Source: Clostridia bacterium
Lineage (GTDB): Bacteria > Bacillota > Clostridia > Monoglobales > Monoglobaceae
Direction of reading: 5' to 3'
Assembly (NCBI GenBank): GCA_017503225.1
Contig: JAFVTM010000021.1
Location: 1 to 41,283, forward strand
DNA length: 41,283 bases
Below, one piece after another: positions 1 through 41,283 of the stretch (positions within the stretch are counted from its first letter, which is position 1; every line of letters begins with the position of its first letter). Made by a program: the position numbers and the translations under genes. A model generated the notes under the pieces. The model was not told the DNA's origin, did not search any database, and worked only from the letters and a program-made list of their open reading frames with translations.

Positions 1-165
1 CACAAGTGAGCTGATAATTATAAAGACGAGGACTACAAAAAAGTGGAGCTTGTAGTCTTTGAAGATACAGGAGAGAAGACGTTTCAGGGTTTTCTTTCCG
101 TCTTTTGCTTTCCTGCCGCTGCCCATCATACGTCCGCCTCGGGGAGATGGAAGTGGTCTACTCAT
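1..165 (-). CDS. ABC exporter half-transporter, N-terminal fragment
   Basis: This is the first 55 codons of a gene that runs off the left edge. The ATG at 165-163 overlaps the 3' end of the upstream ABC gene (stop at 160-158), so the two are translationally coupled. The start is MSRPLPSPRGGRMMGSG followed by a basic stretch and the first hydrophobic segment (about residues 41-55, FFVVLVFIIISSLV). A Gly/Arg/Met-rich N-terminus is familiar from the partner subunit of heterodimeric multidrug-type exporters. By family knowledge this partner should carry the canonical Walker B glutamate and H-loop histidine that the upstream gene lacks, but that part lies outside the window. The substrate cannot be told. 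Confidence 0.8.
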   Translation of the reverse strand, partial: MSRPLPSPRGGRMMGSGRKAKDGKKTLKRLLSCIFKDYKLHFFVVLVFIIISSLV

Positions 166-1891
166 TGTTAGCTGCCCCCTTTTGCTGAGATTCGTATATT
201 TCGCGGTAAATTTCGTTGTTTGCAAGAAGGTTTTTCGGTGTGTCAAAGGCAACAATTTCGCCGTTTTCCAGGACAATAACCTTGTCTGCGTGCTCAATGG
301 AAGAGATTCTTTGTGCGATTATAAGCTTGGTTGTGTCTGGAATTTCTTCTGCGAAAGCTTTTCGGATAAGCTTGTCGGTGTGGGTGTCAACAGCACTGGT
401 TGAATCGTCAAGAATAAGGATTTTTGGTTTTTTGAGAAGAGCTCTTGCTATGCAAAGACGCTGTTTCTGACCGCCCGATACATTCTTTCCGCCTTGCTCG
501 ATGTGGGTATCATACCCGTCGGGGAAAGTGCGGATAAATTCATCAGCCTGGGAAAGCCGGCAGGCTTTTATTATTTCTTCGTCGGTGGCATTTTCGTCTC
601 CCCAACGGAGATTTTCCTTTATTGTACCGCTGAAAAGCTCGTTCTTTTGAAGCACCATCGAAACGCTGTCGCGAAGAGCTTTGATGTTGTAGTCGCGGAC
701 ATCTTCACCGCCCACCAAAATTCGTCCTGATGTCACGTCATAAAGCCTTGGGATAAGCTGGACAAGTGAACTTTTGGCACTTCCTGTGGGGCCGATGATG
801 CCGATGGTCTGCCCTGAGTTTATTTCTAAGTTTATATTTTTGAGACAAAGAGCTTCGGCGTTTTTGGAGTAACTAAAGCTTACATTTTCAAAAACGATAG
901 AGCCGTCTTTTACCTCCATTAGATTTTTTTCGCCGCCTTGTATGTCCGAGGTTTCGGAAAGAACTTCTGTTATACGCATCGCAGAAGCCTTTGAAATGGT
1001 TATCATAACAAAAATCATGGAGAGGTTCATAAGGCTCATAAGAATCTGCATTGTGTAGGTTATTATGCTGACAAGCTCGCCTCTTGACATATCCCCCATC
1101 AAGATGAGCTTTGCCCCGAACCACGCAATAAGGAGTGTGCAGGTATACATAGAGGTCTGCATAATGGGGGAATTGAATGCTAAGATTTTTTCTGCACGGC
1201 TGAAATTATCATAAATATCCTTTGAAACCGATTTGAATTTTTCTTCTTCATACTTTTCGCGGACAAAGGTTTTTACCACACGGATGCCGTGGAGATTTTC
1301 CTGAACAACGTTGTTTAAACGATCATAGATTTTGAAAACCTTTTCAAAAATCGGATGAGCTTTTGTCATAATTAAAAATAATCCCAGCGCAAGAAAAGGT
1401 GTTACGCAAAGAAAGATGAGAGCGATTTTTGAATTAACAAAGAAAGCCATTGAAAGAGAAAAAATCAGCATAGCAGGACTTCTCACGGCGATGCGGATAA
1501 TCATCTGGTATGCGTGCTGGAGATTCGAAACGTCTGTGGTGAGTCTTGTAACAAGCCCTGATGTTGAAAAACGGTCGATGTTTGTGAAAGAAAAGTTTTG
1601 CACCGAATGGAACATTTTTTCTCTCAAATTTTTGGCAAAGCCTGCTGAGGCACTTGCTGCATATTTTCCAGAAAGAGCGCCGCAGGAAAGTGAAAGGGCA
1701 ACCAAAAGGACCAGCAAAGCGCCGATTTTTGCCACAAGGGTCATATTTCCCATTTCTATGCCGCGGTCGATTATGTACGCCATAAGGAATGGAATAAGCA
1801 CTTCAAGGATAACCTCAAAGGTAACAAAGAGAGGCGCAAGAAGAGAGTCTTTTTTGTATTCGCCAACGCAGGCAAGAAGTTTTTTTATCAA
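158..1891 (-). CDS. ABC exporter half-transporter with degenerate ATP site
   Basis: A 577-residue membrane ATPase: six-helix exporter domain (about residues 1-310), then an ATPase domain. Walker A is GPTGSAKS (367-374), the signature is VSGGQKQRL (about 474-482), and Walker B is ILILDD (D495). The catalytic glutamate position is Asp (D496) and the H-loop histidine is Gln (Q527 in IAQRISS). This pairing marks the degenerate-site subunit of heterodimeric exporters of the TM287/288 and BmrCD type, so it should work only with the downstream overlapping partner. The start is TTG at 1891-1889, eight bases after AAAAAGGAGG. A consensus promoter lies just upstream. Drug, lipid or peptide export is possible; the sequence does not decide. 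Confidence 0.92.
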   Translation of the reverse strand: MIKKLLACVGEYKKDSLLAPLFVTFEVILEVLIPFLMAYIIDRGIEMGNMTLVAKIGALLVLLVALSLSCGALSGKYAASASAGFAKNLREKMFHSVQNFSFTNIDRFSTSGLVTRLTTDVSNLQHAYQMIIRIAVRSPAMLIFSLSMAFFVNSKIALIFLCVTPFLALGLFLIMTKAHPIFEKVFKIYDRLNNVVQENLHGIRVVKTFVREKYEEEKFKSVSKDIYDNFSRAEKILAFNSPIMQTSMYTCTLLIAWFGAKLILMGDMSRGELVSIITYTMQILMSLMNLSMIFVMITISKASAMRITEVLSETSDIQGGEKNLMEVKDGSIVFENVSFSYSKNAEALCLKNINLEINSGQTIGIIGPTGSAKSSLVQLIPRLYDVTSGRILVGGEDVRDYNIKALRDSVSMVLQKNELFSGTIKENLRWGDENATDEEIIKACRLSQADEFIRTFPDGYDTHIEQGGKNVSGGQKQRLCIARALLKKPKILILDDSTSAVDTHTDKLIRKAFAEEIPDTTKLIIAQRISSIEHADKVIVLENGEIVAFDTPKNLLANNEIYREIYESQQKGAANNE

Positions 1892-1939
1892 GAGAAATGC
1901 CTCCTTTTTGAGAAAATTTTAGTAAAAAGTATATCTAAT

Positions 1940-1968
1940 ATTATAGATTTTGAAAAAATTTTTGTCAA
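1940..1968 (-). promoter_or_regulatory. SigA-type promoter of ABC exporter operon
   Basis: On the minus strand, TTGACA (1968-1963) and TATAAT (1945-1940) are separated by exactly 17 bases. Both hexamers are perfect consensus. The site is about 50 bases upstream of the TTG start. Confidence 0.85.
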
Positions 1969-2004
1969 GGTGAAAAAGTTAGAATTTACATTATTTTAAC
2001 AAAT

Positions 2005-2042
2005 AAAAAAAGCTGTTACAATGGGATTTTGTAACAGCTTTT
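2005..2042 (-). terminator. Rho-independent terminator after addB
   Basis: A perfect 10-bp stem AGCTGTTACA / TGTAACAGCT (2011-2020 and 2030-2039) extends through flanking A/T to about 13 bp, with a 9-base loop. On the minus strand it is followed by a T run. It sits seven bases beyond the addB stop, so addB is not expected to be co-transcribed with the ABC genes. Confidence 0.85.
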
Positions 2043-2048
2043 GGGAGG

Positions 2049-5000
2049 CTATTTATTTTTCATGCAGACTCCTGAATAAGAGCAGATACTGCAGGCGTCA
2101 AAGTTTGATATACATATTGGATTTATGTCAATTTTCCCACTGAGGATATTTTCGGCGGTTTCGATTGCTTTTTGGTCGGCGCCACTTAAAATTTCGTCAA
2201 AAGATTCCTGGGGGAGAATTGACTTTGAGCTAAGTTTAATATAGTGAATGGCGTCTTTGTCGGAAAAATAGTTATCGATTCCGTGGAGGACGGCGGGACT
2301 GTCAAGAGCCAGACCGTGAACGGAAATTTTGTCGCTGATTTCTTTTTCGCGGGCAAAGGTGTCAGGTTCAGAGGTGCACGAAATATATGGGTCGGTCATT
2401 TCCAGATAGAGCATAGCGGCAACGCGGCTCTTCTCGTTGTTCTTTGCCAAGGCGTTTGCATAAATAAGAGGCTGAAAACGTACCCCAAGCCTTGCAAGCT
2501 CGGTGTCAAGTTTTTTCTCTGATGATTTGTAATCAGATATGATCAAATACTCGTTTCCGTCAACTTTTGCACTGTCAACACGGTCAACAAAGCCTTTCAG
2601 GGAAACTGTGCCAAAGGTAGTAGGTAGAGTATATGGCGGGTATTCTTTGTTTCTTCCAAAGGCAATTTCAAATCCTTGGGGACGAAAATCGCTTTGAGCA
2701 TAAAATCGAATGAGCTTCCAGGCGGTTGATGTTGCGATATTTTTCATCCTCAGAAGCATATATTTGTAATAATGGGAGCTTTGATAAAGAGCTTCATTGA
2801 GGGTTTTTCCTGCGGTTTCCACGAGACCTGAAATTTCAGCAAAGCACTGATCCCGACTGATGGAATTATAATCGGTGTCAGGTGATGATTTTGACTTGAA
2901 GTAGTCGCAAAGGACGCTGTGGAGAAGCGTTCCTGTGTCGGTAACCTTTAAACCGCCCAAAAGACGCTCTTTTGCAAAAAGTCCGTATTGCATAAAGAAT
3001 GAAAATGCGCAGGAGTTGTATTTTTCAAGCTTCGAAACACTCATAACCAAGTTTTCGCCATAAAGCCTTTTTGCAGTTTCCTTGGTGATTATATCATTGG
3101 GTGTTTTGTGAGAGTTCATTTCGCTGAGGCGAAGAAGACTCTCGCTATACTCGGGAAGCGAGCAAAGACAATCATATGTTTCTTTCCAAAGAGATGAGAG
3201 TTTGTCCTTTTTCCAGTCATTTTGAAAGAGAGTTTCCGCAAGATGACAAAGAGCTCTCTTTCTGCTTTGAAATTCTGATAGTTCAAAATGAGAGGTTTGA
3301 GCAATTTCCTTTATCTTTGGAAAAATATCTTCTTTTATTGAATATATAATATCCGACGGCTTGAGAGATTTTCCGTCGCGGTCACCAAGGGGCGCAAAAA
3401 TAAACAGCTCTTCACGGGGTGTTGAAATCACCGAGTATACAAGAAATTGTTCATCGCGCTGTGCACTAAAATTGTCGGGAGCAAGAGTAAGACCTGCATC
3501 TTTTAAGAGAAGGCGCTCTGCATCCGAAATAAGTCCCTCGTTTGTATGGCTTTTGGGGAATACCCCATCAAGAGCACCAAGAAGAATCACTGCTTTAGCG
3601 CCCGTGCTTCGGAACAATTCCACGGGACTTATTGTCACCGTGTCCTGAGAGGGTGGGATAATACCAACCGTGAGCTCACCGGCGGCAGAGGAAAAAAGTT
3701 CATAAAAATCGGTAAAGGTTGAATATGATGAACCCATAAAGTCTGCAATCTGGTTTGCCACAGAGATAAAGCTGTTCCATACCATGCGAAGCTGGTCTGC
3801 ACCCTCAGAGTTAAACTGATTTTTTAGTTCTGCGATTTTTTGGTCAACAATATCAGGGAAGCCCATATTTTCCATCCACAAAAAGAGGTTTTCGGTGATT
3901 GCTTTGGCGGTTTTTCTTCCGCTGAACATATCAAGGAGGTCAAGGATGGGGTGAACAAGCTCTGCTTTTGTGCGGTTTATTTCGTCCATATTGAAGATGA
4001 TGGGGTCAGGATTGAATGTCCAGTCATCACGGCTATTCCAGGCGGAATGGTTTATGCTTGCGGCGAGGACATAATTTTCGAAAATGTCACAGTCGTTTTG
4101 GCAAATTGGGAAAAAACCCGACCTTGCCATTCTCATAATCCGTTCATAAGAAAAGCCGTATGCTAAGATTTCAAGGACAGAGAGAAGCATCTGCATAAAA
4201 GGACTTTTTGTTAGAACTGTTTTTCTGTCAAGGAAGAACGGAATTTCATATTCCTCGAAAATACGGGGCAAAAGGTGCTCGTAGTTTTCAATATTTCCCG
4301 AAAGGACAAGAATGTCGCTTAAAGTATAGTCGTTTTCTCTCAAAAGCTTTTTGATAAGCTGTGCACACATAGAAACCTCGCTACTTTGGTTGTCGGGTCT
4401 TAAAATGTGGATATGCTCAGGATTCCCCCCAAAACTTTTGGGGATCGGGGAAAACAGGTTTTCTTTAAGATGAAGAAGGTCAGCGGGAAGAGTTGTTCCA
4501 GCAGCAATAAAGGTTGGGGTGCTTGTCTCAATACCAAACTTTTCTGAGGTCAGCATAAGATTTTTGAGTGTGTTTATCTGAGAAGAGAATACCAAAGACG
4601 ATCCGTCTGTTTTGTCAGTACAAAGGGAAACACAGACATCGGAAATTTGCATAATCTCGGAAATGACTGCATATTCTGTGGGGGTGAAGCGCTGAAAAAA
4701 GTTTATGTAAAAAGTTCCGCGTAAAAAGCGGGCATCCTTTATTTTGGATATAATCATAGAGAGATTATCCTCTGAATTTGAGTGGTTTTCAAGGATAAGT
4801 GTGTCAAGGGTTTTGTAAATAAGCGAAAGGTCACCAAGCTTCATAGAAAGGCGGGCGTCGGTGGTTTTTTCTTTTGCGGATAAAAGGTCTTTTGGGGTAA
4901 CCCCATAGCGTCTGAATTCTGAAATAAGTGTCATAATCAGCTTCACAAAACCTCGCTGATTTACGTTTCGCCTTAAGAGAAGGAGGTCTTTTTCACATAA

Positions 5001-5291
5001 AGAAAGGGCGCGCTTTGTCATAATGAGCTTGCCTGCTTTGTCCATATAGTTTGTGCGAAGCGGGCCCATTTTTGAAAAAATGAGGTTTGCAAGGCGTGAA
5101 AAGGTGAGAATTTGAATTCTGCTCTGGGCAGAAAAACCCAAAGCGGAAATAAGTTCTTCCTCGGCACTCATGGAATATTGCTCAGGAACTAAAATGTATA
5201 CATTTTTTCCGTCCCTTGCGTCTTCTTTTGCACGGCGGTAAATTTCATTGAGCCTTTGGGCTTCGTCTGTTCCGTAAATAAAGCTCAGCAC
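2049..5291 (-). CDS. addB: ATP-dependent nuclease subunit B (AddB)
   Basis: A 1080-residue protein of AddB/RexB type, the second nuclease and Chi-handling subunit of the AddAB helicase-nuclease that processes double-strand ends for recombination. The C-terminal RecB-like nuclease motif is visible as SDYKS (D920, K922). The four cysteines that hold the 4Fe-4S cluster in this family are present: C761 (YNSCAFSFF) and C1067, C1070, C1076 (CxxCx5C). The start is GTG at 5291-5289, seven bases after AAAGGAGG; a nearby ATG is out of frame. The N-terminal site where AddB normally has a GxxGxGK Walker A reads IYGTDEAQRLNEIYR, with no P-loop. No addA follows: a terminator comes directly after the stop. 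Confidence 0.92.
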   Translation of the reverse strand: MLSFIYGTDEAQRLNEIYRRAKEDARDGKNVYILVPEQYSMSAEEELISALGFSAQSRIQILTFSRLANLIFSKMGPLRTNYMDKAGKLIMTKRALSLCEKDLLLLRRNVNQRGFVKLIMTLISEFRRYGVTPKDLLSAKEKTTDARLSMKLGDLSLIYKTLDTLILENHSNSEDNLSMIISKIKDARFLRGTFYINFFQRFTPTEYAVISEIMQISDVCVSLCTDKTDGSSLVFSSQINTLKNLMLTSEKFGIETSTPTFIAAGTTLPADLLHLKENLFSPIPKSFGGNPEHIHILRPDNQSSEVSMCAQLIKKLLRENDYTLSDILVLSGNIENYEHLLPRIFEEYEIPFFLDRKTVLTKSPFMQMLLSVLEILAYGFSYERIMRMARSGFFPICQNDCDIFENYVLAASINHSAWNSRDDWTFNPDPIIFNMDEINRTKAELVHPILDLLDMFSGRKTAKAITENLFLWMENMGFPDIVDQKIAELKNQFNSEGADQLRMVWNSFISVANQIADFMGSSYSTFTDFYELFSSAAGELTVGIIPPSQDTVTISPVELFRSTGAKAVILLGALDGVFPKSHTNEGLISDAERLLLKDAGLTLAPDNFSAQRDEQFLVYSVISTPREELFIFAPLGDRDGKSLKPSDIIYSIKEDIFPKIKEIAQTSHFELSEFQSRKRALCHLAETLFQNDWKKDKLSSLWKETYDCLCSLPEYSESLLRLSEMNSHKTPNDIITKETAKRLYGENLVMSVSKLEKYNSCAFSFFMQYGLFAKERLLGGLKVTDTGTLLHSVLCDYFKSKSSPDTDYNSISRDQCFAEISGLVETAGKTLNEALYQSSHYYKYMLLRMKNIATSTAWKLIRFYAQSDFRPQGFEIAFGRNKEYPPYTLPTTFGTVSLKGFVDRVDSAKVDGNEYLIISDYKSSEKKLDTELARLGVRFQPLIYANALAKNNEKSRVAAMLYLEMTDPYISCTSEPDTFAREKEISDKISVHGLALDSPAVLHGIDNYFSDKDAIHYIKLSSKSILPQESFDEILSGADQKAIETAENILSGKIDINPICISNFDACSICSYSGVCMKNK

Positions 5292-5332
5292 AAAGCATCC
5301 TCCTTTCGCTTTTTATAAATAACTTTCTTTTT

Positions 5333-5361
5333 TTGAAAATTTGTGATATTATAATGATAGT
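5333..5361 (+). promoter_or_regulatory. Possible promoter of GH13 gene
   Basis: TTGAAA (5333-5338), a 17-base spacer and GATAGT (5356-5361). A better-looking TATAAT at 5350-5355 has no matching -35. The assignment is weak; it is offered because a divergently read gene must start here. Confidence 0.35.
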
Positions 5362-5387
5362 ATATCACGCACAGTTAATCATTGCAA
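5359..5387 (-). promoter_or_regulatory. Promoter of addB
   Basis: On the minus strand, TTGCAA (5387-5382) and TATACT (5364-5359) have a 17-base spacer. The -10 overlaps the right arm of a dyad, GTGATAT (5343-5349) and ATATCAC (5362-5368), in the divergent region shared with the GH13 gene. Confidence 0.65.
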
Positions 5388-5428
5388 TAAAATTTTTGAC
5401 TTGATTTGAGGAAAGGAAAATTTGAAAT

Positions 5429-7348
5429 ATGCAGATATATCACAATTCCCGAGATAAAAAATTCAGAGAGCCCTTTGGAGCTTTGCCAAGTGAGAGCAGT
5501 GTAGAAATTTCTCTTTTGGTGGAGGAAACGGGTGATGATACCAAGGTTTTCCTCAGAGTCTGGGATGGGGAAGAACGGCTCATTCCTATGGAAAAAGGCG
5601 ATGACGGGATGTTCTCTGCTCGCTTGGAAATGCCAAAGAGCCCCACTCTTTTGTGGTATTATTTTATTGTTGAGGAAAACGGAAGAAGATATTTTTATTG
5701 CAAGACAAAAAATGGTGAGGGCGAAATTCTTGACCATTCAAATGACAGCTCGTGGCAGATAACGGTGTATGACAAGAATTTCAGGACGCCAGAGTGGTTC
5801 AAACACTCGGTTATGTATCAGATTTTTCCGGACAGGTTTTTCAAATCTGAAAAGCCTTGCGAAATATCAGACAAAAAAACCGAATATACTTTATATGAGG
5901 ACTGGTATTCGCCCCTATTTATAAAAAAGCATCCTTTTGAGGATGGTCCTGCCTACAACGACTTTTTCGGCGGAAACTTAAGAGGAATAATTGAAAAAAT
6001 TCCGTATCTTAAAGATTTGGGGATTGGGGTTATTTATTTAAATCCCATTTTTGAGGCGTTTTCAAATCACCGCTATGACACGGGGGATTATGGAAAGATT
6101 GACCCCATTTTAGGCACAGAGGAAGATTTCCGAGAGCTTTGCGAAAAGTGTGAAGAATCAGGAATAAGGATTATCCTTGACGGTGTTTTCAGCCATACGG
6201 GAAGCGACAGCGTGTATTTCAATAAATACGGAAGCTATGGCGAAGACACGGGGGCTTTTCGTGACCAACATTCGACCTATCGCTCATGGTATCAGTGGTG
6301 CGGAGAAAACGGAGGATACAATAGCTGGTGGGGATGCTCAAATCTTCCAAATGTCAATGAGATGGAGCCGACATATATTGACTATATTTTAGCAAGTGAT
6401 GATGCTATAATAAAAAAGTGGATAAAGAGAGGGGCGTTTGGATGGCGTCTTGATGTGGCGGATGAGCTTCCGGATGAATTTATAAAAATTCTTCGCAAGG
6501 AAGTGAAAGGAGAAAATCCTGAGGCGGTTGTTATCGGCGAAGTGTGGGAGGATGCGTCAAACAAGGAAAGCTATGGTGTGCGTCGGGAATATCTTTTGGG
6601 GGATGAGCTTGACAGCGTCATGAATTATCCTTTTAAAGACGGCGTTTTGGCGTTCTTGACAGGGGGGATTTTGGCAGAGGAATTTTCAGAGCGTATGGGC
6701 GAACTTTTTGAGCATTATCCCTTTGAGGCTCTTTATTCTGCTATGAATATACTTGGTACTCACGATACAATGAGGGCAAAAACCTGCCTTTCGGGGCAGT
6801 ATATAGACCCGAGTTTATCAATGGAGGAAAAGGGAAAGTTCAAACTTGATGCAAAAAGAGAAACACGGGCAATCAAGAGGCTCAAGCTGGGAGCATTTTT
6901 GCAGATGACTTTTGTTGGTGTTCCTTGTATATATTATGGTGATGAAATTGGGATGCAGGGACTCTCGGACCCGTACAACCGTATGCCTTACAATTGGAGA
7001 TGCGTGGATGTGGAATTGCTTGAGTTTTATAAAAAAATCACTGCACTCAGAAATTCCTGCTATGCATTGAGAACAGGAGTGTTTGAAACCTTATATGCAA
7101 GAGACGGAGTTTTTGTGTACCTGAGAAAAATCGAGAACGGCAAGGATGTTTTTGGAACACGGGCAGAAAACGGAAAGTATCTATGCATTGTGAACAGAAA
7201 TGAAAATGCTGAAAAAATTGAACTTGAATTTCCTGATGTGGTGCGTTTGGAGGCCCTCTTGGGTGACAATAGTGTTAGATGCAGAAACGGCATAGCAGAA
7301 ATTGAAATAAAAGCTTTGAGCTGTGAAATTTTTGGATGTTTTTCATAG
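5429..7348 (+). CDS. Glycoside hydrolase family 13 (alpha-amylase/neopullulanase-like)
   Basis: A 639-residue retaining alpha-glucan hydrolase. The N-terminal ~120 residues look like the beta-sandwich domain of neopullulanase and cyclomaltodextrinase enzymes. The (beta/alpha)8 barrel begins at SVMYQIFPDRFF. The three GH13 acids are visible: nucleophile D342 (GWRLDVAD), acid/base E371 (GEVWED) and D446 (GTHDT). No signal peptide is present, so it is probably cytoplasmic. It lies directly upstream of the glycogen operon, after addB on the other strand, and could trim limit dextrins or imported maltodextrins since no GlgX is seen here. The ATG follows GAGGAAAGG. Exact specificity (neopullulanase, maltogenic or cyclomaltodextrinase) cannot be read from the sequence. 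Confidence 0.9.
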   Translation: MQIYHNSRDKKFREPFGALPSESSVEISLLVEETGDDTKVFLRVWDGEERLIPMEKGDDGMFSARLEMPKSPTLLWYYFIVEENGRRYFYCKTKNGEGEILDHSNDSSWQITVYDKNFRTPEWFKHSVMYQIFPDRFFKSEKPCEISDKKTEYTLYEDWYSPLFIKKHPFEDGPAYNDFFGGNLRGIIEKIPYLKDLGIGVIYLNPIFEAFSNHRYDTGDYGKIDPILGTEEDFRELCEKCEESGIRIILDGVFSHTGSDSVYFNKYGSYGEDTGAFRDQHSTYRSWYQWCGENGGYNSWWGCSNLPNVNEMEPTYIDYILASDDAIIKKWIKRGAFGWRLDVADELPDEFIKILRKEVKGENPEAVVIGEVWEDASNKESYGVRREYLLGDELDSVMNYPFKDGVLAFLTGGILAEEFSERMGELFEHYPFEALYSAMNILGTHDTMRAKTCLSGQYIDPSLSMEEKGKFKLDAKRETRAIKRLKLGAFLQMTFVGVPCIYYGDEIGMQGLSDPYNRMPYNWRCVDVELLEFYKKITALRNSCYALRTGVFETLYARDGVFVYLRKIENGKDVFGTRAENGKYLCIVNRNENAEKIELEFPDVVRLEALLGDNSVRCRNGIAEIEIKALSCEIFGCFS

Positions 7349-7380
7349 TTTTAGACCAAGGTTTTTCCTGAAACTTACTA

Positions 7381-7409
7381 TGGACAAAATTGCTTTAAAG
7401 TGATAAAAT
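7381..7409 (+). promoter_or_regulatory. Promoter of the glg operon
   Basis: TGGACA (7381-7386), a 17-base spacer and TAAAAT (7404-7409), about 60 bases ahead of the chosen glgB start in the 120-base gap after the GH13 gene. It suggests the glycogen genes can be transcribed independently of the GH13 gene. Confidence 0.65.
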
Positions 7410-7468
7410 TATATAGAAGAAAGTCCGCTCAGGACAAAATTTTCCAAAAGGTGAGGAGGAAATCACAA

Positions 7469-9373
7469 ATGAATAACGAAAAAACAAAAGAAATTTCAAA
7501 AGAGCTGATATTCCTCTTTAACGAGGGAAAAAATTTCAAAAGCTATAACATTTTCGGGGCACACAAGTGTTGTTTTGAGGGTGCTTCGGGGTATCGGTTT
7601 GCTGTGTGGGCGCCGAATGCAAAATCTGTGTCTGTGGTTTGCGATAAAAACGGCTGGGACAGAAGCAAAAACCCTATGGAACTGCTAAACGGCGGTGTCT
7701 GGTGCGGATTTGTTGAAGGTGCAAGGGTTGGGGAAAACTATAAATATAGTATAGAAACAAAGCGTGGTGAAATAGTACTTAAAGCAGACCCTTTTGCGTT
7801 TTCAAGTGAGCTGAGGCCTGAAACTGCATCGAAAATTGCGGATATGGAATATGCATGGGGAGACAGAAAATGGCTTGATATGAGAGGAAGAACCGCGCCT
7901 TATGACAAGCCTATGAATATTTATGAACTGCATTTTGGGTCATGGAAAAGAAAAGAAAACGGAGAATTTCTGACCTATGAAGAAATGACGGAGGAACTTA
8001 TTCCTTATGTGAAAGAAATGGGATATACCCATATAGAGCTTATGCCCATGGCAGAATATCCTTTTGATGGATCATGGGGGTATCAGGTCACGGGATATTT
8101 TTCAGCAAACAGCAGGTACGGAAGCCCAAAGGGACTGAAAGCTTTTATTGATAAGTGTCACCGCGCAGGGATAAGCGTTATTGTGGACTGGGTCCCTGCA
8201 CACTTTCCAAGGGATGAGCATGGCCTCAGACTATTTGACGGAACGCCTCTTTTTGAGCATCCCGACAGTCGCCTTGGCGAGCATAAGGAATGGGGAACTT
8301 TGGTTTTCAACTGGGGAAAGACGGAGATTCATTCGTTCCTTATTTCAAATGCTATGTTCTGGTTTGAGGAATATCACGTTGACGGACTTCGTGTTGATGC
8401 GGTGTCCAGTATGCTTTATCTTGACTATAACAGGCGAGACGGAGAATGGTTGGCAAATTGTTATGGCGGAAACGAAAATCTTGAGGCTATTGAATTTTTG
8501 AAAAAGCTCAACAGCGTTGTTTTTGAAAGCTTTCCCAATGCACTGATGATTGCTGAGGAATCTACTGCTTGGGGCGGTGTGACAAAGCCTGTTTATGAGG
8601 GTGGACTTGGGTTCAACTTTAAATGGAATATGGGATGGATGAATGATATTTTGAGATATATGGCGCTCGATCCGTATTTCAGGGGCTCAAATCACGATAT
8701 GCTGACATTTTCAATGATGTATGCATATTCGGAAAATTATATTCTGCCTCTTTCTCACGATGAGGTGGTGCACGGAAAGCGTTCGCTTCTTGACAAAATG
8801 TACGGAAGTTATGAACAGAAGTTCAAAAGCCTTAGGCTTCTTTATATGTTTATGTATGCTCATCCGGGGAAGAAACTGCTCTTTATGGGCGGTGAATTGG
8901 GACAGTTCTCGGAATGGCGTTTTGCTGACAGCCTTGACTGGAATTTAATGGATTTTGACAGTCACAGAGGAGTAAAGAAATTTGTAAAGGATTTGAATGG
9001 CTTTTATAAAAATAACCGTTCTATGTATGAAAATGACCAGAGCTGGGAGGGCTTTTCATGGATTGATGAAAGGGACAGAGAACGGTCTGTGATAAGCTTT
9101 CTGAGAAAAAGCAAAAGCCGCAGAGATACAACCATTGTTGCTCTCAATTTTGCGGCTCAAGGATATGAGAACTATGAAATAGGAGTTCCGTCAAGGGGCG
9201 ATTATGAAATTGTTCTTTGCAGCGAAGATGGACGGTATGGCGGAGAAATGAAAAAATTACCAAAGATAACAGCTAAAAAGTGCAAGAACGAAAGGTTTCC
9301 GTATTCAATAACGGTTGATTTACCTGAACTTTCGGGTATGTATATAAAGAAAGTAAAAAACCCAAGAACGTAA
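7469..9373 (+). CDS. glgB: 1,4-alpha-glucan branching enzyme GlgB
   Basis: Transfers alpha-1,4 chain segments to 6-hydroxyls to create the alpha-1,6 branches of glycogen. An N-terminal CBM48-type domain (about residues 25-130, with FAVWAPNAKSVSVV) precedes a GH13 barrel starting at MNIYELHFGSWK. The catalytic residues are D310 (GLRVDAV), E363 (IAEEST) and D431 (LSHDEVVHG). I place the start at 7469, where ATG follows GAGGAGG, giving 634 residues. An in-frame ATG at 7400 would add a 23-residue basic leader with no ribosome site and would overlap the -10 of the promoter. First gene of the glgB-C-D-A-P run. Confidence 0.94.
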   Translation: MNNEKTKEISKELIFLFNEGKNFKSYNIFGAHKCCFEGASGYRFAVWAPNAKSVSVVCDKNGWDRSKNPMELLNGGVWCGFVEGARVGENYKYSIETKRGEIVLKADPFAFSSELRPETASKIADMEYAWGDRKWLDMRGRTAPYDKPMNIYELHFGSWKRKENGEFLTYEEMTEELIPYVKEMGYTHIELMPMAEYPFDGSWGYQVTGYFSANSRYGSPKGLKAFIDKCHRAGISVIVDWVPAHFPRDEHGLRLFDGTPLFEHPDSRLGEHKEWGTLVFNWGKTEIHSFLISNAMFWFEEYHVDGLRVDAVSSMLYLDYNRRDGEWLANCYGGNENLEAIEFLKKLNSVVFESFPNALMIAEESTAWGGVTKPVYEGGLGFNFKWNMGWMNDILRYMALDPYFRGSNHDMLTFSMMYAYSENYILPLSHDEVVHGKRSLLDKMYGSYEQKFKSLRLLYMFMYAHPGKKLLFMGGELGQFSEWRFADSLDWNLMDFDSHRGVKKFVKDLNGFYKNNRSMYENDQSWEGFSWIDERDRERSVISFLRKSKSRRDTTIVALNFAAQGYENYEIGVPSRGDYEIVLCSEDGRYGGEMKKLPKITAKKCKNERFPYSITVDLPELSGMYIKKVKNPRT

Positions 9374-9411
9374 AAATTGGGTGATATAAATTTAGGAGGA
9401 GGTTTTTTGTT

Positions 9412-10689
9412 ATGAAATCAAAAGAATGTGTTGCAATGATTCTTGCAGGCGGTCAGGGTAGCCGGCTCGGAATTCTTACCAAGAACATTGCAAAGCCTGC
9501 AGTTCCTTTCGGAGGAAAGTATAAGATTATTGACTTCCCCTTAAGCAACTGTGCGCATTCGGGCATAACAGCGGTTGGTGTACTTACCCAGTACCAGCCT
9601 CTTGAACTTAATACTTATATCGGCAACGGACAGCCATGGGATCTTGACAGAAACGATGGAGGTGTTTATGTTCTTCCGCCGTATGTTTCTGCGGAAAAAG
9701 GCGAGTGGTACAAGGGAACAGCCAATGCGATTTACCAGAATATTGGTTTTATCAGCGGGTTTGACCCAAAGTATGTGGTTATTCTTTCGGGTGACCATAT
9801 CTACAAAATGGATTATTCAAAGATGATAAAGGCGCACAAGGAAGCAAAGGCCGCGGCTACCATTGCGGTCATTGAAGTGCCATGGGATGAGGCGTCACGA
9901 TTTGGAATTATGAATACTGATGAGAATATGAACATTGTGGAGTTTGAAGAAAAGCCAAAAAAACCAAAGAGTAACCTGGCATCCATGGGTGTTTATGTTT
10001 TCAGTTGGGATATCCTTAAAAAGTACTTGATTGCAGACGAGAATGACCCCAAATCAGATAATGATTTTGGGAAAAATATTATCCCTGCAATGCTTTCGGA
10101 TAAAAACAAAATGCTGGCATACAGATTTGACGGATATTGGAAAGATGTTGGAACAATACAGAGCCTTTGGGAAGCGAATATGAATCTTCTTTCAGAAAAT
10201 CCGGGGTATGAGCTTGATGACCCGGGCTGGAAGATTTTCAGCAGAAATCCCGCAAAGCCACCCCACTATATAGCGCCAAGCTCCAGAGTGAAGAACTGTT
10301 ATATAACAGAGGGCTGTGAAATCTTTGGGGATATTGAAAATTCAGTTATCTTTCAGGGGGTTACCATCGAAGAGGGTGCTGTGGTGCGTGATTCGGTTAT
10401 TTTCCCCGATTCGTATATAGGTAAAAATGCCATCGTCAACAAAGCGATGATAGGAACGAATGCTTACATTGCGGAAAACAGTGAAATCGGTAGTACATCT
10501 GATGATGCGAACAAGGATTTTGTAAATACAAAAATTTGCTCAGATGATATTACTCTTATCGGCCCAAATGTGAGCATTGCAGAGGGCATTAAAGTTGCAG
10601 GATGCTCTATGGTTACACGTAATATCAAAAAACCGAATGCCGAAAAGGCTGCGGGCAAAAAATCTGTGAAAGGAACGGCTACGGCCTGA
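9412..10689 (+). CDS. glgC: Glucose-1-phosphate adenylyltransferase GlgC
   Basis: Makes ADP-glucose from glucose-1-phosphate and ATP, the committed step of glycogen synthesis. A nucleotidyltransferase domain starts with [16 protein letters not shown] and continues through [16 protein letters not shown], followed by [11 protein letters not shown] (metal-binding Asp) and [10 protein letters not shown]. The C-terminal ~130 residues form hexapeptide repeats of the left-handed beta-helix type. The length of 425 residues is usual for the family. AGGAGGAGG lies just ahead of the ATG. The next gene, glgD, begins 11 bases after the stop, as in many Bacillota where GlgC and GlgD form a mixed enzyme. 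All catalytic motifs expected of the active subunit are present here. Confidence 0.95.
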
Positions 10690-10700
10690 GGTGATTTGTT

Positions 10701-11831
10701 ATGGTAAACAATAATACACTGGGTTTGATTTTTTCGGAAAATTCAGAGGCATCTTTGGGCGAGCTTATGAAGTTTCGTTCCCTTGCCGCAGTGCCTGTGG
10801 GCGGAAGATACAGAATTATTGACTTTATGCTTTCCAACATGGTGAATTCAGGGATTGTGAATGTAGGTATCACTGCAGGATTCAAAAACCGTTCTCTCAC
10901 TGACCACGTGGGAAGCGGAAGAGCCTGGGATATGGCAAGAAAGGAAAATGGACTTTTCATTTTGCCACCCCCTGAAACCATTGATTTGAATGGTCGCATT
11001 ATGGGAGGGATTGACTACTTAAGTGGTGCAATGAGTTATTTAAACCGCAGCCGTCAGGAATATGTTATGCTTAGCGACTGCAATACAATCTGCAACATTG
11101 ACCTTGAAAGAGTTATGGATTTCCACTTTGAAAAGGATGCAGACATAACAGTGGTTTATACAGAGGAGCCTGATATCAGCCCAAGAGAATTGGGAAAACA
11201 CATTCTGTTTGATGTCGGTGATGACGGCAGTGTTTCAGATATTCAGATTTATCCAAGGAGACAAAAGTCGGATGCTGCATATATGCATATGTTCTTCATC
11301 AAAAAGAGTCTACTTATTGAACTGATTGAGGACTGTATGGCTCACGATGAACACGTTATTTCAAAGAATATTCTTCTTGCTAATCTTGGAAAGCTTAGAA
11401 TTTTTGCTTACAAGTTTGAGGGATACAAGAAAAAGATTGATACCATTGATGCTTTTTTTGAATTCAACCTTGAACTTCTTGAAGAAAAGGTAAGACGCGA
11501 GCTTTTCGGTGAAGACAAAAAAAGCATTTATACCAAGGTGAAAGACAGTGTTCCCACCAAATATGGCCGCGATGCAGAGGTGAAAAATTCATTTATTGCT
11601 GACGGATGCGAAATTTATGGTGAGGTTGAAAACTGTATTGTTTTCCGTGGAGTGAAGATTGGCAAGGGCGCAAAGGTGAAAAATTCTGTTATTATGCAAA
11701 AATCTCAGATAATGGACAACTGCACCGTGGAAAACGTGATTTTTGACAAAGAGGTTATTTTGTGCAGCGGAAAGAGTCTTGTGGGCGAAAGCACCTATCC
11801 TTTGGTTATAGGAAAGAGAAAGGTCGTTTAA
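10701..11831 (+). CDS. glgD: GlgD, non-catalytic partner of ADP-glucose pyrophosphorylase
   Basis: A 376-residue GlgC homologue. It keeps the fold markers (VPVGGRYRIIDFMLSN, a central Rossmann domain, C-terminal hexapeptide repeats such as IADGCEIYGEVENCIVFRGV). The glycine-rich nucleotide loop is replaced by LIFSENSEASLGEL, and the GDH metal site reads LSDCNT. In GlgCD systems of Bacillota, GlgD has little activity alone and modulates GlgC; that role is inferred here from the lost motifs and from adjacency. It starts with ATG 11 bases after glgC. Confidence 0.92.
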   Translation: MVNNNTLGLIFSENSEASLGELMKFRSLAAVPVGGRYRIIDFMLSNMVNSGIVNVGITAGFKNRSLTDHVGSGRAWDMARKENGLFILPPPETIDLNGRIMGGIDYLSGAMSYLNRSRQEYVMLSDCNTICNIDLERVMDFHFEKDADITVVYTEEPDISPRELGKHILFDVGDDGSVSDIQIYPRRQKSDAAYMHMFFIKKSLLIELIEDCMAHDEHVISKNILLANLGKLRIFAYKFEGYKKKIDTIDAFFEFNLELLEEKVRRELFGEDKKSIYTKVKDSVPTKYGRDAEVKNSFIADGCEIYGEVENCIVFRGVKIGKGAKVKNSVIMQKSQIMDNCTVENVIFDKEVILCSGKSLVGESTYPLVIGKRKVV

Positions 11832-11865
11832 AGACTTTAAAAGTACTGCGAAAGGGGTTTTTTTT

Positions 11866-13290
11866 GTGAATATATTGATGCTGTCATCCGAGGTTGCGCC
11901 CTTTGCAAAATCAGGGGGACTTGGTGACGTTTTAGGGGCGTTGCCGCAGAGCCTTGCTGCCCTTGGACATGACGTAAGAGTTATGCTTCCTAAATATGGA
12001 CTTATTGCTGAGAAATTCTTAGAGGAAATGGAGTATTTGCTTTACACCTACATCCCACTTGGGTGGAGGAATAAATATTGCGGCGTCTTTTCAATAAAGA
12101 GACAGGGTGTAACATATTATTTTGTGGACAATGAGGAGTATTTTGGCGAGAAGAGCCTTTACAGATGGGATGACCTTGAACGGTTCGCGTTTTTTGATAA
12201 AGCGGCGCTTGAACTTTTGCCAAAGCTTGATTTTAAGCCTGACGTGGTGCATTGTCACGACTGGCAGACGGGAGCTGTTCCCGTTATACTTGAGGGGTAT
12301 TATAAAAAGAATGATTTTTATCGGGATATAAGAACGGTTTTCACCATTCATAATCTCAAATATCAGGGCATTTATTCAATTGATGCGGTGAAGGATTTCT
12401 TATCTCTTGATGATTCGTTTTTCACTGATGACAAGTTGGAATTTCACGGCTGTGCAAACCTTATGAAAGCGGGAATAACCTATTCTATGGCGGTTACCAC
12501 CGTGAGCCCGACTTATGCCGAAGAAATAAAAACGCCCACGGGGGGCGAGGCTCTTGACGGGCTTCTCACGGCAAGGAGTAATGCTCTTTTTGGCATACTT
12601 AACGGAATTGATTATGATGAATATAATCCAAAAACCGACCAATATATTGAGCATAATTATACGGCGAGAAGTGTCCTCTCTGGAAAGAAGAAAAATAAAA
12701 TGGCGCTTCAAAGCCAGCTTGGACTTCCTGTTGACGGCGAAAAGGTTATGATTGGCCTTGTGTCAAGGCTTGTTGACCAAAAGGGTATTGATATAATTGC
12801 TGAGGCTATGGAAGAACTTATGAGCCTTGATATGCAGTTTGTTATTGTGGGCACTGGTGAAGAAAAATATGAAAATATGTTTCGCCATTATGCCTGGTGT
12901 AATCCCGAAAAGGTGTCTGCGAATATTATGTTCAGCAACGAGCTTGCGCATAAGGTTTATGCCGCATCGGACTTGTTTTTGATGCCGTCTCTTTTTGAGC
13001 CTTGCGGACTTGGACAGCTGATTGCTCTTTCTTATGGCACAATTCCCATTGTGCGTGAGACGGGCGGCCTTAAAGATACCATCATGTCATATAATGAATT
13101 CACCGATGAGGGGAATGGCTTCAGCTTTTATGCACCAAACAGTCACGATATGATGTATACCATTCGCCGTGCAATTGGATTTTTTGCAGATAAAGGGGTA
13201 TGGGAGAAACTTGCAAAGCGTGCCATAAATCAAAGGTTTTCGTGGGAAGGCTCTGCAAAGGAATATGAAAAAATATATCTTAACTTGTAA
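11866..13290 (+). CDS. glgA: Glycogen synthase GlgA (ADP-glucose, GT5)
   Basis: Elongates alpha-1,4-glucan from ADP-glucose. The N-terminal KSGGLGD motif (K15) binds the ADP-glucose phosphates, HCHDWQTG and TIHNLKYQG follow in the GT5 domain, and the GT-B C-terminal half has LFEPCGLGQL with the catalytic-site glutamate and the RETGGLKDT loop. The length of 474 residues is typical. The start is GTG preceded by AAAGGGG and a T-rich spacer; it is the only plausible start because the N-terminus MNILMLSSEVAPFAK is canonical. Lies 34 bases after glgD and 26 before glgP. Confidence 0.95.
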   Translation: MNILMLSSEVAPFAKSGGLGDVLGALPQSLAALGHDVRVMLPKYGLIAEKFLEEMEYLLYTYIPLGWRNKYCGVFSIKRQGVTYYFVDNEEYFGEKSLYRWDDLERFAFFDKAALELLPKLDFKPDVVHCHDWQTGAVPVILEGYYKKNDFYRDIRTVFTIHNLKYQGIYSIDAVKDFLSLDDSFFTDDKLEFHGCANLMKAGITYSMAVTTVSPTYAEEIKTPTGGEALDGLLTARSNALFGILNGIDYDEYNPKTDQYIEHNYTARSVLSGKKKNKMALQSQLGLPVDGEKVMIGLVSRLVDQKGIDIIAEAMEELMSLDMQFVIVGTGEEKYENMFRHYAWCNPEKVSANIMFSNELAHKVYAASDLFLMPSLFEPCGLGQLIALSYGTIPIVRETGGLKDTIMSYNEFTDEGNGFSFYAPNSHDMMYTIRRAIGFFADKGVWEKLAKRAINQRFSWEGSAKEYEKIYLNL

Positions 13291-13316
13291 TGTAATCTTG
13301 GAGGAAATTTAACAAA

Positions 13317-15764
13317 ATGAATAAGACAGAAAAGAAGATGCTTAAAGAAAAAATAAAGAGCAGTGTTTCAGGAAAGCTCAGGAGATACTTTGGAAAAACC
13401 ATTGAAAATGCAACTCCTGACCAGGTTTATAAGGCGTGTGCTTTCACTGTCAGGGATGAAATTATGGAGGAGTGGGCAAAATCAAGAGAACTTCTTGAAA
13501 ACAGCCACAAAAAAGAACTATATTACCTTTCCTTTGAGTTCCTGATGGGCAGAGCTCTTGGAAACAACATAATGAACATTATGCAGACGGATATTTATAA
13601 AGAGGCTCTTTCTGAAATGGGTCTTGACCTTGAAAAGATTGAAGAGACAGAAAACGATGCGGGACTTGGAAACGGCGGTCTTGGCAGACTTGCGGCGTGT
13701 TTCCTTGATTCACTTTCAACTCTTCAGCTCCCTGCCTTTGGCTGCGGAATCCGTTATGAATATGGCCTTTTCAAGCAAAAGATTGTTGACGGATACCAGA
13801 TAGAAATGCCTGACCCGTGGCTTGAAGACGGAAATGTGTGGGAGGTTGAAAGACCTGAGGACAGCGTTGAAGTTCACTATAACGGTCGTGTGGAGGAATA
13901 TTTTGAAGACAATCGTATGAAGTTCCGTCACGTTGACTACAACACAGTAATCGGCGAGCCTTATGATATGCCGATTTCGGGTTATAATTCAAAGCTCGTG
14001 AATACATTAAGGCTTTGGAGAGCACGTTCCCCAAAAATTATCAATATGAGCGAATTCAACCGTGGCGACTATGCTATGGCGATGAAAGACAAGGAACTTG
14101 CAGAGGTGGTTTCTCAGGTGCTTTATCCTGAGGATAATCATTATGAGGGAAAACTTCTCCGTCTCAAACAGCAATATTTCTTTGTTTCTGCCACAATTCA
14201 GTGGATTATTGCAAAGCAGAAGCGTCGCGGACATAATCTTTGGGAGCTTCCGAAGTATGTTCAGATTCACATAAATGACACTCATCCAACCATTGCAATT
14301 CCTGAAATGATGAGAATACTTATGGACGAAGAAAACTTTGGTTGGGACGAGGCGTGGGAGATTGTGCAGAAAACTTTTGCATATACCAACCACACAATTA
14401 TGGCGGAAGCCCTTGAAAAATGGCCAATGTCAATGGTGGAGAGTTTGCTCCCCAGAGTTAGCATGATTGTTAAGGAAATTGACCGCAGACAGCGTGAATT
14501 TTTGACGCACAGATTTGGAAAAGACATAGGAAAAATTGAATATATGGCGGTTATTTCAAATGGTCAGGTCAATATGGCGAACCTTTGTCTCACCGCTTGC
14601 CACAGCGTAAATGGTGTTGCTGCACTCCACACTGAAATTCTCAAAAACGAGACATTCAGGGATTATTATATGGTTTATCCTGAAAAGTTCAAGAATGTTA
14701 CTAATGGCGTTACCCCAAGACGTTGGCTACTTCAGGCAAACCCTCATCTTGCGGGGCTTATAACAGAGTCCATTGGTGATGGGTGGATAAAGAATGCTGA
14801 AAAGCTTGACGGACTCACAAAATTTGCTGATGATGGGGCATTCCGCGAAAAGTTTGCCAAAATCAAGCAGGCTAACAAGCTTAAGCTTGCGGAATATATC
14901 AAAGAGCATAATGGAATTATTGTTGACCCCGAGTCGCTTTTTGACGTACAGATAAAAAGACTTCACGAATATAAGCGTCAGCTTATGAAAGTTATGCATA
15001 TTATTTATCGCTACAAGATGATAACTGAAAATCCAAGTCAGGCAAGTATGCTTCCCGAAACCTTTATTTTTGGGGCAAAGGCGGCGCCTGGTTATCACAC
15101 GGCAAAGCTGATTATCAAGCTTATTAACAATGTTGCAGATGTGGTGAACCGTGACCCAAGGACAAAGGATATTCTGAAAGTTGTGTTCATTGAAAATTAC
15201 AGCGTTTCAACAGCTGAAAAGCTTGTTGCTGCGGCAAACCTCAGTCAGCAAATTTCTACAGCCAGCAAAGAGGCGTCAGGCACGGGCAATATGAAGCTTA
15301 TGCTCAACGGTGCACTCACCATAGGTACTCTTGACGGTGCGAATGTTGAAATTGCACAGCGTGTGGGACTTGATAATATTTATATTTTCGGCCTTACATC
15401 TCAGGAGGTTCTGAATATCTATGCATCAGGACATTCGGGGAGCCCTGAGGTTTATTCACAGAATATGGTTATAAAGGGGATTGTTGATAGCTTTATTGAC
15501 GGCACTTTCACTCCTGATAACCAGAATCTCTTCAGGGAGCTGTACCACAGTCTTGTGTTTGGAAATGGCTTTGCTGACCCATATCTTCTGCTCCGTGATT
15601 TTGAGTCATATCTTGATGCCAGTCACTTGGTAGCAAAAGACTTCCAAAGACCTGAAATATGGAACAAAAAGGCTATCATAAATGTTTCAAAAGCAGGCTT
15701 CTTCTCCAGTGACCGTTCAATAATGGATTATAATGATACAATCTGGGGACTTGAGAAAATATAA
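13317..15764 (+). CDS. glgP: Glycogen/maltodextrin phosphorylase GlgP (GT35)
   Basis: Degrades alpha-1,4-glucan by phosphorolysis to glucose-1-phosphate, using pyridoxal phosphate. The Schiff-base lysine is K660 within EASGTGNMKLMLNGA. Other family landmarks are ELYYLSFEFLMGRALGNN near the N-terminus, GNGGLGRLAACFLDS, and VQIKRLHEYKRQLM in the C-terminal half. At 815 residues it has the size of bacterial glycogen or maltodextrin phosphorylases. A GGAGGAAATT site precedes the ATG. It closes the operon: a strong terminator starts six bases after the stop. Having synthesis and breakdown in one transcript suggests control at enzyme level. Confidence 0.95.
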   Translation: MNKTEKKMLKEKIKSSVSGKLRRYFGKTIENATPDQVYKACAFTVRDEIMEEWAKSRELLENSHKKELYYLSFEFLMGRALGNNIMNIMQTDIYKEALSEMGLDLEKIEETENDAGLGNGGLGRLAACFLDSLSTLQLPAFGCGIRYEYGLFKQKIVDGYQIEMPDPWLEDGNVWEVERPEDSVEVHYNGRVEEYFEDNRMKFRHVDYNTVIGEPYDMPISGYNSKLVNTLRLWRARSPKIINMSEFNRGDYAMAMKDKELAEVVSQVLYPEDNHYEGKLLRLKQQYFFVSATIQWIIAKQKRRGHNLWELPKYVQIHINDTHPTIAIPEMMRILMDEENFGWDEAWEIVQKTFAYTNHTIMAEALEKWPMSMVESLLPRVSMIVKEIDRRQREFLTHRFGKDIGKIEYMAVISNGQVNMANLCLTACHSVNGVAALHTEILKNETFRDYYMVYPEKFKNVTNGVTPRRWLLQANPHLAGLITESIGDGWIKNAEKLDGLTKFADDGAFREKFAKIKQANKLKLAEYIKEHNGIIVDPESLFDVQIKRLHEYKRQLMKVMHIIYRYKMITENPSQASMLPETFIFGAKAAPGYHTAKLIIKLINNVADVVNRDPRTKDILKVVFIENYSVSTAEKLVAAANLSQQISTASKEASGTGNMKLMLNGALTIGTLDGANVEIAQRVGLDNIYIFGLTSQEVLNIYASGHSGSPEVYSQNMVIKGIVDSFIDGTFTPDNQNLFRELYHSLVFGNGFADPYLLLRDFESYLDASHLVAKDFQRPEIWNKKAIINVSKAGFFSSDRSIMDYNDTIWGLEKI

Positions 15765-15767
15765 ATG

Positions 15768-15803
15768 AAAAAAGGGATTAAACCATCCGGTTTAATCCCT
15801 TTA
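15768..15803. terminator. Bidirectional terminator, glgP / AEC permease
   Basis: A perfect 14-bp stem, AAAGGGATTAAACC (15771-15784) and its complement (15789-15802), with a 4-base ATCC loop. It lies between the convergent glgP and permease genes, with A/T runs on both sides, so it can serve both strands. Confidence 0.9.
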
Positions 15804-15816
15804 AATTTGTGCAATT

Positions 15817-16725
15817 TTATCCCCAAATGCTGAGCCAAAAGGGAATGCTGAAAAGTGAACCGATGACTGAGACAAGTGCGAGACCTGCGCCGATTTTGCA
15901 GTTTTTTCCAACAAGTTTTGGAAAGACGATGGTATTGAGCCCGCAAGGCATTGCGAAGACCATAAGCGAGATGGTTGTGATTTCCCGGCCAAAGAGTGCA
16001 TAAAGAACTCCGCCTACAGCAGCAGGTATAACAAAAAGCCTGATTGCGGTCATTATGTATATGCGGATGTCGGTGAGAAGAGAGAAAAGCTTTTGCTCAG
16101 AAATTACAATTCCCATAAGCAGCATTGAAACTGCTCCTGCGCAGCCGCTGGCGCTGGTCAGTACCGAATTTGCGATTGATGGTACGGAAAGCCCGAAAAG
16201 TCCCCAGATACAGCCGATAAGGGTCGCAACAAACATGGGATTAAAAATCTTTTTAAGTGAAAATTTGCCTGTTCCGGTAAGAAGACGGTAACCTTCGGTG
16301 TTTGTGTAGATTGAAATGGGAAGACCAAAAAGCATTATGTTAAGCAGTGCGGGTTCGCCGTAGATTGCTTCTGCCAGAACATAACCCATATAACCAAAGT
16401 TGGGAATGGTTTGGCTGTATTGAAAGATGTTTCTTTCATAATGGTCGCGGCTGAAAAGCTTTGCGGTCTGTTTTGTTATGATTACCAAAACAATGAGAAT
16501 CGCAAGGGAAATAAGGAGCAGATTATACTTTGTGGATATGTACTCTGCGGTGAAGTTCCCCGCAAAGGTTTTGAAAAATTTTGCGGGCATAAAGACATAA
16601 ACCATCAGAACTGACAAAAGTTTGGAATGTTGTTTGTTGATAATCCCTGCTTTTGCCAAAATATAGCCAATGATTGAAAAGATAAAAAGAACAGCTACTT
16701 GCTCGAAGACTATTGATGTTGCCAT
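15817..16725 (-). CDS. AEC-family transporter (auxin efflux carrier-like permease)
   Basis: A 302-residue, very hydrophobic protein with about ten predicted membrane segments and the AEC arrangement of two five-helix halves split by a short loop near the middle. The N-terminus (FIFSIIGYILAKAGIIN, then LSVLMVYVFMPAKFF) and the C-terminal FAMPCGLNTIVFPKLVG segment match the Mem_trans family, which includes bacterial malate/malonate and other organic-anion carriers. ATG follows AAGGGGTG. It lies 23 bases after the DUF5662-like gene and is probably co-transcribed with it. The substrate is unknown. Confidence 0.88.
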   Translation of the reverse strand: MATSIVFEQVAVLFIFSIIGYILAKAGIINKQHSKLLSVLMVYVFMPAKFFKTFAGNFTAEYISTKYNLLLISLAILIVLVIITKQTAKLFSRDHYERNIFQYSQTIPNFGYMGYVLAEAIYGEPALLNIMLFGLPISIYTNTEGYRLLTGTGKFSLKKIFNPMFVATLIGCIWGLFGLSVPSIANSVLTSASGCAGAVSMLLMGIVISEQKLFSLLTDIRIYIMTAIRLFVIPAAVGGVLYALFGREITTISLMVFAMPCGLNTIVFPKLVGKNCKIGAGLALVSVIGSLFSIPFWLSIWG

Positions 16726-16748
16726 TTTTAAAGCACCCCTTTTGAAAT

Positions 16749-17270
16749 TTATTTATAGTTTCTTATGTGGCGAAAGGTTTCTTTTTCCCCTTTTTCTGAA
16801 AGCATAATGAGCCACGATTCAAGAATTTCTGATGTTTCGGGGTGAATTGCGCGGTTTGCCTTGCCTCTTTTGAAATATTCAAGGGGGTGGCTTTCGGCAT
16901 AGTTCTTTCCCTGATAGATTTTGCTTGCGGCAACGCGGTCGCAGAACATTTCTTTCACAAATTTAAGGGGCATTTTGACAGGCCCCACTGTTTTTGTCTG
17001 GGGGTTATAGTCTGTCCAGTATTCAAAGTGGTGACGGTTTCTGCCTTTGTGGTGAAGCCACGCCGAAGAAAAACCAAACTTTTCGCGCTCGGCTTCGTTT
17101 GGACTGCGTGTTCCTTTGAAAAATTTTACACCCGGCAAAAACTCTGCGGGGGAGTATTTTGAAAGGTCGTGAAGAAGTCCCCTCAGTGGAATACCCGCTT
17201 TGAAGCAGTGAACTATCACCTTTTGGCGGTGACGGGCAACTGTTTTTAAATGACCAAAAAAATTGTTCAT
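16749..17270 (-). CDS. DUF5662-like protein, possible HD-type metal site
   Basis: A 173-residue soluble protein of no assigned function. It resembles the DUF5662 group often called catalase-like or HD-like. Visible features: HRQKVIVHCFKAG, LLHDLSKYSPAEFLPGVKFF with a His-Asp pair, WLHHKGRNRHHFEYW rich in histidines, and FVKEMFCDRVAASK. The spaced His/Asp residues suggest a metal-binding helical site. That is an inference from motif spacing, not a demonstrated activity. ATG follows AAGGGG. It is the first gene of a two-gene unit with the AEC permease and has its own promoter upstream. Confidence 0.8.
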   Translation of the reverse strand: MNNFFGHLKTVARHRQKVIVHCFKAGIPLRGLLHDLSKYSPAEFLPGVKFFKGTRSPNEAEREKFGFSSAWLHHKGRNRHHFEYWTDYNPQTKTVGPVKMPLKFVKEMFCDRVAASKIYQGKNYAESHPLEYFKRGKANRAIHPETSEILESWLIMLSEKGEKETFRHIRNYK

Positions 17271-17304
17271 AATTTAATCCCCTTGTTTTGAAATCAGCCC
17301 TAAC

Positions 17305-17333
17305 AGTTTACCACAAACAAAAGATAAATACAA
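17305..17333 (-). promoter_or_regulatory. Promoter of DUF5662-AEC unit
   Basis: On the minus strand, TTGTAT (17333-17328), a 17-base spacer and TAAACT (17310-17305), about 35 bases ahead of the ATG. Confidence 0.6.
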
Positions 17334-17377
17334 GGGGGTTCAAGGGAAAAACAAGTTTTTGCTTTTGTCATAGCCGA

Positions 17378-17418
17378 TAAAAAACAATACCGACGTTCCT
17401 TATGATTGGAACGCCGGT
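17378..17418 (-). terminator. Terminator after cysteine-rich mini-genes
   Basis: Minus-strand hairpin of ACCGGCGTTCC and GGAACGTCGGT (17418-17408 and 17399-17389), an 11-bp stem with one G-T pair and an 8-base loop. A T run follows (A run at 17378-17385 on the plus strand). It sits 16 bases beyond the stop of the second mini-gene. Confidence 0.85.
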
Positions 17419-17433
17419 GTTTTCTGCCGGAAA

Positions 17434-17562
17434 TTAGCAGCCGCAACCGCAGCCAGAGTTGTTGCCACAACCAAAGTTAGAGCTGTTGTTACCGCCACAG
17501 CAGCAGCTTATGATAAGGATTAAAACGATAATCCAGAGACAGTTGTTATCACCGAAGCACAT
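17434..17562 (-). CDS. Cysteine-rich mini membrane protein, copy 2 (42 aa)
   Basis: A small gene. The ATG at 17562-17560 follows AAAGGAGGTGTCCTGT and the TAA is at 17436-17434. The product begins MCFGDNNCLWIIVLILII, then has a CCC triplet and a Gly/Asn/Ser tail ending GCGCGC. Nine of 42 residues are cysteine (2, 8, 20-22, 32, 38, 40, 42). A short hydrophobic helix (about 9-19) is bounded by cysteines. It is clearly paralogous to the gene just upstream: same order of FG, NNC, W, hydrophobic run, CCC and a GCGCG tail. Family and function are not recognised. Such Gly/Cys-rich mini-proteins occur around clostridial sporulation genes, so a coat, envelope or metal-binding role is only a guess. Confidence 0.75.
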   Translation of the reverse strand: MCFGDNNCLWIIVLILIISCCCGGNNSSNFGCGNNSGCGCGC

Positions 17563-17602
17563 ACAGGACACCTCCTTTCAAAGATTACTGTTTTTGTTTT
17601 AC

Positions 17603-17752
17603 TTAGTCGCAGCAGCAGCTGTTGTCACGAGGACTTACCATGCCGCAACCGCAGCCAGAGTTGTCGTTTCCACAACCACAGCAGCAAACCAGAAGAATGA
17701 GGATAATAATCCACCAGCAATTATTTCCTCCGCATCCACCGAAGCATCCCAT
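17603..17752 (-). CDS. Cysteine-rich mini membrane protein, copy 1 (49 aa)
   Basis: The ATG at 17752-17750 follows GGGAGGTGCAAAAAT and the TAA is at 17605-17603. The product begins MGCFGGCGGNNCWWIIILIL, continues with a CCC triplet, CG and NDNSGCGCG, and ends with a C-terminal NSCCCD. Twelve of 49 residues are cysteine. One short hydrophobic helix (about 13-22) is flanked by cysteines on both sides. It is read with copy 2, which starts 40 bases later, and both share an identical block of about 22 nucleotides encoding the NSGCGCG part. No family is assigned. Ribosome sites on both copies, conserved pattern and a shared terminator argue for real genes; the plus-strand frame across them is low-complexity antisense. 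Confidence 0.75.
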   Translation of the reverse strand: MGCFGGCGGNNCWWIIILILLVCCCGCGNDNSGCGCGMVSPRDNSCCCD

Positions 17753-17838
17753 ATTTTTGCACCTCCCGATGAGAAATTTAAATTTACGAAAGCTTTGTCG
17801 GGGCGTTCTCTACTTGCTTGATTTTTTAAGTATATTGT

Positions 17839-17867
17839 ATTATACGCGGAAGACGAAAAGCTGTGAT
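17839..17867 (-). promoter_or_regulatory. Possible promoter of cysteine-rich mini-genes
   Basis: Minus-strand TATAAT (17844-17839) with ATCACA 17 bases upstream (17867-17862). The -10 is perfect but the -35 is poor (4 of 6), so an alternative sigma factor cannot be excluded. Confidence 0.4.
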
Positions 17868-17894
17868 TTGTCCGCAGTAAATAATTTTATTCTA

Positions 17895-17923
17895 TTGACG
17901 GAAATCAAAGATTTTGATACAAT
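17895..17923 (+). promoter_or_regulatory. Promoter of tmk
   Basis: TTGACG (17895-17900), a 17-base spacer and TACAAT (17918-17923), about 30 bases ahead of the tmk ATG. Divergent to the mini-gene transcript. Confidence 0.75.
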
Positions 17924-17953
17924 ATAAAAGATAAATGAAAAGGGAGATGCCAT

Positions 17954-18580
17954 ATGCAGAAAAAGGGGAAATTTATAGTTTTTGAGGGTATTGACGGAAG
18001 CGGGAAAAGCACCCAGATAAAAATGCTTGCCAAAGCTTTTCAAAAGAGAGGACTTGATGTTTGCGAAACTCTTGAACCCACGTTTGGTATTGCCGGTGAG
18101 GTGCTTCACGAGATACTCTCGGGAAAGAAAAAGGCTGACCCAAAGGTTACAGCAGCGCTTTTTGTGGCAGACAGGCTTGATCATCTTACAAATCCCGAGA
18201 ACGGCGTGTGTAAAACACTTGATGAGGGAACATACGTTTTGTGTGACAGATATTATTTTTCGTCCTATGCATATCAGAGCGTTGAGGTGCCAAAAGAGTG
18301 GGTGTTTTCTGCCAACAGTCTGGCGGCGGAGACGTTGAGACCTGACTGCACTATTTTTATTGACGTAGCCCCTGAGGTTGCAATGGAAAGGATTTCGAAA
18401 AACCGCGAAAACATTGAAATTTATGAGAGCCTTGAAAGGCTTACCGCTGTGAGATGCGCCTATATGGATGCTTTTGACTCTATGAAGGATGTTGAAAAGG
18501 TGAAGGTTTTTGATGGCAATAAACCTGCTGAGAAAATCGCCCGTGAGATAGAAGAATTTGTGTTTGGTGAGCTTGTTTAG
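17954..18580 (+). CDS. tmk: Thymidylate kinase (dTMP kinase)
   Basis: Phosphorylates dTMP to dTDP with ATP for DNA synthesis. The P-loop GIDGSGKS is at residues 12-19, the TLEPT segment corresponds to the dTMP-binding loop, and the DRYYFSSYAYQ motif supplies the DRx residues. The 208-residue length is normal. ATG follows AAAAGGGAGATG. It has its own promoter, and no terminator is seen before the purine promoter, so some read-through into the riboswitch is possible. The family also contains CMP-UMP kinase-like members, but the EGIDGSGKS and DR-Y pattern is that of Tmk. Confidence 0.93.
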   Translation: MQKKGKFIVFEGIDGSGKSTQIKMLAKAFQKRGLDVCETLEPTFGIAGEVLHEILSGKKKADPKVTAALFVADRLDHLTNPENGVCKTLDEGTYVLCDRYYFSSYAYQSVEVPKEWVFSANSLAAETLRPDCTIFIDVAPEVAMERISKNRENIEIYESLERLTAVRCAYMDAFDSMKDVEKVKVFDGNKPAEKIAREIEEFVFGELV

Positions 18581-18630
18581 AAACTGGCAGAAATTTTGTC
18601 AAAAAAACGCAGAATAGCATTGGAAATTTC

Positions 18631-18659
18631 TTGACAAAACGCTCGTTTCGTGATAAAAT
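18631..18659 (+). promoter_or_regulatory. Promoter of the purine operon
   Basis: TTGACA (18631-18636), a 17-base spacer and TAAAAT (18654-18659). Transcription should start near 18666, leaving a leader of about 180 bases that carries the ZTP aptamer and terminator. Confidence 0.85.
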
Positions 18660-18699
18660 TAACGAGGTGACAAAGTGCTGCTTGTTGGGCACTTGACAC

Positions 18700-18815
18700 T
18701 TTAGTGGTTTTTTGTGACTGACGGATTATGTGGATTTACCACAAGGGAGCAAAAGACAATAGTTATGCCGACCGTCTGGGCAGTCCTGTGTAGCTGTGCA
18801 GGACTGCCCTTTTTG
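18700..18815 (+). promoter_or_regulatory. ZTP (pfl) riboswitch with expression-platform terminator
   Basis: The leader matches the ZTP/ZMP aptamer by features: P1 TTTTG pairing with CAAAA (18710-18714 and 18750-18754), a GTGACTG segment, hairpin GTGG-ATTT-ACCAC (18730-18742), GGGAGC, then the P3 element GCCGACCG-TCTGGGCA (18767-18782) that carries the ligand-binding C-TGGGC signature. The last bases of P3 (GGGCA) also form the left arm of a terminator, GGGCAGTCCTG / CAGGACTGCCC (18778-18788 and 18799-18809), followed by T5. By family knowledge, ZTP or ZMP binding stabilises the aptamer and stops terminator formation, turning genes on when 10-formyl-THF is short. This agrees with the downstream pur and fhs genes. 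Confidence 0.88.
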
Positions 18816-18846
18816 GTTTTATTTTGAATTTCGGGAGGACTGAAAA

Positions 18847-19341
18847 ATGAAAAAAGTTGGAATTATTATGGGCAGCGACAGCGATTTGCCCGTTGTAGAA
18901 AAAGCTATTGATACATTGAAAGATTTGGGAGTTCCCTTTGAGGTGCATGTTTATTCTGCGCACAGAACACCTGTTGAAGCAAAAGATTTTTCGGTGAGTG
19001 CTCGGGAGAACGGCTTTGGTGCAATTATTGCGGCAGCGGGAAAAGCAGCTCACTTAGCCGGAGCTATTGCGGCAAACACCACTCTTCCCGTTATTGGTAT
19101 TCCTGTTAAGTCGTCAACTCTTGACGGCCTTGATGCACTTCTTTCCACAGTTCAGATGCCGGGAGGTATTCCTGTTGCCACGGTTGCAATTGACGGGGCA
19201 CAGAATGCAGCTCTTCTTGCGGCGCAGATTATTGCTGTGGAGGATAAGGCACTTGCGGACAAACTGGACGCACAAAGAAAGGCGGCACAAGACGGTGTGC
19301 TCCTTAAAAATAAAAAGATTGAAGAAAAGTTTAACGCTTAA
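18847..19341 (+). CDS. purE: N5-CAIR mutase PurE (class I)
   Basis: Purine step 6: converts N5-carboxyaminoimidazole ribonucleotide to CAIR. The GSDSDLP loop (9-15) and SAHRTP (H39, R40) are the class I signatures, and AAGKAAHLAG and GIPV follow. The length of 164 residues is usual. ATG follows CGGGAGGAC. It is the first gene after the ZTP riboswitch. PurK, its partner for making N5-CAIR, is not in the window. Confidence 0.95.
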   Translation: MKKVGIIMGSDSDLPVVEKAIDTLKDLGVPFEVHVYSAHRTPVEAKDFSVSARENGFGAIIAAAGKAAHLAGAIAANTTLPVIGIPVKSSTLDGLDALLSTVQMPGGIPVATVAIDGAQNAALLAAQIIAVEDKALADKLDAQRKAAQDGVLLKNKKIEEKFNA

Positions 19342-19373
19342 GAGACATAAAATCACAGTTACGGAGGTAATAT

Positions 19374-20795
19374 ATGGGCGGTTTTTTTGGAGCAGTCAGC
19401 AGGCATGATGCCATAGCTGATGTGTTTTTTGGAACGGATTATCATTCGCACCTTGGCACACGCCGTGGTGGAATTGCGGCTTTCGACAGCGAAATAGGAC
19501 TCCAGAGAGATATACACAACATTGAAAACACTCCATTTCGGACTAAGTTTGACAATGTGTTTGAAGAAATGAAAGGAAATTCTGCCATCGGGGTTATTAG
19601 TGATTCAGACCCGCAGCCTCTTCTTATCAGGTCAAATGTGGGCACTTATGCCATAGCAACCATTGGTAAAATCAACAATTCGGAAGAACTCATTGAAAAA
19701 TATCTGTCAGACGGCGGACATTTTGGTGTTATGACCGGAGGGAAAGTCAATTCCACAGACCTTGTGGCAGCCCTCATAAACCAGAAAGAGAACTTTGTTG
19801 AGGGAATAAAATTTGCCCATGAGGTTATTGACGGGACAGCATCAATTCTTATCCTGAAAAATGACGGCACACTTATTGCCGCGCGTGACAGACTTGGAAG
19901 GCTTCCGGTGCTTATCGGCAAGAATGATGATGGCTATGCGGTATCCTTTGAATCCTTTGCTTATAAAAAGCTTGGATATGAAGATGAAAAAGAGCTTGGT
20001 CCCGGTGAAATTGTTGAACTTTCGGCGGATAAGCTGATACAGCTTGCACCCCCGGGAAAAGAAATGAAAATTTGTGCCTTTTTGTGGAGCTATTATGGTT
20101 ATCCAAACTCCAACTATGAGGGCAAAAATGTTGAAACTATGAGATATAGAAACGGTCAGATTATGGCGCAGAATGACAAGAAGCTCGGGAGTGCAACCGA
20201 CCTTGATTTTGTCAGCGGTGTTCCGGATTCGGGAACTCCTCACGCAATCGGTTATGCCAACGAAAGCGGCATTCCTTTCGCAAGACCGTTTATAAAATAT
20301 ACGCCTACCTGGCCAAGAAGCTTTATGCCAAGCCACCAGACCGAGCGTATTCAGATTGCAAAAATGAAGCAAATCCCAATCCACGAGCTTATTGAAGATA
20401 AAAATCTTTTGTTTGTGGATGACTCAATCGTCAGGGGTACACAGCTTAAAGAAACTGTTGAGTTTTTGTATGAGAACGGGGCGAAATCGGTGCATATGAG
20501 GTCGGCATGTCCGCCCATTGTGCACGGCTGCAAATACCTCAATTTCTCAAGCAGCAAGAATGAGATGGAACTGATTGCAAGAAAGACCGTTATGGAACTT
20601 GAGGGTGAAGAGGGTCTTAATCACCTTGAGGAATACAGCGACGGCTCAACAGAGCGTGGCAAAAAACTCAGGGAGAGCATAAGCAAAAGCTTTGGTTTTG
20701 CCTCCCTTGATTTTCAGTCCCTTGATGGAATAATCAAAGCAATAGGTATCGACAGATGCAAGCTTTGTACTTATTGCTGGGATGGCAAGGAATAA
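19374..20795 (+). CDS. purF: Amidophosphoribosyltransferase-like protein lacking the Cys nucleophile
   Basis: Homologue of PurF, which makes phosphoribosylamine from PRPP and glutamine. The C-terminal phosphoribosyltransferase half is intact, with the PRPP motif [11 protein letters not shown] (D349, D350). A C-terminal CKLCTYC (C462, C465, C468) resembles the Fe-S ligands of Bacillus-type PurF. The N-terminal glutaminase domain begins [12 protein letters not shown] instead of the usual CG(I/V)FG, so no cysteine can become residue 1, and the motif normally RGQES reads RRGGIAAFD. An in-frame TAA just before the ATG rules out an N-terminal extension. ACGGAGGTAA precedes the start. It may use free ammonia, or amide nitrogen from a partner, or be a paralogue. 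Its place in the pur operon supports a purine role. Confidence 0.88.
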
Positions 20796-20844
20796 ACAGA
20801 TAAAATTCAAAAGAGATTTTGTTATACAGAAAGGAAAAATGAAA

Positions 20845-21885
20845 ATGGAAAAAAGCTTTAGTGAAAGTTACAAGGCGGCAGGCGTTGATATTACTGCCGG
20901 ATACAAGGCTGTTGAGCTTATGAAACAGCATATCGCAAGAACTGTGACAAAAGGCGCCGCATCAGACATCGGTGGCTTTGGTGGTCTTTTTGAAATGGAC
21001 CTTACCGGAATTGAAAAGCCTGTGTTGGTCAGCGGAACAGACGGCGTTGGAACAAAGCTCAAGATGGCGTTCCTTATGGACAAGCATGATACTGTTGGTA
21101 TTGACTGCGTGGCAATGTGTGTGAATGACATTATCTGCTGTGGTGCAAAACCTCTTTTTTTCCTTGACTACATTGCGGTTGGAAAGAACTATCCTGAAAA
21201 GGTTGCAGACATTGTTTCGGGCGTTGCCGAAGGCTGTGTTCAGTCGGGCTGTGCTTTAATCGGTGGCGAAACTGCTGAAATGCCCGGATTTTATCCTGAA
21301 GATGAATATGATCTTGCAGGTTTTTCTGTGGGTGTTGTTGATAAGGCAAAGGTTCTTGACAACAAGACTATAAAAGAGGGTGATGTAATCATTGCTCTCC
21401 CGTCAAGTGGTGTTCATTCAAATGGTTTCTCTCTTGTGAGAAAGGTTTTTGATGTTGAAAATGCGGATATCAAGGCTCCCCGCGCAGAACTTGGCGGAAA
21501 GAGTGTTGGTGAAACACTTCTTACACCTACCAGAATTTATGTGAAGCCTATGCTTGCACTTTTTGAGGCTGTTAAAGTTAAGGCTGTTTCTCATATCACA
21601 GGCGGCGGTTTTTATGAAAATATTCCGAGAAGTATTCCCAAGGGATTTGGCGCGAAGATTGAAAGAGCCGCTGTTCGTGTTCTTCCGATTTTTGAACTCA
21701 TTGCAAAAGAGGGCAACATCCCAGAACGTGATATGTTCAACACCTTCAATATGGGCGTTGGTATGAGTATCGTAGTTGCCAAGGAAGATGCAGACAAGGC
21801 TCTTGAGACCTTGAAAGCAAACGGTGAGGACGCCTATGTAATCGGCGAAATCATAAAGAGTGACGAAAGCGTGGTTATATGCTAA
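20845..21885 (+). CDS. purM: Phosphoribosylformylglycinamidine cyclo-ligase PurM (AIR synthase)
   Basis: Purine step 5: ATP-dependent ring closure of FGAM to AIR. Motifs: [13 protein letters not shown], the [11 protein letters not shown] loop and [13 protein letters not shown]. The preferred start is the ATG at 20845 ([16 protein letters not shown], 346 aa), nine bases after AAAGGA. An ATG at 20839 is equally in frame. A longer frame from 20782 overlaps purF, has no ribosome site and adds a basic leader unlike PurM, so it is not chosen. The last seven bases overlap purN. Confidence 0.93.
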
Positions 21886-22487
21886 ATAAAGCAAAGATTG
21901 CGGTGCTTGTGTCAGGAGGCGGAACAAATCTTCAGGCACTTATTGATGCGCAAAATGAGGGAAAAATCAAAAGTGGTGAAATCGTGCTTGTTGTGTCAAA
22001 CAACAGCGATGCTTTTGCTCTTACCCGTGCTGAAAAGGCAGGAATAAAAACCGCGGTGGTTTCCAAGAAAGAATTGGGTGCCCAGAAGTTTGAGGAAAAA
22101 CTTGTCGAGGTGCTCACCGAAAACGGCATTGAGCTTATAATACTTGCCGGATTTATGTGTATCTTGAGCGAGAGTTTTACATCACGTTATCCAAAACGGA
22201 TAATAAATGTTCATCCCTCACTTATCCCGTCTTTTTGCGGAGAGGGATTTTATGGACTTCGTGTTCATGAGGCGGCGCTCAAATATGGGGTAAAGGTTAC
22301 GGGTGCTACTGTGCATTTTGTAAACGAAATTCCTGACGGCGGTGAGATTATACTGCAAAGAGCGGTTGAAATAAAAGACGGAGACACCCCCGAGGTTTTG
22401 CAAAGACGTGTTATGGAAGAGGCGGAATGGCATCTTCTTCCCGAGGCTGCAGAATTGGTGTCAGCTGAGATTATAAAAGAAAGATAG
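21879..22487 (+). CDS. purN: Phosphoribosylglycinamide formyltransferase PurN
   Basis: Purine step 3: transfers formyl from 10-formyl-THF to GAR. The phosphate-binding loop is SGGGTN near residue 12, and the catalytic triad is visible as N110, H112 ([11 protein letters not shown]) and D153 ([10 protein letters not shown]). The length of 202 residues is normal. The start overlaps the purM stop (ATGCTAAATAAA), implying coupled translation. It is one of two users of 10-formyl-THF in this operon, which is why control by a ZTP sensor makes sense. Confidence 0.94.
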
Positions 22488-22510
22488 ATTTTAAAAAGAG
22501 AGGGCTTTTT

Positions 22511-23230
22511 ATGAATATTTATGAAATAAACGATATGGGTGAACTTATCCGTGACAATGCGTACGTTGGCAGAGGTATTGTGATTGGAAAGAGCAAGGAC
22601 GAAAAATCAGCGGTTTTTGCATATTTCATTATGGGACGTTCTGAAAACAGCCGCAACCGTGTGTTTATTGAGGATGGCAGCGAGGTTATTATTCATCCTT
22701 TTGATGCATCAAAGGTTGAAGACCCGTCACTGATTATCTATTCACCTGTTCGCAAATTTGAAAACAAGCTTGTTGTGACAAATGGCGACCAGACTGATAC
22801 GGTTATTGAGTTTCTGGGAAAAGGCAAAACCTTTGAAGAAGCCCTTGAAACCCGTGAATTTGAACCTGACGGCCCAAACTGGACACCAAGAATCAGCGGC
22901 ATGATGACTTTCGACGAAAATGATTTTTCATACAAGATGAGCATTTTAAAGAGTGCGGACGCCCAAGGGTCTGCTTGCAACAGATTTACTTATTCATATA
23001 AGGCGCTTTCCGGCCTTGGTCATTTTATTCACACTTATGTTTGTGACGGAAATCCCATTCCCACATTCCAGGGTGAGCCTGAGAGAGTGGAAATCCCCAA
23101 TGATATTGATGAATTCACAGAAAAAATCTGGAACAATCTCAACGAAGCAAACAAAATTTCACTTTATGTGAGATACATTGATTTGGAAACCGGTGCGGAA
23201 ACAAACCGTATGATAAATAAAAACGCTTAA
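22511..23230 (+). CDS. purO: IMP cyclohydrolase, PurO type
   Basis: A 239-residue protein resembling the archaeal-type IMP cyclohydrolase family, which closes FAICAR to IMP as the last purine step. Family-like segments: YVGRGIVIGKS, AYFIMGRSENSRNRVF, DPSLIIYSPVR and GPNWTPRISGM. It is unrelated in sequence to the IMP cyclohydrolase half of bifunctional PurH. Its presence in the same operon as a formyltransferase-only PurH fragment supports the assignment, since together they replace the fused enzyme. ATG follows AGAGAGGGC. The assignment is from recognition of the family pattern; activity is not proven. Confidence 0.85.
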   Translation: MNIYEINDMGELIRDNAYVGRGIVIGKSKDEKSAVFAYFIMGRSENSRNRVFIEDGSEVIIHPFDASKVEDPSLIIYSPVRKFENKLVVTNGDQTDTVIEFLGKGKTFEEALETREFEPDGPNWTPRISGMMTFDENDFSYKMSILKSADAQGSACNRFTYSYKALSGLGHFIHTYVCDGNPIPTFQGEPERVEIPNDIDEFTEKIWNNLNEANKISLYVRYIDLETGAETNRMINKNA

Positions 23231-23241
23231 GGAGAACCGAA

Positions 23242-24678
23242 ATGGAAGACAGAAGAGAAAAATATATTTCTCCATTTTCGACAAGATACGCAAGCCCTGA
23301 AATGCAGGAGGTTTTTTCTGAGAAATTCAAGTTCACAACATGGAGAAAGCTTTGGATTGCTCTCGCTAAGGCTGAAAAGGAGCTTGGCCTCTCTATAACA
23401 GATGAGCAGATTGCTGAAATGGAAAAATTCAAGGATGATGTGAATTTTGATGTGGCAGAGGAACGCGAGAAGGTTGTTCGTCACGACGTTATGTCACACG
23501 TTTATGCTTTTGGCAAACAGTGTCCCAAGGCGGAGCCAATAATACATCTTGGTGCTACATCTTGTTATGTTGGCGACAATACTGATGTGGTTGCGCTTAA
23601 AAAGGCATCCGAGATAGTGCTTAAAAAAGCGGCACAGGTGCTTAAAAACCTTGCGGATTTTGCTCTTCGCTATAAAGATATGCCTTGCCTTGCATACACA
23701 CATCTTCAGCCGGCACAGCTCACCACCGTGGGAAAACGTGCGACTCTTTGGGCGTACGAGCTTTCTATGGACATTGAAGAGCTTTCGCATCAGGTGGAAA
23801 AACTCAGACTTCTTGGCTCAAAGGGAACAACCGGAACTCAGGCAAGCTTTATGGAGTTGTTTGAGGGCGATGAAGAAAAAATTGACAAAATGGAAGAAAT
23901 CATTGCAAAGGAAATGGGATTCCCCGGCTGTGTTCCCGTATCGGGACAGACTTATTCAAGAAAAGTGGAAGCATATTTTCTTGGCGCTCTTTCTGGATTT
24001 GCTCAAAGTGCATATAAGTTTGCAAATGACCTTCGAATCCTTCAGTCATTTGAAGAAATAGAAGAACCTTTTGAAAAGAAACAGATTGGCTCATCAGCTA
24101 TGCCATATAAGAGAAACCCAATGCGGTCGGAAAGAATTTCGGCACTTGCGAGATATGTGATTGTGGATTCACTGAATCCCGCTTTCACCGCATCAACTCA
24201 GTGGTTTGAAAGAACCCTTGATGACTCGGCAAACAGACGAATTTCGGTGTCGGAGGCATTTTTGGCGGTTGATGCTATGCTTAATATTTATATAAACGTG
24301 ACATCCGGACTTGTGGTTTATGACAAGGTGATTGAAAGAAGAGTTATGGAAAAGCTGCCTTTCATGGCAACAGAAAATATAATGATGAAATCGGTCAAAA
24401 AAGGCGGAAACCGTCAGGAACTTCACGAAAAGCTCCGCACACATTCGCATGCGGCAGCGGCAAAGGTGAAGATGGAGGGCGGTGTTTGCGATTTGATTGA
24501 AAGAATTGCAGCAGATGATGACTTCCCCCTTACCGAAGAAGAAATCAGGGCAGAACTTGACCCCAGGCTTTATATAGGACGAAGCGTGTCCCAGACAGAA
24601 AGGTTTGTGGCAGATGTTTTAAATCCCTTGATTGACAAGTTCTATCAGGGTGATGCAGCAACAGAACTTAAGGTTTGA
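23242..24678 (+). CDS. purB: Adenylosuccinate lyase PurB
   Basis: Cleaves SAICAR to AICAR and adenylosuccinate to AMP, releasing fumarate. The fumarase/aspartase superfamily signature is GSSAMPYKRNPMRSE, and TTGTQASFMELFEGD and THLQPAQLTTVGKR are the other conserved loops. The 478-residue length fits the longer PurB branch. ATG follows TAAGGAGAAC. Located between purO and the AICAR formyltransferase gene. Confidence 0.95.
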   Translation: MEDRREKYISPFSTRYASPEMQEVFSEKFKFTTWRKLWIALAKAEKELGLSITDEQIAEMEKFKDDVNFDVAEEREKVVRHDVMSHVYAFGKQCPKAEPIIHLGATSCYVGDNTDVVALKKASEIVLKKAAQVLKNLADFALRYKDMPCLAYTHLQPAQLTTVGKRATLWAYELSMDIEELSHQVEKLRLLGSKGTTGTQASFMELFEGDEEKIDKMEEIIAKEMGFPGCVPVSGQTYSRKVEAYFLGALSGFAQSAYKFANDLRILQSFEEIEEPFEKKQIGSSAMPYKRNPMRSERISALARYVIVDSLNPAFTASTQWFERTLDDSANRRISVSEAFLAVDAMLNIYINVTSGLVVYDKVIERRVMEKLPFMATENIMMKSVKKGGNRQELHEKLRTHSHAAAAKVKMEGGVCDLIERIAADDDFPLTEEEIRAELDPRLYIGRSVSQTERFVADVLNPLIDKFYQGDAATELKV

Positions 24679-24710
24679 TTTAAACAAAGGTTGAAAGGAT
24701 GATTTTTGAA

Positions 24711-25895
24711 ATGAAAGAATTCGAACTTAAATATGGATGTAACCCCAATCAAAAACCCTCAAAGATATTTATGAATGACGGTGCTGAGCTTCCCATTGAG
24801 ATTTTAAGCGGAAGACCGGGATATATAAACTTTCTTGATGCATTCAACAGCTGGCAGCTTGTGAAAGAATTGAAAGCGGCACTTGATATGCCTGCGGCGA
24901 CATCGTTTAAACACGTAAGCCCAACATCTGCGGCTGTTGGCACACCTATGAGTGCGGAACTTAAAAAGGCTTGCTTTGTTGATGACATTGAGGGCCTTGA
25001 TGAGTCTCCCTTGGCAACTGCTTATGCCCGTGCAAGGGGTACTGACAGAATGTCATCCTTTGGTGACTGGATTGCCCTCAGTGATGTTTGTGATGTTACA
25101 ACCGCAAAGCTCATAAAGCGTGAGGTTTCTGACGGTGTTATTGCTCCGGGGTACGAGCCTGAGGCTCTTGAAATCCTGAAGAGCAAGAGAAACGGAAATT
25201 ATAATATAGTAAAAATTGATCCTGAATTTGTCCCCGCAGAACAAGAAACAAAGATGGTTTTTGGCATTACCTTTGAGCAGGGCAGAAATAATTTCAAAAT
25301 TGATGAAGAATTGCTTGCTGATATCGTTACCGAGAACAAGGAAATGCCAGACGAAGCAAAGCGCGACCTTATCATTGCGCTCATCACACTTAAATATACA
25401 CAGAGTAACTCAGTTTGCTTTGCAAAGGACGGTCAGGCAATCGGTGTTGGCGCAGGTCAGCAGTCAAGAATTCACTGCACGAGACTTGCAGGTAACAAGG
25501 CGGACATCTGGCATCTCCGCCAGCACGAAAAGGTTTTAAATCTCCCATTCCTTGACAGTGTGGGAAGACCTGACCGTGACAATGCTATTGACGTTTATCT
25601 CTCAGAGGATGCAGAGGACGTACTTGGTGATGGCAACTGGCAAAAGCTGTTCAGCGAAAAGCCGGTAGAGTTCACAAGAGCAGAGCAGAGAGAGTATCTT
25701 GCAACTTTAAGCGGTGTGGCTCTTGGCAGTGATGCGTTCTTCCCCTTTGGCGATAATATCGAAAGGGCAGCAAGAAGCGGTGTAACATATGTTGCACAGC
25801 CCGGCGGTTCAATCCGAGATGATAATGTAATAGAGGCTTGCAACAATCACAATATGGTTATGGCGTTTACTAAGATGCGTCTTTTCCACCACTAA
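24711..25895 (+). CDS. purH: AICAR formyltransferase, stand-alone (PurH C-terminal domain)
   Basis: Transfers formyl from 10-formyl-THF to AICAR, giving FAICAR. Only the AICARFT part of PurH is present: it begins KYGCNPNQKPSKIF and has FKHVSPTSAAVG with the catalytic K67-H68 pair. The N-terminal IMP cyclohydrolase (MGS-like) domain of the usual ~510-residue PurH is absent, and its task is covered by the PurO-type gene. I prefer the ATG at 24711 (394 aa) because AAAGGATGAT lies 11 bases ahead. The ATG at 24699 overlaps the ribosome site and would add four residues. A large folded inverted repeat follows the stop. Confidence 0.93.
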   Translation: MKEFELKYGCNPNQKPSKIFMNDGAELPIEILSGRPGYINFLDAFNSWQLVKELKAALDMPAATSFKHVSPTSAAVGTPMSAELKKACFVDDIEGLDESPLATAYARARGTDRMSSFGDWIALSDVCDVTTAKLIKREVSDGVIAPGYEPEALEILKSKRNGNYNIVKIDPEFVPAEQETKMVFGITFEQGRNNFKIDEELLADIVTENKEMPDEAKRDLIIALITLKYTQSNSVCFAKDGQAIGVGAGQQSRIHCTRLAGNKADIWHLRQHEKVLNLPFLDSVGRPDRDNAIDVYLSEDAEDVLGDGNWQKLFSEKPVEFTRAEQREYLATLSGVALGSDAFFPFGDNIERAARSGVTYVAQPGGSIRDDNVIEACNNHNMVMAFTKMRLFHH

Positions 25896-25899
25896 AATG

Positions 25900-26028
25900 A
25901 AAGAGTGGTTAAATTAGTGCAGACCACACAAAAGCTTTGTGCTACACATAAACCTCGCCACTTGCGGTGCACACAGCACAGCGGCGGACTCGGTTTATGT
26001 GTTCTGCATCAAATTTACCGCACTCTTT
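25900..26028. repeat. Large composite inverted repeat, three-way-junction-like
   Basis: A 129-base intergenic element between the AICAR formyltransferase gene and purD. The outer arms AAAGAGTG...AGTGCAGA (25900-25923) and TCTGCATC...CACTCTTT (26003-26028) pair over about 22 bp with small bulges. Inside lie a perfect 6-bp hairpin, CACAAA-AGC-TTTGTG (25927-25941), and a perfect 11-bp stem, ACACATAAACC / GGTTTATGTGT (25944-25954 and 25992-26002), topped by a GC-rich loop. Two inner helices closed by one outer helix give a compact three-way junction. It could be a structured RNA, a mobile palindromic repeat (MITE-like) or an mRNA processing site. No gene lies in it. Confidence 0.8.
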
Positions 26029-26067
26029 TGAGGCTATTAGAAAATAAATCCGAAAGGTTTTGAAAAT

Positions 26068-27330
26068 ATGAAAATTATGGTAGTAGGCGGTGGCGGACGT
26101 GAACATGCCATCATCAAAAAACTGAAAGAAAGCGAAAAGGTGTCAAAGATATATGCACTCCCCGGAAACGGCGGAATTGCAGCTGATGCTGAGTGTGTTA
26201 ACATCGGGGCAAAAGATATTGACGGTATTCGTGACTTTGCAAAGCAGGAAAAGATAGATTTTGCTGTGGTTGCGCCTGATGACCCTCTTGTGCTTGGCGC
26301 GGTTGATGCTCTTGAAGAAATCGGAGTTCCTTGCTTTGGACCAAGGGCGAATGCGGCAATAATCGAGGGAAGCAAGGTTTTTTCAAAAAACCTTATGAAA
26401 AAATATAACATTCCAACAGCGGAATATGAGGTGTTTTCTGACCTTGATGAAGCACTTAAATATCTTGAAACGGCACCAATTCCCACAGTTATCAAGGCTG
26501 ACGGCTTGGCGCTTGGAAAAGGCGTTATAATTGCAACAACCCGTGATGAAGCAAAGGAGGCTGTCCGTTCCATGATGGAGGACAAGATTTTCGGCGAAAG
26601 CGGAAACAATGTTGTAATCGAAGAGTTCCTTACAGGCCCTGAGGTGTCGGTGCTTTCGTTCACTGATGGCGAAACGGTTATTCCTATGGTTTCATCAATG
26701 GACCACAAGCGTGCAAAAGATGGCGACGAGGGTCTCAACACCGGCGGTATGGGAACTATCGCACCAAACCCCTATTATACAAAAGCCGTGGCAGATGAAT
26801 GCATGGAAAAGATTTTTATCCCTACCATTGATGCAATGAACAAAGAGGGAAGAACCTTTAAAGGGTGTCTTTATTTTGGACTTATGCTCACTGAAAAGGG
26901 CCCGAAAGTTATTGAATACAACTGCCGTTTCGGTGATCCTGAAACTCAGGTTGTTTTGCCGCTTTTGGATGGCGATTTGCTTGAAATTATGCAGCATACC
27001 GCAAACGGAACATTAAAGGATGCGAAAGTTAAATTCAAAGATATGGCAGCTTGCTGCGTTGTTATGGCATCAAATGGTTACCCGCAAAAATATGACAGTG
27101 GATTTGAAATAACGATGCCCACTGACAAAAACATTTATGTTGCAGGGGCAAAGCTTGAAGATGGAAAGCTCCTTACTGCCGGCGGCAGAGTTCTTGGGGT
27201 TACTGAAATAGGAAACTCACTAAAAGATGCTATTGGCGCGGCTTATGAAACAGTAAAAACTGTCAAGTTCAGCAATGCGTATTATAGACACGATATAGGA
27301 CAAAAAGCCCTTGCGGCAGAAAATGCATAA
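26068..27330 (+). CDS. purD: Phosphoribosylamine-glycine ligase PurD (GARS)
   Basis: Purine step 2: joins phosphoribosylamine and glycine with ATP. The N-domain has VVGGGGREHAI and YALPGNGGIA, and the ATP-grasp core has PTVIKADGLALGKGV, VVIEEFLTGPEVSVL, NTGGMGTIAPNPYY and EYNCRFGDPETQVV with the metal-binding residues. The length of 420 residues is usual. ATG lies about nine bases after CGAAAGG. Separated from the upstream gene by the 129-base inverted repeat. Confidence 0.95.
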   Translation: MKIMVVGGGGREHAIIKKLKESEKVSKIYALPGNGGIAADAECVNIGAKDIDGIRDFAKQEKIDFAVVAPDDPLVLGAVDALEEIGVPCFGPRANAAIIEGSKVFSKNLMKKYNIPTAEYEVFSDLDEALKYLETAPIPTVIKADGLALGKGVIIATTRDEAKEAVRSMMEDKIFGESGNNVVIEEFLTGPEVSVLSFTDGETVIPMVSSMDHKRAKDGDEGLNTGGMGTIAPNPYYTKAVADECMEKIFIPTIDAMNKEGRTFKGCLYFGLMLTEKGPKVIEYNCRFGDPETQVVLPLLDGDLLEIMQHTANGTLKDAKVKFKDMAACCVVMASNGYPQKYDSGFEITMPTDKNIYVAGAKLEDGKLLTAGGRVLGVTEIGNSLKDAIGAAYETVKTVKFSNAYYRHDIGQKALAAENA

Positions 27331-27345
27331 GAAAGGAACAAAATA

Positions 27346-28287
27346 ATGGTTTACAGAGTTTATGTTGAAAAAAAGAGTGAGCTTGCGGCTGAAGCAAAGT
27401 CACTTAAAAATGATTTGGTCAATCTGCTCCAGATAAAAGGGCTCAAGGACCTCAGAATAATCAACCGCTATGATGTTGAAAATATTGACAAAGAGCTTTT
27501 TGATTATTGCAAGGGTACAGTTTTTTCAGAACCTCAGCTTGACACGGTTTCAGAGGAAATTGAGATGAATGCTGATGCTGTTTTCGCTGTGGAATTTTTG
27601 CCCGGTCAGTTTGACCTTCGTGCAAATTCTGCTGAGGAATGTATTCAGCTGATTTCAAAGGGCGAAAGACCTACTGTTAAAGCGGCAAAAGTTTATTTGC
27701 TTTATGGTGACCTTTCAGATGGTGACATTGCTGAAATCAAAAAGTATGTTATTAACCCCGTAGAATCAAGAGAGGCAACGCTTGAAAAGTTTGATACCCT
27801 GAAAATCGAGTATGATATACCCACCACTGTTGCGACACTTGACGGATTTATTGAACTTTCTGAAGAGGGTCTTAAGAAAATGATTGATGATATGGGTCTT
27901 GCGATGGACATTGATGACATCAAGTTTTGTCAGCAGTATTTCTTAAGCGAAAAGCGTGACCCCACTATCACAGAAATAAGAATGATAGACACATACTGGT
28001 CTGACCACTGTCGTCATACTACATTCCTTACCACCATTGACAGTGTTAAGTTTGAGGATGAACTGCTTCAGTCGGCTTATGACAGGTATATAAAGACCAG
28101 AGAGGAAATCGGCAGAACCAAGCCTATAAACCTTATGGATATTGGTACAATCGCTGCAAAATACTTAAAAGCAAACGGCAAGCTTGACAAACTTGACGAA
28201 AGCGAAGAAATCAATGCTTGTACTGTTAAAATTGATGTGTGTGTGGACGGCAAGGATGAAAAATGGCTGTTGCTCTTCAAAAAATGA
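27346..28287 (+). CDS. purL: FGAM synthase PurL, N-terminal fragment before frameshift
   Basis: The first 313 codons of a large single-chain PurL (FGAR + glutamine + ATP to FGAM, purine step 4). It covers the N-terminal PurS-like domain, the linker and the start of the first synthetase domain (MIDTYWSDHCRHTTF). Reading stops at TGA 28285-28287, right after a run of six A. With one A fewer, the frame continues smoothly into the downstream fragment as [14 protein letters not shown], a canonical PurL motif. ATG follows AGAAAGGAAC. As written, this product ends within the catalytic domain and would be inactive. Confidence 0.9.
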   Translation: MVYRVYVEKKSELAAEAKSLKNDLVNLLQIKGLKDLRIINRYDVENIDKELFDYCKGTVFSEPQLDTVSEEIEMNADAVFAVEFLPGQFDLRANSAEECIQLISKGERPTVKAAKVYLLYGDLSDGDIAEIKKYVINPVESREATLEKFDTLKIEYDIPTTVATLDGFIELSEEGLKKMIDDMGLAMDIDDIKFCQQYFLSEKRDPTITEIRMIDTYWSDHCRHTTFLTTIDSVKFEDELLQSAYDRYIKTREEIGRTKPINLMDIGTIAAKYLKANGKLDKLDESEEINACTVKIDVCVDGKDEKWLLLFKK

Positions 28288-31036
28288 GACACATAATCAC
28301 CCAACAGAAATCGAGCCATTTGGTGGTGCGGCTACCTGTATTGGTGGTGCTATCCGTGACCCGCTGTCAGGTCGTTCATATGTTTATGCGGCTATGCGTG
28401 TTACCGGTGCGGCTGATCCGCTCAAGCCCGTATCAGAAACCATAGAGGGCAAACTCCCACAGAGAAAGATTGTTACCGGTGCGGCAGCAGGCTACAGCTC
28501 ATACGGAAACCAGATTGGTCTTGCCACAGGTCAGGTTGATGAGCTTTATCATGATGGATATGCGGCAAAGCGTATGGAAATCGGTGCGGTTATTGCGGCG
28601 GCTCCTCAGGAAAACGTAAGACGTGAACGCCCAGAGGATGGGGACATCGTTATTCTTCTTGGCGGAAAGACCGGTCGTGACGGCTGTGGCGGTGCTACTG
28701 GTTCTTCTAAATCTCACACAGTTGAGTCTCTTGAATCCTGCGGTGCAGAAGTTCAAAAGGGCAATGCTCCTGAAGAAAGAAAGCTCCAGAGACTTTTCCG
28801 CAACAGCGAGGCATCAAAACTCATCAAACGTTGTAACGACTTTGGTGCAGGCGGTGTTTCTGTTGCTATTGGTGAACTTGCTGACGGTCTTGAAATTGAC
28901 CTTAATGCTGTTCCTAAAAAATATGACGGACTTGACGGCACAGAACTTGCAATCAGCGAATCTCAGGAGAGAATGGCTGTTGTTGTAGAAGCAAAGGACG
29001 TTGAAAGATTCAAAGAACTTGCAAAAAGTGAAAATCTGGAGGCAACTGTTGTTGCCGTGGTAAAAGAAAAGCCATATCTTGTTATGCACTGGAACGGCAA
29101 GGAAATTGTGAACATTTCACGTGAATTCCTCAATTCAAACGGTGCTGAAAAGCATATTGATATTGCCCCTGAGAAACCTCAGACTTTTGACAAGGAAATT
29201 CCTGCGGATTTCAAGAATGGTTACATAGCACTTGCGGGTGACCTCAATGTTTGCTCAAAGCGTGGACTCTCAGAGAGATTTGACTCAACTATTGGTGCAG
29301 GAACAGTTCTTATGCCTTTTGGCGGAAAGCATCAGCTCACACCTATTCAGGCTATGGCAAACAAGGTTTCTGTTGAAAAGGCACACACAAACACCTGTTC
29401 TGTGATGGCTTGGGGCTATAACCCATTCATTGCTGAAAAGAGCCCTTATCACAGTGCTTATCTTGCTGTTGTTGAATCTGTTTCAAAGCTTGTGGCAACA
29501 GGTGCGGCATTTAAGGACGTATATCTTACTTTCCAGGAATATTTTGAAAAGCCCAAGAAAGACCCGAAACGTTGGGGCAAGCCTTTTGCTGCGCTTCTTG
29601 GTGCTCTTGATGCACAGAAAAATCTTGAAATTGCGGCTATCGGCGGCAAGGACTCTATGAGTGGAACATTTGAACAGATTGACGTTCCCCCAACACTTGT
29701 TTCTTTTGCTGTTACTACTGAAAAGAACGAAAATATTATTTCGCCTGAATTCAAAGCAGCAGGCAATAAGGTCGTATGGATTAAACCTGAATATGACAAG
29801 AACGGTCTTCCTGTGACGACCAGCCTTCTTGAATGCTTTAAGACAGTTACTGACCTTGTTCACAGCGGCAAGGCGGCTGCGGTATATACACCTGTTTACG
29901 GCGGTGTGGCTGAAGGCATAATGAAAATGGCTATGGGTAATGGCATCGGCTTTAAGTTTGATGACGGAATCTCTATGGCTGACATTTTTGGCTACAGCTA
30001 TGGCTCATTTGTTGTGGAACTTATGACAGACGAAAATGTAGGTACTGTTTTGGGTTATACAACTAAAGCAGAAGAAATTTCGTATAAGGGCGAAACCCTT
30101 AGTCTTGCTGAACTTCAAAAGGACTATGAGGGAAAGCTTGAAGAAATTTATTCCTGCAACATTGAAACCGAAAAGAAAGACATTCCTGCATTCAGTTTCA
30201 AGGCAGAAACTCGCGTTGCTCCAAAAATCAGCGTGGCAAAACCAAAGGTTCTCATTCCCGTATTCCCCGGAACGAACTGTGAATTTGACAGTGCAAAGGT
30301 TATGCGTGATGCAGGCGCTGAGCCTGAAATCTTTGTAATAAACAATCTCTCGCCACAGGCGATTTCAGAGTCGGTTGAGGCGTTTGCAAAGAGCCTTAAG
30401 GAATCACAGATAGTGTTTATTCCAGGTGGTTTCTCAGGCGGTGATGAGCCTGATGGTTCAGCGAAATTCATTACTGCATTCTTCCGTAACCCTGAAATCA
30501 AAGAAGCTACAACCGAGCTTCTTGAAATGCGTGACGGACTTATGTGCGGTATCTGTAACGGCTTCCAGGCTTTAATCAAGCTTGGTCTTGTGCCTTATGG
30601 AAAGATTATTGACACTGACGAAAATTGTCCTACACTTTCATACAACACCATCGCACGCCACCAGTCAAAGCTGGTACGTACAAGGGTTGCATCAAACAAA
30701 TCGCCTTGGATGAATTATGCAAATGTTGGAGATATTTATACTGTTGCAATTTCTCACGGTGAGGGTCGCTTTATGGCAAGTGATGAACTTGTGAAATCTT
30801 TGGATGAGAATGGTCAGATTCTTACTCAGTATGTTGATTTAAGCGGAAATCCCACAAATGAAATTCAGTATAACCCCAATGGCTCTGCCTTTGCAATCGA
30901 GGGTATTACATCACCTGACGGCAGAGTTCTTGGTAAAATGGGACACACCGAAAGATGGGCAGACGGACTTTATAAAAACGTTGACGGAAACTTTGATATG
31001 GGTATCTTCCGTTCAGCTGTTGAATACTTTAAATAA
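28184..31036 (+). CDS. purL: FGAM synthase PurL, C-terminal part after frameshift
   Basis: Continuation of purL in the +1 frame. Homology begins at [15 protein letters not shown] (codon at 28283); the codons from the ATG at 28184 to that point overlap the N-terminal fragment and are not PurL-like. It contains the rest of the first AIRS-type synthetase domain, the second one (GKHQLTP...KVSVEKAHT and [12 protein letters not shown]), and a C-terminal class I glutaminase with [12 protein letters not shown], the nucleophile Cys in [10 protein letters not shown], and HGEGRF. Removing one A joins both parts into 1229 codons, the right size for the large PurL of Clostridia. No ribosome site precedes the 28184 ATG, so independent translation is unlikely. 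Confidence 0.9.
28279..28284 (+). other. A6 homopolymer: single-base frameshift in purL
   Basis: The two purL frames meet at six consecutive A. Five A would read TTC AAA AAT GAG ACA, giving FKNETHNHP without interruption; six A give TTC AAA AAA TGA. The change is one extra base. It may be a sequencing or assembly error, a true recent mutation, or an A-run where polymerase slippage restores the frame in part of the transcripts. Confidence 0.9.
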
Positions 31037-31062
31037 AAATTTGCGAAAGAAGGTTTTCCTTA

Positions 31063-32727
31063 ATGAAAACAGATATTGAAATCGCTCAGAGTGCCAAAAT
31101 GCAGCATATTTCAGAAATTGCAAATGCTGCCGGCATTGACCCGAAATATGTGGAGCTTTATGGAAATTATAAGGCTAAGATTGACCTTTCACTTCTTCGT
31201 GAGAGGGAAAGACGTGCAAAGCTTATTCTGGTTACCGCAATAACCCCTACCCCTGCAGGGGAGGGAAAGACCACTACCACAATCGGTCTTGCAGACGGAA
31301 TGAAAAAGCTTGGCAAAAACGTGGTGGTTGCACTTCGTGAGCCGTCACTTGGCCCTGTGTTTGGTGTCAAAGGCGGTGCAGCAGGCGGTGGTTATGCTCA
31401 GGTTGTTCCTATGGAGGATATAAATTTGCATTTCACCGGTGACTTCCACGCTATCGGTGCTGCCAACAATCTTCTTGCGGCTATGCTTGATAATCACATT
31501 TATCAGGGAAATCGCCTCAATATTGACCCAAGGCGTATCACCTGGAAACGATGTGTTGATATGAATGACCGTCAGCTTAGATTTGTTACAGACGGTCTTG
31601 GAGGAAGAGTTAACGGTGTTCCAAGAGAAGACGGTTATGATATAACTGTTGCATCAGAGGTTATGGCGGTGCTGTGCCTTGCGTCTTCAATTTCTGATTT
31701 GAAAGAAAGACTTTCAAGAATCGTTGTTGGATATACCTATGACGAAAAGCCTGTTACAGCAGGTGAACTTGGTGCGGCAGGTGCGATGACAGCGCTCCTT
31801 AAGGACGCACTTAAACCAAATCTTGTACAGACTCTTGAGGGAACTCCTGCCCTTGTTCACGGCGGACCTTTTGCTAACATTGCCCACGGCTGCAACTCGG
31901 TTATTGCAACAGAGACAGCTATGCGACTTGGCGATTATGTGATTACCGAGGCGGGATTTGGTGCTGACCTTGGTGCTCAGAAATTCCTTGACATAAAGTG
32001 TAGGTATGCGGGGCTGAAACCGTCAGCGGTTGTTATGGTTGCTACAATCCGTGCTCTCAAAATGCACGGCGGCGTGCCAAAGACCGAGCTTGGGGAGGAA
32101 AATCTTGAGGCGCTCGCTTTGGGCATTCCCAATCTTCTTCGCCACGTTTCAAACATCAAGGATGTTTACAAGCTCCCGTCGGTTGTGGCGGTGAACAGAT
32201 TCCCAACCGATACAGATAGCGAAGTTCAGCTTGTTATTGACCGTTGTCGTGAGCTTGGCGTGAATGTTGTTCTTTCAAACGTATGGGCAGAGGGCGGAAA
32301 CGGCGGCATAGAAATGGCAGAAGAGGTTATAAGTCTTTGTGAAAAAGAAAATGATTTCTCGTTCAGCTATGACCTTGATGATACCATTGAAAACAAGATT
32401 GATACGATTGTCAAAAGAGTATATCGTGGACGTGGTGCGGCATTTACACCTGCTGCGAAAAAGCAGATTGCGACTCTTTGTGAGCTTGGATATGACAAGC
32501 TTCCGATTTGTATGGCAAAGACCCAATATAGCTTTTCGGATGATATGACAAAAATTGGTGCACCAGAGGATTTCGTGGTTACTGTCAGAACCCTGAAAGT
32601 GTCGGCGGGGGCAGGCTTTATTGTGGCTCTCACCGGTGACATTATGACAATGCCGGGACTTCCGAAAGTTCCTGCGGCTGAAAAAATCGACGTTGATGAA
32701 AATGGCGTAATAACCGGACTTTTCTAA
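31063..32727 (+). CDS. fhs: Formate-tetrahydrofolate ligase
   Basis: Makes 10-formyl-THF from formate, THF and ATP. The P-loop TPAGEGKTT is at residues 63-71, then [32 protein letters not shown] and the C-terminal [12 protein letters not shown]. The length of 554 residues is the family norm. It is the last gene of the purine operon and supplies the formyl donor for PurN and the AICAR formyltransferase. Its inclusion under a ZTP riboswitch closes a logical feedback loop. The ribosome site GAAAGAAGG is modest. A strong terminator follows. Confidence 0.96.
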
Positions 32728-32745
32728 AAAACAAATACTTTTCTT

Positions 32746-32778
32746 AGACGGATGCAAGGTTGCATCCGTCTTTTTTTC
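32746..32778 (+). terminator. Terminator of the purine operon
   Basis: A perfect 11-bp stem AGACGGATGCA (32746-32756), a 4-base loop AGGT, TGCATCCGTCT (32761-32771) and a run of T. Nineteen bases after the fhs stop. Confidence 0.93.
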
Positions 32779-32883
32779 GAAAAATTTTTGAAAACTTTTG
32801 TCGCAAAAAGTGGAATTTGAATATATTGTCACTGAAATATGCTTTATATGTACTGGGTTGTCAAAAATTGCATATGGAAAAAT

Positions 32884-32912
32884 TTGTAAATTTGCATATG
32901 ATATGTTATAAT
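32884..32912 (+). promoter_or_regulatory. Promoter of noc-like gene, with direct repeats
   Basis: TTGTAA (32884-32889), a 17-base spacer and TATAAT (32907-32912). Two exact copies of TTGCATATG (32868-32876 and 32892-32900) lie upstream of and inside the spacer, 24 bases apart, and could be operator half-sites. Confidence 0.6.
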
Positions 32913-32941
32913 CAAAAAAAGCGAAAAGGAGAGGATTTGTT

Positions 32942-33763
32942 ATGATGGGTATGTATACAGAAGAAAAGAACTCCAGGGCGGCTTATCTTCCCATTGATAA
33001 TATAAGGACAAGCCCCTATCAACCCCGAAAAGAAATGGATGACGGAGCCCTTGAGGAGCTGAGTATGTCCATAAGACACTATGGGCTTATGCAGCCTGTG
33101 GTGGTGAGAAGAATAAACGGATATGATTATGAGCTTGTTGCAGGAGAAAGACGGCTTCGTGCCTGCCGGATGGCGGGGATGAAACAGATTCCTGCTGTTG
33201 TGGTAAGGGCAGGTGGCACCGACAGTGCGGTGATGGCGTTAATTGAAAATATCCAGAGGGAAAACTTGGGCTACATAGAAGAGGCAGAGGCTTTTTGCAC
33301 TCTTGTTGCGGAGCACGGCATAACTCAGGAGGAGCTTGCGGCACGTCTTGGGAAAAGTCAGTCCTCTGTTGCAAACAAAATAAGGATACTGCGCCTTTCA
33401 CCAGAGGTGAGGGGACTTCTTTTGGAAAATGGTTTGAGTGAGCGCCACGCCCGCGCACTTCTTAGCCTTAATGATGAAAAACTCAGACTTCGGGCTTTGG
33501 GCATAATTGTGGACAGAGGCTTAAACGTCAAAAAAACCGACGAGCTTGTGGAGTCCATGCTTTCAAAGAATGAAAAAGAAGATGAGGACAAGCATCCGCC
33601 AATAAGAGTTTTCAAGGATATGCGGATATTTTCAAACACAATCCGCCAGGCAGTGGATATGATGAAAAAGTCGGGAATTGATGCTCAGTCGGTGAAGACA
33701 GAAAACGAGGACTACATAGAATACACAATAAAAATCCCTAAAAATTTGAAAAACGCTGTATAA
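32942..33763 (+). CDS. noc: ParB/Noc-family nucleoid protein
   Basis: A 273-residue CTP-switch DNA-binding clamp of the ParB family. The N-terminal CTP-binding domain carries GERR (68-71) and ENIQRE (102-107), a helix-turn-helix is at about 127-150 (ITQEELAARLGKSQSSVANKIRIL), and ERHARALL lies in the linker. The C-terminal end, with FKDMRIFSNTIRQAVDMMKKSG, is like Bacillus Noc rather than chromosomal ParB. No parA/soj lies next to it and no parS-like site was noticed, which also favours Noc (nucleoid occlusion). Start: the first ATG after AAAAGGAGAGG; a second ATG follows directly. ParB/Spo0J remains the alternative. Confidence 0.85.
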   Translation: MMGMYTEEKNSRAAYLPIDNIRTSPYQPRKEMDDGALEELSMSIRHYGLMQPVVVRRINGYDYELVAGERRLRACRMAGMKQIPAVVVRAGGTDSAVMALIENIQRENLGYIEEAEAFCTLVAEHGITQEELAARLGKSQSSVANKIRILRLSPEVRGLLLENGLSERHARALLSLNDEKLRLRALGIIVDRGLNVKKTDELVESMLSKNEKEDEDKHPPIRVFKDMRIFSNTIRQAVDMMKKSGIDAQSVKTENEDYIEYTIKIPKNLKNAV

Positions 33764-33775
33764 AATGGAATGATT

Positions 33776-33806
33776 TGTCAACACTTTAGTTATGGAGGTG
33801 TTGACA
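33776..33806 (+). promoter_or_regulatory. Inverted repeat over M23 gene ribosome site
   Basis: Perfect 9-bp arms TGTCAACAC (33776-33784) and GTGTTGACA (33798-33806) with a 13-base loop, ending one base before the start codon. The GGAGG core is mostly in the loop, with its last G in the right arm. It can act as an mRNA hairpin limiting translation or as a protein-binding dyad. Confidence 0.6.
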
Positions 33807-33807
33807 G

Positions 33808-34560
33808 ATGAAAGATAAAAAGACAAAGAAAAGCTTTATGAGACGTTTTGCAGAAAACAAAGGGGTTTACATAGCCCTGTTTGCGGCGGCTTTGATGGTC
33901 GGGTTTTATGTTTATGCAAGACAAATGAAGATTTCAAGTGAGAGAGACGTTGTGTCATTTGATGAAAATGCGTGGCAGGAGGCGGTAAGAGAAAGCGGAA
34001 TAAAGGTTGTTGACGTTGGCGAGATTGATGAAAAGAAGACCGTCAAAAGTGACAGTCAAGCAGAAAAGACCGTGAAAAATGAAGGCGTGTCAGGGACGGG
34101 TTCTTTAGCCGCGGATGAGGAATCGGTTGAGACTATGGCACAAGCTGATGTGTTTCAAATGGAAAGACCCTGCAGCGGTGAGGTTATGGCAGAGTGCTCC
34201 ATTGAAGAACTTGTTTTTTGCAGCACCATGGAGGACTGGCGGACTCACAATGGCATAGACATCGGTGCGGCTGTGGGTGATGCGGTGAAAGCGGCAGAGG
34301 ACGGCGTGGTTTCCAAGGTGTATGAGGATGAATTTTTGGGCGTAGTTGTGGAAATTCAGCACGAAAATGAAATGGCGTCCCTTTATGGAAATTTGCAAAA
34401 TGCTGATTTCATTGCCGTTGGAACAAAGGTGAATAAGGGAGATATAATCGGCGGCGTGGGAAACCCCGGAAGCCTTGAGGCAAATATGAAACCGCACCTG
34501 CATTTTGAGGTGACGGCGGCGGGTGAACTTTGTGATCCCAAAGACTATATTTCCTTTTAA
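33808..34560 (+). CDS. Membrane-anchored M23 (LytM) peptidase, SpoIIQ-like
   Basis: A 250-residue protein with a basic N-terminus, one membrane helix (about 19-37), a polar linker, then a LytM domain. Metal and catalytic motifs are complete: H147-x3-D151 in THNGID and H230-L-H232 in HLHFE. Architecture (short cytoplasmic tail, single helix, external LytM) and the MERPCSGEV...EDWRTHNGIDIG stretch resemble clostridial SpoIIQ, the forespore half of the engulfment channel. Bacillus SpoIIQ lost the His of this site, while several clostridial ones keep it. A general cell-wall endopeptidase is the alternative. It follows the noc-like gene by 44 bases, which hold an inverted repeat over the ribosome site GGAGG. 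A terminator follows. Confidence 0.8.
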   Translation: MKDKKTKKSFMRRFAENKGVYIALFAAALMVGFYVYARQMKISSERDVVSFDENAWQEAVRESGIKVVDVGEIDEKKTVKSDSQAEKTVKNEGVSGTGSLAADEESVETMAQADVFQMERPCSGEVMAECSIEELVFCSTMEDWRTHNGIDIGAAVGDAVKAAEDGVVSKVYEDEFLGVVVEIQHENEMASLYGNLQNADFIAVGTKVNKGDIIGGVGNPGSLEANMKPHLHFEVTAAGELCDPKDYISF

Positions 34561-34594
34561 AAATATTGCCCCCTAAAAATTTTATATAAATTAA

Positions 34595-34639
34595 GGAAGA
34601 AACTCCTGCATTATTTAGCGGGGGTTTCTTCCTTTTTTT
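34595..34639 (+). terminator. Terminator after M23 gene
   Basis: A 15-bp stem with G-T pairs, GGAAGAAACTCCTGC (34595-34609) and GCGGGGGTTTCTTCC (34618-34632), with an 8-base loop and T7 directly after. Confidence 0.92.
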
Positions 34640-34681
34640 GCTGTTTTGGCGGGTATCTGTGGGGAATTTTATGAAAAACTC

Positions 34682-34710
34682 TTGTAACAGAAAAAAAATT
34701 ATGTTAAAAT
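34682..34710 (+). promoter_or_regulatory. Promoter of uppP
   Basis: TTGTAA (34682-34687), a 17-base spacer and TAAAAT (34705-34710), about 65 bases ahead of the ATG. Confidence 0.65.
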
Positions 34711-34775
34711 ATAATGTAGTATGGACTTTTGTAATATACATATATTGATTTATACTCTTTTTCGGAGGGTTTATT

Positions 34776-35579
34776 ATGGAAATGATTAAGTCAATTATCT
34801 TGGGCATCGTTGAGGGAATTACCGAATGGCTTCCCATCAGCTCTACCGGACATATGATATTAGTGAATGAATTTATTAGAAATCATAACGGCTTTACGGC
34901 GTCAGACCTTTATCTTTATGTTATTCAGCTTGGGGCAATTCTTGCGGTGGTTACGCTTTATTTTAAAACGCTCAATCCGTTTTCGCCGTCAAAAACGAAA
35001 ATGGAAAAGGCTGATACATGGAGTATGTGGTTCAAAGTTGTGGTGGCGTGTTTGCCGGCTGCTGTTATCGGACTTTTGCTTGACAGTGTCATGGAACATT
35101 TTGAAAACTGGCAGGTTGTGTCCGCTATGCTGATTTTGTATGGTGTGGCGTTTATTTTCATCGAAAAGCTTGACAAAAAAACCACTGTACATAGCGTAAA
35201 GGAAATGTCATATAAAACGGCGCTTTTGATTGGTGCTTTTCAGGTGCTTTCGATTATACCGGGAACGTCACGGTCGGGGTCTACCATTCTTGGCGCAATG
35301 CTCCTTGGCTGCAGCAGAAGTATGGCCGCGGAGTTTTCGTTCTTTCTGGCAATTCCTGTTATGTTCGGGGTTAGTCTTCTCAAGATTCTCAAATACGGAC
35401 TTATGATGAGTGCCTCGGATGCTGCGGTGCTTCTTGTGGGAATGATTGTGGCGTATGTGGTTTCGCTTGTGTCCATTAAGTTCTTGGTGAATTATGTGAG
35501 AAGTCACGATTTTAAATTCTTTGGAATTTACAGAATTATTTTAGGTATTTTGGTTATTTTGTATTTTGTTTTGGTTTAA
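34776..35579 (+). CDS. uppP: Undecaprenyl-diphosphatase UppP/BacA
   Basis: Recycles undecaprenyl pyrophosphate to the monophosphate carrier for peptidoglycan and wall polymers; high copy gives bacitracin resistance. The two catalytic motifs are EGITEWLPISSTGH (13-26) and PGTSRSGST (about 161-169), set in roughly eight membrane helices. The length of 267 residues is normal. ATG follows TCGGAGGG. It has its own promoter and lies between two terminator-like hairpins. Confidence 0.95.
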   Translation: MEMIKSIILGIVEGITEWLPISSTGHMILVNEFIRNHNGFTASDLYLYVIQLGAILAVVTLYFKTLNPFSPSKTKMEKADTWSMWFKVVVACLPAAVIGLLLDSVMEHFENWQVVSAMLILYGVAFIFIEKLDKKTTVHSVKEMSYKTALLIGAFQVLSIIPGTSRSGSTILGAMLLGCSRSMAAEFSFFLAIPVMFGVSLLKILKYGLMMSASDAAVLLVGMIVAYVVSLVSIKFLVNYVRSHDFKFFGIYRIILGILVILYFVLV

Positions 35580-35622
35580 GCCTTGTGGGGTTCAATACCC
35601 CTCGGCTTAATCTTTTCAAAAG
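35577..35622 (+). terminator. Hairpin between uppP and ftsK (weak terminator or attenuator)
   Basis: TTAAGCC ... GGCTTAA encloses GGGG-TTCAATA-CCCC, just after the uppP stop codon. The tail ATCTTTTC is only a partial T tract, so termination may be leaky. The inner arm looks like a tRNA T-stem and loop (see findings). Confidence 0.5.
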
Positions 35623-35646
35623 AAAAAACGGTGGTGTTATTAAATT

Positions 35647-38331
35647 ATGGCTGAAAGAAAAAAGTCTGCAACAACAAAGAAAACGGCGGCTGAAAGAAAA
35701 CGGGCGGCAAGTCAGGCACGGGCAAAGACTATGGCAAAAAAGACCCGTGGCGTTGAAGTCAGGGGCATAATACTTATTGCTCTGGGACTTTTCTTTGCTA
35801 CAACTTTCTTTACTGATGCAACCGGTGCTTTTGGGCACTATTTCAAGGAAATACTTATGGGACTTTTTGGGGGACCGGCGGTGATTTTCTTTGTGTTCCT
35901 TATCTGGACAGGCATTACGCTGTTCCTTGAAAAGAAAAGCGGAAAGGCACAATATAAGGTGTGGTTGCTTTTTGCGTTTATGGTGGTTGCGTCTGTTATG
36001 TGGGCGATTTTCTGCGAAAATACCGAGTGGGCTTATGACGGCTTTATTTCCGGAATAAAGGAAATGTATTCCCGAGGTGTTGACGGCGACAGCGGTGTTA
36101 TCGGCACGCTCCTTTGCATAGGAATTGTTAAGTGCATTGGCACGGTGGGAACAACCATTTTGTCTGTGGCGCTTCTCCTTATTTTGTTTGTACTTCTTAC
36201 TGAGGTGTCAATCGAGAAGCTGTTTAAACGTATCGCCCTTTGGCTCAAGAAAAATAAAGAGAATATTGCAAAGAGCCTTGATGAAGAAATAGATATGGAA
36301 ATTGAAGAAAAGGCGGACAGCGAAAAGAAGGGCCTCTTTGGAAGAAAGAAAAAGGACAAGATTCAAAAGGATGAGGTGTCTGAAGTTAAACAGGTCGGCG
36401 ATGTGCCTCACAAAAGTCCGAATAGCGATTATTTTGATGTTTATTTCAGCGGACAAGCTATTGAAGAGGTAGCAAAATCCACATCGGCGCCAAAGAAACG
36501 CTTTAAGTTTGAGGATGAGGCTGACGAAACCCAGGAGGCTATCCGTGAGGTTCTTGAAAAGCATAGTGCCGAGGACAAGGGAACTGTTATTTCGACGGAT
36601 AGTAGCGGCGGTGTGCTTACAAATCTTCCGGGTGCGGATGGAACATTCAAGGAAGAAAACGGTGAATTTGAACCGCCAAGTCTTGTGCAGATGGAGGAAA
36701 GGGTTGACCCACTCACTCAGGCGGCGCTTGACAGCGGTGTGCCTATGGACCGCGCGGTAGAGGCGGGAAAGCGTCTCAGCCAGCAAGAAGTTTTGCAAGC
36801 TGCGAACAGCGTGGACGCGGCGGCGAAGGAAAATATTGAGGCGACAAAGCTTATAAATTATAAACTCCCGTCGGTTTCTCTTCTTGCAAAACCCAAGCCC
36901 AAAACAAAAAGCCGCGCTGAAATAAAGCACGAGCTTGAGGACAAGGCGAACAGACTTCTTGAGACTTTAGCAAGCTTCAAGGTGGATGCGAAAATTATCA
37001 ATATTACACAAGGCCCGTCTGTTACAAGATTTGAGCTTCAACCGGGGTTTGGAATAAAGGTTTCAAAAATAACAAACCTTGCAGATGATATCGCTCTGAG
37101 CCTGGCGGCATCTGGCGTGCGTATTGAGGCGCCTATCCCGGGTAAATCTGCCATAGGTATTGAAATTCCAAATGAAACACCAAGTCCTGTGCCTATCCGT
37201 GAGGTTATTGACAGCGAAAAGTTCCGTGAGTTTAAGTCAAAGACTGCTTTTGCACTTGGCAAGGATATTGCCGGAAATTGTGTTGTGGCGGATATTGCGA
37301 ACTTCCCTCACGTTTTGATCGCGGGTGCTACCGGTTCGGGTAAGAGTGTTTGTATAAATTCGCTTATTACCAGTATTTTGTATAAAGCAAAGCCAAACGA
37401 GGTCAAGATGATAATGGTTGACCCCAAAATGGTGGAGCTTGGCGTTTATAACGGAATCCCTCATCTTCTTATCCCTGTTGTTACCGACCCCAAGCACGCG
37501 GCAGGTGCGCTTAACTGGGCTGTTGCTGAAATGAAAAACCGTTATCAGCTGATGAAAGACAATAAGGTGAGAAACCTTATGGGGTACAACGAACTTATGG
37601 AGGAAATGGGTACCCCTGAAAACAAGCTGCCTGAGATTGTTATTATAATTGACGAGCTTGCTGACCTTATGCTTGCTGCTAAAAACGAGGTGGAGGATGC
37701 CATAAATAGCTTAGCTGCCCTTGCAAGAGCTGCCGGAATGTATCTGGTTATTGCGACGCAAAGACCATCGGTTGATGTTATCACAGGTGTAATCAAGGCA
37801 AATGTTCCATCAAGAATTTCTTTTGCGGTATCGTCTCAGGTGGATAGCCGTACCATTCTTGATAGTATGGGGGCAGAAAAGCTTCTTGGAAAGGGTGATA
37901 TGCTCTATGCTCCAAGAGGTGCTGTGAAACCCATAAGAATTCAGGGCAACTTCTTGTCAGATGAAGAAATTGAGGGAATAATTTCATATATAAAGAAACA
38001 ATATGAAGCCGTATATGATGAAAGCATCCTTGAACATATCGAGAGAGAGCAGGAGAGCGGCGCCGACAGCGATGACGATGACAGCCATACAAGAAGCGGC
38101 GAAAAAGATGAACTTTTTTGGAAAGCGGCAGAGCTTGCTTTTGAATCAGGTCAGGCATCTGTTGCTATGCTCCAGAGAAAGTACAAGGTTGGCTATCAGA
38201 GGGCTGCGAGAATTATTGACCAGCTTGAGGAGAACAGAATTATTGGACCTTATGAGGGCACAAAGCCCCGTCAGGTGCTGATAAGCCGTGCGGAGCTTAA
38301 TGAAATGATGATGAATAATTCTGACAGATAG
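35647..38331 (+). CDS. ftsK: DNA translocase FtsK/SpoIIIE
   Basis: An 894-residue double-strand DNA pump acting at the septum in chromosome segregation and, in spore formers, forespore translocation. After a Lys/Arg/Ala-rich N-terminus come four membrane helices (about 38-185), a charged linker (about 200-420), the alpha-beta motor with Walker A GATGSGKS (560-567) and Walker B IIIDELADLM (D669, E670), and a C-terminal gamma winged helix (about 819-885, with RKYKVGYQRAARIIDQLEENRIIG) that reads KOPS/SRS-type sequences. ATG lies after a G-rich site, GGTGGTG. The linker holds an acidic/Lys stretch (about 215-250) and a short acidic spacer (DSDDDD) before gamma. Confidence 0.95.
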   Translation: MAERKKSATTKKTAAERKRAASQARAKTMAKKTRGVEVRGIILIALGLFFATTFFTDATGAFGHYFKEILMGLFGGPAVIFFVFLIWTGITLFLEKKSGKAQYKVWLLFAFMVVASVMWAIFCENTEWAYDGFISGIKEMYSRGVDGDSGVIGTLLCIGIVKCIGTVGTTILSVALLLILFVLLTEVSIEKLFKRIALWLKKNKENIAKSLDEEIDMEIEEKADSEKKGLFGRKKKDKIQKDEVSEVKQVGDVPHKSPNSDYFDVYFSGQAIEEVAKSTSAPKKRFKFEDEADETQEAIREVLEKHSAEDKGTVISTDSSGGVLTNLPGADGTFKEENGEFEPPSLVQMEERVDPLTQAALDSGVPMDRAVEAGKRLSQQEVLQAANSVDAAAKENIEATKLINYKLPSVSLLAKPKPKTKSRAEIKHELEDKANRLLETLASFKVDAKIINITQGPSVTRFELQPGFGIKVSKITNLADDIALSLAASGVRIEAPIPGKSAIGIEIPNETPSPVPIREVIDSEKFREFKSKTAFALGKDIAGNCVVADIANFPHVLIAGATGSGKSVCINSLITSILYKAKPNEVKMIMVDPKMVELGVYNGIPHLLIPVVTDPKHAAGALNWAVAEMKNRYQLMKDNKVRNLMGYNELMEEMGTPENKLPEIVIIIDELADLMLAAKNEVEDAINSLAALARAAGMYLVIATQRPSVDVITGVIKANVPSRISFAVSSQVDSRTILDSMGAEKLLGKGDMLYAPRGAVKPIRIQGNFLSDEEIEGIISYIKKQYEAVYDESILEHIEREQESGADSDDDDSHTRSGEKDELFWKAAELAFESGQASVAMLQRKYKVGYQRAARIIDQLEENRIIGPYEGTKPRQVLISRAELNEMMMNNSDR

Positions 38332-38484
38332 TGGAAATAATCATAAAAAGCTCATATTTACTGTGCATTTGGCTCAAAACAGGCGTCTCAAAATTGTCAA
38401 AAGTCACAAAAATATAAAAAAATACAGAAAACTATGGAAATTTATAAAATAATGTAGTAAAATATAAAAAACATTATTATTACA

Positions 38485-38505
38485 TTTAAATATTTTATAT
38501 TTAAA
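38485..38505 (+). promoter_or_regulatory. AT palindrome just ahead of hup ribosome site
   Basis: TTTAAATAT-TTT-ATATTTAAA, a perfect 9-bp hairpin or dyad, ends two bases before AAAAGGAG. The 190 bases between ftsK and hup are very AT-rich; no promoter there is clear enough to name. Confidence 0.45.
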
Positions 38506-38523
38506 GAAAAGGAGTTTTTAAAA

Positions 38524-38799
38524 ATGAACAAGACAGAATTGATTTCAGCAATGGCTGAAAAAGCAAATCTTTCAAAGAAAGACGCAGAAGCTGCTCTTAA
38601 CGCTTTTGTTTGCGCAGTAGAAGGTGCTCTTGCAAAGGGCGACAAAGTTCAGTTGGTTGGCTTCGGCGGCTTCGAAGTTAGAGAAAGAGCTGCAAGAACA
38701 GGCAGAAATCCTCAGACAGGTGCTGAAATGAAGATTGCTGCTGCTAAAGTTCCTACTTTCAAGGCAGGCAAAGCTCTTAAAGACCTTATCAACAAATAA
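38524..38799 (+). CDS. hup: DNA-binding protein HU
   Basis: A 91-residue histone-like protein that bends and compacts DNA as a dimer. It has the typical start [21 protein letters not shown], the core [20 protein letters not shown], the beta-arm RNPQTG with the intercalating proline (about residue 63), and the C-terminal [19 protein letters not shown] precedes the ATG. It is flanked upstream by an AT palindrome and downstream by a strong terminator, so it is a single-gene transcript. Confidence 0.96.
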
Positions 38800-38816
38800 T
38801 AAAGTCAAAAAGCTTG

Positions 38817-38843
38817 AAAAGAACGCCTTTGGGCGTTCTTTTT
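38817..38843 (+). terminator. Terminator of hup
   Basis: GAACGCC (38821-38827), TTTG, GGCGTTC (38832-38838), extended by AAAA and TTTT flanks and ending in T5. Confidence 0.92.
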
Positions 38844-38877
38844 GCGTGTTTGCTATTTTTTAGAAAGGAAGATTTTT

Positions 38878-39132
38878 ATGAAAAGTTATTCGTATAAAAC
38901 TCGGGGAACCTGCTCAAGAGAAATTCATTTTGACCTTGACGGTGACGTTGTGAAAAATGTACGCTTCGTTATGGGTTGCATGGGAAATACTCAAGGGGTA
39001 GCAAGACTTGTGGAGGGAATGAGCGTTGATGAAGCTATCTCAAGACTTTCAGGCATAGACTGCGGCGGACGGGGAACATCTTGTCCTGACCAACTGGCAA
39101 AGGCACTTGCTGCGGCAAAAGATACGGAATAA
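38878..39132 (+). CDS. TSCPD-domain four-cysteine protein
   Basis: An 84-residue protein of the small family named for its TSCPD motif (residues 67-71), related to the C-terminal domain of B12-dependent ribonucleotide reductase NrdJ. Four cysteines (12, 34, 62, 69) are the usual count for the stand-alone family and suggest metal binding or a redox role; no activity is established. The start is the ATG at 38878 after AGAAAGGAAG. A TTG-started extension from 38842 would run out of the hup terminator and is rejected. It lies alone between hup and the str operon, and no terminator is evident after it. Confidence 0.88.
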   Translation: MKSYSYKTRGTCSREIHFDLDGDVVKNVRFVMGCMGNTQGVARLVEGMSVDEAISRLSGIDCGGRGTSCPDQLAKALAAAKDTE

Positions 39133-39218
39133 TGATATTTTGACGAATTGCCAAAAGTCAGGGGTTTAAAGCCACAATAAATTGTGAAAAATTTTAAAAT
39201 AAACCATATATGTAGTAC

Positions 39219-39247
39219 TTGACAAATGGGTTTAAACTTGGTACAAT
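39219..39247 (+). promoter_or_regulatory. Promoter of the str operon
   Basis: TTGACA (39219-39224), a 17-base spacer and TACAAT (39242-39247). The leader that follows has a hairpin GGGATAGT / ACTATTCC (39267-39274 and 39286-39293), which might bind a ribosomal protein. Confidence 0.85.
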
Positions 39248-39322
39248 AAGATGTATTTTTAATATTGGGATAGTGCGGTATTTTGACTATTCCGGCAGGC
39301 AAAAATGCAAAGGTGAAATAAA

Positions 39323-39568
39323 ATGGAAAGAATAAAAACGAGTGCTCACGTGGTGGGACTCAAACAGACCAAAAAGGCTATCGAGGCAGGCAGGGCAGAG
39401 CTTGTGTTTGTTGCAAGAGATGCTGACAGCCATGTGGTGTTTCCTCTCGAAAGGCTTTGCGGTGAAAAAGACGTTGCGGTGGTTTATGTCAATAACATGA
39501 AAGAGCTTGGAAAGGCTTGTCACGTTGAGGTGCCCACTGCGGTTGCTACTATTGTTAAAGACGCATAA
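39323..39568 (+). CDS. L7Ae/L30e-family RNA-binding protein (YbxF-like)
   Basis: An 81-residue kink-turn-binding protein of the L7Ae/S12e/Gadd45 family, like Bacillus YbxF. Visible: GLKQTKKAIEAGRAELVFVARDAD and the C-terminal ACHVEVPTAVATIV, equivalent to the RNA-recognition loop of L7Ae. It is small and basic, and ATG follows AAAGGTGA. In Bacillus the gene sits between rpoC and rpsL; here it heads the transcript, directly after a strong promoter, followed by rpsL 56 bases later. The ribosomal association is known for the family; the exact RNA target here is not. Confidence 0.9.
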   Translation: MERIKTSAHVVGLKQTKKAIEAGRAELVFVARDADSHVVFPLERLCGEKDVAVVYVNNMKELGKACHVEVPTAVATIVKDA

Positions 39569-39624
39569 TCTGCGTTTTTATATGGGCTTTGCCCACTTAT
39601 ATTATATACAGGAGGTGAAAATAA

Positions 39625-40044
39625 TTGCCAACATTTAACCAGCTTGTTAAGAAAGGCAGACAGACTGCGGAAAAGAAATCTACAGCACCGGCTCTTCTCA
39701 AAGGTTTCAACACTATCAAGAAGAGATATACCGATCAGGATTCTCCGCAAAAACGTGGTGTTTGTACTTCTGTTAGAACTATGACACCTAAAAAGCCTAA
39801 CTCAGCGCTCCGTAAGGTTGCCAGAGTTCGTCTTACAAATGGTATCGAAGTTTCTGCTTATATTCCCGGTATTGGTCACAATCTCCAGGAACATAGCGTA
39901 GTGCTTATCCGTGGCGGTAGAGTTAAGGACCTCCCTGGTGTTCGTTATCACATTATCCGTGGTACACTTGATACTCAGGGCGTTCAGAAACGTAACCAGT
40001 CAAGATCTAAGTACGGAGCTAAGAGACCTAAAGAAGGTAAGTAA
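39625..40044 (+). CDS. rpsL: 30S ribosomal protein S12
   Basis: A 139-residue decoding-site protein. The start is TTG at 39625, seven bases after AGGAGGTG; the product begins [13 protein letters not shown], as in other Gram-positives. The PNSA loop (K57-P58-N59-S60-A61) with the lysine linked to streptomycin sensitivity is wild type, as is the second loop, [10 protein letters not shown]. The C-terminus GAKRPKEGK is canonical. Confidence 0.97.
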
Positions 40045-40209
40045 GACAAAAATTTTAGTATGAAATTTACTTTATAGTGCGTATTACTATTTTATATATA
40101 AAAGACGGCGCGTCTTTGGCAATAATATGTAGTACAGCACTAGCAGTATCCAATTTGGGTATTGAGTACCTGTGGATAGCATTTACCACAAAGAATGGAG
40201 GGAAGATAA
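40045..40209 (+). promoter_or_regulatory. Structured rpsL-rpsG spacer, possible S7 control site
   Basis: A 165-base gap holding a perfect 7-bp hairpin AAAGACG-GCG-CGTCTTT (40101-40117), then a nested hairpin with TATCCA ... TGGATA enclosing GGTA ... TACC, and GTGG ... CCAC just ahead of the rpsG site GGAGGG. The last two overlap and could be alternative folds. In E. coli S7 represses its own synthesis by binding this spacer; whether that applies here is inference. Confidence 0.4.
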
Positions 40210-40680
<471 letters not shown>

Positions 40681-40681
40681 T

Positions 40682-40860
40682 TTTGCTTTGAAATTTACTT
40701 CATCTTTGGCAGCGTTGTTCGGTGACGAAAAATGCTCATGTGTATCATACACACTCCGCTTTTTCGCACCTTACATCTACCAAATCTAAAGCAAATTTCT
40801 TTGCAAAATAGAACAGCTTTGAAAATCGCCTCATCTTCGGCGAATTTTTTAGCAAAATCC
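40682..40860. repeat. Folded intergenic repeat between rpsG and fusA, with partial second copy
   Basis: The core hairpin spans 40721-40770: GGTG, CGAAAAA, GC and TGTGTA pair with TACACA, GC, TTTTTCG and CACC around a TCA loop, with small bulges (19 bp in all). Outside it CTTTGG/CCAAA and TTTGCTTT (40682-40689) / AAAGCAAA (40788-40795) nest. A second unit starts at 40816: GCTTTGAAAATCGCCTCATC lines up with GCTTTGAAATTTACTTCATC at 40685 and has its own hairpin CGCC...GGCG. This modular arrangement looks like a dispersed palindromic repeat family inserted in the operon, or an mRNA processing element. Confidence 0.7.
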
Positions 40861-40922
40861 AACACGGAACTTAAGCCGATTTTTGATTTTAATTTAACAC
40901 TTATGTGTTGAAAGGAGTTACT

Positions 40923-41283
40923 ATGGGTAGAGCGTATTCGCTTGAAAGAACAAGAAATATCGGTATCATGGCTCACATCGATGCCGGTAAGACAACTACA
41001 ACCGAAAGAATCTTGTATTACACAGGCATCAACCACAAGCTTGGTGAAACCCTTGAAGGCGGCGCGACCATGGACTGGATGGCTCAGGAGCAGGAGCATG
41101 GTATTACAATTACCTCTGCTGCTACAACATGTTTCTGGGAACCTAAAGAAGGTCCTTATGGTGGATTAAAGCACAGAATCAATATCATCGATACTCCCGG
41201 ACACGTTGACTTTACTGTTGAAGTTCAGCGTTCACTGAGAGTTCTTGACGGTTCTGTTACTGTTATGTGCGCTAAGGGTGGTG
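40923..41283 (+). CDS. fusA: Elongation factor G, N-terminal fragment
   Basis: The first 120 codons of the translocation GTPase, cut by the right edge. The G1 P-loop AHIDAGKT is at residues 17-24, the switch region carries [18 protein letters not shown], and G3 is DTPGH (90-94). ATG follows AAAGGAG. A 5-bp hairpin AACAC-TTAT-GTGTT (40896-40909) touches the ribosome site. Last gene of the visible str operon; tuf would be expected next. Confidence 0.96.

Follow-up and report, generated by a model that had tools for sequence, protein, structure and literature searches.

The element at the purH-purD junction

The window (the whole stretch of 41,283 nucleotides of Clostridia DNA analysed here) contained an AICAR formyltransferase gene (purH-like, PF01808) followed by purD (GARS domains), and between them a folded element which started 3 nt past the TAA stop codon of the former and ended 38 nt before the latter. 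The minimum free energy (MFE) fold of positions 25899-26029 was a three-way junction (-52.1 kcal/mol, z -4.8, none of 200 shuffled sequences as stable) with three helices: P1, the closing helix of 23 bp with small internal loops (25899-25908, 25910-25915 and 25917-25923 paired with 26003-26009, 26012-26017 and 26019/26021-26029); P2, of 6 bp (25927-25932/25936-25941); and P3, with a base of 11 bp (25944-25954/25992-26002) and a GC-rich apical hairpin on top. The junction strands measured 3, 2 and 0 nt. The sequence-only reading of this DNA had placed an outer helix, two inner helices of 6 and 11 bp and a GC-rich apex between these same two genes, and all of this was borne out, its coordinates being correct to 1 nt. 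The features of the junction were the following:

25893-25895, + strand: TAA stop codon of the AICAR formyltransferase (purH-like) gene (24699-25895)
25899-26029, + strand: whole three-way-junction element, the only copy in the window genome (fold and covariance-model matches)
25899-25923, + strand: 5' arm of P1, outer part variable, middle A-rich (TAAATT), inner part GTGCAGA (fold, covariation)
25927-25941, + strand: P2 hairpin, CACAAA-AGC-TTTGTG (fold)
25944-26002, + strand: P3, stem ACACATAAACC/GGTTTATGTGT and conserved apical hairpin (fold, covariation)
26003-26029, + strand: 3' arm of P1, TCTGCAT, CA, then AATTTA and CACTCTTTT (fold, covariation)
26030-26067, + strand: spacer including the purD ribosome-binding region, identical here too between genomes G000 and G001

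The same reading had recognized no known riboswitch, and the Rfam scan of the window agreed: no family matched the element, and the sole match was a ZTP/ZMP riboswitch (RF01750, 67.6 bits) upstream of purE (18704-18788). Elsewhere in the window, purL was seemingly split by a frameshift (27346-28287 and about 28301-31036, with the break at about 28184-28301); the gene was uninterrupted, a single open frame, in the other species that were examined, and the split may be an assembly error.

A Clostridia family with a covarying fold

By DNA search, five more genomes of the genus proved to have the element at the purH-purD junction, and one of them also had a diverged copy elsewhere. A first covariance model was built from six copies and a second one from 34 copies; the two models matched the window at 25898-26028 (E 7.5e-32 and 5.3e-26). 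The covariance models recovered copies throughout the genus (9 of 9 genomes); the six-copy model matched 16 of 38 genomes of the family, with many copies, and the 34-copy model was positive at the level of the order in 21 of 51 genomes and at that of the class in at least 44 of 391 (30 genera), the class-wide counts being floors because few candidates were scored per genome. A phylum-wide sample of 299 genomes, which served as specificity control, gave no match except the window's own genome. The number of copies per genome ranged from one (the window genome, 69% complete, and G007) to about 36 (G011), and the element was the window genome's single copy of a large dispersed family, whose members were roughly 110-250 nt long and had three helices.

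In the 34-copy alignment, which was fitted to the covariance model and is thus biased towards structure, 39 of 44 pairs had changed on both sides and 92% of the pair cells were standard; the covariation score was 0.505, against 0.153 for shuffled alignments (none equalled it) and at most 0.099 when the arms were slid. In a six-copy MAFFT alignment, 15 of 44 pairs had changed on both sides, and none of 500 shuffles was as high. The fold is far beyond chance, and the compensatory stem changes that the sequence-only reading had named as support for an RNA were found. Sequence variation between copies was greatest in P1, with complementarity kept, even in those copies in which this helix extended into the last codons of the gene. 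P2 was missing, short or longer than 100 nt in the relatives, and some long P2 arms enclosed terminator-like hairpins (judged by eye). P3 held the most conserved letters of the family, with an apical consensus of about CACCWCTCGgcGTAC...GTACgcCTTCGG.

The Rfam scan of 20 loci with relatives returned tRNAs only. Records of PurH relatives were mostly metagenome-assembled genomes named Clostridia or Oscillospiraceae, frequently of animal-gut origin. Spread by phages or plasmids was rejected: phage and plasmid records gave no match to the element, and viral contigs gave none for one strict pattern. No description of the element was found in the literature. Rfam lacks the family, which is apparently both unannotated and undescribed, the last word being provisional because the 3161 human-microbiome candidates of PMC8040213 were left uncompared.

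Stop-codon anchoring, dispersal and retention

Of 72 copies, 60 had their 5' end at -15 to +8 nt from the stop codon of a gene on the same strand, as against 4.4% of random intergenic positions; the 3' end, taken as a mirror test, gave 3 of 72. The genes upstream of the copies encoded Hsp70, IleRS, AlaRS, RpoD, RpoC, citrate synthase (twice), RNase Y, HisD and FtsW, among others, and this functional mixture argues for a generic role. The downstream neighbours were on either strand, often with no same-strand gene downstream, and copies inside operons were found at purH-purD, at purF-purM and behind Hsp70. Because of the anchoring and of the mixed core genes upstream, the element goes with the end of the gene that precedes it; the link to the purine operon in the sequence-only reading held for the site itself, between a purH-like gene and purD, but not as a purine-specific association, since the relatives follow unrelated genes. 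It is nearly certain that membership of a class-wide Clostridia family, the three-way junction fold and the anchoring at stop codons constitute the identity of the element.

The copies were dispersed in related genomes. Six units in G183 lay behind unrelated genes and shared a mean identity of 86% over 330 nt past the stop codon, while their flanks shared 31-35%, and tandem copies also occurred. In the copies of G183 and G096 (L208-L219) a hairpin was located directly 3' of the unit, with a 5' arm resembling the start of the unit's P1 (GGGGCTGTAAA.. and GGGRATGTAAA.., respectively), as if terminator and element shared an origin. The purF-purM junction and the junction of purL with the next gene held the element in some species and were empty in others. 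The sequence-only reading had offered a structured RNA or a palindromic mobile repeat, and conserved pairing with compensatory changes together with many dispersed copies make each half partly right; the unconserved pairing and lack of further copies that it had named as fatal were not what was found. The mobile half does not extend to a classical MITE with terminal inverted repeats and target duplications: there were no conserved terminal repeats (the P1 arms differ between copies, yet are complementary), orientation and position were locked to the upstream stop codon, and no target duplications were noticed in the G183 copies or at the empty and filled junctions of the purine operon, the pairs compared there being not very close.

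The element occupied the purH-purD junction in every species of the genus (9 of 9). Outside the genus the purH-purD gap was usually 17-30 nt, and among the purH-purD junctions of 80 relatives only two records had the element, both corresponding to members of the genus. Other inserts were also observed in purine operons: the purH-purD spacers of L105, L147 and L155, from other Clostridia, held unrelated arrays of small hairpins (type GTGAAAT-hairpin-GTGAAAT), and the spacer between purN and the IMP cyclohydrolase gene in G002 (L162, about 6397-6589) held a different insert of 193 nt which folds strongly. The sequence of the purH-purD copy was strongly constrained: the 172 nt of the spacer were 100% identical between G000 and its sister species G001, against 79% for third codon positions, 96.4% for the ZTP riboswitch and 82% for the 266 nt upstream of purE. 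Given the difference from third codon positions, this copy looks selected, and a recent exchange of the stretch between the two species could also account for the identity.

Folding strand and possible roles

On the sense strand pairing was nearly all Watson-Crick, and A-C mismatches were more frequent than G-T (93 vs. 40 flanked single sites, the A-C cells of the alignment being clustered in three columns): G-U was not tolerated over A-C on this strand, and the reverse was seen on the antisense strand. Thirteen of the 15 conserved unpaired positions were pyrimidines in the sense strand. On the opposite strand the A-C mismatches become G-U pairs and the pyrimidine loops become purine loops, both of them usual for RNA. 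The antisense MFE was lower in 66 of 72 copies (z -7.3 vs. -6.6 for sense), an advantage that is real but largely compositional. A T-rich stretch followed P1 in 36 of 66 copies on the opposite strand and in only 7 of 66 on the sense strand (at least 5 T of 8), and a sense intrinsic terminator was rejected on this last count; A-runs behind the stop codon were nearly as common at other stop codons. An antisense promoter downstream of the element was likewise rejected, as no enrichment of such a signal was detected there. The strand tests slightly favour the antisense strand as the one that folds.

The explanation that we propose is that of a dispersed, orientation-locked, folded gene-end element which spread as a repeat and was kept as a boundary, a statement to which, as a whole, we give slightly less than an even chance. 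The family would have spread as a non-autonomous repeat by putative machinery, and copies would have been retained since the fold marks the 3' boundary of the upstream gene; the action of the folded element as a boundary at that gene end is a tentative part of the proposal. Most likely, the element would fold in RNA and act as a barrier at the end of the gene, either to antisense transcripts on their way into it, as the leaning of the strand tests suggests, or to 3' exonucleases about to enter the upstream cistron, which REP hairpins hold back in E. coli, or to both. In operons such as purH-purD the boundary of the upstream mRNA would be set and sense transcription would be left open, because no T tract follows P1 on the sense strand. 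Sense transcripts of some long-P2 copies may rarely hold the whole fold, because of the terminator-like hairpins inside P2.

Four other explanations were weighed. The element may be a selfish non-autonomous repeat acting at the DNA level, whose folded strand opposite the gene is the substrate of a putative transposase or recombinase and whose position at gene ends reflects target choice and purging. A repeat of this kind would account for the recent near-identical copies, the tandem ones, the empty sites and the patchy distribution, and also for the nearly complete Watson-Crick pairing, with A-C outnumbering G-T in sense, and for a P1 that at times reaches the last codons and stays complementary. 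We nevertheless consider it rather unlikely, as the fixed orientation and the narrow range of a few nucleotides past the stop codon are hard to explain by tolerance alone, and the purH-purD copy was strongly constrained and retained. RAYT transposases were rejected as general mobilizers: a RAYT-like gene was present in 14 of 44 element-positive and in 104 of 347 element-negative genomes of the class, and no copy was found in the regions of roughly 5 kb examined around Y1 transposase genes. The element-rich genomes G002, G006 and G004 (L236-L240) encoded RAYT-like tyrosine transposases of 245-262 aa with a C-terminal extension, which scored just under the cut-off of the NCBIfam REP_Tyr_transpos model.

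A hairpin of the sense mRNA, protecting or processing the upstream message or slowing terminating ribosomes behind the stop codon, is a role reported for REP sequences of E. coli. The way in which the copies are placed and oriented with respect to the stop codon before them, the generic nature of the upstream genes and the copies inside operons would all suit it, but it appears unlikely, given that G-U was not favoured over A-C in sense, that the conserved unpaired positions were mostly pyrimidines, in contrast to typical RNA loops, and that some copies had terminator-like hairpins in P2.

An antisense non-coding RNA gene on the opposite strand, the terminator of which would consist of P1 and the U-run and adjoin the stop codon, is suggested by the purine-rich conserved loops and G-U pairs of that strand, by the T-rich tail after P1 and by the lower antisense MFE; however, there was no promoter-like enrichment upstream of the putative RNA, ordinary stop codons were nearly as A-rich and the difference in energy was largely compositional, making this explanation quite improbable. 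A riboswitch, leader or attenuator of the purine operon that acts on purD in sense, to which the position upstream of purD and the constrained sequence might have pointed, is hardly credible, with no Rfam match, no bias of the sense strand towards G-U rather than A-C, relatives that follow unrelated genes and have downstream genes in either orientation or frequently none on the same strand, and an operon whose ZTP riboswitch sits upstream of purE.

Several known systems resemble the element proposed here as a gene-end boundary. REP sequences are palindromes of 20-40 bp with GTAG/CGTC tags which often adjoin coding regions, some of them providing the stop codon (PMC3733652). Like REPs and BIMEs, the element was dispersed, folded, intergenic and mostly located between unidirectional or convergent genes; it differed in being a three-way junction of 110-250 nt with covarying arms and a fixed orientation, and in not being associated with a cognate RAYT. 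The comparison also took in ERIC/BOX-type repeats, the intrinsic terminators that follow stop codons in Firmicutes and the attC sites of integrons. ERIC/BOX-type repeats, compared by description only, are also dispersed, palindromic, intergenic and of similar size, whereas the element was anchored at stop codons in one orientation, had conserved internal loops and was found in Clostridia only. Intrinsic terminators share the position directly after the stop codon, and some copies had terminator-like hairpins in P2 or directly downstream, but the element had no sense T tract after P1 and had a complex conserved core. The attC sites fold from the bottom strand, with arms of variable sequence, right behind stop codons; the element showed no R/L boxes by eye and accompanied core operon genes instead of cassettes.

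Some gut Clostridia carry tens of copies of a repeat which is locked to stop codons and to one orientation, yet is absent from Rfam. The family makes several questions testable, namely which marks are present at gene ends in these bacteria, how repeats find stop codons, and whether there are dedicated structures that block antisense transcription; its covariance model can also be used for annotating the intergenic spacers of Clostridia. More speculatively, the family may represent a new class of mobile three-way-junction repeats at the stop codons of core genes, acting as boundaries on the strand opposite the gene (as an antisense block or in the form of folded single-stranded DNA); strong selection would afterwards have fixed some of the copies. 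The near-constant position behind the stop codon and the single orientation suggest an unnoticed mark or boundary at the ends of genes.
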